A DNA stretch of 47,065 nucleotides, from IMG/VR virus record IMGVR_UViG_3300042691_025774, positions 1 through 47,065 of that record, one strand, 5' to 3'. Position 1 is the stretch's first letter. Every line of letters begins with the position of its first letter. Below, piece by piece: positions 1 through 47,065 of the stretch. Under the pieces are notes generated by a model. The model was not told where the DNA came from and made no database searches. It was given only the letters and a program-made list of their open reading frames with translations. The translations under genes and the position numbers were made by a program. The DNA is from a virus.

Positions 1-167
1 CCCGTATCAAACTTCCTATCACTTTTTTCAAATATAGCACTTGTAAATTCAAAATTACCCATAGTAAGTCCACCTCCTTGCACGAGTTGTAACCCGACTA
101 ATTCGTTAGAAAATGTCTGAGATCCTGAGGGTGGTACAGGTGGATAAAAATATTTTTTCTTTGCCAT
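1..167 (-). CDS. Partial structural protein (N-terminus only)
   Basis: An open frame starts at the ATG at 165-167 and runs off the left edge, giving about 55 residues that begin MAKKKYFYPPVPPSG. No stop is met. The A of its ATG is shared with the TAA stop of the preceding 302-aa gene (TAATG junction), so the two are translationally coupled and this is very likely a real gene. It is the last visible member of the baseplate/tail-fibre run. The visible part is not enough to assign a family; a tail or virion protein is inferred from context only. Confidence 0.6.
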   Translation of the reverse strand, partial: MAKKKYFYPPVPPSGSQTFSNELVGLQLVQGGGLTMGNFEFTSAIFEKSDRKFDT

Positions 168-1075
168 TAACTAATAATGTTTGTGAAGTTTTTACTGAAG
201 TCTATATTAGTTCCTCTGTCTTGTCTAACTTCATATAATAACTCATTAAAGTTATCTCTAATTTCAAACAAGTTATATTGTTTATAGATATTACCAGCAC
301 TATCATAAAGAGTATAGATACCATCATCAACACTTTTAGTTTGATTACCATAAAGGGCAATTGCTAAAGTATCAATATCGTGTTCAGCCATCTGAATATC
401 TATAGTTATTGGGTTAAAAAAAGTATTAGTCACAATAATACTCTGATTTGGTTGACCAATAAAAGGTATCACATCAGGTTTATTTGTAGGTGAAGAAGAA
501 GGTGATAATGTACAAAATATTAAATCGGTACTTCCATTCACATATCTATATCTAATCGCCTTTTGTGATGTGTTTGTTTGATTAGAAACTACAGGTTCAC
601 AAAAGAAAGATGATGTTACAATTCTATAAAAATTAGGGATTTTTGTTCCATCAGAATTTAAATATTCAACTCTAAAACCAACAAGTCCTTGATTTACAAA
701 CTTATTTCTATATTGAGAGGGTACTTGATTTATGTCTATAACAATTCCTTTAACATTCGGTATTGATGATAACACCCCACAATCCAATATTGTAGTTCTT
801 ATTTCGGCAGGTCTTATATATAGAGTATAAATCCCTAAACTAGTGAATTCAGATGCTGGTAATTTTAAATTATAAAGACCCCCTAAAATTTCAACATTTG
901 CATTACCTCCGGTTTCACCATTATGAAAATACGGTGTTAAAATATTTGAAGCGTTTAATTTTTTTAAAACAAAGTTGTTTGTAACATCCCTTGAAGCTGT
1001 GTAATGTAAAAGTATTTCAACATCCTCAGGTGATACGTCAGCAGGTCTATTTATTCCGTAAGTTCCTAATGCCAT
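167..1075 (-). CDS. Hypothetical tail-associated protein, 302 aa
   Basis: I do not recognise a family. The protein is rich in Asn, Thr, Ile and Tyr and looks beta-rich, as tail-fibre or baseplate-periphery proteins usually do. No signal peptide or membrane segment is seen. It begins MALGTYGINRPADVSPED. A CTATTTATA box lies 10 nt upstream of the ATG and there is no Shine-Dalgarno sequence. The stop overlaps the next gene's ATG by one base. Its place after the gp6/gp25-like wedge genes and several other beta-rich genes suggests a virion protein made late; this is inference. Confidence 0.6.
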   Translation of the reverse strand: MALGTYGINRPADVSPEDVEILLHYTASRDVTNNFVLKKLNASNILTPYFHNGETGGNANVEILGGLYNLKLPASEFTSLGIYTLYIRPAEIRTTILDCGVLSSIPNVKGIVIDINQVPSQYRNKFVNQGLVGFRVEYLNSDGTKIPNFYRIVTSSFFCEPVVSNQTNTSQKAIRYRYVNGSTDLIFCTLSPSSSPTNKPDVIPFIGQPNQSIIVTNTFFNPITIDIQMAEHDIDTLAIALYGNQTKSVDDGIYTLYDSAGNIYKQYNLFEIRDNFNELLYEVRQDRGTNIDFSKNFTNIIS

Positions 1076-1108
1076 AATTTTATTTTATAAATAGTTTATC
1101 TATATTTT

Positions 1109-2239
1109 TTATGTGGTATTAATTTTAAAATATCCATAACCATACCTTTTAAGATCACCAAAATTATCAACCTCACCTAATCTTTGTAGCGGTTCAAATC
1201 CCGAATACTTTCCTCTTTCAATATAAACCCCAGACTGTATTTCAGGAGCCATAACAAAATCTAATAAATATTCATCTTTAGTAAGCGCTGAAAATGTAAA
1301 ATCGTTATATGTTATTCCCGATGATTCAGCAATATAAAATGTTCTACCATCTGTTAAATCATAATAATTGACATCATTTATAGTATATGCAGTATAATCA
1401 GGTGTCATTTCAGTTACTTGACCTAATGGTCTTCCTTTAATATACTGAATATATCCTATGGTGTATGGGTTCGGCCCATATCTTCTTAAATCTGACAATT
1501 TGGAAGTGGTATACCCAGATATAACAAACGGTACTGTTGTATATTCTTCACTAACGTATTGTGACATTTCATAACCCGAATCACCACTATAGATATATTC
1601 ATAACTTAATGGGATTCCGGACCAACTACCCCCTTGTGGAGTAAAAAATATCTCACCATTTAAATTATTAACAGTTACACCGGTGTTTGGTAATGATATT
1701 TTTTTACTTATGGTAGTGGTTCCCCAGGGATTTGTTTGTTTTAAGCTAATTGTATACCCTGACGGTACATTAGGGTATAAATGGGTCGCAGTCTGATTTG
1801 TAAACGTTAAATTATCCGGTTGAGATCCATCTCCCCAATCTACTTGATATGAAGATAACTTTAAAAATGACATATATTGACTTCCGGATGTATTGTATAA
1901 AGTAACTTCATAAATGTTTGTAACATCTCCAGAGTATAAAAAATTAGTTACAACATTTTTTTGTAAAATAAATCCATCAAATTCTGAATAATAACCTAAA
2001 TCATTAATAGATTGTGTAAAAAGTATAGGAACAGTTAACCCAGTTAATAATGACGTACCATTAGTACCTCCACTTAAAATACTTGTAAAATCAGAATATA
2101 ACCCAAAATTGTAAGTTTTATTTTCTTCTGTCGGGATTCCGCAAGACTCAGTATAGTAGGAACCACTATATGGGTAAAATCTTATATCTTCCGAGACATT
2201 TTCAGGAGATATAACTATGGAATATTTTATTGCATCCAT
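1109..2239 (-). CDS. PKD-domain tail/adhesion protein, 376 aa
   Basis: Residues about 120-190 carry a PKD-like beta-sandwich signature: WGDGS at 135-139, then a T-H-x-Y strand near 152-155 and a Y-T-I-S-L-K strand followed by N-P-W-G. PKD domains are common in Bacteroidota surface and phage adhesion proteins, where they act as spacers or carbohydrate/protein-binding modules. The remainder is beta-rich and unrecognised. The ATG at 2237-2239 shares one base with the TAA of the upstream 281-aa gene. Context (tail and baseplate genes) suggests a receptor-facing or fibre-connecting role, which is inferred. Confidence 0.6.
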   Translation of the reverse strand: MDAIKYSIVISPENVSEDIRFYPYSGSYYTESCGIPTEENKTYNFGLYSDFTSILSGGTNGTSLLTGLTVPILFTQSINDLGYYSEFDGFILQKNVVTNFLYSGDVTNIYEVTLYNTSGSQYMSFLKLSSYQVDWGDGSQPDNLTFTNQTATHLYPNVPSGYTISLKQTNPWGTTTISKKISLPNTGVTVNNLNGEIFFTPQGGSWSGIPLSYEYIYSGDSGYEMSQYVSEEYTTVPFVISGYTTSKLSDLRRYGPNPYTIGYIQYIKGRPLGQVTEMTPDYTAYTINDVNYYDLTDGRTFYIAESSGITYNDFTFSALTKDEYLLDFVMAPEIQSGVYIERGKYSGFEPLQRLGEVDNFGDLKRYGYGYFKINTT

Positions 2240-3084
2240 TACGGGTTAACATATTCATACCACTTTATCGGACTTAACGTTGTACCTACTCTTGTTAGTC
2301 CTCCTAAATTATTTTCTTTATAAAATTTATATTCATAGGTATTGTAATCTAAAATACACTTATAATAAAATAACCTTGATTTGTTAAAATTAAATTTTTC
2401 CAATATATTACCTTGTGACTTATTCATCAACCTAACAAATTGTCCTGTTTTTGCATTAAAAAATTTTGCACTAACATAATATTCCGTTTGGTCAACATAT
2501 GATTGATTTTTTAACCAATAAATAAAAAACCCCTCTTTATCAGCACCCACATAATCTAAAATGTATTTTGGTCTTTTAACCTTTACAGGTGTTTGGTTTA
2601 CTGTTGGTCCTATAAATCCATCCTCCATCACACCTTGTTGTGTTGGTAAGATAACACTAAAAAATATTTTTTGATTTGCCGTGTCCTTTGTATCATAGAA
2701 ATCAAGTTTAAAAAAACTACCTTTAAAAGAATTCGCAAAATAATATATTTCAGAATCTGTAAAATCCGCAGCCTCATAATCCACAACCCAACTTGAACTA
2801 TCCGTTGTTGCGGTAACTGTTGATGGGTCACCTCCATTATAAAAATAAAACTCATAATTTATACTCGTTTCGCTTGCCGATCCCCACGTAGCATGTGCAA
2901 AACTTGTGGTTTCAAAATCAGAAATGGGATTGATAACTTCCTCTATTACATTTTCTTCATATTGTTTTAATCCATCATCCCTACCTAAATTATCAAATGT
3001 TATTTGCACAGGTATATCAATATACCCATCGGTCGGTATTATGTCAATTTTATATCTATAATAATTACTACTCACAATTGTCAA
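2239..3084 (-). CDS. Hypothetical tail protein, 281 aa
   Basis: This beta-rich protein has no motif I can name. It begins MTIVSSNYYRYKIDIIPTDG, a short strand-rich start resembling that of its downstream neighbour (MDAIKYSIVISPENVS), so the two may share an N-terminal fold by which they attach to the virion. It overlaps the upstream 571-aa gene by 17 bases and the downstream PKD gene by one base, indicating a tightly coupled late operon. Tail or baseplate periphery is inferred from context. Confidence 0.55.
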   Translation of the reverse strand: MTIVSSNYYRYKIDIIPTDGYIDIPVQITFDNLGRDDGLKQYEENVIEEVINPISDFETTSFAHATWGSASETSINYEFYFYNGGDPSTVTATTDSSSWVVDYEAADFTDSEIYYFANSFKGSFFKLDFYDTKDTANQKIFFSVILPTQQGVMEDGFIGPTVNQTPVKVKRPKYILDYVGADKEGFFIYWLKNQSYVDQTEYYVSAKFFNAKTGQFVRLMNKSQGNILEKFNFNKSRLFYYKCILDYNTYEYKFYKENNLGGLTRVGTTLSPIKWYEYVNP

Positions 3085-4783
3085 AAATAGCTCCGTTTAT
3101 TTGTGTGGTTTCAACGTATGTTGTTCGTTTTATTGGTGTTTGTAAAAAAGTTATTAATTTAAACGGGTAATGAGCACCATTGGTAAATGGTATATCAAGT
3201 CCTCTGTTTTCAGGATCCACAAAACCATAATCATATATATCTCTCCAAAACCAATTATTTTCATATTCTGAATACCACGCATAATTTGGTAATCCGACAA
3301 TAGGTAACCCAGAAGAATTACCTTGTGAAAAACTTTCTATATAATCACTAAAAACTCTTACCGGTATAGAATGATGAGGTATATAACAATATCCCGCAGG
3401 TAATGCCCTTGTTGAATTATCTAAAAATAACTGTCGATTAAACGAATATTTATGATATAGTTTTGATATTACATATTCTTTTTGTTCAATATCGTTATAT
3501 TCACAAAAATCGCCTTTAATAACATTACCTATTTTTAAATCTTTATTATAATAAAAAGTTTCACCATTATACTGGTAATTACCATTTAAAATACTATTAT
3601 CTTTATTAACCACCGATGTTCTGTTCCACCAATTATCTATACTATTTTTTAAAAAATTAAATCCCCACCCAATGTCAATTGCCGTTTGATGAATGCCAGG
3701 ATTATTGAACCAACCCATATAACCTTTGTTTAATACGGTTACAAATAGTTCAGTAACTGGTTTTCCATTATTGTCAACTAATGTATTAATATGTATATCT
3801 TTATCAAAACTAAAAGAAAAGGATTGAGAATCCTCTTTGATTGAAACTCTTTGTATCTGATTTGGGGTTAATCCCGAATATTCTAATTTCTTTTTTACTC
3901 CGAATGGGTTGTTTTCAAATGCAATTTTTTTAATGTTTACATCATTAACGTTTGTTAAAATTTTATGTAATCTAACATAATATCTAGATTTTGTTTCCCC
4001 ACTATTTTGTATATTAATCACTCTTTTAAGTGTCCCATTTTTTCCATCAAACACTTCAGTATTTAAAAACTTTAAATTAAAAAAATAAAAAACTTTTTCT
4101 TCAGACTCATAAGATCCGTCACCTAACCCAAGTACTTTAAATACTTTTTTACCATTTATAGGTGTTGACAACTCAACCCATTCACCCTCATTTAAATTAT
4201 GATTAGCACCACAATAAACATATACTACATTTTTACCATTGTATTTACCTTTTTTCATCACAAAAGGAATACCATCAGAGCATAAAAAATTATTTATAGT
4301 CACTCCTCTAATTTCATCTGTATATGACATTGTTTGAGCAGTACTACTAGAATACGCATACGACGCATAAACAGTCCAATTATATGTGTTTGCACTTTTT
4401 GCTACAAATGGTATATGACCTTGAATACCTTCTGTTCTACCAAAAGTAAACTCACTATACTGTGGATAACCTTTCCAAACATTTGTTGTTATAGATTCTT
4501 CAGGGTTTAAATAATACAAGTTATTTTTAAACGGGACGTAATCAGTTTTTCCACTTAACGTATTATCAAATATGTTTATAATTTTACCTGATAGTCTAAA
4601 AGTATCACTTTTTTGTCTTTCTTCATTAAATCTTTCTTGTAAATTTATAAGAATATTTCTATCATTTTCAGTATATGAATTCCTATCTCCAAATAAAGGT
4701 ACTTGAATTTGAACATCTTTATTTGATGTGACAGCATTTCTTTTTGATCCTAAAACTATTCTAACTTCACTTTCCTGACTCAT
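3068..4783 (-). CDS. Hypothetical tail protein, 571 aa
   Basis: Unrecognised protein, rich in Asn, Tyr and aromatic residues, with no membrane segment. It begins MSQESEVRIVLGSKRNAVTS. A middle part (about residues 150-260) reads like a beta-structured region with repeated G-K and Y-V strands. It starts two bases after the stop of the 1653-aa gene and overlaps the next gene by 17 bases, so it belongs to the same late operon. A baseplate or fibre-network role is inferred only from position after gp6/gp25-like genes, where T4 carries genes 8 to 12. Confidence 0.55.
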   Translation of the reverse strand: MSQESEVRIVLGSKRNAVTSNKDVQIQVPLFGDRNSYTENDRNILINLQERFNEERQKSDTFRLSGKIINIFDNTLSGKTDYVPFKNNLYYLNPEESITTNVWKGYPQYSEFTFGRTEGIQGHIPFVAKSANTYNWTVYASYAYSSSTAQTMSYTDEIRGVTINNFLCSDGIPFVMKKGKYNGKNVVYVYCGANHNLNEGEWVELSTPINGKKVFKVLGLGDGSYESEEKVFYFFNLKFLNTEVFDGKNGTLKRVINIQNSGETKSRYYVRLHKILTNVNDVNIKKIAFENNPFGVKKKLEYSGLTPNQIQRVSIKEDSQSFSFSFDKDIHINTLVDNNGKPVTELFVTVLNKGYMGWFNNPGIHQTAIDIGWGFNFLKNSIDNWWNRTSVVNKDNSILNGNYQYNGETFYYNKDLKIGNVIKGDFCEYNDIEQKEYVISKLYHKYSFNRQLFLDNSTRALPAGYCYIPHHSIPVRVFSDYIESFSQGNSSGLPIVGLPNYAWYSEYENNWFWRDIYDYGFVDPENRGLDIPFTNGAHYPFKLITFLQTPIKRTTYVETTQINGAIFDNCE

Positions 4784-4785
4784 TC

Positions 4786-7700
4786 TTATTGATTAAAAAT
4801 ATATTTAGTTATGTATCTATTCATGGCACTTGCCCCTTTTGTTAACCCAAAATAGAAGTGATAAGGAGCACCAACAACATATGCTGGATTTTGTCCGTTT
4901 GGCCAAGTAACCGTAGGAACTAATCCTGATGTTCTATTATAGATGTATCCCAATTTTTCTCCATTTTCAGGTTTAAAATATTCTGTTTGTGTAAAATCCA
5001 TTGATTGGTATGGTTGAGAATAAAAGTTTGACCCTCCCGTTACCCATTCATTTGTGTCTTTTCCAAAAATTGTTGTCTGACTTTGACTTTTCCATTTATA
5101 TAATGGTACAACTTGCGTCTTAGGGTATCCAAAATTTGTATAACTTGTTTTACCAGGGGATAGTAATTGTCTACTTGCAGTATCAGAAGAAAATAAAATA
5201 CCAAATAATGGATCACCTCCACTATTTTCTACATATATATCATTTTGATCATAATCATCACTACTAAACCCTTCAACACCATATTCTGAATTAATACTCA
5301 TTGTTTGTGCAAAATCACCATCAACTCTATCTTCACTTCTACTAAATATTCTATTAATTGATGCGTCACCCAACGCCAATGCTTGTCCCCAAAAGTTTGA
5401 ATTTATAAGTCTAGATAAGATAAATAACTGAAGTATGTCCGATCCATCATTAAACGACGTTGTTCTTATTGTATCGACTAAATAACCTTCAAATTGGGGA
5501 TTAAAACAAATTTCTTTTGTAAATTCATCTCTTGGTCCTAAATCCATAACGGTTGTAGGGAAGAAAATATTCTTTGTGTTCATTCCTCCGTAGTTATCAG
5601 CACTTTCCCAAGGATCATTTAAAATAGGATTGACATCAATCTTTTTGGGTAATTGACCAATAAATTTATCTGTTTGGTAATAGTACGGAGTTGCCCTATA
5701 AAAAAACGAATTAGTGGTTCCAAATGTAAAAATTAATGGTCCCTGACTCGGTCTAACACTTAATGGGTCTCCACAATATTTATATCTTTTTAAATCCCCA
5801 AGTATTGTAAATCTTTTTGCGTTTTTAAATGAAAACATATATAACGATCCATTAACCCAATTGTTTTGAAAAACGTGACTTATTACTCCTCTACACGCGG
5901 CAAACTGAAATCTAAATCTACTTTTCCATTCTTCAAAAGCTTTAATATCTTTAGGTAAAGAAACAATTAATGGATTGTCAACAAAATAATAACAACCACC
6001 AACAACTCTTCGGTTCGTATCATCTTTACCCATTTTGTTTTCATCACAATCTTCATTAATTCCAAAATTGGTTCCAGACCCTTCGTAACAACCAAGTGGT
6101 ACCATATTTTCACAAGAAAGAGAATCCACAACATCGGTAAATGCTCCCCCATCTTCTGCAAAGTTTGCGGCAGAACCTGTGTTGTCAGTAGCATTATTTG
6201 ACATTGCAGGAGTTGTAAATCCACCAGTATCATCTATTAAATAAAATCCAAAGTTATCATTTAAATGTAATGAAAAAGATGTGTTTCCATAAACCTCAGT
6301 AATATCAGAAGTAGGTAAACGATCAGATCTAAACACCAATCTATTATTTGCAGTTATTGTTATATTTGGATTATTGAGCGTTTCTAAATGATATGCTGGC
6401 GAATAAGTTCTTAAAATGTTGTTTGGTGGTAATTCTACTGAATTTATTGCTTGATCAATATTTAAATCAGGAACAAACGTACTAGCCTGTAAAGAACCTC
6501 CTTCTATTAAACCTTGTTGTTTATTTATATCATATCCGGCCCCTCCTGTTGGTGGAACATAATAAACTTGAAACCATAGTTTATTATTACTTGTTGATAT
6601 TCCTCCATTCGACGGATTTGCTGGGGATGTTATTTGTCCCAACGTTATTATATCTCCATTATACGCAACGTGATTTGATCTTGATTTATCCGTTGAGTTG
6701 TAATAATGTGGTGAATTATTTGTAAATGCCGTAAATGCTGAGGTGTCCACATTAAAACCAAATGGTTCGTGATATAACTTTGTATTGGTGTTATTACTAA
6801 CATCGTGAGATTCAGGAGTTAACAAATTATTATACCAGTTACCGGATCCTGTGTTAGGTTGTATTGGTATATTTAAATAATAATCACCCTCAATTATTGG
6901 ACCTGATCCATAATTATACCCAAATATTTTTGATAAATCGTATTTTATTTTTTGTTTTTCGGTATATGGATCAACACCTCTCGTTAAAAATATTATTTCA
7001 TAGTCATCCCTACCCTCTAAATATTCCGTTGAGTAATCATTTATTCTAAACCCTGCACCTGCAGACGGATATCCCACCGTTGAATATCTAACGGATTGTA
7101 TTTTTTTAAACAAATATTCATTTAAAATTGAGTTCCATCTTGCCGCACCACCCGAACCCGTAACGGTTTGACTTACTAAGTTTTGGTAATTTACATATGT
7201 GTCTCCTGTTAATACTTGGAAATATTCTATACCTGATTTAAACTTGTATTGTTTTCCGTTTTCACTTATTTTAAGTTTTAGTGTTGAAGTCGTGATAATC
7301 GAATTAGGTCCTATACTACTTATTGTTTTAGTAACTAATTGGGTTGCATTATATGGCGTGGTACCTGTAATTGAATTAGTATTAAACTGATTTGCAACAG
7401 TTAAACCTGTAATATTTGGGTCATTTATACTTGCCGGATTGTTGAAACTAAGTATTTGTCCTGGCGTTAAATTACTTAAAGTTCCCGGATCACAAAGAAT
7501 AATTAAAATACTATCCTCAAATGGTTGTGATGGTTCAGGAACATTAGTTACTGGGTTATTATTATAAACTATCGTTTTTATTCTGTTTGGTCCGGTACCA
7601 CTAAAATAACGAGATCTTAAATTCATTAAATTTAATGATTGCGATAATGTCACATCAGCACCTAAATATAAATCACCACCTCCCTGCTCCGGTACCTCTA

Positions 7701-9747
7701 CTAAAGGTAATTTAACTAATTTATCTCTACCCGCAGAAGTCCCTTGTCTTTGGTATCCAGAAAAAAGTTGATTGGCCCCTGTATTATAATTAACACTATT
7801 ACCTATTCCTCCTTCAACGGTATAAAAATCTCTATTAAAAGATGCCACCGAATTAATATCAGACAAAAGTGAAACATTAACAGATGAAACAGTTGTAGAC
7901 GCTTGTTGTGCAAAATCACCACCATCGGTTGTTAAATCTGATGCCTCACAAGCACACGCCTCACAATCAGGATATGATATCATTGGAAATGATATCCTTT
8001 TAAAAGGGTTATCCTCAGACAATGGCTTTATTGTTGATTTTTTACAATCTTCCTTTTTAAGTTTTGAGCTAAGAGTCGCAACAACAACACATATCGCATA
8101 AACAATAACGTTTATAATCCATATTATTATATTAACAATAACTCTTAAAATCGGATATAAAAACGCCAAAACATGCATCAAAACCAAAAGAGGATATATA
8201 ATCAATGCAGAAGTAGATATAAACAAGTTAAATAGGAAAAAAATAAAATCAAAATTTCTTACACCATCATTAACAGGAAATCTATTTGTTGATGTTAAAC
8301 AAGATCTATCTGTGATTTCTTTTATCCCCAAGTGTCTTGCTCTACCATAACCCCACTTCCATCTATCAATAAAAGACGCAACGGTATAAACTTTATTATA
8401 ATTAAATTCATAAAATCTATCTTTACAATCAATTGCTTCTTGTATCATTGCAAGACCAAGAGTAGTTCCGGTATTACCATAATCTGCCCAATCTAAACTA
8501 AACGCATAGTTTTTTAATTGTGTAACGGTATCAAGTGGTGGTGCTGAAGTTGTGTTTTCTGAAGATCCAGTCCATCCCCATTCTTTTATATTGGGTACCA
8601 AATAATCGGCCCTTTGAATTGGTGATGCCAACCCTGACTCGTTTTGATATTTAATTCTGAATCTGTACTTACCTTTTGTTGGTACTCCGACTTTTGGGTC
8701 TGCAGATAACACTTGTTCTCCAAATTCATTTGTTGTGACATAATCTAAGTTCATCGGTACTTCTACAAGCCAAGCACCATTTTCATCAATCACATTACCC
8801 CCTTCTTCTAAATTATATTGTTCTAAGACGGGTCTTCCATCAACATCGTAATCTTTTGTTTGTCTTATTGCTAAAATACGACCCGGTCCTGTTACTAGAT
8901 CACAAAGATTTCCTACATCATTTTTTGGTTTACAATTTGTTTTTAAAAAATCTTCTTCTGATGAAGAAAAAATAGACCCCATAAATGTTGCCTGAGGTTT
9001 AATATCAATATTGTAGTCTCTTAGATCAAAATCCACCCTTGTAATTCCAACAGTACAAATATCTTCTTCACCCCAAAATGAAGTCACGTCAATATCTTTT
9101 GCAGTGTTAAAAAGTTGTGGTAATGATCCTAAATCAGAAGAGGATTTAAATCTTTGCCCGTTAAATTGTTCGGGAGTCCCTCTACCCATTCTAATTAGAT
9201 CTGCAGGTCTTAAAGAAAAACAACCCATATTTGAAAGGTCTAAATCTATTACAATTTTTTGATTCCCTAATGGTACACCAACAATCATAAAATCACCACT
9301 ATCATTTGTCTTAACGGTGTATTTATAATATTTTTCGTATAATTCTAAAACCTCCTTACGTGTTAAAACATCTTCTCTTGATGGAAATGTCCCTGTTGGT
9401 GTGTGTCCGTTATATTCACTAACATATGGAAGAAGATTATATCTATAACCATCTTCGTTTTTTTGATCTAAAAATTTATAAGGATATAAAGTGGATATTA
9501 CAGGATCGTTTTCATCAATATCGCTTAAAGGCACAAAGATAGATACGTTCGCATTAGGTATACCAAAACCTCCATTAGCCACAACTCTACCAGCAACAAC
9601 CCCATAATCCGCACAAAATCTTGTGTAAACGTCTTCTTGCCTTAATTTTAAAGACAAAATTTCAAGAAAATCAAAATCTTGATTTATGTTTATTCTAATA
9701 TTTTGGTCTATTCCCGGTTTGGTTCTAAGCCTATAACTTTTGCTCAT
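4786..9747 (-). CDS. Giant baseplate/tail protein with internal membrane-like block, 1653 aa
   Basis: The N-terminus (about residues 15-45) contains Q-D-F-D-F-L-E-I-L-S-L-K-L. It is followed at about 50-170 by a segment like a carboxypeptidase-regulatory/transthyretin-like domain (VAGRVVANGGFGIPNANVSI, later T-N-D-S-G-D-F). At about residues 496-562 there is an almost continuous hydrophobic stretch that could hold two to three membrane helices, followed by a Lys/Cys-rich segment including C-E-A-C-A-C-E. The remaining ~1000 residues are beta-rich and unrecognised. It lies directly downstream of the gp6-like gene, the place of T4 gene 7 (baseplate wedge). A wedge or wedge-to-fibre function is inferred; no gp7 similarity was shown. 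A CTATTTATT box precedes the ATG. Confidence 0.6.
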   Translation of the reverse strand: MSKSYRLRTKPGIDQNIRININQDFDFLEILSLKLRQEDVYTRFCADYGVVAGRVVANGGFGIPNANVSIFVPLSDIDENDPVISTLYPYKFLDQKNEDGYRYNLLPYVSEYNGHTPTGTFPSREDVLTRKEVLELYEKYYKYTVKTNDSGDFMIVGVPLGNQKIVIDLDLSNMGCFSLRPADLIRMGRGTPEQFNGQRFKSSSDLGSLPQLFNTAKDIDVTSFWGEEDICTVGITRVDFDLRDYNIDIKPQATFMGSIFSSSEEDFLKTNCKPKNDVGNLCDLVTGPGRILAIRQTKDYDVDGRPVLEQYNLEEGGNVIDENGAWLVEVPMNLDYVTTNEFGEQVLSADPKVGVPTKGKYRFRIKYQNESGLASPIQRADYLVPNIKEWGWTGSSENTTSAPPLDTVTQLKNYAFSLDWADYGNTGTTLGLAMIQEAIDCKDRFYEFNYNKVYTVASFIDRWKWGYGRARHLGIKEITDRSCLTSTNRFPVNDGVRNFDFIFFLFNLFISTSALIIYPLLVLMHVLAFLYPILRVIVNIIIWIINVIVYAICVVVATLSSKLKKEDCKKSTIKPLSEDNPFKRISFPMISYPDCEACACEASDLTTDGGDFAQQASTTVSSVNVSLLSDINSVASFNRDFYTVEGGIGNSVNYNTGANQLFSGYQRQGTSAGRDKLVKLPLVEVPEQGGGDLYLGADVTLSQSLNLMNLRSRYFSGTGPNRIKTIVYNNNPVTNVPEPSQPFEDSILIILCDPGTLSNLTPGQILSFNNPASINDPNITGLTVANQFNTNSITGTTPYNATQLVTKTISSIGPNSIITTSTLKLKISENGKQYKFKSGIEYFQVLTGDTYVNYQNLVSQTVTGSGGAARWNSILNEYLFKKIQSVRYSTVGYPSAGAGFRINDYSTEYLEGRDDYEIIFLTRGVDPYTEKQKIKYDLSKIFGYNYGSGPIIEGDYYLNIPIQPNTGSGNWYNNLLTPESHDVSNNTNTKLYHEPFGFNVDTSAFTAFTNNSPHYYNSTDKSRSNHVAYNGDIITLGQITSPANPSNGGISTSNNKLWFQVYYVPPTGGAGYDINKQQGLIEGGSLQASTFVPDLNIDQAINSVELPPNNILRTYSPAYHLETLNNPNITITANNRLVFRSDRLPTSDITEVYGNTSFSLHLNDNFGFYLIDDTGGFTTPAMSNNATDNTGSAANFAEDGGAFTDVVDSLSCENMVPLGCYEGSGTNFGINEDCDENKMGKDDTNRRVVGGCYYFVDNPLIVSLPKDIKAFEEWKSRFRFQFAACRGVISHVFQNNWVNGSLYMFSFKNAKRFTILGDLKRYKYCGDPLSVRPSQGPLIFTFGTTNSFFYRATPYYYQTDKFIGQLPKKIDVNPILNDPWESADNYGGMNTKNIFFPTTVMDLGPRDEFTKEICFNPQFEGYLVDTIRTTSFNDGSDILQLFILSRLINSNFWGQALALGDASINRIFSRSEDRVDGDFAQTMSINSEYGVEGFSSDDYDQNDIYVENSGGDPLFGILFSSDTASRQLLSPGKTSYTNFGYPKTQVVPLYKWKSQSQTTIFGKDTNEWVTGGSNFYSQPYQSMDFTQTEYFKPENGEKLGYIYNRTSGLVPTVTWPNGQNPAYVVGAPYHFYFGLTKGASAMNRYITKYIFNQ

Positions 9748-9818
9748 TAAATCTTTTAAAATAAATAGTTATGATCCTATTTTTAAAGATAAATAATATT
9801 AATCCAAAATAAAGATAG

Positions 9819-11654
9819 TTAGGAGAAGTCTACAGTATTTAGATTTTTAACCCTTACTTTAATATCAACATTATCAAACCTTATTTGATAAATTTGATCG
9901 GGTTCCGCAAATATTGTCTCGTCTATGATTTCTATTTGTTTTGTTTCAGGATCAATGTATCTTTGGGATGTTTCTGATGACGAGTACTGACCACCGACTT
10001 TATTATATATGTTTAAATTTGCAAGTGTCAATACCCCGGAAACATCCTGAACTAATCGTCTGATGTCAGAAACATTTAGGTTCTGCCCCATTTCTCTATT
10101 GTTAGGTTGCATATAATCTGAAACAGAATTTATTATTTGAGTTATTACTTGTCCTTGATTTACCCCACCCTCCAATACAACAGAAAATTCAAATTCCAAG
10201 TCAATGACTTTTGCAACCTCAACCGATACATAATCATTTATCATTCTATAATTTGAGAGGTATATCGCAATATTACTAATTAAATTATTAGAAACGGTTT
10301 GTGTTAATTTTTTATTTGTGTCTAATGATAAAACTTTAACCGCAATTTTATTATCCTTTTCAGATATCGCAACTTTAGATGGAGCACCAAATTTACCAGG
10401 CATCGTATCTATAATTGATTTATAATCATTTAAAGTGACCGCTCTTTTTTGTGCCGCAAAGTTAAATGATACCATATTACGTACTTCTTCAACGGTCGGC
10501 GGATTTGACCCACCAATTGCTGCGGTAACATTTGTGACAGATAATGATTGTATTACTTTTTGATTTTCAGTGTTAGACGGACCATTTACAGAAAAATCAA
10601 TAGTACCAACTTGGTTTATTGCCCCAACACCAACATTAGATGCTAATCCACCGCCAACTCTATATTGTATAAAAATAGTAGTATTTGGGTTTACGGTTAA
10701 TCCAAGTCCAATGTTATTTTGAAAATTTTGCACACTTAATGGGATACCAACTTTAGTAAACTCTTTTAATTGCTCATTTGGTGTAGTTGTTCCTCCACCA
10801 AATTGAACTTTTAAAAACCCTTCCGGTGTATATTCAGTAATAAAACGTGTGTCCGTTTTTATATACCTACCTGTTTTTACTCCCGTAGAATCAATAGGTT
10901 TTGTCGGATCTTCAACAAATATAGTATCCTGTGCTAAAGCATCAACCTCATACCATTTGTTCGTTGACGTAATAAACTCACCATAATTCGGAACTGTTGA
11001 GTAATTAGTCCCATCTTTTTGTATTATTGACGTAACACTTAAAACATTTCTTTCCGGTAAAAATACATTGTAAAACGGAACTACATCTGCAGGGTTTATT
11101 GGTTTTTTAAATATTTTTGTAGTTCCATTTACTACCACTTCTTGTTTCGTTATGGTATATGCATATGTAGTATTGGATGAATTTTTAAGGGGTATTTTTG
11201 TTCTATTTTGAAACCCTAACGCACTATATTCAGAAGAAAAATCAATATCATAAAGGTTTTCAAATACAGTCCCTGCACCAAAAAACTGAGATCCCGCTCT
11301 TAACACCCCCAAATATCTTGTATCATCCGAATCATTATATACCGGAACAGTAATAGAAAGATTTAAAATAGTTACCGAAGGTCTATAACCCGGTATTTTT
11401 AAACCATACGTTCTTGCTATATTATATATTGAAGATCTTTGCTGGGCATATTGTAATACCGTTTCTTGGATGCTTCTATCTATATGATAATGTAGGTTAT
11501 CCCCAATGGCGGCATTTAAATCCATCAATACCGAAAATATTGAAGCATCGTTAAAATTTTGTACTAATTCTGGATAGTACTGCTGAGTAAAATTAATTAA
11601 ATCTTGTCTTAATCCAACAAATTCCCTTTCAGTATATGATATTTTTTTTGCCAT
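9819..11654 (-). CDS. Baseplate wedge protein, gp6-like (baseplate J family)
   Basis: T4 gp6 and baseplate-J proteins form the ring of the baseplate wedge that drives sheath contraction. The N-terminus (SYTEREFVGLRQDLINFTQQ, then N-D-A-S-I-F-S-V-L-M-D-L-N-A-A-I-G-D-N and the Y-x-I-A-R-T-Y-G-L-K-I-P-G-Y-R-P segment near residues 78-95) is characteristic of this family. Later, T-V-E-E-V-R-N-M-V-x-F-N-F-A-A-Q-K-R-A-V-T-L-N-D-Y (about 395-420) is the typical baseplate-J core. At 611 aa it is close to T4 gp6 (660 aa). It starts three bases after the gp25-like stop, the usual pairing of these wedge genes. Confidence 0.85.
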   Translation of the reverse strand: MAKKISYTEREFVGLRQDLINFTQQYYPELVQNFNDASIFSVLMDLNAAIGDNLHYHIDRSIQETVLQYAQQRSSIYNIARTYGLKIPGYRPSVTILNLSITVPVYNDSDDTRYLGVLRAGSQFFGAGTVFENLYDIDFSSEYSALGFQNRTKIPLKNSSNTTYAYTITKQEVVVNGTTKIFKKPINPADVVPFYNVFLPERNVLSVTSIIQKDGTNYSTVPNYGEFITSTNKWYEVDALAQDTIFVEDPTKPIDSTGVKTGRYIKTDTRFITEYTPEGFLKVQFGGGTTTPNEQLKEFTKVGIPLSVQNFQNNIGLGLTVNPNTTIFIQYRVGGGLASNVGVGAINQVGTIDFSVNGPSNTENQKVIQSLSVTNVTAAIGGSNPPTVEEVRNMVSFNFAAQKRAVTLNDYKSIIDTMPGKFGAPSKVAISEKDNKIAVKVLSLDTNKKLTQTVSNNLISNIAIYLSNYRMINDYVSVEVAKVIDLEFEFSVVLEGGVNQGQVITQIINSVSDYMQPNNREMGQNLNVSDIRRLVQDVSGVLTLANLNIYNKVGGQYSSSETSQRYIDPETKQIEIIDETIFAEPDQIYQIRFDNVDIKVRVKNLNTVDFS

Positions 11655-11657
11655 TTT

Positions 11658-12122
11658 TTAAATGTTTATTATTATAAATTGATTTGCCCCAAACCCATTA
11701 CTATCATCAGTGTAGTCAATTTTTAATTTTGCTGTATACTCTTGAACCGCTAAACCTGGTATTTTATATATATCAAATGTGTTTAACAAGTCCGTATTTA
11801 ACGACCCTGCAGCATCTTCACTATCTGTGTACGCCTCAACTGTAATATTATTTATTGTTACGTTTGGTATATATTTCTCCACTTGTTCTTCAATTTCAGA
11901 TCTTATAGACTCAAATGTTTGTCCATCTAATGGTTCAAAAATAAACTCATATATTCTTGTACCAAAATCGGGTAAATAATACCTACTACCTTTTCTTGTT
12001 AAAATTAAATGAAGAAGATTACTTCTAATTTCTTCTGAAGTTAATTCTGATAATTTAAAATAGGTACCCTTTGTACTATCTCTAAATGGGAATACAATAC
12101 CATATGTCGTTCCATCTGCCAT
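11658..12122 (-). CDS. Baseplate wedge protein, gp25-like (lysozyme-fold wedge subunit)
   Basis: gp25/W-family proteins join the wedge to the inner baseplate and nucleate sheath assembly. Seen here: G-I-V-F-P-F-R-D-S near the start, then L-T-R-K-G-S-R-Y-Y-L-P-D-F-G-T-R-I-Y-E-F-I-F-E-P (about residues 40-64), the classic R-x-G-x-R-x-x-x-P-x-F-G-x-x-L motif, followed by E-I-E-E-Q-V-E-K-Y-I-P-N-V. Length (154 aa) fits the family (T4 gp25, 132 aa). Upstream is a TATTTATA box and, beyond it, the terminator of the DUF5522 gene, so the wedge operon probably starts here. Confidence 0.9.
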   Translation of the reverse strand: MADGTTYGIVFPFRDSTKGTYFKLSELTSEEIRSNLLHLILTRKGSRYYLPDFGTRIYEFIFEPLDGQTFESIRSEIEEQVEKYIPNVTINNITVEAYTDSEDAAGSLNTDLLNTFDIYKIPGLAVQEYTAKLKIDYTDDSNGFGANQFIIINI

Positions 12123-12127
12123 ATAAC

Positions 12128-12134
12128 ATAAATA
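12128..12134 (-). promoter_or_regulatory. Second TATTTAT copy close to the gp25-like start
   Basis: TATTTAT on the minus strand ends 5 nt before the gp25-like ATG. It is too close to act as a promoter for that gene unless the mRNA is leaderless. The copy at 12153-12160 is better placed. Confidence 0.2.
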
Positions 12135-12152
12135 TATTCTTATGATATTTTA

Positions 12153-12160
12153 TATAAATA
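12153..12160 (-). promoter_or_regulatory. Candidate late-promoter box TATTTATA (gp25-like operon)
   Basis: TATTTATA followed by TAAAAT on the minus strand, 30 nt upstream of the gp25-like ATG and just past the preceding terminator. It is one of a series of similar boxes before transcription-unit starts in this window. Confidence 0.4.
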
Positions 12161-12189
12161 AAAAAAATCACTGATTTCTCAGTGATTTT
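12161..12189 (-). terminator. Intrinsic terminator after the DUF5522 gene
   Basis: On the minus strand a perfect 11-bp stem (arms 12179-12189 and 12164-12174) closes a GAAA tetraloop and is followed by a run of T (A-run 12161-12167 on the plus strand). The TGA stop of the DUF5522 gene lies inside the stem. It separates the replication/nucleotide module from the baseplate wedge operon. Confidence 0.85.
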
Positions 12190-12400
12190 CTAATTTAGTT
12201 GTTCCTCTTTCATGTTTTGGTTCATACGGACAATGTAAACATCCATTTCCACAACATCTTCCTCGTCTTTTATGATATGATTCTGTCATAACCATACGAC
12301 CATCCCTATCATAATAAAAGTCAGTTGGAAGGAGTTTTGGTGACATAAACTCCCTCACAAATAACTCTTGTACCCAATCTTTTGATGCATTTACATTCAT
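12179..12400 (-). CDS. DUF5522-type cysteine-rich small protein, 73 aa
   Basis: The core K-R-R-G-R-C-C-G-N-G-C-L-H-C-P-Y (residues about 44-59) is the hallmark of the DUF5522 family, short proteins with a CCGxxCxHCPY cluster found in Bacteroidota and some other lineages. Function is unknown; the four Cys and one His look like a metal-binding or redox site. The central F-Y-Y-D-R-D-G-R-M-V-M-T-E-S-Y-H-x-x-R-G segment also fits the family. It lies 85 bases downstream of the class II ribonucleotide reductase with a hairpin between, and ends in a strong terminator. A link to thiol/metal chemistry of the reductase is possible but unproven. Confidence 0.7.
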   Translation of the reverse strand: MNVNASKDWVQELFVREFMSPKLLPTDFYYDRDGRMVMTESYHKRRGRCCGNGCLHCPYEPKHERGTTKLENH

Positions 12401-12426
12401 TTTAGTTTATTTTTCTTTGGTTATAG

Positions 12427-12456
12427 AACGCTAACAAAACTTGGTATGTTAGCGTT
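12427..12456 (-). other. Stem-loop between nrdJ and the DUF5522 gene
   Basis: A perfect 10-bp inverted repeat (AACGCTAACA at 12427-12436 and TGTTAGCGTT at 12447-12456) encloses a 10-nt loop. No T-run follows on the minus strand, so it is not a standard intrinsic terminator. It may be an mRNA processing or stabilising hairpin, or an operator in the DUF5522 leader. Confidence 0.5.
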
Positions 12457-12485
12457 ATATTATTTCCCCATTGTACTTTCATAAC

Positions 12486-14345
12486 CTATACTATTTCACA
12501 AGCACCTCCCGCACACGCAGCTTCACCTCTTAGGTCGGTATTATCTTGTAACTCAATAACTTTTGTAAGATCAACATCTGTTAATGTTTTAACCAATTTT
12601 TCAAAGTCTTCTTTTGTACAATCTTCAAAAGGTGCTTGTGTATATGTCCCTCCATTATATGGTAATACTGAAAGTCCGTTATAAAAATCTCTGTTATTCC
12701 ACATCCAATCACCAACTAGATCCCATTCGTCTTCTTTAATTGAAACAGTTGCAGATACGTTGTGGGTATTTTGACCATTTCTATGACCAGACTTAATCCA
12801 TTCTTGAGATACTTTTTTAACTCGTTCCAACATTTGGAATACTGACTCGTGTCTAACAATAGACCCTTCAGGTGCCTTTTGTGGGATTGTAATTACCGCA
12901 GTATCATGAGGACGGAAAAACTCATCTTCAATAAGTTCAGGATGGTAAATTGCAAGATAAGAGTAGATTGATTCATTTTTACCAACACGTATTCTTCTTA
13001 AGTAGTAATCATTATGCCATGCGTGGATTCCTGATGACGTACCCAATACCAATGATGAAGTACCTGATGGTTTAACTGTTGTTGTTCTTGCAGATTTGTT
13101 AATTCCAATAAGGCCAGCAACTCTTTCATTTTCTTCTTTAACTGCTTTAGCCGCCTTTTTCATATCATAACCAAGTACAACACCTGAACCAATCCCTGTC
13201 ATACCTACACCGATAAGTGCGTCTTTTTCAGTTGTTCTTTTCCAAATATCTCTTAAATAATGGAAGTCAGTGTATCCCGCCTGTAGTGTACCGATGAATG
13301 ATGCTGCCTTAACTCTTGCGTCAAAATCTTCTTGTGATTCAATATCAGAAGCATTAACCTCACACAAGTTACAGAATTGGAAAGGTCTAAGTGCAATCTC
13401 ACAACAAGGGTTTGTTCCCCAATCTTTATCGTTAGATAAGTAGATTCCTGGCTCTCCTGCTCCTGAAAGTTCAATACGTTTCCAAAGACCCATAAAGAAT
13501 TCTTTTGTGATTTTGTGACGAAGAAGTACTGCTGAGTTATTTGCTCTACCTCTTTGTGGGTTTTGTTCCCACCAAGATCCAGATTTACAAGAAATCATTT
13601 CTTCATCGTCGGCAGAGAATAATGAAATAAGTGCAGCTCTTCTAATACCACCCGCTAGTACCGCATCTGCAACATGGCATACGATATCGTGAGTTTCAAT
13701 TGGTGTTAATTTTTCACCATCTTTTTTGTTATCCAACACTTTTGTAATGTTATGAATACAATCTTTTAATGGTTGGGGACCCGGCGCCTTTCCTCCTGAT
13801 GTTACAAGATTTGCCCCCTTGTGTCTAATATCTGAAAAATCAAAAATAGGTGTTGATGATTTGTACCCTAAATAAGACTCCATAAGTACTTTGATCGCAT
13901 CTGCCCATCCTTCAATAGAATCTCCAATTAGATAACGTCTTGTTCTTTCAGCATTTGGTTTTTTAATGTCTGGCAATTTTTCAACGTGATGTTTTTGAAC
14001 TGAATAACCAACACCCGTACCACCTAATAAAAGAAACATTGTTTCAGAAAATGCATCTACGTGATCAATTGGCATATACGCACAATTGTAAATTCTGTTT
14101 GGTGAAATCTCAATTGGTTTTCCACCAAATTGTAACGATCTCATTGACGGTAAAACTTTTTTGTCATACACCATTTTATATACTTCCTCAATCTCATTTT
14201 TAATTTGAGGGTATTTCTTTTGGTGCATTTCTTTATTACGAGTTACCAACTCTTCCCAAGTTTCTCTTCTGTTCAATTCAGGTTGAAACTTAGCGTATTT
14301 CATAAAGACAGTGATGTCACTTAATATTTTTTGCGAAATATCCAT
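12486..14345 (-). CDS. nrdJ: Adenosylcobalamin-dependent (class II) ribonucleotide reductase
   Basis: It reduces ribonucleotides to deoxyribonucleotides for phage DNA synthesis, using a B12-derived radical. Visible landmarks by analogy with the Lactobacillus leichmannii enzyme: C88 in Y-N-C-A-Y (substrate-site Cys), C314 and E316 in N-P-C-C-E-I (thiyl radical Cys and catalytic Glu), C325 in F-C-N-L-C-E (partner Cys), and a C-terminal C-A-G-G-A-C pair (C611, C616) that re-reduces the active site. The G-V-G-M-T-G and T-V-K-P-S-G-T-S-S segments are typical. At 619 aa it is a monomeric-type enzyme, shorter than the 739-aa Lactobacillus protein. It lies between the replicative helicase and the DUF5522 gene. 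No cobalamin riboswitch fits in the 27-base gap upstream. Confidence 0.9.
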   Translation of the reverse strand: MDISQKILSDITVFMKYAKFQPELNRRETWEELVTRNKEMHQKKYPQIKNEIEEVYKMVYDKKVLPSMRSLQFGGKPIEISPNRIYNCAYMPIDHVDAFSETMFLLLGGTGVGYSVQKHHVEKLPDIKKPNAERTRRYLIGDSIEGWADAIKVLMESYLGYKSSTPIFDFSDIRHKGANLVTSGGKAPGPQPLKDCIHNITKVLDNKKDGEKLTPIETHDIVCHVADAVLAGGIRRAALISLFSADDEEMISCKSGSWWEQNPQRGRANNSAVLLRHKITKEFFMGLWKRIELSGAGEPGIYLSNDKDWGTNPCCEIALRPFQFCNLCEVNASDIESQEDFDARVKAASFIGTLQAGYTDFHYLRDIWKRTTEKDALIGVGMTGIGSGVVLGYDMKKAAKAVKEENERVAGLIGINKSARTTTVKPSGTSSLVLGTSSGIHAWHNDYYLRRIRVGKNESIYSYLAIYHPELIEDEFFRPHDTAVITIPQKAPEGSIVRHESVFQMLERVKKVSQEWIKSGHRNGQNTHNVSATVSIKEDEWDLVGDWMWNNRDFYNGLSVLPYNGGTYTQAPFEDCTKEDFEKLVKTLTDVDLTKVIELQDNTDLRGEAACAGGACEIV

Positions 14346-14372
14346 TTTGTATTAATTTATTAAATTTATTTG

Positions 14373-15752
14373 TTAAACTTGATTTTCTCTTTGTCTTCTT
14401 TGTTCAAGAAGTTCTTTGATTCTATTACGATTTTTTTCTTCTTTTTGCTCTTCATGCCCTAAAAATGTAACACTTTGTTCCGTGTCAATTTCTAACATTC
14501 CGTTGTCAAATTTACAATTTTCAAAGATAATACCATCTTTTCCAATTCTTGATTTTGTAATCGCAATTGTTGCCAAATTCATTTCTTTTTGTTGTAATGA
14601 TTTAGCAACCGTAATGATAACGTGACCTACTTGTGCTTTTTTAATGGATCCACCCATTTGATCGGTTGTTACAACTTCAGAAGATATAGAGTTTCTGTTA
14701 CCTTGTGTTGCTGTCCATCCGGCAATATTTAATTCATGACATAGAGCTTCAAATGATCTCATAACAGATCCCTCACTCTTCCATTCATCTCCAAGCATTT
14801 TGTCAGGAACGACACAATCAATATAATCCAAAATAATCATATCAATTCTTGTCCCATCCGCAATCATTTTTCTTACCTGATTTTTTATTTGATTCATTGT
14901 TACGGTATCAGACGGTAATTTTTTCAAAATTAATTTGTTTTTTCTTTGTTTTTGAATTTGTTTAACCGTTTCCATTACCTCATCTTTATGGTCTGATAAA
15001 TCGTCAGGTGCAATTCCTGTCCATAAAGTAAAATGTTTTCTTTGAATAATTTTTGGGTTGTCTTCAAAGAAAATCTGTAAAACATTGTAACCTAAATTAA
15101 ATGCGTGGTTTGCAATCTTTGTCGTAAACGTACTTTTTCCAACCCCTGTTGGTGCCAATATTACTCCTATCTCCCCTTTTGCCAAACCACCTTTTAATAA
15201 GTTATCAATTCCTGCAACACCAATTGGAATTGGGTGTCTATAATCTTCATTTAATACTTCGTCTAAATCGTAAAACACATCGTTAGTCCCTTTATCCACT
15301 TCCCCAACTTGAAGTGCACCTCTAACCATTTCTTCCAATCTGTCATAACTTTCAAAATCACCTTTGTCAATGATTTTTTGAGCCTTACCCATTACTTTTT
15401 GAAGTTCTTGTTGTTTACAAAATTTTAATGATTTTTCTTGAACAAACTCATACCCATCATCAGGAGTTGATTTAATTTGTTCTACCATATCCAAGACACT
15501 TTTTTGTGCCATAGGAGATGTAATTTCAGATTTTGCAAGTTGTTCTAAAGTATCAAAAGTAGGTGTGTGTTCGTACTTTGTGTAATACTCTTTAATCATT
15601 TGACAAATCAGACGAAAGTATTGGTTATCAAAATAGTGAGGGTCAATTACATCAATAATTGTGTTTGAGAAATCTTTGTAAAGTATAATATTGTTAAGTA
15701 ATTGGATCTGAAATGTGTTCCCTAAATAACCGAAATTTTTCTTGTCTGACAT
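14373..15752 (-). CDS. Replicative DNA helicase, DnaB/T4 gp41-like
   Basis: Hexameric 5'-3' helicase that unwinds the fork ahead of the phage polymerase. The N-terminal domain (residues 1-150) is helical, as in DnaB/gp41. The RecA-like motor has Walker A APTGVGKST at 200-208 and Walker B M-I-I-L-D-Y-I-D at 305-312, followed by an R/Q-rich sensor region (T-A-T-Q-G-N-R). The C-terminus is Lys/Glu/Arg-rich. Length (459 aa) matches T4 gp41 (475 aa). It sits downstream of the RNase H and 150-aa genes; an ATATTTATT box is 27 nt upstream of its ATG. Confidence 0.88.
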   Translation of the reverse strand: MSDKKNFGYLGNTFQIQLLNNIILYKDFSNTIIDVIDPHYFDNQYFRLICQMIKEYYTKYEHTPTFDTLEQLAKSEITSPMAQKSVLDMVEQIKSTPDDGYEFVQEKSLKFCKQQELQKVMGKAQKIIDKGDFESYDRLEEMVRGALQVGEVDKGTNDVFYDLDEVLNEDYRHPIPIGVAGIDNLLKGGLAKGEIGVILAPTGVGKSTFTTKIANHAFNLGYNVLQIFFEDNPKIIQRKHFTLWTGIAPDDLSDHKDEVMETVKQIQKQRKNKLILKKLPSDTVTMNQIKNQVRKMIADGTRIDMIILDYIDCVVPDKMLGDEWKSEGSVMRSFEALCHELNIAGWTATQGNRNSISSEVVTTDQMGGSIKKAQVGHVIITVAKSLQQKEMNLATIAITKSRIGKDGIIFENCKFDNGMLEIDTEQSVTFLGHEEQKEEKNRNRIKELLEQRRQRENQV

Positions 15753-15779
15753 ATAGTTTTAAGTTTGTTTCCTGTTTTT

Positions 15780-15788
15780 AATAAATAT
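15780..15788 (-). promoter_or_regulatory. Candidate promoter box ATATTTATT (helicase gene)
   Basis: Minus-strand ATATTTATT in the 38-bp gap between the 150-aa gene and the helicase gene, 27 nt before the helicase ATG. It matches the box seen before other transcription-unit starts in the window. Confidence 0.35.
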
Positions 15789-15790
15789 CT

Positions 15791-16243
15791 TTAATCTAGT
15801 GTATATTTGAGATATTTTGTGTTAATTTTTTTCTCTGACAAAATGTCAGTAAGGGATTTAAGTACCGATTTTAGGATTGGGCGGGTATCCAGAGTGTATC
15901 TTATCTTTGGCGGGTATAACTTGGCATCAATCACTCTATGATAAATTGTCTCATTTTCGGCCTTTAAATAAATGTTAAATAGCTCTGGACCATCAGTATT
16001 TGAGGTTTCAAGAACCGTAGGGTCTGACTCAATTACATATTGATTATCCAGCATGTAATCTACCGTTTTGTTTCTTAATATCCTTTTTACGTCATTTGAT
16101 ATCTCACACATCAAATCATAAAGATCAACACTATTTTTAACGTTTGGGTTATACCCTTTAACATTGAAAAATCTTTGTACCACAAAATTATCATTTAATG
16201 TGATCAAAAATTCAACCTTTGTTACGTCATTTTGTTCTTTCAT
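15791..16243 (-). CDS. Hypothetical protein between RNase H and helicase, 150 aa
   Basis: No family recognised. It begins MKEQNDVTKVEFLITLNDNF and has a strand-rich first half, with a Lys-rich helical end. Its ATG overlaps the TGA/TAA end of the RNase H gene (16240-16243), so the two are co-translated. Sitting directly between the FEN-type nuclease and the replicative helicase, it might be a helicase-loading or primosome accessory protein, but nothing in the sequence resembles T4 gp59; this is positional inference only. Confidence 0.65.
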   Translation of the reverse strand: MKEQNDVTKVEFLITLNDNFVVQRFFNVKGYNPNVKNSVDLYDLMCEISNDVKRILRNKTVDYMLDNQYVIESDPTVLETSNTDGPELFNIYLKAENETIYHRVIDAKLYPPKIRYTLDTRPILKSVLKSLTDILSEKKINTKYLKYTLD

Positions 16244-17250
16244 ACTTTTTTGTTTTTAAATTTTGATTTTTCTTTTCTTGTTAACTTTAAAAATGGTCTT
16301 AAAAAATAAACCCACTGATCATCACTTTTAGGTAGATATTTAAAAAGTCCATCCTCCATCATCATTTTAATCAGATTCTTATACCCTCTTCCGTCAGGAT
16401 CCAATGACTCAGAGTAATATAGTTCAACCAATTCTTTTCCCTCGTCACTAATTAGTGGTTCGGACAAATCTACGATTTTTTTGTTAATGACAAAGAATTC
16501 TTCTCCAAATATCCCTTCTTTAGTTTTACCAGTAAGAAGATTTTTCAAGGCTACATTATCTTTTTGTTCTTTTAATAGTTCTTCACCCTTTTTTAAAATA
16601 TCGTCAAAAGATATTTCTTTTTCAAGTATCTCAGGAAATAATTTAACTATTGTTTTCTCACCCAAATAATATATACCATCAATATTATCCGACATATCAC
16701 CGGCTATTATTTTATAGGTCTTTACATTATAATGGGGGATTTCAATTTCTTTTAATTTGATCTTATCTCCGTTCTTATAGTACTTTTTTGTGTTTGGCGA
16801 ATAGATGGTCACATCTTCAGAAATAAGTTGTGTAAGGTCTCTATCACCACTAAAAATTGTTTTGTGTTCGTTTTTTGAAATTTTGCAATAATATGCGATT
16901 AGGTCGTCAGCTTCTGAATTTTCAAACTCAACTTGTCTAACAAACATTTCTTCCAAATATTGTTTAACCCGTTGTTTTTGTTTACCAAATGATTCTTCTT
17001 TGAATTCTTCTGTGACCCCTTTTCTGTTAAGTTTGTATTTTGGGTAGAGGATTCTTCTTTGTGCGGTTGATAATTCTCCATCCCAAAAGACCACAACCTT
17101 ATTATAATTGGTTTCTTCTAAAAACTTGCGGATGGTATTTAAAAAGTGCCAAATACCACCCACATGCTCCGTTCCATTAAAATAATCTTTAACTCCGTGA
17201 AATCCAATTTTTAATAAATTGTTCCCATCGACTAATAAAGTTTTAGTCAT
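16240..17250 (-). CDS. 5'-3' exonuclease / RNase H (FEN-1 family, T4 Rnh-like)
   Basis: Removes RNA primers and 5' flaps from lagging-strand fragments. Metal-binding acidic residues of the FEN/5' nuclease family are visible: D8 (L-V-D-G-N-N), D57 (F-W-D-G), E113/D115/D116 (S-E-A-D-D-L-I-A-Y), D136/D138 (G-D-R-D-L-T-Q-L) and D185/D188 (G-D-M-S-D-N-I-D-G). The last motif leads into the helix-hairpin-helix-like Y-L-G-E-K-T segment. Length 336 aa compares with 305 aa for T4 Rnh. It sits between UvsX and the helicase in the replication module. Confidence 0.88.
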   Translation of the reverse strand: MTKTLLVDGNNLLKIGFHGVKDYFNGTEHVGGIWHFLNTIRKFLEETNYNKVVVFWDGELSTAQRRILYPKYKLNRKGVTEEFKEESFGKQKQRVKQYLEEMFVRQVEFENSEADDLIAYYCKISKNEHKTIFSGDRDLTQLISEDVTIYSPNTKKYYKNGDKIKLKEIEIPHYNVKTYKIIAGDMSDNIDGIYYLGEKTIVKLFPEILEKEISFDDILKKGEELLKEQKDNVALKNLLTGKTKEGIFGEEFFVINKKIVDLSEPLISDEGKELVELYYSESLDPDGRGYKNLIKMMMEDGLFKYLPKSDDQWVYFLRPFLKLTRKEKSKFKNKKV

Positions 17251-17271
17251 TAATTTTTTCTTATAAGGTTT

Positions 17272-18279
17272 CTACTCAACTTCTTCTTTTTCCGCTTTCA
17301 AATCAAAGTCACCGTCAACTCCAATAATTTCTTTCCAATATTCGGCATAATCTTTTTTGTATTGTTCAATTGATACCTTTTCTTCAGCAGCTTCTTTACC
17401 CGGCAAAAACCCGTGTGGTGTTACAATGATCTTACCATCTTCAAACCCAAGTCCATTAATGTGATTTTTCATTACAGACACTTTTGTTCTTGATGCAAAC
17501 TTAACTGTTCGTTTGTCTTTTGTTGCGGTAATCTTTGTTGTTCCTGCACCTTTTTGATTTCCAAATAAAAATACCAATGATGAGTTTAACCAAATTGCTT
17601 CACCACCTTTTGCTTTAATTTTTGGTTGTCCAAAAGGATTGTCAGGTAATTCCACCCAAGGCTGATTAACAATGATCAGGGTGTTTTCAAATTTAGAATC
17701 AGATTTACGAGATCCCGATATTCTTTGGTTGATTCCCATACCAATTTTGTCCGCTAAAACACTAGCATTGTGTTGTTTTCCACCTTTACCTTCATAAGTC
17801 ATTTTACAAGGTACAGATCCAACAGAATCCCACATAATACATAATGAATAATCTAAATCACCTTTCTCTTGAGCATCTAATAATTCATTAATGTAATCTG
17901 TAATTTGTTCAATGTAATCAAAGTTATTATTAAAGATGTAAAAACCATCCCACTCTAATTCACCAGTTTCTGTATCAACAACTTCTTCACATTCAAAACC
18001 CATAAGTTTGGCATGGTCAAAACTCCATTTTTGTTCTGTAATAATAAACACAGGTAGAATACCTTTCTTTTGCGCATCAACTGCCGTTTTTACAAGTGCC
18101 GTTGTCTTACCCGTATCTGAATGTCCAAGAAACATATTTATATGTCCCATCGCAGGACCCGGAAGACCAACCGCATCCAAAAATGGTTCACCAAGATCAA
18201 AGAATCTTTGTGGTTTATATTTTGCCGATGTAGAGAATTTCTTTTTTAATGAACCGAAGTCACTCTTCTTAATTGCCAT
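17272..18279 (-). CDS. uvsX: UvsX-like RecA-family recombinase
   Basis: Catalyses strand invasion for recombination-dependent replication and repair. Walker A is G-H-S-D-T-G-K-T-T at residues 52-60; Walker B ends at D151 in L-C-I-M-W-D-S-V-G-S. The L1/L2-type DNA-binding loops and the N-Q-P-W-V-E-L-P segment with K-x-K-G-G-E-A-I-W-L-N-S-S follow in the usual order. The C-terminus is acidic/lysine-rich, as in UvsX. At 335 aa it is slightly shorter than T4 UvsX (391 aa). Its start overlaps the end of the 98-aa gene by 11 bases and is preceded by a purine-rich AGAGAAGAAG, one of the few SD-like leaders in the window. Confidence 0.88.
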   Translation of the reverse strand: MAIKKSDFGSLKKKFSTSAKYKPQRFFDLGEPFLDAVGLPGPAMGHINMFLGHSDTGKTTALVKTAVDAQKKGILPVFIITEQKWSFDHAKLMGFECEEVVDTETGELEWDGFYIFNNNFDYIEQITDYINELLDAQEKGDLDYSLCIMWDSVGSVPCKMTYEGKGGKQHNASVLADKIGMGINQRISGSRKSDSKFENTLIIVNQPWVELPDNPFGQPKIKAKGGEAIWLNSSLVFLFGNQKGAGTTKITATKDKRTVKFASRTKVSVMKNHINGLGFEDGKIIVTPHGFLPGKEAAEEKVSIEQYKKDYAEYWKEIIGVDGDFDLKAEKEEVE

Positions 18280-18565
18280 CTTCTTCTCTGTTTTGTTCGT
18301 TAATTATTTTCAACATATCTTCTGTAACCAAAAACTCACTATCCTTTTTAAGGTTATACCTATATACTGTTTCAAGCATATCAAGTTTATCTTTAGCTGT
18401 TGTCATTTTTTCAACCATTTTATCCATTTCTTCCAAATGTTGTGGGTGTTCTCCAATACCCACAGGGTTGTTAAAATAAACAAGAAGTGTTGCTTCGGCT
18501 TCTGCCATTTCTGATCTATATTTTAAGATCAATGCTTCATACATTTTTTCTGATATTTTATTCAT
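18269..18565 (-). CDS. Hypothetical coiled-coil protein upstream of uvsX, 98 aa
   Basis: Mostly helical, charged protein (M-N-K-I-S-E-K-M-Y-E-A-L start; heptad-like region about residues 40-75 with repeated M/L/K/E). Its last 11 bases overlap the uvsX start, so expression is coupled to the recombinase. It follows the SSB terminator, so it needs read-through or its own promoter. A recombination mediator role (as for T4 UvsY, 137 aa) is conceivable from size, helicity and position, but I see no sequence similarity that supports it. Confidence 0.65.
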   Translation of the reverse strand: MNKISEKMYEALILKYRSEMAEAEATLLVYFNNPVGIGEHPQHLEEMDKMVEKMTTAKDKLDMLETVYRYNLKKDSEFLVTEDMLKIINEQNREEDGN

Positions 18566-18588
18566 ATTGTTTTTTTAAAAAATTAAAT

Positions 18589-18619
18589 AAAAAATGGGCA
18601 TTAATCAACTCAATGCCCA
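18589..18619 (-). terminator. Intrinsic terminator after the SSB gene
   Basis: Minus-strand hairpin TGGGCATT / AATGCCCA (arms 18612-18619 and 18595-18602, 9-nt loop) followed by six T. It lies 10 bases past the SSB stop codon. With the promoter upstream it makes the SSB gene a self-contained transcription unit. Confidence 0.85.
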
Positions 18620-18629
18620 AATGTTTTTT

Positions 18630-19484
18630 TTAGAAAGGAAGTTCCTCGTCTGCCTCGTCGTTAGCCTGTGGGTCAACAATTACCAATTCTTCAGTTTTAG
18701 ATCCACCTAAAGAAATTTCAGCGTTTTCACCATAAACATACTTTTTAAGTTCAGAGTTCCAAATTGGTGTTTGTCCACTTGCAATTGCCTCTAAATATTC
18801 TACAGGTTTTTTAGCGTAAACATCATTCCAAGTTGTTTCATCGCCCACCCACTCTTTCATTTGACCATTGTCAGTGTGTAGTGGTGCAGGATCGTCATAC
18901 ATAATAGTTTGAACAACTGTGTACTCTTTACCTTGTGGTGTTTTTGCCTTTGATAATTCAATGATAAGGTCTCTACCATTTTCAGCGTCTGTTACATTTC
19001 CTTTAGCTTTCCAAATAGGTAGGATCTTATCCAAGATACCTTCTTGCTTATAGTTGTGTTTAAAACGCCAAAACTTAGGTCCGTCTTGTTCGTTGTCACG
19101 GTCAACTAATTTTACAATATAAAACAATCTTGATCTGTATTCAGACGCCAACTTTTTATCACTGTCTTTACCTGTTGACATAAGTTCTTCATAAACTTCA
19201 TTAAGTGGTGATCTTTCTCCGTCGTTTTTTCCCGGATCATAAAGTTTTTGCCATTTACCATCAACCAAAACTTCGTGATACCATACTTCAACAAATGGTG
19301 ATGATCCGTCTTTAGTTGGTAGGATTCTAACTCTTTTTTGTCCTGATTTTTCGTTTTTACCTAAAAGGGTTGTGAAATACCTTTTTAATCTGTCTTGTTC
19401 AGACATTCTTGGTGTTGAGTTTCCCGTAGGATTTGAATTCTTTTCGTACTGCGCAAGTACTGAATCTAATACTGAATTTGCCAT
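18630..19484 (-). CDS. Single-stranded DNA-binding protein, gp32-like
   Basis: Coats ssDNA at the fork and during recombination. Its size (284 aa; T4 gp32, 301 aa), place beside uvsX, basic/aromatic middle (V-R-I-L-P-T, V-E-V-W-Y-H-E-V, R-S-R-L-F-Y-I-V-K-L-V-D-R-D, K-F-W-R-F-K-H-N-Y-K) and very acidic C-terminus match gp32-type SSBs of T4-like phages. There are no cysteines, so the zinc site of T4 gp32 (His-Cys3) is absent. The last residues, D-E-A-D-E-E-L-P-F, mimic the acidic tail of bacterial SSB (D-D-x-I-P-F), which recruits partner proteins. It has its own sigma70-like promoter and terminator. Confidence 0.82.
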   Translation of the reverse strand: MANSVLDSVLAQYEKNSNPTGNSTPRMSEQDRLKRYFTTLLGKNEKSGQKRVRILPTKDGSSPFVEVWYHEVLVDGKWQKLYDPGKNDGERSPLNEVYEELMSTGKDSDKKLASEYRSRLFYIVKLVDRDNEQDGPKFWRFKHNYKQEGILDKILPIWKAKGNVTDAENGRDLIIELSKAKTPQGKEYTVVQTIMYDDPAPLHTDNGQMKEWVGDETTWNDVYAKKPVEYLEAIASGQTPIWNSELKKYVYGENAEISLGGSKTEELVIVDPQANDEADEELPF

Positions 19485-19522
19485 AAATTAATTTTTAATT
19501 ATTACTCTTTTATCTTTATACA

Positions 19523-19550
19523 ATTATAAGTGATTTTCTTAAATTGTCAA
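19523..19550 (-). promoter_or_regulatory. Sigma70-like promoter of the SSB gene
   Basis: Minus-strand TTGACA (19545-19550), 16-bp spacer, TATAAT (19523-19528): both hexamers match the consensus exactly. The expected start lies near 19516, giving a leader of about 30 nt before the SSB ATG at 19484. It follows directly after the terminator of the 229-aa gene. Confidence 0.7.
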
Positions 19551-19561
19551 ATTGATAAAAC

Positions 19562-19590
19562 AAAAAAAAGGGGTTAAAAACCCCCCTTAA
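19562..19590 (-). terminator. Intrinsic terminator after the 229-aa gene
   Basis: On the minus strand AAGGGG and CCCCTT arms (between 19570 and 19588) form a G/C-rich hairpin followed by a run of eight T (plus-strand A-run 19562-19569). It insulates the upstream late genes from the SSB promoter. Confidence 0.85.
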
Positions 19591-19609
19591 TTTATTATTT
19601 AAAAAATAA

Positions 19610-20299
19610 TTATAACTCTTCTTCTATATCATACTTATTAAATGTTTTTTTGATTTCGGATGGTGAAAAACTTTCAACTTCGTCAGAAGTTAAAACATAT
19701 TCATTTTTTCCTGTTTCTTCCATTTCACTTTTTTTCTCATCAAAAAAATCACTTAATTTTTGTTTGAATGGACCAGAATCTAAACTTCTAAGTTCCAATT
19801 TTTCTTCAGGAGTTTTTGGTCTCATTTTTTCAATCTTAGATTCTAAACCATCTATTTTTTGAAGTATACCGTCCATTGCTTCCAATTTACCTTGTAAATC
19901 GTCTAATTTAGAAAAGATATTATCCATAAACTCGTCTTGTTTATCTCTAATTTCTTGTTGTGTGGTTACCAAATCAGTAATATCTAATTCCTCAGTATCA
20001 CCTTCACCCTCATCTTCTTTTTTATCGTCAACAACGTCAACATCAGGATCGTTTTCAACATCAACAGGTTCAGGAACCTCAGTTGCCGCAGCATCTGCCG
20101 GTGGTGCCCCTGCAGCCGCATCTGCCGGTGGTGGAGGAATATCACCTGCAGCATCTGCCGGTGGTGGAGGCAAATCAGTAGGTAACCCTCCCGCCGCGTC
20201 AGGTGGAGGTGGTACATCTTCTGCCTGTTCTTTAAGAACATAAGTGTTAATTTGATTAAACCTTTTTAATTCTTCTAATATTTTTTTATCTATAGACAT
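19610..20299 (-). CDS. Proline/alanine-rich protein with putative cleaved N-terminus, 229 aa
   Basis: Layout: a helical N-terminus ending Y-V-L-K-E-Q (residues about 20-25); a low-complexity segment (about 28-80) with repeated P-P-P-P-A-D-A-A units; an acidic stretch (D-V-E-N-D-P-D-V-D-V-V-D-D-K-K-E-D-E); a coiled coil (about 110-165, I-F-S-K-L-D-D-L-Q-G-K-L-E-A-M); then a charged C-terminus. No enzyme motif. The L-K-E/Q site fits the I/L-x-E cleavage rule of T4-type prohead proteases, so it could be an internal head or scaffold-like protein; this is inference. It is followed by a strong terminator. Confidence 0.7.
   Translation of the reverse strand: MSIDKKILEELKRFNQINTYVLKEQAEDVPPPPDAAGGLPTDLPPPPADAAGDIPPPPADAAAGAPPADAAATEVPEPVDVENDPDVDVVDDKKEDEGEGDTEELDITDLVTTQQEIRDKQDEFMDNIFSKLDDLQGKLEAMDGILQKIDGLESKIEKMRPKTPEEKLELRSLDSGPFKQKLSDFFDEKKSEMEETGKNEYVLTSDEVESFSPSEIKKTFNKYDIEEEL
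20091..20213. repeat. GC-rich imperfect tandem repeat coding for PPPPADAA units
   Basis: Four imperfect copies of GCATCTGCCGGTGGTGGAGG (plus strand) lie in the proline-rich segment of the 229-aa gene. GC content is far above the AT-rich surroundings. Copy number could vary by slippage without loss of frame. Confidence 0.7.
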
Positions 20300-20309
20300 A
20301 TCTTTATTT

Positions 20310-20534
20310 TTATCCGTTTAATAATGTTTTAACTCCCGTAGGTGTTTCAACTCTTAATGTTCTATTAACATTTTTGGTGTTATCAACTCTTTCAATAAGA
20401 CCATCTTTCATTCTTACTGTGTAGCAATCACCTGTATCAAGATCGCACACTTCTTTATACCCATTTTCAATTTGTTTTTCTGAAATACGTGTATCTTTTT
20501 TCAAATAATTATCTAATAAATTTTTCATATCCAT
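20310..20534 (-). CDS. Hypothetical small protein, 74 aa
   Basis: Unrecognised. It begins MDMKNLLDNYLKKDTRISEKQ (a second in-frame Met at codon 3 could also serve), with a short strand-rich centre (C-D-L-D-T-G-D-C-Y-T-V-R-M-K-D-G-L-I-E) holding two Cys. A TATTTATA box lies 13 nt upstream of the ATG and the gene ends 10 bases before the 229-aa gene, suggesting the two share a transcript. Confidence 0.6.
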   Translation of the reverse strand: MDMKNLLDNYLKKDTRISEKQIENGYKEVCDLDTGDCYTVRMKDGLIERVDNTKNVNRTLRVETPTGVKTLLNG

Positions 20535-20547
20535 AATTTCTTTTATA

Positions 20548-20555
20548 TATAAATA
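20548..20555 (-). promoter_or_regulatory. Candidate promoter box TATTTATA (74-aa / 229-aa genes)
   Basis: Minus-strand TATTTATA followed by TATAAAAG in the gap between the 2151-aa gene and the 74-aa gene, 13 nt before the ATG. Same element as at other unit starts. Confidence 0.4.
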
Positions 20556-20572
20556 TATCGTTCATTCAATAA

Positions 20573-23500
20573 TTAAAAAAAATAACTATATGCTTCTTTA
20601 AAAATGTCAACATAATTTTTAAATGCCGTCCCAGCTAATAAACCACTATCTAATTTACTTTGTAACCCATCGTACACTTTATTAGCATCAGGGTTTACCA
20701 TAACATTTTCAAATGTTTCTATGTATAATCTAGCGAGAGCCTCTGAATATTTATCTTTATTCTCGCTAAATGATGTCTTGTTTGCAATTTCAGGAACTAT
20801 AGCCATTAAACCACCTAATAAAGAAATTGCCATATTAATAGACTGATCGTCATTATCAAAGGCAATGATTGGTGTTGAATAGTTGTTAACTTTAGCACAA
20901 CTTTGTTTTGCAATATAGGTTTCAGCAATATTTCCTCCATAAAGACTTGATGTTTGGAATGAGAATAAGTTATGATTAAATGAGAATATAACCTCACCAT
21001 CAACTCTATTTGAAATACATACATTAGCAATGCCAAATAAATAAGTTTTTAAAAGTTTATTACTGAGGTTATCAATATTAATCAAAGAATTTAACCTATC
21101 TTTTAATACACTATCGGTTGTTCTAGTAGTTTCAGAATCAACAAAAGGTATTAATTGATATTCGCTAGCAACATTACTTTTACAAGCGGCCAATGTATCC
21201 ATTAATGGTGTATTATTAACCGTCAAATTAGGATTTTTTGTGTAACCAGTGCTTAATTCCCATTTTGATATACCTTCTTTAATCACATCACTTTTAACTC
21301 TTTCTAATAAATTTTTATTTATTGATGCGACAAAACTATCGGGTTTTGGTAAAGTATAAATTGGTACTCTAACCCCTTTAAATTCTGTTTTAAATGACTG
21401 TGCGTCTATATTATGTTTAACCTCATTAATAAAATATGCACCTCTAAAAAGAGGTACGTGTCTTAGATTAAAATACATTGTTGGTTGTATCATCGCATTA
21501 CCCATACTTGTTACTCCGCAGCTGTATGACCTTGTTCTATAGATACTATATAAAGATGTAGATTGTTGAGCCACTTTATTTGCGGATGCAGAATTTGCAA
21601 GTTCGGCTTCTAATTTAATTGACTCGGCGGTATTTTGTTTTTCCGCCATATCTAATGATAAATCACTAAACATATTTTGATTTTTAATACCAAAATCAAC
21701 ATTAAATGCACAAACTAAATTTTCTTTTTCCTTATCTATATTTTCAGTTGTTTTCCTTATGGTATTTGTTGTTTTTCTCAAATCCAAAACATCGTCACCA
21801 AATTTATTAAATTCTGAGTCATTGGCTAAATGTTCCGATGTATTTCCAATATACATACAAAGAAATTTAGGTTTTGAATTAATGTAATCAACATTTAAGT
21901 ATGTACCAAACATTGAGTTTGGTATCTCATAAGGTATGTCTTGATCTTCTCTTACCGCCTTTTGTAAATTATAAAAATTAATGTACGCAGGCATTGCAAA
22001 AAATAAAAAATGATTTTTATCCAAGATTGAACTAACCACGTTCATCATTGACATATTATCGCTATTTTCTAATACACTACTTAATTGTGTTACGTCAATT
22101 GTATAACTATTTCCAATATCACTATTCGCCCTATCGTAAAATAAAAAGTCTTCAAATATTGTTTTATCTTGAAGCTCGCTACCTGCAATCCATTTATCAT
22201 TTAATGTTTTAAGTGTTGAGTACGTTTCTAATTTTATAACATTACCATTAACAGGCGATTGTATTGCTGTTTGATTTGATGTTATTTCCTTTAAGTTTCC
22301 TCTTAAAAACATAAACGTTTCATCAATTAGGTTTTGTTGATAAACTTCTTTTTCGTCTAAAAAACCAATAATTAAATTTATAAATTTAGTTTTATCTAAT
22401 GTCGGATCTTTTATTTTATTTGTAACATACAATTTTATTAATTGTGAAAATCTTTTAATATTATCCACTGCAAATTCAATGTCCATTTCTTTAAAGAAGT
22501 CGGTAATGATTGAGGACGTACCATTATAACTTAATTCACTTATTGTTGAAAATCCTACATATAATTGCAATGTTTTCCATTCTTCAGGATAACTCGCTTT
22601 TGATTGTGTTACCGTGACTTCTGGAGGTAAGTTTCCTGAATATGGACTATACTTATATTTAACTTGATCGTTTGTTGGAAGATATTTTGGTGAATTTGTA
22701 AATTCACTAAAAATTTGTCTATCAAAATTTCCAGGATTTCCGATTCTAAGTATAACGTCAAAATCTAAAAATTCTTTAACTCTTGCCGTAAAATTTTCCA
22801 TTTGTGAAAAATTTTCAGGTACCACAAACAAATTTTTCATTTGTGAATATAAACTTTTTTCATCACCATTTTTTAGTTTTGGTGGTGTTTCTAATGTCCC
22901 TGAAAAAATCTCATCTTCTAAAAAGAATGTTTTTTCAGTTGCATATGGATCAATAAATAATAAAAATCTTTTTTCAAAAAGATCTAAAGTTTCTTTATTA
23001 AAAATACCAAATATCTCCTCAATTGTACTATATTCTTCATTGTTATTTAATAAATCAAAAGAACTTTGTTCTGTTTTTGATGTTTTAATTTTTTTAATAT
23101 ACTCCCAAGGCTGTGGTTTTTTTATTTTACTATTATCATAATACCCATAATGAGGAGAGTTCCATAGACTTTTTACTGTTCCGTTATAAAATGCTGGATT
23201 ATCTTTTAATGGTGTTTTTTCAACACCATTTTCATCAAAACACTCAAAAATTGATTGATTAATATCATCAAATCCCGAAGAAGGAAAGAAAATATCTGAA
23301 TTTTCATTATAAAATGGTAAATTTGTATCATTTTTTATTTCATAATAAACATAATTACTGTCAACTATTGTTTGCTCATAAGCGTTATTTATAGTTGGTT
23401 CTATTGTATAAATATTAGAGCTTCCCCTATTCACCCTGTCATTTCCAGGTACAAATAAATCTTGTCCAGTATACTCCGAATACAAATCTTTTTTAGAAAA

Positions 23501-26500
23501 AAAGTAATATACATCATTACAAACTTTTGGATAAAACCCAACATCATATGTTTTAACAACGCTTGGTATTCCAAGTGGAATCCCTTGCGTTTCTTGTTGT
23601 AAAGTAACATTAGATGTTCCCCCCGCTGAGTTAGTAAAGGTATATGTTTTTGATTTAGAATTACCTAATGGATCCCAAGCTGCTGCCGCGTCAAAATCCT
23701 TCCACACATAATTATCATCTAATATGTCGTTACCCGTTTCAACCCATTTTTTATAACGATGCCAAATCGCACCATATTTTAAAACCCAAGCATATGGTAC
23801 TTGGTGGATTGCTGATAATTTATTAAATGACGCGGCTAAATAATCCAAATCACTTTGTGTTCCTCCATCAACTGTTTTTAATTTTTCTCTTGTGGTAATT
23901 AAAGGAAGTGAATTTAAATACAAATACCCAAGAGCAGCATATGGTGTTTCCCCTTTTGTTTTTTCTAATTCAACACCACGCATAATTGAATTTACAAAAT
24001 ATGGGGTATTTAAAAGTGATGTTGTTTGTAATTTTGTTTTAACTTGTCCGATATATTCATTACCATAATCAATTGCGGTTTCAGTAAACACAAATAAATT
24101 TGGGTCATTAGTTCTTTGTTCAAAAAATTGTTTTAGTGTTTCGCGAGTGTTAACAGGAATTTCTTGTCCTGAACTATTAGTAACTGACAAAGAAACAAAA
24201 CTATTATCAAAAATTCTATTATTAACAAACATATTAACGTCTTGTCCGTCATAATTAGTATCAAGTCTTGCAACCTTTTTTAAACTTTCTTCAATTTTAA
24301 AAATTTTAGTAGTTTCTCTAAATGACTCAGTACCACCCACCTTTATCCCATCTGCCATGTTAGAAAAAATCCAACCACCATTTGTAAATGGATATATATC
24401 TAAAAATGATTCTTCATTTGACGCCGAATCTTTTAAATAATCTTGGAATTTTATTTGTAAATCCGAAGTAGTGGTTACTTGTTGTTTAGTTAAATAATCT
24501 AAACTAAATAAACTATTTTGATTTTCAGTCACTAAACTTGTTGATAAATCCGGTGTTGAAAATAGATTATTTTCATAATACCACCACTGTCTAATGAAAT
24601 TTGTTTTTAAATAATCTTTAAGGGTAATATAAGTAAATGGGTAATTTTTAAACAAATCAATAAGTGGTAAAATATTAATAATTGAATCAATTATGTTTTC
24701 TCCCTCAAGATCAGCAATTAACGTATCTATATGATAATTTTTATAATTTTTATAATTAAATTTACCATAATAAGCATTAACATAGGATCTTTCTAATATC
24801 TCAAATAAAAGGTTTGACCTGTTAGTATTAAAATAGGGGTTATTTGTTTTGTATATAGAATTTAATTGTGATTTTTTTGTAACTTTTGTGGGATCAGTAT
24901 AAACACTATTATCAACATTAGATAATTTGGAGGATGCCGCCGCCAAATATTGTTCAGTAAACTCTACTTCAGGCCAAATTGTAAAATTGTTTCCTTTTGT
25001 TTGATTCACATATTGAGGATCTCCAGGATATTGTATCTCATATAAATTTCTACCATCTTCATTTTTTTGAACATAATATTGTGGCCAAGGATAAACGATT
25101 TGATTTGTATCATTATCATTTCTCTCTACGGATGGTTTTGTTTTATCTAAAATAGCATCAATTCTTGCCCTATCTTCCCTTTTTTCCCACGCCTTTCTAT
25201 GGGTATCATCCATTAATTTATAAAATGAATCAATACCAGCAAATAAAACGGCAAAAACATTCCTTATTGTTGGTATAAATCCAATTCCTTTATCTGACGC
25301 ACCTATTTTTTGTGCTAAAACTTCACTTAATTTAATTTCAATATCTTGTTCACGAGTTTTAAGCTCATTTTCAGTGTCACTTATAATTTGTAAAAATCCT
25401 GGAGGAGATACAACTAAATTTTGTTGATTATTATCCTTAATTCCAAATACAAAAAACGTTGTTTTAGATGGTTTTTTTACTAAATTAACATCTAACTCAT
25501 AAGTTAATACAACCGATGTAGCGGCCAAATTTGCAACAAATTTACTATACCCCTGAGAGTCTTGCATTTTTGTTTTACCAGTTCTAGCAAAGAACGTATC
25601 TTCATATTCTTTTTCAGTAAAGGGTTCTGTCGTTAAATCTCTTTCTTTTACAATATTTTCATACTTTAATTTTGAAACAAGTGGAGATGCCAAATCTGAA
25701 GGAGTTTTAACACTATTTATCGTATACGACCCACCTTTACCAAAAGTAGTATTAAATTCATACATATCCGTTAATAACGGAGATTCTTTACTTGATGAAC
25801 CCAATAATGTTGTTATATTTTTTATATATTTTCTGTGAGCATCCCTTACAGTTTTATTAATTTCAGGCTTGTACGGGTAATAATATTCTCCATTGATTAC
25901 AAAAACATTATTTAAATCTAAATAATCATTTATTGAATTATCAAATACTTCTTTTTTAAGATTTTCTAAATCTTTTCTAAATTTATAGACTTCAGTTAAA
26001 ATTTGAAAATCCCCTTTCTTTGTAACGTCTTCTTGTAACCATTTTACAAAACTTTGAATCCTATACATGAAATCCTCAATTGATAATCTTGGGAAATTTG
26101 GTGGTATCAACCCTTTAGATTCATAATTTGCATACGTTTCTTCTAACAGTTGTCTACCTAATGTTGTGGATACTTTTTTTTGATTCTGCAATCCAATACC
26201 TATTTGGTTAGAATTTGAAGTATTACCTCCAACAGTGTATTCTTTTTTATACATTTTTGGTAGGTTTTTTCCATACCCAAAAAGTGTATCAAATAACAAC
26301 GCACCCGGTCTTCCCATTAGTTTTAAACTAATATCAAAATTTCCGCTTTTAGGATCTAGTTTAGCATTAAAAGATATTAACGCCAATTGATATCTTAATG
26401 CCTTCCCATAGTATCCTTTTAGTGTAAGATAAAACGCTGGATATGGTAAATTAAAGAATATTGAGTATAAAGAATTTTCTCCTTGTTCAAAAAGGGTTCT

Positions 26501-27028
26501 TCCTTGTACATCAACAAGTGTCATATCTACTTGTGGGACACCGGCCGCTGTTATAGTAACACTTATTGACTTAATACCGAGTGTTTGAACATCTTGATAA
26601 TTTGTGATGTTTCTATTAAATACATTTTTTGTTTTACCATTACTATCAGTTACTTCACTTACTTGTTCGGTTGTTTGATTATAACCCGCACCACCTCTTG
26701 AACCTTGTCCCGTTAATTGGTCAGACCAACTGGTATCAAACGTACCCTTTTTATTTTTTGGTTTTAAAAAATTTAAATTTTCATTTTCGTCTCCACCAAT
26801 AAAACTAGCGACTGTGGTGTTTACTATATCTAAAGTTTCACCAACCGCCAATTTAGTTCTAGGTACTATTTTTGTTTCTAAATTAGCATAATAAACTAAA
26901 TCTTCATGCTGAACTAATCTTTCTACGGGAGAACCATCTTCATTTTGCACAATATTTGGATCTATGACAATAATATTATCATATTCCGTATCTACATAAA
27001 CATTTTTTGTTTGTACTCTACCTGCCAT
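20573..27028 (-). CDS. Giant baseplate hub-like virion protein, 2151 aa
   Basis: Residues about 145-265 (L-G-I-K-S-I-S-V-T-I, V-P-Q-V-D-M-T-L-V-D-V-Q-G-R, N-L-P-Y-P-A-F-Y-L-T-L-K-G-Y-Y-G-K) and about 1885-1935 (F-N-L-R-H-V-P-L-F-R-G-A-Y-F-I-N-E-V-K-H-N-I, then F-K-T-E-F-K-G-V-R-V-P) resemble the two halves of beta-rich hub domains (gp27/gpD-type folds) of contractile tails, separated by ~1600 residues of unrecognised sequence. Central hub or spike-complex role is inferred from this and from its position directly after the gp53-like gene, which it overlaps by 11 bases. No membrane segment or lysozyme catalytic motif was recognised. Confidence 0.6.
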   Translation of the reverse strand: MAGRVQTKNVYVDTEYDNIIVIDPNIVQNEDGSPVERLVQHEDLVYYANLETKIVPRTKLAVGETLDIVNTTVASFIGGDENENLNFLKPKNKKGTFDTSWSDQLTGQGSRGGAGYNQTTEQVSEVTDSNGKTKNVFNRNITNYQDVQTLGIKSISVTITAAGVPQVDMTLVDVQGRTLFEQGENSLYSIFFNLPYPAFYLTLKGYYGKALRYQLALISFNAKLDPKSGNFDISLKLMGRPGALLFDTLFGYGKNLPKMYKKEYTVGGNTSNSNQIGIGLQNQKKVSTTLGRQLLEETYANYESKGLIPPNFPRLSIEDFMYRIQSFVKWLQEDVTKKGDFQILTEVYKFRKDLENLKKEVFDNSINDYLDLNNVFVINGEYYYPYKPEINKTVRDAHRKYIKNITTLLGSSSKESPLLTDMYEFNTTFGKGGSYTINSVKTPSDLASPLVSKLKYENIVKERDLTTEPFTEKEYEDTFFARTGKTKMQDSQGYSKFVANLAATSVVLTYELDVNLVKKPSKTTFFVFGIKDNNQQNLVVSPPGFLQIISDTENELKTREQDIEIKLSEVLAQKIGASDKGIGFIPTIRNVFAVLFAGIDSFYKLMDDTHRKAWEKREDRARIDAILDKTKPSVERNDNDTNQIVYPWPQYYVQKNEDGRNLYEIQYPGDPQYVNQTKGNNFTIWPEVEFTEQYLAAASSKLSNVDNSVYTDPTKVTKKSQLNSIYKTNNPYFNTNRSNLLFEILERSYVNAYYGKFNYKNYKNYHIDTLIADLEGENIIDSIINILPLIDLFKNYPFTYITLKDYLKTNFIRQWWYYENNLFSTPDLSTSLVTENQNSLFSLDYLTKQQVTTTSDLQIKFQDYLKDSASNEESFLDIYPFTNGGWIFSNMADGIKVGGTESFRETTKIFKIEESLKKVARLDTNYDGQDVNMFVNNRIFDNSFVSLSVTNSSGQEIPVNTRETLKQFFEQRTNDPNLFVFTETAIDYGNEYIGQVKTKLQTTSLLNTPYFVNSIMRGVELEKTKGETPYAALGYLYLNSLPLITTREKLKTVDGGTQSDLDYLAASFNKLSAIHQVPYAWVLKYGAIWHRYKKWVETGNDILDDNYVWKDFDAAAAWDPLGNSKSKTYTFTNSAGGTSNVTLQQETQGIPLGIPSVVKTYDVGFYPKVCNDVYYFFSKKDLYSEYTGQDLFVPGNDRVNRGSSNIYTIEPTINNAYEQTIVDSNYVYYEIKNDTNLPFYNENSDIFFPSSGFDDINQSIFECFDENGVEKTPLKDNPAFYNGTVKSLWNSPHYGYYDNSKIKKPQPWEYIKKIKTSKTEQSSFDLLNNNEEYSTIEEIFGIFNKETLDLFEKRFLLFIDPYATEKTFFLEDEIFSGTLETPPKLKNGDEKSLYSQMKNLFVVPENFSQMENFTARVKEFLDFDVILRIGNPGNFDRQIFSEFTNSPKYLPTNDQVKYKYSPYSGNLPPEVTVTQSKASYPEEWKTLQLYVGFSTISELSYNGTSSIITDFFKEMDIEFAVDNIKRFSQLIKLYVTNKIKDPTLDKTKFINLIIGFLDEKEVYQQNLIDETFMFLRGNLKEITSNQTAIQSPVNGNVIKLETYSTLKTLNDKWIAGSELQDKTIFEDFLFYDRANSDIGNSYTIDVTQLSSVLENSDNMSMMNVVSSILDKNHFLFFAMPAYINFYNLQKAVREDQDIPYEIPNSMFGTYLNVDYINSKPKFLCMYIGNTSEHLANDSEFNKFGDDVLDLRKTTNTIRKTTENIDKEKENLVCAFNVDFGIKNQNMFSDLSLDMAEKQNTAESIKLEAELANSASANKVAQQSTSLYSIYRTRSYSCGVTSMGNAMIQPTMYFNLRHVPLFRGAYFINEVKHNIDAQSFKTEFKGVRVPIYTLPKPDSFVASINKNLLERVKSDVIKEGISKWELSTGYTKNPNLTVNNTPLMDTLAACKSNVASEYQLIPFVDSETTRTTDSVLKDRLNSLINIDNLSNKLLKTYLFGIANVCISNRVDGEVIFSFNHNLFSFQTSSLYGGNIAETYIAKQSCAKVNNYSTPIIAFDNDDQSINMAISLLGGLMAIVPEIANKTSFSENKDKYSEALARLYIETFENVMVNPDANKVYDGLQSKLDSGLLAGTAFKNYVDIFKEAYSYFF

Positions 27029-27335
27029 AATAAAATATATGTGTATCTAAGGCCGTTTTGTAGTCTTGTAATGAACTAATTAATGGGAACGGTATTGTTA
27101 AAACAGTACCGTCAGGAATATTACTTTCCAAACCTCCAAACTTTGGATTAGCTTGCAGAATAAGCCATCCAAAAACGGGTGACCCATATTTTTCAAAACT
27201 AATCTTATCTAATCTACTTTGGTTTAACCTATAAATATATCTTTGGTCTGTCGGTTTTGGTGGTACATTTACATAAGGTACCACTGTTTGTTCTCCGTTA
27301 ATTAAAAAATTAGAATATCTATTATAATACTGCAT
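27018..27335 (-). CDS. gp53-like baseplate wedge / LysM-like tail protein, 105 aa
   Basis: The core R-L-D-K-I-S-F-E-K-Y-G-S-P-V-F-G-W-L-I-L-Q-A-N-P (about residues 40-64), followed by P-D-G-T-V-L-T-I-P-F-P, has the LysM/tail-X pattern seen in T4 gp53 and P2 gpX-type proteins: an early L-D-x-I-x-x-x-x-Y-G, the W-x-I-x-x-x-N segment, then a G-x-x-L-x-I-P strand. Such proteins join hub and wedge parts of the baseplate. The gene lies between two giant hub-like genes, overlapping one by 11 bases and separated by five bases from the other. Confidence 0.7.
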   Translation of the reverse strand: MQYYNRYSNFLINGEQTVVPYVNVPPKPTDQRYIYRLNQSRLDKISFEKYGSPVFGWLILQANPKFGGLESNIPDGTVLTIPFPLISSLQDYKTALDTHIFYYGR

Positions 27336-27340
27336 AGTTA

Positions 27341-30300
27341 TTACCCTCTAAATTCTTTTTTGAAATTGAACTCATCATCAGGTATTGATGTACTTTGCCA
27401 TAATTTCAAAAGTTTATTACCATCTGTTTGGTTTAATGGTTCCTGTTTTTTATATGATACTTTTCTTTCTTTATTTTTCAAGTCAGATTGATAATTAGTT
27501 TTTACTTTTTTGTAGAAATCACTATTATCTACAATTTCAAAAAAGTTATTAACAGTATTTTTTGATTCAATATATCTAGTTTGTAGGGATTTTATACCTA
27601 TGTTTTGTAACCCACTACTCCCAATAATAACAAAATTAAAAAAATCGTCCCATTTAGATCTATCGTCTGAAGTTTCAACAGCCGAATTAAGTTCATCTAA
27701 TATTTTACCGGTGTCGTCCAAAATTTCTTTACCAAATATCATAAAAAATCTATTTTCACTAGGTAAATAGTTCTCATCTTGAATGTTTAAATAAAGATCA
27801 AAAGTATAATCTTCATTATATGAAGTTACACCGTCAGGTGGTATTATTACAAACATTACATCATAAAAAGTTTGTATGTCATTTGCAATTTTTGCATAAT
27901 CACCCTTATATTCATCAAAAGTATTTGCATATGTTCCATCAACAACACCCGTAGTTTGTCCTGATAGTTCATATATAATTGGTGTATTTTTTTTATTTTT
28001 ATAACCGTCTCTTGCCCCTGAAACAAAATTAAGTTTATCAATTAAATTAACTAATTTTAATTCAGAATTTAATGATTGTTCATATGATTTTTTAATATTT
28101 AAAGTATAACCATCCTTTCTATTATCAATCATTTCTTTTATTTTCTTCTTAACATCTCTTATATCAGCATTTTTAAAATTTTGATCAAATACACCATATA
28201 GTAATGGGCATTTATCATTATCAACATCTTCTTTTGTCTTTGTAAATAAATCATCAACCTTTTGTTGTATACCAACAGGATACCCAAAGATCCTACCATT
28301 TGTTGATCCGGTAGTTATTATTTCCCCTTCTCTATATTTCACATCGGCACTAGATAAAACTATTCCACCATATAAAAAGTCCTCATTAACCTTTTTCAAA
28401 GCATCAAAAGTGGAGTTAAAATATTGTTCAACATTTCCAACTAATTCATTAAACACTGTTTTATATTCTATATCACCAGTGATTGTATTACCCGTTGGGT
28501 CAACCACTTGTGTTAATATTGTACCAATAGTTGTTTGCCCATTATTTTCGTCAGGTCTTGTTAAATCAGTAAGTATACCTAAAGAATCTTGTGCGATGTC
28601 AATTAATTCTGCTGTTAATTTTTTATCTACGGGTTCTGTTTCTTCAGCCCTTTCATCATAAACTTCAGTATTTGCATAATAGTTAAAAGAAAGTGCGTTT
28701 TGTAATTGTTCTATTGGTTGTTTTAATCCTTGTCCACCAATAAAATTAAAATTTAATGAAACATCAGCAATCATTGGTTGAACACCAATTCCCTCAGGAT
28801 TTAAATCAAATGGAACTTCATCATATTTTAGAGTTAAACTATCTATTATTACTTTGGTATGGAAAAAGTCCCCAATTCTTAATACACAAACAGGTGGTGC
28901 ACCAAACGCGGTGTTAAATGCATCTCCATAAACTAGTGTCGTTTGATTATTGTTTTTTTGAACTGCAGGTATAGTATCTCCAGGTCTCATACATTGTTGT
29001 AAAAACGTTAACCTTGAGTTTAACCCTTCAGGAGTAATGGAGTGAAATGCAGGATCAAAATGTCTTATTTTTTGTTTTATTCCATCGTAGATCATAGGTT
29101 CGTTTTCCTTAATCATTTCAAAATAATCCGATTCTGTAAGCAATTTTCGTAACAACCTTTTAACTATATCTTGTCTAGGTTGAGGTCTACTAGTGCTACT
29201 ACTTGACTGTGGTTGTCCGTTTGTTGCCGTTGGAGTTTGAGTTACAGGTGCGTTTTCTTCAGCAGCATTAGGTGAAGGAGCAACACTTGACGTATCTGTT
29301 TGAGTAGTGTTTGTTGAATTACTGTTAGGGTTTTCAATTTCTTTTATTACAATATTGGTCACTTGAACAGTTCTACAAGCCATAGCATTTACTGAATATA
29401 TTCCTGTTTGTTCGTTTGCATTATTACCTTTAAATTGTTTGTCACAATCGATTTTATTGTAATTTTTTTCACTAACATTTAAAGTTATAGCATCCCCTGC
29501 ACTTTTATCTACTATTTTTAATATCTTTTTATCGTTAATATATTTTTTTAAATCAACATCCGTTTCTAACCATTTCTTAATAGACTCAACTCTTCTTTTA
29601 CCTAATGTCTTATTTGCTGATTTACTACCCGTTGCAGATGCGCCGCCTGTAAGTTCTAAAGTTAATTCACTATTTCCTTGACTTAAAAACTCCTTAATGT
29701 TTATTTTTAATTCATTAAATTTGTCATAGTTAGAAACTATAAAACTTTTAAAATCACTAATACCGTTTTTAGTTGCATCAATATAGTTAACAAAAAAATC
29801 AACATCACCCTTATCGGCAGTAGTATCGTCTTGGTAATTTTCATTGTCGTAGTTCACAATAATGTTTTTCGCCTTAAAAGGATAATCACCATCAATTACA
29901 TTTAAATATGTATTATATAATGTATTATACTCAGTATCGTCTTCACCGCCAGGGACACTATCTTCAAAATACAACGCAACTTTATTAATATACTCCCCAA
30001 AATCTTTTGTGGTACCCCCACCTCCGACAGAGGATGATGACGTTTGAGTAGTGTTTGTTGGTGGTAGTTCAGATATTGCTTGATTAAACGTGTCGGTATT
30101 TTTTGTACTTAATATCACATCATAAACATCACTAATTGAAAACTGTGCATATTTTTTTAACAATTCATAAATGTCATATTTTAAACATCCCGCAAAAAAT
30201 GAATCTACAATTTTTGTTAATTTAGATTCTGGAGATGTTTTTGCTAACTCTTTATTCACAATAAGATTTAAAGTAGATGGATGATCTACCAAAATTTTCC

Positions 30301-33300
30301 AACTTAAACTTCCCGATCTAGATGTGTTACTATAGGTGTAGACAGGTTCAGTCCTACCTAAAAAAGTATGGTCAGTCCATTGAGTTTTAACACTTTCATC
30401 AAATGTTAAGTCGTACGGTGGGAACCACATTATCCTTCCACCATTAGGACCTATTTCACATGCCGGTAAATCTTCTACGGTAAAACCAGGTCTATTAGAT
30501 GAACGCCAAGCAAGGTTTTCTAAAGAAAACATATATTTTTTAACTCTTTTGTTTGTTTCATCTAAACTTGTTGAATCATTACCTTTCATTGGTGCAATAT
30601 TCAAGTTGTAAGTATTACTTAATACTGAGTTTTGAAATTTACGTATATTACCATCTGTTTTTTGTAGATCACTATAAAGGTAGTAAGGATTGTCTTTTGT
30701 AAAAACTCGACAATACTCATACCCAACCACTCCATTTTGATCCGTTGACCCCACCGAATTTGGTGTTGTATATCTAATAACTCTAGAACCTTTTGTTAAT
30801 TCTATATTTCCATCGTTAAAAACTTTACTAACTTGACTTATAGCATTTCCTACGTGTCTTTGTTTAAATATACCTTTAGCCTGTTCACCTTTCAGTACTA
30901 ATTGATTTGTAACATCTAATATTGAATCTGGTCTAAAACTATTAAAATCCCCAGCTAATGTACTTTGTAATCCAAGATTAAATGCCGGTCCTTGATCTGT
31001 TTCACCAAATACTTCGTTATTGTACCCAATTTTTTTATTAATAGTTCCACTATTTGAAGATCCCCAAGTAAACCCTCCAAAAATGGTTCCAGTGTCAGTA
31101 CCATTAGGATTATTTGCCCCGTCATAGTAACCTCTAGTTGTTAAACCAAAGAAGAATCTCTCACCAACACTTTGACCCTTATATGTCTCATAGTCAGCAC
31201 CTAATCCTCCGTGTCCAAAAACCGCAGCCTCTGTGTTATCACCATATCTATTTAATGGCTGTTGATCTATTGGTGTTATACTCTTTAAGAAAGTTTTTCT
31301 ATCCCCAACATAAAAAGATGGTTTTGGTGCCAAAAGATTTGGGTCTCTTAATGAGTTTAGTCTATAATCAGGTCTATATGAGTTATATGATAATTGCTGA
31401 AATAAAAGATCACTAGTTGCGTTAGAAGTGTTTGCTAAAAATAATTCAGACCCACTTTCAATATTTAAACTGGTTATTTTATTTATTGTCCCTAATGCCG
31501 ATCCCACAACAGCAGCTATTGGATTTTCCAATAACTGATTGACGAGTCGTTTTTTAGGATAATCAAAATATTCTCCAGGTATATAAGAATAAGGGGAATA
31601 AAGACCCGCAAGTTTTGCGGCAAAATTAATTCCCTGACCTAATAATAAATCGGGACTTGTAACTGAATAGTCTCTTGCCAATAATGGAATATTTCCTGAA
31701 ATTATACCGATAGCATTAAAAGGATCGGTATTTGGTTTTGCTGATATGTTTCCAGTATCAGTATTTATTGACGTATTAAAGGCGTTAACCCTACTTACGG
31801 TTTGTTGTAATAGTTCTAACGCAACTCTTGCTTTAAATTCTGTTTGTAATTTTTCAGCACCTAATTGAGCCAAACTTGAATCATTAGCAAGTGTACCATC
31901 ACTTCCTTGTGGATCGTTTTGAAGTAAAATATCATAAGGTGTATACTGAGAAGGAACAAATATAAATGTGGTGTTACTATCTGCGTAAGGTAAAAATGTT
32001 CTTTCTATTAGACTAGTAACATCCGTTATTGTTACTTCTTCATAATTACCATCACCATTTACATACTTATTATCACCATATGCTTCATTTTGTGATTGTT
32101 GTGAAGATAAAGATGGTGGAGACAAAGCGTAATCATATTGTCCTTGATTTGAGGTGGTTTGTAAATTTGAATTAATTATTGTGTTAATTTCATTTCCGTA
32201 CCCATTATCACTTTCAGGACCATATTCATTTGCAACATACAATTCATTTCTAATCTGATCGTTTGTTTTTGTTACGGTCATAGTTAATGGACCGTATTCA
32301 CCCTGATTAGAATTTGATATTAAATCAGTATATATGGTAGCATTAATTTGATTACCATAACCATTATCATCTTCAGGTCCAAACTCATTAACAACGTACA
32401 TATCATTTCTTGACTGATCCGCAGTTTTTGTAACGGTCAACGTTAAAGGTCCGTACTCCCCTTGATTGGATGAGGTTTGTAAGTTAGAATCTAATATACC
32501 ATTTATTTGATCTCCATAACCATTTGAACCATCAGGACCATATTCATTTAATACATAAAATATATTTCTTGATTGTTCAGTACTTCTTTGTAATGACCAA
32601 ATAATAGGTCCGTACTCACCATTATTAGATGTAGACTGTGAATTTTGGTTTATATTAACAGTATCACCATAACTCGTACTATTTGCAGGTCCATATGTGT
32701 TATTAGTATAAAGTATGACTTCTTGGAAATTTCCAATAGTTTCTAATTTAGATCCAATAGAGTCCGACACATCGTATTCACCTACGTTTGATGTTGATTG
32801 TAAATTTTGATTTATATCAACCGTATTACCATAACTATTAGTTCCTTGAGGACCATATAAGTTATTGGTGTATAATATCACCTCCTGTTGATTTCCTGCC
32901 AGTTCTAGCCTACTACCAATAGTATCTGTTATATCATATTCACCAATATTCGTATTAGTTTGAAAATTTTGATTAATATTTACGGTATCCCCATAACTTG
33001 TTTGGTTTTGTGGACCATATAAGTTATTCACATAAAGTAATGTTTCTTGGTTTTCCCCTTGAAGTTCTAATTTAGATCCTATAGATTTTGAAAAATCATA
33101 CACACCCTGATTTGTTTGGGTGTTTAAATTTAAATTAATGTTTACGATATTCCCATAAACCTCATCACCGTTAGTTGGACCATATTGGTTTTTATTATAA
33201 AGAATTTCTTCTTGGGTTTGACTAATAACGTCAATAGACGGTGAATCAATGACCGAATAATCAATTAGTGTGATATCACTAATGCCAGGTATGTCGGTTG

Positions 33301-33397
33301 ATGTAAACGATTGATTTACGTTATATGGTTTTAAGTTTCTAACCAATAACTTTTTTCTAAAATTCTCAGAAGAGTCAAATGATAATGGGCTTTCCAT
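27341..33397 (-). CDS. Giant tail/baseplate protein with seven N-terminal repeats and OmpA-like domain, 2018 aa
   Basis: Layout: unique N-terminus (1-65); seven ~53-aa repeats each with an (E/L/Q)YGP and later Y-G-(D/N)-x-(V/I)-N motif (66-421); a large structural region (430-1130) including a segment with R-I-M-W-F-P-P-Y-D-L and W-K-I-L-V-D-H-P; an OmpA-like fold (about 1140-1345; G-G-A-S-A-T-G, then N-K-T-L-G-K-R-R-V-E-S-I-K-K-W-L, and R-T-V-Q-V); a Ser/Thr/Pro/Gln-rich linker (about 1356-1409); and a C-terminal region with L-R-I-G-D-F-F-H-T-K-V-I-I-D-S-L. The OmpA-like part could contact peptidoglycan or be structural. A CTATTTATA box is 17 nt upstream of the ATG. Confidence 0.65.
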   Translation of the reverse strand: MESPLSFDSSENFRKKLLVRNLKPYNVNQSFTSTDIPGISDITLIDYSVIDSPSIDVISQTQEEILYNKNQYGPTNGDEVYGNIVNINLNLNTQTNQGVYDFSKSIGSKLELQGENQETLLYVNNLYGPQNQTSYGDTVNINQNFQTNTNIGEYDITDTIGSRLELAGNQQEVILYTNNLYGPQGTNSYGNTVDINQNLQSTSNVGEYDVSDSIGSKLETIGNFQEVILYTNNTYGPANSTSYGDTVNINQNSQSTSNNGEYGPIIWSLQRSTEQSRNIFYVLNEYGPDGSNGYGDQINGILDSNLQTSSNQGEYGPLTLTVTKTADQSRNDMYVVNEFGPEDDNGYGNQINATIYTDLISNSNQGEYGPLTMTVTKTNDQIRNELYVANEYGPESDNGYGNEINTIINSNLQTTSNQGQYDYALSPPSLSSQQSQNEAYGDNKYVNGDGNYEEVTITDVTSLIERTFLPYADSNTTFIFVPSQYTPYDILLQNDPQGSDGTLANDSSLAQLGAEKLQTEFKARVALELLQQTVSRVNAFNTSINTDTGNISAKPNTDPFNAIGIISGNIPLLARDYSVTSPDLLLGQGINFAAKLAGLYSPYSYIPGEYFDYPKKRLVNQLLENPIAAVVGSALGTINKITSLNIESGSELFLANTSNATSDLLFQQLSYNSYRPDYRLNSLRDPNLLAPKPSFYVGDRKTFLKSITPIDQQPLNRYGDNTEAAVFGHGGLGADYETYKGQSVGERFFFGLTTRGYYDGANNPNGTDTGTIFGGFTWGSSNSGTINKKIGYNNEVFGETDQGPAFNLGLQSTLAGDFNSFRPDSILDVTNQLVLKGEQAKGIFKQRHVGNAISQVSKVFNDGNIELTKGSRVIRYTTPNSVGSTDQNGVVGYEYCRVFTKDNPYYLYSDLQKTDGNIRKFQNSVLSNTYNLNIAPMKGNDSTSLDETNKRVKKYMFSLENLAWRSSNRPGFTVEDLPACEIGPNGGRIMWFPPYDLTFDESVKTQWTDHTFLGRTEPVYTYSNTSRSGSLSWKILVDHPSTLNLIVNKELAKTSPESKLTKIVDSFFAGCLKYDIYELLKKYAQFSISDVYDVILSTKNTDTFNQAISELPPTNTTQTSSSSVGGGGTTKDFGEYINKVALYFEDSVPGGEDDTEYNTLYNTYLNVIDGDYPFKAKNIIVNYDNENYQDDTTADKGDVDFFVNYIDATKNGISDFKSFIVSNYDKFNELKINIKEFLSQGNSELTLELTGGASATGSKSANKTLGKRRVESIKKWLETDVDLKKYINDKKILKIVDKSAGDAITLNVSEKNYNKIDCDKQFKGNNANEQTGIYSVNAMACRTVQVTNIVIKEIENPNSNSTNTTQTDTSSVAPSPNAAEENAPVTQTPTATNGQPQSSSSTSRPQPRQDIVKRLLRKLLTESDYFEMIKENEPMIYDGIKQKIRHFDPAFHSITPEGLNSRLTFLQQCMRPGDTIPAVQKNNNQTTLVYGDAFNTAFGAPPVCVLRIGDFFHTKVIIDSLTLKYDEVPFDLNPEGIGVQPMIADVSLNFNFIGGQGLKQPIEQLQNALSFNYYANTEVYDERAEETEPVDKKLTAELIDIAQDSLGILTDLTRPDENNGQTTIGTILTQVVDPTGNTITGDIEYKTVFNELVGNVEQYFNSTFDALKKVNEDFLYGGIVLSSADVKYREGEIITTGSTNGRIFGYPVGIQQKVDDLFTKTKEDVDNDKCPLLYGVFDQNFKNADIRDVKKKIKEMIDNRKDGYTLNIKKSYEQSLNSELKLVNLIDKLNFVSGARDGYKNKKNTPIIYELSGQTTGVVDGTYANTFDEYKGDYAKIANDIQTFYDVMFVIIPPDGVTSYNEDYTFDLYLNIQDENYLPSENRFFMIFGKEILDDTGKILDELNSAVETSDDRSKWDDFFNFVIIGSSGLQNIGIKSLQTRYIESKNTVNNFFEIVDNSDFYKKVKTNYQSDLKNKERKVSYKKQEPLNQTDGNKLLKLWQSTSIPDDEFNFKKEFRG
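32135..33202 (-). repeat. Seven coding repeats of about 53 aa (YGP repeats)
   Basis: YGP or FGP motifs occur at residues 72, 127, 181, 235, 286, 339 and 392 of the 2018-aa protein, spacing 51-55. Each unit also has Y-G-(N/D)-x-(V/I)-(N/D)-I followed by N-L/Q-x-T-(S/N)-x-x-G-x-Y-(D/G). Units 1-4 and units 5-7 form two subtypes (the latter share E-Y-G-P-L/I followed by T-K/Q-x-x-x-Q-x-R-N). The pattern fits growth by in-frame duplication. Confidence 0.85.
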
Positions 33398-33414
33398 TCA
33401 ATTTATATTTTTTA

Positions 33415-33423
33415 TATAAATAG
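33415..33423 (-). promoter_or_regulatory. Candidate late-promoter box CTATTTATA (2018-aa gene)
   Basis: Minus-strand CTATTTATA followed by TAAAAAATA in the gap after the tape measure stop, 17 nt before the ATG of the 2018-aa gene. Confidence 0.4.
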
Positions 33424-33437
33424 GTTGAATGGTATTT

Positions 33438-35363
33438 TTATTTAAGTTTAAAATTTAAAACTCCTTGTTTTTTCATTTCATCACTTAATTGATACATAAC
33501 TTTCATCATTTCATTTTTCAACATTGTTGGGTCTAATGAATTTGGTACTTTTGATGCATCTATGGTTATAGTGAATCCTCCTGATAAATTTTGTGTATTT
33601 GTAGTGTTAATATTAGTATTTGTAGTACTATTTGTCATTACTTCAGAAAGTTTTGTTGGTTTTTCACCTAAAGTATTTTGTAGTGTTGCACTTGTCATAT
33701 TTTTAAATGGATCTCCATATTCCTTTAATAACGATTCCGTCATTGGCCGTGATCCCCTTATTTCTTCTCTTGACATTTCAAAAGTTTTATCTAAATCGGG
33801 ACCAACCGCCACTTGATCTCCCACTATACCTTCATAAATTTTACCTTCAGACATAATTTTTGGAGCACTACCTGATCCAGGAAAAAATCCATCTTCTATT
33901 TTAACAATGGGGTTATTAAAAATTGCTCTTTGTAATAAAGCTATTATATTACCCATATCTTTTTCTAAATTACCATTATTAATATATTCACTAACTTTAG
34001 TCTGTGCCGTTTTTAAATACTCTAACACATCATTTACCGGTAATTTATCTTCAATTTTAGTTATAACATTTTTAGTTGCTTCCGCAAGTTTTGTCAGCGT
34101 TTCAACAGAACTTTTTCCTTGTTCAGGCGTAGCCTTTAAAATCAAAGCATCTCTAATTTGTATTAATGTATTATTTTGTCTTTCGGCGGAACTTAAAAAT
34201 TTCTCATTAAACGCATTTTGATTACCATCAGGTAAAGGCGTTTCTCCTTCTTGAGTCTTTTTTTTAAGTTCTTCAATTTGTTTTGAAGTTATTTCTGATG
34301 TTTTAACCCAATTATCAGTACCAGGAAGTTTAACTTCATATTTACCTTCCTTACCCATTGTCGATAATGATGCAACAAACTCCTTATCTTCTTCACTAAT
34401 ATTACCAGCCCATTTAGTTTTCCCAAGCGCATCCATTTTTTTAGCAGATTGTGTTGCGATACTAGCCAAATCTTCCACACTTTCACCCGTTTTTTCAGCA
34501 AGTATTCTTAACGCTTTCTGTCCTTCTCTAGAAATTTTAAATTCACCATTTTCGTCAAGTTCGGCAAAAGATGACGCAGATTTTGTAAGTTTTTCTCTTA
34601 ATTCTTCAACACTAGCACCCATATTTGAAAATGGGTCCCCAAATTGAGCGGCAAATTCTCCACCTAACATTTGCATTTCACTAGCAAATTCAATTGCATT
34701 ATCAGGATTCATAAAGTCATCATATAATTTAAAAGCAGATTCTATACCAACACCCAAACTTTGAGCCTTTGCAGCCATCTTTGTTAGTCCTTCAACACCA
34801 TCTTTAAATGTATATGCCGATGACTTTTTCACGTTTTCTTGAACTACTTTAGTGAGTTGTCCAGCGTTAACTCCATATTTTCTTGCAGATTCCCCAATAG
34901 TTCTAATCATTTTAACTGCAGCTAATTGAGATAATCCAATTTTATTAAACTCTCCCGCCATTTGAGCGACTTCCTTTGTTGATATTCCAAATTCTTTAGA
35001 AATTTTAATAGCGTTTACTATTACCTCATCCTGTATTGCAGGAACCTTTCCTGTTTGTGTAGCAAAGGCTTCTGCATAATCAATAACATCTTTTGTTGAA
35101 CCTCCGATTTTAACAGTTTGTTTATAAACATTCATCATAGATTTTTCTAATGATTGTGAATACCCCGCAATATTAGATGCAAGTGACCTACTTGTTTTAA
35201 CTGCCTGATCTTCTAATTCAGTAAAAAATGATTGGAAATAACCAATATCTAATGATGATTTTACGGCATTTTTAAACCCTTCAAGATATTTTTCATAACC
35301 AAAATTTTCTGTTCCGGAACCGGCATATCCCGCTTCAGGAGTTTCATCAGCAAATAATAACAT
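33438..35363 (-). CDS. Tape measure protein-like, 641 aa
   Basis: Sets tail length and fills the tube lumen. The sequence is almost wholly helical and Ala/Lys/Glu/Ser-rich. The region from about 60 to 300 has the pattern found in tape measure proteins of T4-like phages (A-E-A-F-A-T-Q-T-G-K-V, K-I-S-K-E-F-G-I-S-T-K-E-V-A-Q-M-A-G-E-F, M-L-G-G-E-F-A-A-Q-F-G-D-P-F). A Thr/Asn-rich stretch precedes a short beta/helical C-terminus. Length compares with 590 aa for T4 gp29. It lies directly downstream of the gp26-like gene and the overlapping chaperone candidate, the usual gene order for tape measures. Confidence 0.7.
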   Translation of the reverse strand: MLLFADETPEAGYAGSGTENFGYEKYLEGFKNAVKSSLDIGYFQSFFTELEDQAVKTSRSLASNIAGYSQSLEKSMMNVYKQTVKIGGSTKDVIDYAEAFATQTGKVPAIQDEVIVNAIKISKEFGISTKEVAQMAGEFNKIGLSQLAAVKMIRTIGESARKYGVNAGQLTKVVQENVKKSSAYTFKDGVEGLTKMAAKAQSLGVGIESAFKLYDDFMNPDNAIEFASEMQMLGGEFAAQFGDPFSNMGASVEELREKLTKSASSFAELDENGEFKISREGQKALRILAEKTGESVEDLASIATQSAKKMDALGKTKWAGNISEEDKEFVASLSTMGKEGKYEVKLPGTDNWVKTSEITSKQIEELKKKTQEGETPLPDGNQNAFNEKFLSSAERQNNTLIQIRDALILKATPEQGKSSVETLTKLAEATKNVITKIEDKLPVNDVLEYLKTAQTKVSEYINNGNLEKDMGNIIALLQRAIFNNPIVKIEDGFFPGSGSAPKIMSEGKIYEGIVGDQVAVGPDLDKTFEMSREEIRGSRPMTESLLKEYGDPFKNMTSATLQNTLGEKPTKLSEVMTNSTTNTNINTTNTQNLSGGFTITIDASKVPNSLDPTMLKNEMMKVMYQLSDEMKKQGVLNFKLK

Positions 35364-35378
35364 AAATTTCTATTTTAT

Positions 35379-35387
35379 AATAAATAG
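35379..35387 (-). promoter_or_regulatory. Candidate late-promoter box CTATTTATT (tape measure)
   Basis: Minus-strand CTATTTATT followed by ATAAAATA, 15 nt before the tape measure ATG, between the stop of the 57-aa ORF and the tape measure. Confidence 0.4.
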
Positions 35388-35401
35388 ATTGTTTTTTAGT
35401 T

Positions 35402-35575
35402 TTAAGAATTTTCTTCTATTAGTTTGTTAACGAAATATTTTCTCTCATAGGTCGGTATACGTAAGATATCAAAATATGAAAAATTTGCATATTTTGATAA
35501 ATAATAAATTTCGTCTAATAGATTTTTTTTGTAATTAGAAGAAAGGACGAAAAAATTCAGCCCCAAAAGCAACAT
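35402..35575 (-). CDS. Candidate tail-assembly chaperone ORF overlapping gp26-like gene, 57 aa
   Basis: A short frame overlaps the last 41 bases of the gp26-like gene and continues 130 bases beyond it to a TAA at 35402-35404. After the overlap it reads L-L-D-E-I-Y-Y-L-S-K-Y-A-N-F-S-Y-F-D-I-L, then I-P-T-Y-E-R-K-Y-F-V-N-K-L-I-E-E-N. This is the E-I-x-x-L-a-x-x-x-x-x-s-y-x-d-(i/v)-l-x-(m/i)-p-x-x-E-R-x-x-F pattern common in the C-terminal part of phage tail-assembly chaperones (lambda G-T type). It lies just before the tape measure. It could be made by re-initiation at the internal ATG 35573-35575 (AGGAG about 15 nt upstream), or as a gp26-fusion by a -2 or +1 frameshift; the gp26 frame carries a T6 run (GAA TTT TTT) in the overlap. 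Confidence 0.7.
   Translation of the reverse strand: MLLLGLNFFVLSSNYKKNLLDEIYYLSKYANFSYFDILRIPTYERKYFVNKLIEENS
35468..35498 (-). repeat. Perfect 11-bp inverted repeat inside the 57-aa ORF
   Basis: Arms ATCAAAATATG (35468-35478) and CATATTTTGAT (35488-35498) are exact reverse complements around a 9-nt loop. The stem is AT-rich. It lies roughly 40 nt after the gp26-like stop on the transcript. Confidence 0.6.
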
Positions 35576-36287
35576 CAATAGTTACTTTTTCTCCTGACGG
35601 GGCTATAATAGTTCTTTCTAAATCCAATTTAGGTTCGCATTTTGACATGGTATTTCTTATGTGTTTTGAATCTGCAATCGGCATTTGATACACAAATCTT
35701 ACAATTTTTTCTCTATCCCTATCCCCATCTAATTCTATAATTTGTTTCTCCAATCTTTTTGTTACAACAGGTACTGTCATATTTGGTGGATATGATTCTC
35801 TTAATTTGTCTAACTCTTTTTGGTCACCTAAATTTAAAATCCTACATTTAACAACAGATCCACTTTTTGGTAAGTTAATAGTAAACAACCCGTCTTCACT
35901 TGGTTCCAATTCAGGTTTAATATAATTTAACTCATCTAAAAGAATTGTTTGTTCAAAATCCCTACTTGTTGCAGGATCTTTAATTTTAAAGATATAATCA
36001 GACCCAAAAGAAGTGTTTCTTAAAAAGATAAGAATTGCTTGAACATCAACATCAATTAATTGGTTTATGTCAAATCCAGGTTCATAAATTTTATTTCTTA
36101 AAAGTGTATTTATCAGTCCGTCTTTTGTTTGATTTGGAGATAACAACACGTTTTCATCCTCCGCAGTTAAATACCCAACCTTTATTGATTCTTTTTTTTG
36201 TGTATAAAACTTACCTTTTGATGGTAACGAAACCACGTCGTGTGGTAATGAAAACATTTCTTGTCCATAAATTGATGCGTCGCTCAT
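35535..36287 (-). CDS. gp26-like baseplate hub assembly protein, 250 aa
   Basis: The N-terminal part (V-V-S-L-P-S-K-G-K-F-Y at about 18-28, then V-G-Y-L-T-A-E-D-E-N-V-L-L-S-P and L-L-R-N-K-I-Y-E-P-G-F-D-I-N-Q-L) matches the pattern of T4 gp26-type proteins (T4 baseplate family). In T4, gp26 is needed for hub assembly but has not been found in solved baseplates, so an assembly-chaperone role is plausible. The C-terminus ends A-E-F-F-R-P-F-F. It lies between tail tube and tape measure, and its 3' end overlaps the 57-aa chaperone candidate in another frame. Confidence 0.7.
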   Translation of the reverse strand: MSDASIYGQEMFSLPHDVVSLPSKGKFYTQKKESIKVGYLTAEDENVLLSPNQTKDGLINTLLRNKIYEPGFDINQLIDVDVQAILIFLRNTSFGSDYIFKIKDPATSRDFEQTILLDELNYIKPELEPSEDGLFTINLPKSGSVVKCRILNLGDQKELDKLRESYPPNMTVPVVTKRLEKQIIELDGDRDREKIVRFVYQMPIADSKHIRNTMSKCEPKLDLERTIIAPSGEKVTIDVAFGAEFFRPFF

Positions 36288-36328
36288 AGTTTTTATTTTA
36301 AAAATAATTTATTTAAAAGGTATGTAAA

Positions 36329-36356
36329 TAAAAAAATCCCACATTTCTGTAGGATT
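36329..36356 (-). terminator. Intrinsic terminator after the tail tube gene
   Basis: Minus-strand hairpin with arms at 36348-36356 and 36335-36343 (nine pairs, one G-U), a GAAA tetraloop, then T-rich sequence. It lies 23 bases past the tail tube stop codon and separates tube from gp26-like gene. Confidence 0.8.
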
Positions 36357-36378
36357 CTCTTGAATATTTAATTTTATT

Positions 36379-36867
36379 TTAGTACACCAAAATACATCTA
36401 TCAGGTCTAAGCGTAGCCTTAACGGTAACTAACTTATCTGAGTCATAACTTAAAGAGTCAAAATCAACACCTGTTAAAAATGTACCAATAAGTAACCACT
36501 TTTCAACCGCAACACCTGTTGGGTCTAACATTTCAAGTGTGATGTCTTTTTTGTATCCTGCCGCATAACCCATACGACCTGTAACAGATTCAGCATGTAA
36601 ACGAACCCATTCCATAAGTGCTTGTGAAGCAGAAGGTCCGATTGGATCACGAAAAGTAACATCCATAGGTTCCCAATTGAATTTACCTGCAACATACGTT
36701 TCAGTATTTAAAAACGGAATCGGAACCTCATTAATTTTAATTTTAGGTCTAGTTGTTGATTCAACATACCAAGAGTTAATCCCAAGTGAATTTGGGAAAG
36801 AAAGTATAAACCTGTTTTGTCTTTTAGGTTCGTACTGTAAAGGCATTTTCATTAATAAGTCAGCCAT
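36379..36867 (-). CDS. Tail tube protein, gp19-like
   Basis: Forms the inner tube of the contractile tail. The protein begins MADLLMKMPLQYEPKRQNRF, then I-L-S-F-P-N, V-E-S-T-T-R-P-K-I, T-Y-V-A-G-K-F-N-W-E-P-M-D-V-T-F-R-D-P-I-G-P-S, and E-W-V-R-L-H, L-E-M-L-D-P-T-G-V-A-V-E-K-W-L-L-I-G-T-F, which is the pattern of T4 gp19 and related tube proteins. Length 162 aa matches T4 gp19 (163 aa). It has its own TATTTATA box and a strong terminator, as expected for a very abundant virion protein. Confidence 0.9.
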   Translation of the reverse strand: MADLLMKMPLQYEPKRQNRFILSFPNSLGINSWYVESTTRPKIKINEVPIPFLNTETYVAGKFNWEPMDVTFRDPIGPSASQALMEWVRLHAESVTGRMGYAAGYKKDITLEMLDPTGVAVEKWLLIGTFLTGVDFDSLSYDSDKLVTVKATLRPDRCILVY

Positions 36868-36898
36868 GTCTATTTGTTTTAAAAAATTTTATTTTATT

Positions 36899-36906
36899 TA
36901 TAAATA
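36899..36906 (-). promoter_or_regulatory. Candidate late-promoter box TATTTATA (tail tube)
   Basis: Minus-strand AATATTTATAAATAAAAT in the 111-bp region upstream of the tail tube gene, 31 nt before the ATG. No other gene or clear structure was found in this gap. Confidence 0.45.
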
Positions 36907-36978
36907 TTAGTTCGTTTAATTTTTTTCTATTTACTTTCTACTTTTTAAGAATTATCTATTAACTATAAAATAATTATA

Positions 36979-37851
36979 TTAATTAACTTTTCTTTTTTCT
37001 CCTCCTTTAGTTAAATATATATCTACTGGTTTTTCTGGATATTCTTTTTCTAAAAACCCTGATATCTTTTCTATGTTTCTTGGGTCATCGTCTGAAAACC
37101 CAATTTTTGGTTCTTTATTTAACATATCATTTTTGAATAATCCTTTTACCCCAATCTCATTTGAAAGTTCTTTACAGTATGAAATGAAATGTCTTAAAGC
37201 AATTATTTTCCCTTCTTCGGGATTTGATGCTGAACCACCTCCGAAACCAGGATTTGTAACAGGTGCAAAATAACAAAGTTCTAAATAATCGTCTATAACT
37301 TCTTTATCTGAAAGTCCACTGGCATCTTGATCCATAATTAATGATATATATCTTTTTAAGTTCTCTACACATCTTTTTGAATCAATTCCTTGATGGTTAC
37401 TAATAATAAGGTTATATGTTGCTTCTTTCATTACTTCAGGGGAATGTCCTCTTGCTGTAATTATTGCAAATACGGACCCACCATTTATACATTCCACAAA
37501 ATCTCCCCAAGACGGACCTGTTTTTGCTAACATACAATCAGTTAAAAAGTTTTTATCACCCTCTACTGTAAAATTACGATAAGGATTATTTGCATAACCA
37601 ATAATGGTTTTACCTTTATATTCAAAATTTTCATTACCGATTTGACCTCTATATTCTGCAAAATCTTCTGTACTCATTTTTACCTCTTCATCATTATCGT
37701 CTAAAACAATAATAGTTGTCGGCATAAATAAAATATTGTCGTCCCAGTCAAAAGCATAATATTTTAAATCAGGAACTCCTTCTTCAGAAATACCTTCTTT
37801 AACAATCTTGAATACTTCGTTTCTAATTAGTCTTTTTAAGTTCATAATCAT
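36979..37851 (-). CDS. HAD-superfamily phosphatase-like protein with targeting-like N-terminus, 290 aa
   Basis: HAD motif I is F-D-W-D-D-N-I-L near residues 33-40 (nucleophile and acid Asp), motif II is A-I-I-T-A-R-G near 130, and the metal-binding motif IV is G-F-S-D-D-D-P-R-N near 250, so the catalytic set looks intact. The substrate cannot be read; nucleotide or nucleic-acid end phosphate is possible. The N-terminus, L-K-R-L-I-R-N-E-V-F-K-I-V-K-E-G, is a basic amphipathic helix ending V-K-E/G, similar to those of nearby late proteins and compatible with a cleaved capsid-targeting peptide. Its ATG overlaps the TGA of the 45-aa gene (ATGA). A second Met at codon 3 could also start. Confidence 0.7.
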   Translation of the reverse strand: MIMNLKRLIRNEVFKIVKEGISEEGVPDLKYYAFDWDDNILFMPTTIIVLDDNDEEVKMSTEDFAEYRGQIGNENFEYKGKTIIGYANNPYRNFTVEGDKNFLTDCMLAKTGPSWGDFVECINGGSVFAIITARGHSPEVMKEATYNLIISNHQGIDSKRCVENLKRYISLIMDQDASGLSDKEVIDDYLELCYFAPVTNPGFGGGSASNPEEGKIIALRHFISYCKELSNEIGVKGLFKNDMLNKEPKIGFSDDDPRNIEKISGFLEKEYPEKPVDIYLTKGGEKRKVN

Positions 37852-37985
37852 TTTTTGTAATATTCTAAAAGTTTTTCAAGTTGTTTTTCAGTTATAATAA
37901 TGTTTTGTTTTTTTTCAGAGTATGATTTTTTACCCTCATTTTTATAACCCAAAGATTCTTTAATTAATTTTTTTGTAATTTTCAT
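37848..37985 (-). CDS. Small lysine-rich protein, 45 aa
   Basis: ATG at 37983-37985, TGA at 37848-37850 overlapping the HAD gene start by four bases (ATGA). The product starts MKITKKLIKESLGY and ends with a helix I-I-I-T-E-K-Q-L-E-K-L-L-E-Y-Y-K-K. About a third of the residues are Lys or Glu. The start carries I-K-E/S, as in its neighbours. The coupling to both neighbours (five bases after the 212-aa stop) supports it as a real gene; function unknown. Confidence 0.6.
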   Translation of the reverse strand: MKITKKLIKESLGYKNEGKKSYSEKKQNIIITEKQLEKLLEYYKK

Positions 37986-37990
37986 AACTT

Positions 37991-38629
37991 TTATTTTGAT
38001 CCGTATATTCCACTCACTTCAAATGGAGATTTTTTAAGTATTGGTTTAGGGGTTTCCCTATTTGTTGGTATTTGTTGTAATGGTTTTGTTTGTAATGGTT
38101 TCATATTAGATTGAACCTTTACATTTTTAATTTTATTTAAAAATTCTTTTAAATTTCTTTTAAAACTATTTTTAAATTCGCTTACAAAAATTTCATTAGT
38201 TGGTGCTTTAGATAAGTGATTTAAATCACTTATAAATTTTAATATAATAGTTATATCTTCTCGTGATAACGTAGTTAATCTTTGTGACCTTGAGAACTTC
38301 CCTAATCTATCTTCTATTTCACGAAAATTTAACGGAGTTAATTTCATTACGTAATTAATGTTTGTAATTTTTTGAATAAACTCATTAAACATTTTAGTTA
38401 TAAGATATTTTACTTTATCAGCATCATCATAATCTTCGTCATATGTTCTTTTAAAAATGTCTGATAATATATTATTAGCATCTGTCATTAACCTCAACAA
38501 ATATTCTTTATCATATTCTTCAAGTTTATCATATTTTTCAATTTTAGGTGTTGGTGTTGATTGTTCTTTAATCACACGTTTAACAATTCTTGATAAATCA
38601 TTTTCTGTTAATCTTATAATTTTTTTCAT
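37991..38629 (-). CDS. Lysine-rich helical late protein with RLTE..IVKRVIKE N-terminus, 212 aa
   Basis: The N-terminus MKKIIRLTENDLSRIVKRVI followed by K-E-Q is a basic amphipathic helix of a type I recall on several unrelated proteins of Bacteroidota phages. The I-K-E/Q end fits the (I/L)-x-E cleavage rule of T4 prohead protease. The rest is helical and highly charged with a Pro/Lys-rich tail. No enzyme motif. Lying between sheath and tube genes, with a TATATTTATA box 11 nt upstream of its ATG, it is probably late. A packaged internal protein is the leading guess; family unknown. Confidence 0.65.
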   Translation of the reverse strand: MKKIIRLTENDLSRIVKRVIKEQSTPTPKIEKYDKLEEYDKEYLLRLMTDANNILSDIFKRTYDEDYDDADKVKYLITKMFNEFIQKITNINYVMKLTPLNFREIEDRLGKFSRSQRLTTLSREDITIILKFISDLNHLSKAPTNEIFVSEFKNSFKRNLKEFLNKIKNVKVQSNMKPLQTKPLQQIPTNRETPKPILKKSPFEVSGIYGSK

Positions 38630-38640
38630 ATTTTTTATTT

Positions 38641-38648
38641 TATAAATA
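38641..38648 (-). promoter_or_regulatory. Candidate late-promoter box TATTTATA (212-aa, 45-aa and HAD genes)
   Basis: Minus-strand TATATTTATAAAATAAAA, immediately after the sheath hairpin and 11 nt before the ATG of the 212-aa gene. Confidence 0.4.
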
Positions 38649-38651
38649 TAA

Positions 38652-38675
38652 GTGGGAGTAGTTTCCTACCCCCAC
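38652..38675 (-). terminator. Terminator-like hairpin after the tail sheath gene
   Basis: Minus-strand arms 38666-38675 and 38652-38661 pair over ten positions (one G-U) around a GAAA tetraloop, ten bases past the sheath stop. Only a weak T-tract follows, so it may be a leaky terminator or an mRNA-stabilising hairpin. Confidence 0.65.
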
Positions 38676-38685
38676 ATTTTTATTA

Positions 38686-41600
38686 TTAGATGTTATCAAA
38701 CGATGCCCCTGTTGGAGTAATGATGAACTCGATGTCGATAAATTCAAGTGCTCTTGTAGGTTTCAAGAAGATTTTACCTGTAAGAGTGTTTGAGTCAAGA
38801 TCCTCAGGTGTGTTTGAAACTGTCACACGGAAATCAATTAAACCTCTATCTCTTCTGATTGAATCTAAGATTGGGTTAACTGAATCCAAGAAATCTTGTC
38901 TTACTTTATTGTCGTTTTGTTCAAACAATAATCTAACTGCAACTGCTGAAATCAATTTACGAGCTTGTAACAACAATCTTCTAACATTGATTCTATCAAG
39001 TGCCGATTGTCTAACTTGAAGAGTTTTGTTACCCCAAATTACTGTACCCACATCGTTAAAAGTTGCAATTGGATTGATTCTTCCTTTGTAAAGAGTATCT
39101 CTATCTTCTTGAGTTAAAGTTTTACGTGCTTTAATTGAATTCACAATACCTCTTGTGTAACCCGCCGATGCGAACCAAGGAAATGCAATGTTGTCAGTTA
39201 ACGCTAAGTTTCTTGTAACTTCAGCCGTTGCCGGTAAGTAGATTTGAGTATTATTTACACTATCTCTTGTAAGTACCCAAGGGTAGTAAGTTGCAGTGTA
39301 GTTAGAATCAAGACCTGTTGTCTCTAAATTATCTACCGCCTCTTGAGGATAGATAGTGTTGGTATCTACCGGATCAAGGGTTGGTGAGAATAAATCAAAG
39401 TCAGGTGTAGTACAGATGTAGATTGAATCTGCTCTGTCTGTTTCTATCATTGTAACCGCTTCCTCAACTAAGTTTGAGTTGTTTACATAGTCAATACCAG
39501 GAGTAACAAATACATTGATGTTAACCGCTTCAGGGTTAGCCAATGTTTTTTGTCCCCAAAGGTATGCGTAGTAGTCAGTATTACCCCACACTTCTTGGTT
39601 AGGCCCTGAGATTTGTTTAAATGCTCCCCATCCTGTTGCTGTCGGATAAGTAATTGACGCTTCCGCACCAAACTTATAACCACTAGCACCTAAGATAAAT
39701 CTATCATCGTTAGTTCTATATTCTCTATAGATATCCCAACCATCAAACCCTCCGTAAGCTAGTAATGTAAATTTACGAGTGTTAAGTTTGTAGTATGCGT
39801 CATCAATTTCTGAAGGTTCAGATCTAAATGATGTAACACCTACTTCGTACGCTGATTGCCCTGATGTCGGTCCTGATGTGATTGTTACAACAGTTGCCCC
39901 ACTATCAAAGTGGAAACCTTTAGTTATATAACCCCAATCAATACCTACAGTGTCAGTTCCTAAATTTGCCGGAAGTTGTTTACCTTTATATTGGAAGAAA
40001 TCTGAATCATAACCCGTGATATTTGAAATACCTAAGTATGCAAATCTTGGATTTTCTCCACTTGAAATAACTGTATTATCTCCACCTGAAGATGATCCGA
40101 ATGGTGGGTTATAAATAACATCACCCGCTTTCAAATATTTTGTTTTATAATTTACAAACGGAGGTGTTGCAGTATCGTATTCTCTTGAAATGTAACCTTC
40201 AAAACCACAAGGAAGTGCATCTGATGGTGCTTCCTCACTCATTTCTAACATTATGTATTTAGACTTAAGTGCAAATTCACCATTTGCTGTACCAACTTTG
40301 TTTGCCACATAATTGTTTAATGTTGGATCCATTGAACAATTTGTAAAACTTTCAAGTACTACAACATTTCTATCGGTATCAAAGTAATCTCTTATAAATA
40401 AATCAAATGTTCCGTTAGCAAATGATACGTTACCAATAGAAAGTTTAACTAATCTGTTTGCGGCATTACCATCAGAAATTAATCTAAACTTAAATAATTT
40501 GTAAGTTTTATTACCTCTAAGTTCAGAAACAATGTAAGGAGTTTCAGGTGTTTGGTATTGCTCAAGATAAAAACCAATTGAATCAGTTTCTAATGATCTA
40601 GCACCTAAAGTAGAAACTAAAGATCCGTTAATACCTCTAATTTTACCATTTCTGTATCCATTAAGTAATAATGTGTAATAAACCTCCTCAACAAATAATG
40701 GAACTTCTTCTTTATCTTTACCAAAGTTTGATCTACCAAAAACGTTTGAGATTGAATTTACATCAGTTGATTGCAAACTTGTTTCAAAATTAAATGTGTC
40801 TCCATCTGAAGAAACCCCAGAAACAACAAACGTTGAAAGTGGATTTTCTGAAACTGCAGAATATGACCCTGTGGTTATTAATGTAACATCTGTTTTTCCT
40901 GTTACTTCATAATTAGGTCCTTTTTGCTGACTATTATATTCAGAAAGACCTCTTGATCTAAGGGTTGCAACTACTAAGTTATCATAATCAGAATATGCAG
41001 TTCCTGAATAATTTGTTAAATAAACAGCCATTGAACCTGAATAAACAGATGCCGTTATTGCTGATATTGATGATAAAGATGCTCCAAAACCAAAACCACT
41101 ATAATCTCCCGATGCGTAGTTAAATAATGAGTAGTACCATGCATCATTTTTGTATGATGACAAATCTGCATTTGTTAAATTAACATTATCAACACTTAAA
41201 ACATTTGATAATGTGGTAACCGCACTTAACGATGATCCTGTTACACCTGATAGTGTATTTGAATTAACTGAACCCCAAAAATATGAAGTATTTGCAAATG
41301 TAGCTGAAGATACGGAATAAAGATTAATTTGATCAACAATCGACTTTCTAAAATCTAAATCAATGGTTGATGAACCATTAGTATCTGTAGAGTATGTTGA
41401 ATAAAATACAGAACTTAATGCTGCTGGTACTGAAGTGATAACTACATTTCCACTGTTACCTGTTGTACCTGTAAAGTTTACATAAACAGGACCAGTATTA
41501 CCGGTAGCACCTAATGTTGATGGGTTTATATTACCGATAGTGGTAATAGACCAAGATGGACCTGCATCATAACCTGATAGTCCTAATACTCTTGTTACGA

Positions 41601-41874
41601 AAAGTTGGTTTGATTGTGATAAATATGATTTAGCGATGTACGCTGCTTCATATTTTGGAATTTGAGTGTTAACAAATTTCTCAGGACTTGTACCCCCGAA
41701 ATAAACTTGGAATTCATCAAAGTTTCTGATGAATATTGGTTCGAAAGCCGGTCCTTGTAGAGTTTCTCCAACAATGCCTAATGTTGTAACCCCTACACTT
41801 TGTGCCACAAATGTTAAATCTCTCTCTGAAGTGTATACTCCAGGTGAAACGAATACTTTGTTACTTGATGCCAT
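38686..41874 (-). CDS. Tail sheath protein, gp18-like, 1062 aa
   Basis: Contractile sheath subunit. The N-terminus V-F-V-S-P-G-V-Y-T-S-E-R-D-L-T and T-L-G-I-V-G-E-T-L-Q-G-P-A-F-E-P, then Q-L-F-V-T-R-V-L, is the standard sheath start. The C-terminal domain (G-N-K-T-L-Q, N-V-R-R-L-L-L-Q-A-R-K-L-I-S-A-V-A-V-R-L-L-F-E-Q-N-D, ending I-D-I-E-F-I-I-T-P-T-G) is the conserved sheath core. At 1062 aa it is much longer than T4 gp18 (659 aa). The extra length lies in the Ser/Thr/Asn/Gly-rich middle (about 120-450), probably added surface domains. It has its own TATTTATA-type box and a downstream hairpin. Confidence 0.9.
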   Translation of the reverse strand: MASSNKVFVSPGVYTSERDLTFVAQSVGVTTLGIVGETLQGPAFEPIFIRNFDEFQVYFGGTSPEKFVNTQIPKYEAAYIAKSYLSQSNQLFVTRVLGLSGYDAGPSWSITTIGNINPSTLGATGNTGPVYVNFTGTTGNSGNVVITSVPAALSSVFYSTYSTDTNGSSTIDLDFRKSIVDQINLYSVSSATFANTSYFWGSVNSNTLSGVTGSSLSAVTTLSNVLSVDNVNLTNADLSSYKNDAWYYSLFNYASGDYSGFGFGASLSSISAITASVYSGSMAVYLTNYSGTAYSDYDNLVVATLRSRGLSEYNSQQKGPNYEVTGKTDVTLITTGSYSAVSENPLSTFVVSGVSSDGDTFNFETSLQSTDVNSISNVFGRSNFGKDKEEVPLFVEEVYYTLLLNGYRNGKIRGINGSLVSTLGARSLETDSIGFYLEQYQTPETPYIVSELRGNKTYKLFKFRLISDGNAANRLVKLSIGNVSFANGTFDLFIRDYFDTDRNVVVLESFTNCSMDPTLNNYVANKVGTANGEFALKSKYIMLEMSEEAPSDALPCGFEGYISREYDTATPPFVNYKTKYLKAGDVIYNPPFGSSSGGDNTVISSGENPRFAYLGISNITGYDSDFFQYKGKQLPANLGTDTVGIDWGYITKGFHFDSGATVVTITSGPTSGQSAYEVGVTSFRSEPSEIDDAYYKLNTRKFTLLAYGGFDGWDIYREYRTNDDRFILGASGYKFGAEASITYPTATGWGAFKQISGPNQEVWGNTDYYAYLWGQKTLANPEAVNINVFVTPGIDYVNNSNLVEEAVTMIETDRADSIYICTTPDFDLFSPTLDPVDTNTIYPQEAVDNLETTGLDSNYTATYYPWVLTRDSVNNTQIYLPATAEVTRNLALTDNIAFPWFASAGYTRGIVNSIKARKTLTQEDRDTLYKGRINPIATFNDVGTVIWGNKTLQVRQSALDRINVRRLLLQARKLISAVAVRLLFEQNDNKVRQDFLDSVNPILDSIRRDRGLIDFRVTVSNTPEDLDSNTLTGKIFLKPTRALEFIDIEFIITPTGASFDNI

Positions 41875-41906
41875 TTTTTAAAAGTTCTTTTAAGTTTTAT
41901 TTTAAC

Positions 41907-41914
41907 TATAAATA
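41907..41914 (-). promoter_or_regulatory. Candidate late-promoter box TATTTATA (tail sheath)
   Basis: Minus-strand GTATTTATAGTTAAAATA, 32 nt upstream of the sheath ATG, in the 138-bp gap shared with the opposite-strand small gene. Spacing to the ATG matches that of the tail tube gene. Confidence 0.45.
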
Positions 41915-42000
41915 CTTACAAAAAATGTAAAAATCGGGGTTATAATAATATATTTTATGGGTAGTATGAAAAAATTCTGCCTTTTTTCTCACCTTTAAAT

Positions 42001-42007
42001 TATTTAT
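42001..42007 (+). promoter_or_regulatory. TATTTAT box before the plus-strand RHH gene
   Basis: Plus-strand TATTTAT ends five nt before the RHH ATG. A TATAAT also occurs near 41941 on the plus strand, without a good -35. Confidence 0.25.
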
Positions 42008-42012
42008 CTAAT

Positions 42013-42162
42013 ATGAAAAAAATTAAAAACATAAAGATTTCAGAAGAAAGCCATAATCAGCTTAAAAAGTATTGTGATAAAAAAGGATTAAAAATTTATA
42101 AGTTTTTAGAGACTTTAATTAAAGAATCTTGCAGAGAAACAACCGACATCTACGGAGAATAA
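42013..42162 (+). CDS. Small ribbon-helix-helix-like protein, 49 aa
   Basis: ATG at 42013, TAA at 42160-42162. The product has a short N-terminal strand (K-I-K-N-I-K-I-S) then two helices (E-E-S-H-N-Q-L-K-K-Y-C-D-K-K-G and I-Y-K-F-L-E-T-L-I-K-E-S), the arrangement of Arc/MetJ-type ribbon-helix-helix DNA-binding proteins. It is the only plus-strand gene in the structural cluster, divergent from the sheath gene and ending directly against the stop of the gp15-like gene (42163). A local transcription regulator is a fair guess; the family call rests on pattern alone. Confidence 0.6.
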   Translation: MKKIKNIKISEESHNQLKKYCDKKGLKIYKFLETLIKESCRETTDIYGE

Positions 42163-43203
42163 CTACTGAAGATATGCGGTTGTATTAATTAATGACTCTT
42201 TTGAATTATCTATTTTAACAACTTCAAATCTTACAAGATCGTGATCAGTTACTTGAATAGGAGAAATATTATCACCAACATAATTGTTATTTATATAAAC
42301 AGAATATGAATCAACATTGTCAGTTGAATTGACTTTTAAATCTGCAGTATATCTAAACACTTCACTTAATTGTGTAACTCCTGAAATAAAATTAATATTT
42401 AAATCAAAAAAGTTAGGTCTTGCGGGTTCTCCTTTTGCATATCTTGCCTTTGTTTTAAAATCAACTTCAAACATAGATACTTGTCTTGTCACTGCTGGAG
42501 ATACTTGAAATTCCTCTTCATCAATTAAAATACCTTGCATTAAAAACTTATAATTTGAAATATAATACTTTCTTTTTTCAAGATCTTTTGCCGACTCATC
42601 TGAAACATCTTCTAAAATAATTGGAATATAGTTTCCTTTTATTTGTGTATATGCTTGTCTTGATGTGAATTTTTGCATTACAATTTTATTGAACTCATTG
42701 ATCTCTCTCATTCTATTTGCAAAAAATTTAACATTGTAAGTAATATCTACAGGAACTGGTTGAGGTATTTTATAAACATCAACCCCCTTTCTTTGTCCAT
42801 CCCAAGTTGGAACTGTCGCGTATAAAAATTCTTTTCTATCAGGAATGTTATATTTTGTTGATGGGTTTGTTCCGTATTTTACTTCAGGCATTCTAACGGT
42901 AGTGATAAATGGTAATGAAACGTTTTTATCTAAATCCTGAAAGTTCCAAGAGGTAACAAATTGAGCCCAATTTTGGTTTGTAATTATTCTTTCAATATTT
43001 GGTACAACTTTTCCTTCAACAACCGTTTTAAGAGAATCCTTAACAAAATCAAGCATCCCTTTATCTAAATCTGCATGTAAAACCCCTTTTGGTAGGTAAG
43101 TTCCTCCGTCCATTATTTCATCAACCATTTCTTCTCTTCTTTCTAAAAGAGTTTTGACTGGTGTAAGTGGTAAATATTTTTTTTCTTTTTTTGGAAGTGC
43201 CAT
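42163..43203 (-). CDS. Tail terminator / sheath stabiliser, gp15-like, 346 aa
   Basis: In T4, gp15 caps the tail tube and sheath and joins them to the neck. The middle of this protein reads L-P-F-I-T-T-V-R-M-P, then P-V-P-V-D-I-T-Y-N-V-K-F-F-A-N-R-M-R-E-I and K-R-K-Y-Y-I-S-N-Y-K-F-L-M-Q-G-I-L-I, paralleling the I-x-Y-x-x-x-I-x-T-R-Y and final R-x-x-W-S-L-x-F-x-x-x-G-W segments of gp15. The N-terminal ~100 residues and the C-terminal strand-rich extension are extra (T4 gp15 is 272 aa). Position just upstream of the sheath gene is the T4 order (14-15-18). Confidence 0.6.
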   Translation of the reverse strand: MALPKKEKKYLPLTPVKTLLERREEMVDEIMDGGTYLPKGVLHADLDKGMLDFVKDSLKTVVEGKVVPNIERIITNQNWAQFVTSWNFQDLDKNVSLPFITTVRMPEVKYGTNPSTKYNIPDRKEFLYATVPTWDGQRKGVDVYKIPQPVPVDITYNVKFFANRMREINEFNKIVMQKFTSRQAYTQIKGNYIPIILEDVSDESAKDLEKRKYYISNYKFLMQGILIDEEEFQVSPAVTRQVSMFEVDFKTKARYAKGEPARPNFFDLNINFISGVTQLSEVFRYTADLKVNSTDNVDSYSVYINNNYVGDNISPIQVTDHDLVRFEVVKIDNSKESLINTTAYLQ

Positions 43204-43205
43204 TA

Positions 43206-43640
43206 TTAAATTCCTCTAAATTCATTATCTGTAACAGGGGCAGCGTTAATTGAACGATAAAATGGTTTGTACCCTCCATATGTGTGTTTATTATCACTAA
43301 GTACACGACCATCATCAACAACACTATAATAACGAACTCTTGTTTCGGTCTCATAGTATCCGATATAATCACCATAATTAATATCAATACCCAACTCTTC
43401 AAGTTGTTTTTGATAAACCCCAACTTTTAAGTTACCAGGTTCTGTTTGTGATAATCTTGATGATCCGTAATCAACATTGGTTGGAGCCTCAATTTGAACG
43501 TATCCTTTAAATTCAACAGGAGGTAAAAATTGTATAGAATCACTTGACGTTTCACCATATACATCGTCAGAGTCGGTGCGCTGCCTATCAATTCTATAAA
43601 GGACTAAGGTAAAATTCATGTCGCCGTGAAGCCACTCCAT
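43206..43640 (-). CDS. Neck protein, gp14-like (5' end broken by an 11-T run), 144 aa as read
   Basis: The frame as read starts MEWLHGDMNFTLVLYRIDRQ with no ribosome-binding sequence. Immediately upstream, in another frame, is a good start MSNNNKVPINRLSKFFSEED (ATG 43724-43726) that runs into a stop in an 11-T homopolymer. With one more T, or a -1 shift on the T-run, the two join into about 173 aa (…S-E-E-D-F-F-(F)-L-D-Q-E-L-G-M-E-W…). The S-x-F-F-S-E-E-D-F start and the V-G-V-Y-Q-K-Q-L-E-E-L-G-I-D-I-N-Y-G-D-Y-I-G segment resemble neck/head-completion proteins of T4-like phages (gp14 site, before gp15). The family call is moderate. Confidence 0.5.
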   Translation of the reverse strand: MEWLHGDMNFTLVLYRIDRQRTDSDDVYGETSSDSIQFLPPVEFKGYVQIEAPTNVDYGSSRLSQTEPGNLKVGVYQKQLEELGIDINYGDYIGYYETETRVRYYSVVDDGRVLSDNKHTYGGYKPFYRSINAAPVTDNEFRGI

Positions 43641-43654
43641 ACCAAGTTCTTGAT

Positions 43655-43726
43655 CTAAAAAAAAAAATCTTCTTCAGAGAAGAATTTAGACAAACGATTT
43701 ATAGGTACTTTATTATTATTTGACAT
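43655..43726 (-). other. Displaced 5' end of the neck gene (23 codons, ends in T11 run)
   Basis: ATG 43724-43726 opens 23 codons (MSNNNKVPINRL…SEEDFFF) ending at TAG 43655-43657. The stop falls at the end of the homopolymer 43657-43667 (11 A on the plus strand, T on mRNA). The coding sense continues in the next frame, so this is the true N-terminus of the 43206 gene, separated by a -1 frame offset. Confidence 0.65.
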
Positions 43727-44708
43727 ATAAATTATGGGTTTTTACGTATTTATGTATAATTTTATTACTACATCCGAATTCTTTACCAATCTGAACATAG
43801 TTTAATCCATGTTCCAACAATTCTTTTATTTTATCTTTATTTAAATTATAAATATTAGAGTTTGGTTTAAATACGTTATAATGTCTCAATTTTTTGTTAA
43901 TGGTGTTTATTGCACAATTATATATTGATCCGATTTCTTTAACGGTTTTATTTTGGACTATATATAAATCATATAATTCCTCTTTTTTAATGTCGTATTT
44001 AAAATTTGGATTATTTTTACCGGCAAACCCCCCTTTTTGTTTTAAAGTTTCTTTTATTTTATTCATAATTTCAGGACTATGGTTTTTCCCAAAAAATGGA
44101 TTTTTATCACCACTAATGTCCCTACAAGAAAAACAAGTTTTAGAATAAAAACTTTTTTTATTTCCACATTCACAAATAGGTTTTGATCTCCCCCCTTTCC
44201 ATTTAGGATTTTTTTCACCCTTTGTGTTGTAACCCATTTTTTGTCTTACGGTTTTTGCCCATTCCGGATTAGACCACAATTGTTTTAATAATGTTTTTCT
44301 TTTTAATTTTTGATCTTCAGACATTTTCCTCCCTTTATGTGTTTGGGATATTTTTTTTCTTGCCTCTTCACTATGTGTTTTACCTAACATTGGGTTAATG
44401 TCTCCTCCATCTGCCATATTATATAAATCAAATCCCGATTTTCTATATTTTTTTATTTCTTTAATTTCAGATTTTAATAATTCTTCATATGTATTACATT
44501 CTTTAATAAGTTTAATGACTGGAATTTTGTCATCTGATTTTAAATCATCAAACCAAGAAGAAATAAATTGATTTGTGGGTGAGTTTAAATGTTGATTTAA
44601 TCTTGACCTAAGTCCGTTTTTAGTTATACCAATATATTTAATTTCATCGGTATAGGGACAAAAAAGACCATATAATTCAAACTTACCCATATATAATATA
44701 AATATCAT
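43716..44708 (-). CDS. GIY-YIG homing endonuclease with NUMOD3 motifs, 330 aa
   Basis: The nuclease domain spans about residues 10-100: Y-G-L (13-15) and K-Y-I-G (24-27) replace the classic GIY/YIG, followed by R34, E81 (candidate metal-binding Glu) and N-M-A-D-G-G-D. Then come DNA-binding modules: two NUMOD3-type motifs (N-P-M-L-G-K-T-H-S-E-E-A-R-K-K-I and N-P-F-F-G-K-N-H-S-P-E), a zinc-finger-like C-x-C…C-x2-C (about 175-195), and a C-terminal helix-turn-helix pair. It is free-standing, with its stop overlapping the neck gene start by 11 bases. The second Met (codon 7, G-K-F-E-L-Y follows) may be the true start, since a TATTTATA box lies six nt upstream of it. Confidence 0.85.
   Translation of the reverse strand: MIFILYMGKFELYGLFCPYTDEIKYIGITKNGLRSRLNQHLNSPTNQFISSWFDDLKSDDKIPVIKLIKECNTYEELLKSEIKEIKKYRKSGFDLYNMADGGDINPMLGKTHSEEARKKISQTHKGRKMSEDQKLKRKTLLKQLWSNPEWAKTVRQKMGYNTKGEKNPKWKGGRSKPICECGNKKSFYSKTCFSCRDISGDKNPFFGKNHSPEIMNKIKETLKQKGGFAGKNNPNFKYDIKKEELYDLYIVQNKTVKEIGSIYNCAINTINKKLRHYNVFKPNSNIYNLNKDKIKELLEHGLNYVQIGKEFGCSNKIIHKYVKTHNLYVK
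44697..44704 (-). promoter_or_regulatory. TATTTATA box near the homing endonuclease start
   Basis: Minus-strand TATTTATA six nt upstream of the alternative (codon 7) ATG. If it is a promoter element the shorter start is favoured. Confidence 0.25.
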
Positions 44709-44710
44709 AA

Positions 44711-44739
44711 TTGATTTTTTAATTAAATTTTACTATATT
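44711..44739 (+). promoter_or_regulatory. Sigma70-like promoter of the SNF2 helicase gene
   Basis: Plus-strand TTGATT (44711-44716), 17-bp spacer, TATATT (44734-44739) in the 45-bp divergent gap. Predicted start is near 44746, only a few bases before the GTG start, so the mRNA would be nearly leaderless. Confidence 0.4.
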
Positions 44740-44753
44740 ATAAAAAAAATATT

Positions 44754-46529
44754 GTGAGTAAAGACACCGACTCTTTAAATTCTTTACCCGAAATTAGGGC
44801 AAAAAATATATTGGAAACTTATGAAGGTTCCAACAATTATATTTTGAATATCAAAAAGAAAGGTTTGACAAATAAAAATTATGTCATAACAAGATCTCAA
44901 GCAGAATACATAATTAACTACGAAAACGTAATACCAAAAGTTGCAAAAAAATGGGTTGAAGTTGATTCTTATTTTTCAAAAAAATTGATGGAGGAAAAAC
45001 TTCTACCTACGGAACCAAAAGAAATTTATGTTGAAAAACTTTTGGTTGAAAAAGATAAGTCCTATCATATTTGGGGTAAGATGTTTAGTGGTCAAACTCT
45101 TTATGATTTTTGGCTTCCAAAAACGGCAATTATAAAAACACACACAACAGAAAAAGTTGATATTGATTACTCAAAATACGACCATAGGCCCCCACTTTCA
45201 CATCAAAAAGAAGCAATAGAAAAACTTGCAGGGTCTAAAAGATTTATTTTGGCAGACGATATGGGGGTGGGTAAAACCACATCCGCGGTAATCGCGGCTT
45301 TAGAAACAGGCGCAAAAAAGATTTTAATTGTATGTCCTGCATCATTAAAAATTAACTGGCAAAGAGAAATTCAAAACTATTCTGATCGTAGTGTTTATAT
45401 ATGTGAAGGAAAAAAGTTTTCAACTGACGAAGATTTTACAATCGTAAATTACGACATATTAAAAAACTTTTATGACATTAAAGATAAAGACAATTCTTTA
45501 ATTTCTACTTCTAATTTTGATCTTGTAATACTTGATGAAGCACATATGATCTCAAATCCTCAAGCTCAAAGAACAAAAATCATAAATACATTTGTTAAAA
45601 AAATTGAAAGGGTTTGGTTATTGACGGGAACCCCAATGACATCAAGACCAATTAATTATTATAATATTTTAAATATTATTGAAAGCCCCGTGGCAGCTAA
45701 TTGGATGGCATATGCCATTAGATATTGTCAAGGTTATCAATTTAATGCGGGAAAAAGAAAAGTTTGGAACGTTCAAGGAGCATCAAATCTTGATGAGTTA
45801 AGAGAAAGAACTTCAAAACAAATTCTTAGAAGATTAAAAGAAGACGTGTTAGATCTACCTGATAAAATTATTACCCCAATTTATTTAAGATTAAAATCAA
45901 AAGAATACGAAGACCTTATGGGTGAGTATTTTAATTGGTATGAAAATAAAAGTGAGGAATCATTATCGCTTACCGTTCAGTTTTCAAAACTAATGAAAGT
46001 AAGAAAGGTAATTGCAGATGAAAAAATAAATAATACAATTGAAATTGCTGAAAATATTATTGAACAAGGAAAAAAAGTAATCATATTTACAAACTTTACC
46101 GAAACATTACAACTACTTCATAATCATTTTGGAAAATCATCTGTTTATTTGGATGGAAGTTGTTCAAAAGTACAAAGACAATTTGCCGTCGATCAATTTC
46201 AAGAAAACGATAAAATTAATGTTTTTATTGGAAATTTAAAAGCGGCGGGAGTTGGGCTAACATTAACATCGGCAGAGGTTGTTATTATGAATGACTTATC
46301 ATTTGTTCCTGCTGAACACGCACAAGCAGAAGATAGAGCTTATAGATATGGACAAAAAAATAATGTCCTTGTTTATTACCCATTATTTGAAAACACAATT
46401 GAAGGTGCAATATATGATATTTTAAATAGAAAGAAAAAAATCATAAATACTGTTATGGGTGATCAAATAGATGATGATATGGGAGACACATTAGAAGAAA
46501 TCCTAAATAGAATATCCCAAAGATCATAA
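44754..46529 (+). CDS. SNF2-family DNA helicase/translocase, 591 aa
   Basis: ATP-driven DNA translocase of superfamily 2, likely in fork reversal, repair or recombination. Motifs in order: L-S-H-Q (about 148-151, Q-motif region), Walker A D-D-M-G-V-G-K-T-T at 168-176, P-A-S-L (195-198), DEAH at 261-264, L-L-T-G-T-P (289-294), then the C-terminal lobe with V-I-I-F-T-N-F, L-D-G-S, G-V-G-L-T-L and Q-A-E-D-R-A-Y-R-Y-G-Q (motif VI). The first ~140 residues are a distinct N-terminal domain. Annealing-helicase-like (SMARCAL1/ZRANB3) architecture is likely. Start is GTG at 44754, followed by S-K-D-T-D. It is divergent from the endonuclease and 25 bases before the SOD gene. Confidence 0.88.
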   Translation: MSKDTDSLNSLPEIRAKNILETYEGSNNYILNIKKKGLTNKNYVITRSQAEYIINYENVIPKVAKKWVEVDSYFSKKLMEEKLLPTEPKEIYVEKLLVEKDKSYHIWGKMFSGQTLYDFWLPKTAIIKTHTTEKVDIDYSKYDHRPPLSHQKEAIEKLAGSKRFILADDMGVGKTTSAVIAALETGAKKILIVCPASLKINWQREIQNYSDRSVYICEGKKFSTDEDFTIVNYDILKNFYDIKDKDNSLISTSNFDLVILDEAHMISNPQAQRTKIINTFVKKIERVWLLTGTPMTSRPINYYNILNIIESPVAANWMAYAIRYCQGYQFNAGKRKVWNVQGASNLDELRERTSKQILRRLKEDVLDLPDKIITPIYLRLKSKEYEDLMGEYFNWYENKSEESLSLTVQFSKLMKVRKVIADEKINNTIEIAENIIEQGKKVIIFTNFTETLQLLHNHFGKSSVYLDGSCSKVQRQFAVDQFQENDKINVFIGNLKAAGVGLTLTSAEVVIMNDLSFVPAEHAQAEDRAYRYGQKNNVLVYYPLFENTIEGAIYDILNRKKKIINTVMGDQIDDDMGDTLEEILNRISQRS

Positions 46530-46542
46530 TCAACTTTTCATA

Positions 46543-46550
46543 TATTTATA
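46543..46550 (+). promoter_or_regulatory. TATTTATA box before the superoxide dismutase gene
   Basis: Plus-strand ATATTTATATATT ends four nt before the SOD ATG, in the 25-bp gap after the helicase gene. It has the same sequence and the correct orientation for this plus-strand gene. Confidence 0.3.
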
Positions 46551-46554
46551 TATT

Positions 46555-47065
46555 ATGAAATCCGTTTATGATCCACTTTTAAAAAAAATTGAAAAGATCC
46601 AAGAATCTATTGGTGAATCTTTAATATCAAATAAAAATATCATATCAGAAATAAAATCAATTAGTGTTGAAAAACTTCCATATAGTTATGATTCACTTGA
46701 AAGATTTGTTGATTCAGAAACAATGAAGACTCATTACTCTAAACACTATAAAGGGTATGTTGAAAAGTTAAATAAGGAACTTGAAAAGATAAAAGGGGAC
46801 GATGTTGAACTTGAAGATATTATAAAAAGAATTTCAAAATATAATAAAAAGGTAAAAAATAATGGTGGGGGTGCGTTTAATCACGCTCTTTTTTGGAGAA
46901 TGCTTTCACCTAAAAAACAAACAATTTCAGGGCCAATACTTAAAAAAATTGAGTCATCTTTTGGTTCATTTGATAAATTTAAAGAAAAGTTTGAAGAATC
47001 CGCAAAAAGTAATTTTGGATCTGGTTGGGTATGGCTTGTTTTAACAAAAAACGGCAGACTAAAAA
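46555..47065 (+). CDS. Iron/manganese superoxide dismutase (C-terminus beyond the window)
   Basis: Detoxifies superoxide. After a ~42-residue N-terminal extension the family sequence starts L-P-Y-S-Y-D-S-L-E. H60 in M-K-T-H-Y-S-K-H-Y-K-G-Y-V is the first metal ligand; H64 and Y68 match the second-shell His30/Tyr34 of E. coli SodA. H110 in G-G-G-A-F-N-H-A-L-F-W is the second ligand. Then G-S-F-D-K-F-K-E-K-F and G-S-G-W-V-W-L-V-L match the second domain. The last two ligands (D-x-W-x-H-A-Y) lie past the right edge. H-Y at the first motif is closer to Fe-SOD. The frame is open to base 47065. It probably shares a transcript with the helicase. Confidence 0.88.
   Translation, partial: MKSVYDPLLKKIEKIQESIGESLISNKNIISEIKSISVEKLPYSYDSLERFVDSETMKTHYSKHYKGYVEKLNKELEKIKGDDVELEDIIKRISKYNKKVKNNGGGAFNHALFWRMLSPKKQTISGPILKKIESSFGSFDKFKEKFEESAKSNFGSGWVWLVLTKNGRLK

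Follow-up and report, generated by a model that had tools for sequence, protein, structure and literature searches.

A short reading frame overlaps the last codons of a gp26-like gene in this viral genome, which raises the question of whether so small a frame encodes protein and, if it does, how ribosomes would enter it. The window, by which we mean the whole stretch of 47,065 nucleotides that was analysed (IMG/VR record IMGVR_UViG_3300042691_025774), carries the gp26-like gene at 35535..36287 and the 57-codon frame at 35402-35575, both on the minus strand. A sequence-only reading of this DNA had proposed that the hidden frame is the distal half of a tail-assembly chaperone, fused to the gp26-like protein by recoding, with slippage on a run of six T residues as the proposed route. 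Below, we examine whether the frame is maintained in relatives, what the site of the putative shift looks like across them, and which of the possible routes into the frame their sequences allow.

A conserved, selected frame overlapping the gp26-like gene

The frame lies where the sequence-only reading had placed it: it shares 41 nt with the gp26-like open reading frame (ORF), its stop precedes the next ORF (33438-35363), and its offset from the gp26-like gene is +1, equal to −2, as had been claimed. The proposed beginning of the ORF fared less well. It was taken to start at an ATG (35575; in the ORF listing it is one codon longer, from a TTG at 35578), and this ATG is not conserved, no ATG being present in that stretch in 86 of 136 representatives. 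The part that a +1 shift would add to the gp26-like protein is a 48-aa extension (35405..35548, minus strand), for which conservation in the +1 frame, dN/dS and a model with three predicted helices point to a counterpart of the T, or TAC-NC-specific, domain.

Relatives were collected by three protein-led scans of viral contigs, from each of which 80 loci were taken, out of 141, at least 599 and at least 447 relatives; together with 8 further loci from named phage records and the window itself, these made 249 loci. Two loci (L113 and L192) in which the gp26 stop is absent were dropped, leaving 247, and one (L087), with its extension in the −1 frame, was left out of the +1 tallies, leaving 246 loci and 136 representatives. 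Some contigs are counted twice in the 246-locus tallies; the full set of 137 representatives, chosen at 90% gp26 identity and sharing less than that with one another, is free of duplicates. The sets of fusion sequences hold 132 of these 137, without L087 and those loci where the contig breaks off within the extension.

In the first set of relatives, the +1 frame of all 80 is open across the gp26 stop and its protein sequence is conserved, the extension being ended by the contig end in one of them (L048). A profile of the extension found its best match in the +1 frame at 246 of the 247 loci and in the −1 frame at one, L087; the profile derives from the clade to which the window belongs, so that 81 of the 247 loci match by construction. 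The +1-frame matches had E<0.01 at 239 loci and were weaker at 7, among them SP-15, LIS04, GXN1 and RM378, for the last of which the profile gives no support (E 70). A search of 15 records placed the extension directly behind gp26 in 13 and revealed no second strong copy; with the extension alignment A3, the GXN1 extension was missed. On its own, the 57-aa ORF matched no family in Pfam or PHROGs and nothing in phage records by tblastn.

Past the gp26 stop, differences within 38 disjoint pairs fall at the first, second and third positions of +1-frame codons 402, 250 and 852 times, respectively, and the median dN/dS of the +1 frame is 0.13 over the 128 of 269 pairs with usable dS, these pairs being non-independent. 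The 57-codon +1 frame is real, far beyond chance, and is under purifying selection, which, coupled with its conservation, indicates that it is translated. Conservation of the downstream frame in relatives had been named beforehand as the point on which the sequence-only reading should stand or fall, and the frame is conserved.

The proposed slip site and possible routes into the second frame

In the explanation that we favour, one gene would give rise to two tail-assembly chaperones. Most ribosomes would make the short form, the 250-aa gp26-like protein, and a minority would slip forward by one base, with tRNA-Phe on the second UUU of GAA UUU UUU CGU and the CGU codon waiting. In the window, the two UUU codons are codons 245-246 of the gp26-like gene (35550..35555, minus strand) and form the T6 run (35555-35550, in the context GAA TTT TTT CGT) that the sequence-only reading had pointed out. 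The second UUU (35552-35550) is the proposed P-site codon and CGU (35547..35549, minus strand) the proposed A-site codon, so that a +1 move at UUU_CGU would carry the tRNA from UUU to UUC.

Sites of the window's type follow the pattern TTT GGG GNN GAN TTT TTT CGN CCT TTC. Across the 246 loci the site reads TTT TTT CGN at 158, TTT TTT TGG at 39 and TTT CTT TGG at 35, with TTT CTA TGG (4), TTC TTT CGN (3), TTT TTT CCC (3) and four single types accounting for the rest. UUU followed by a pyrimidine is present at all 246, and tRNA-Phe would thus be able to re-pair in the +1 frame at each of them; UUU-pyrimidine frameshifting in E. coli was reportedly described by Schwartz and Curran. The codon that would slip varies between lineages, those with TTT CTN needing the first Phe codon and those with TTC TTT CGN the second, the only one that can slip +1 there. 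TTT CGN occupies the second and third codons at 161 of 246 loci, namely the 158 with TTT TTT CGN and the three with TTC TTT CGN. Two of these three, L241 and L246, carry TTC TTT CGG and belong to the window's wider clade (both 51% identical to the window gp26), and the third, Streptococcus phage GXN1 (L089), has TTC TTT CGT and so keeps UUU_CGU. The site in the LR756508 genome is TTT CTA TTC, and that of Listeria phage LIS04 is TTT TTT AGT, where +1 re-pairing is possible only at the first UUU and −2 re-pairing is also allowed.

Codon choice around the site was compared with the background in these genes. The first Phe codon is TTT in 135 of 137 representatives, against a background of 81%. 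Where Arg follows the two Phe codons, it is encoded by CGN in 96 of 96 representatives and by AGA or AGG in none, whereas AGA makes up 74% of the 1179 Arg codons in these genes; CGG, at 0.6% of their Arg codons, stands at the site in 41 of 137 representatives. The overlapping +1 codons put a constraint of their own on CGN and CCT, whose conservation therefore does not prove a signal. Part of the CGN preference follows from the C behind UUU together with GNC CTT in the +1 frame, so it cannot be put down to a hungry-codon signal alone. Three codons before the first Phe, GGG accounts for 113 of 128 Gly codons (137 representatives) versus 10.8% in the background, a preference for which no coding reason was seen in either frame. 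The GGGG that results (35561..35564 in the window, minus strand) is a possible stimulator of the shift, and a Shine-Dalgarno role was considered for it; in F. johnsoniae, shifting at the prfB motif is described as poor and Shine-Dalgarno sequences as rarely used (PMC12421855). A stimulatory RNA structure 3' of the site was not found in the first 60 of 128 loci when compared with plain shuffles (mean z −0.6, with z below −2 at 7 of the 60).

The site can also be approached without the proteins. Scanned alone over viral contigs, the 20-base motif GARTTTTTTCGNCCTTTCTT returned at least 120 loci, and all 120 of the matches listed have a gp26-like protein in frame upstream and a +1-frame extension downstream, as judged with profiles derived partly from the same clades. 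Of these listed sites, 55 are new, i.e. not among the protein-found loci. A genome scan with three gp26 proteins added one relative outside the 246-locus set, L259, on an Erysipelotrichaceae MAG contig, with TTT TTT CGT and an open +1 frame.

The same fusion could arise if tRNA-Phe slipped by −2 on the T6 run, the direction known from phage Mu and the one to which the sequence-only reading had pointed. A T6 run on which full re-pairing is possible occurs at 202 of 246 loci, and at these, the window included, −2 is compatible with the sequence alongside +1. However, the 44 loci without T6 (23 of 136 representatives) disfavour it, because their sites, TTC TTT CGG/CGT or TTT CTT/CTA among them, re-pair at +1 and not at −2, and TTC TTT CGG is found even within the window's own wider clade; +1 at UUU_Y, on the other hand, is possible in all 246. 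We consider −2 slippage unlikely and infer a +1 shift at every locus with its extension in the +1 frame, T6 lineages included, the occurrence of the shift and its efficiency being inferences as well. Slippage of RNA polymerase on the T run, yielding mRNAs in the other frame, would draw on the same 202 T6 loci. The longest T run at sites of the TTC TTT C or TTT CTN type is three, yet loci with such sites display the same frame arrangement, which makes this route highly improbable.

A different kind of alternative, raised in the form of re-initiation by the sequence-only reading too, is that ribosomes start anew at an ATG or TTG inside gp26, by re-initiation or internal initiation, and make the 57-aa frame into a protein of its own. 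The window does have such an ATG, TTG occurs in that stretch in 114 of 136 representatives, and the annotation of Mel-JY01 gives a separate ORF. In 15 of the 136 representatives, or 29 loci among the 246, however, ATG, GTG and TTG are all absent from the frame before the gp26 stop, so that re-initiation is no general explanation; in three of the 15 (L173, L221 and L250) the frame opens only 20 nt before this stop. Against it also stands the variability of +1-frame residues just ahead of the Phe-Phe site. We give separate initiation only a small chance. The sites and the frame together make it likely that a single gene provides two chaperones through +1 slippage at UUU_C. The central proposal of the sequence-only reading, a distal chaperone half reached by recoding, is supported by the conserved and selected +1 frame and by the lineages devoid of start codons, in the direction +1 rather than −2.

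The predicted proteins, their neighbours and their annotation

As the putative short form (G / TAC-N), the gp26-like protein was compared with known families and structures. It matches PF12322 (T4_baseplate) with 32.1 bits, above the curated cut-off of 24.5, and phrog_150 (baseplate hub) with E 4.2e-12. Among PDB structures, the HK97 tail assembly chaperone (2ob9) matches its model (pLDDT 86) best, with Z 5.7 over 79 residues at rmsd 3.1, and the next row has Z 2.5; although a Z under 8 may reflect merely a common arrangement, this match is suggestive of a chaperone fold for the short form. In the viral structure library the model matched SP-15 (E 5.5e-18) and, with E 2e-14, a T4-like baseplate hub assembly protein. 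Neither gp26 nor the extension matched any Pfam or PHROG family named tail assembly chaperone.

The gp26-like gene sits between a tail tube gene, its upstream neighbour (36379..36867, minus strand; phrog_4542, E 3.7e-26), and a 641-aa ORF (33438..35363, minus strand) that we take for the tape measure gene by position. No family matched this ORF significantly (lowest E 0.11 in Pfam and 0.048 in PHROGs), and it occupies the position at which the tape measure is annotated in SP-15, LIS04 and immuto. Some other ORFs of the window were inspected by eye. One of 290 aa (36979-37851, minus strand), between the tail tube and sheath genes, has a HAD-like start, and a protein of 2018 aa (27341-33397, minus strand) contains an OmpA-like stretch; Pfam, searched to E 5, gave no match for either. 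A 105-aa ORF beside the 2018-aa protein is weakly like Phage_tail_X.

The model of the extension (pLDDT 91) consists of three helices. Nothing in the viral structure library matched it at E<0.001; of the 50 rows listed there, 4 bear the name of a chaperone for tail assembly or the tape measure (BonaeVitae, RcRhea, Mica and ctNZc11) and are too weak to count as evidence. Its sole PDB row with Z of at least 2, among 8 chains aligned, is an HMG domain (Z 2.3). Five of the 33 members of alignment A3 matched PF20546 (DUF6760) weakly (best E 4.5e-4), with no match for the window extension itself and none in the window record; DUF6760 is a family without known function, and a literature search for it found no paper.

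Five annotated public records, loci L083, L084, L085, L086 and L089 as a set, were examined for their treatment of the extension, which is missing, cut short or given as its own ORF in all of them. Fragments of 39 aa and 36 aa are annotated in SP-15 and immuto, respectively, a separate 78-aa ORF in Mel-JY01, and nothing in LIS04 and GXN1.

Two relatives depart from the common arrangement. In LR756511, a huge-phage relative (L087), the extension lies in the −1 frame (around 3269 and upstream) with T_TTT_TTC at the Phe-Phe site, and the direction of the shift would thus differ within the family. Rhodothermus phage RM378 (L088) has a gp26-like gene with TTT TTT TGG and a +1 frame that is open 67 codons past the stop and partly annotated as gene p030; its tail tube gene is on the other strand.

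Comparison with known chaperone systems

For T4, hub assembly chaperones are said to include gp26 and gp51 (PMC3004832), and both belong to PF12322, as does the window gp26-like protein. To judge by its title, the study of Vladimirov, Gautam and Davidson (2022) identified the tail chaperone genes of T4-like phages, and genes 26 and 51 are presumably those meant. The chaperone role that the sequence-only reading had assigned to the gp26-like protein is supported, and for T4-like relatives it is not new. The two forms are two genes in T4 and, here, one gene with a change of frame; when 15 records were scored for PF12322, two genes came up in T4, a single one in each of 11 records, and none in three. 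T4 gp51 continues for 48 residues past its PF12322 match, the same length as the window extension. When gp26/gp51 tiles were scored with the extension profile, the gp51 C-terminus ranked highest against 12 others, one of them partly overlapping (26.0, a near-identical tile reaching 24.9 and the best other 18.5), its reversal scored 10.9, and 0 of 100 column shuffles attained 26.0. This likeness is weak (P 1e-4): the window-clade profile alone gave the gp51 C-terminus 19.7, hardly more than a second gp51 tile (18.1), it was missed when T4 was searched with a plain HMM of alignment A3, and when profiles of the entire fusion and of gp51 were compared, only an N-terminal stretch matched (P 0.0019). 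Taken with the HK97 match, the shared PF12322 membership is in keeping with a pair of tail-assembly chaperones. The family of gp26 carries the label baseplate hub, an annotation that would have to be corrected to tail-assembly chaperone in this group too.

Lambda G/GT is located between the tail tube and tape measure genes, the same place that the gp26-like gene occupies here. Like lambda G/GT and chaperone frameshifts more widely (PMC5009743), the locus would provide a short form and a C-terminally extended form, and by analogy the shared domain would bind the tape measure protein and the extension would recruit tail tube subunits. The direction differs, being −1 in lambda and +1 at UUU_Y here; the lambda-type −1 shift after X_XXY_YYZ does not describe the window, whose extension is in the +1 frame, and −1 was seen solely at L087 of 247 loci. 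Tailed phages are described as using −1, −2 and +1 for this protein pair (PMC5009743). The −2 shift of phage Mu gpGT results in the same frame offset as here, and its mode of re-pairing is possible on the window T6 and impossible at the 44 loci that lack one. Pseudomonas phage Adele (Vandenendeviridae) likewise has a previously unrecognised chaperone C-terminal part before its tape measure, conserved in many genomes, but reaches it in the −1 direction at a GTTTTT motif (PMC12846349).

Whether these observations extend to PF12322 phages broadly, large and jumbo phages included, we regard as evenly balanced. On this wider view, such phages would make a chaperone pair by +1 slippage at UUU_pyrimidine, mostly UUU_CGN, the Phe-Phe site would have switched to −1 in LR756511, and T4 would have replaced the frameshift by genes 26 and 51. 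If true, the same locus could be served by recoding in one direction or another or by duplicating the gene, each solution being exchangeable for the others.

Both the +1 UUU_Y/UUU_CGN site in this lineage and the variation of direction within one family look new; within the open-licence PubMed Central literature, which covers few subscription journals, we came across no phage chaperone for which UUU_CGN had been described. Plus-one sites within genes are hard to detect and general motifs are scarce, the PRFect paper stating that no general forward motif has been identified so far (PMC10885494). As UUU_Y marks the site at 246 of 246 +1-frame loci with varied surroundings, it is directly testable and can be searched for elsewhere. 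Its counterpart is found outside phages: PA-X of influenza A is produced by a +1 shift at UCC_UUU_CGU, and a class of UUU_C +1 sites preferring CGN has been predicted for other eukaryotic viruses (PMC3498833). The window's UUU_CGU has the features of the PA-X motif, namely UUU_C, a CGN codon in the A site and predicted re-pairing from UUU to UUC (PMC3498833). Unlike PA-X, it would act on bacterial ribosomes, in a DNA phage and in an unrelated gene, and CGG is common at the phage site.
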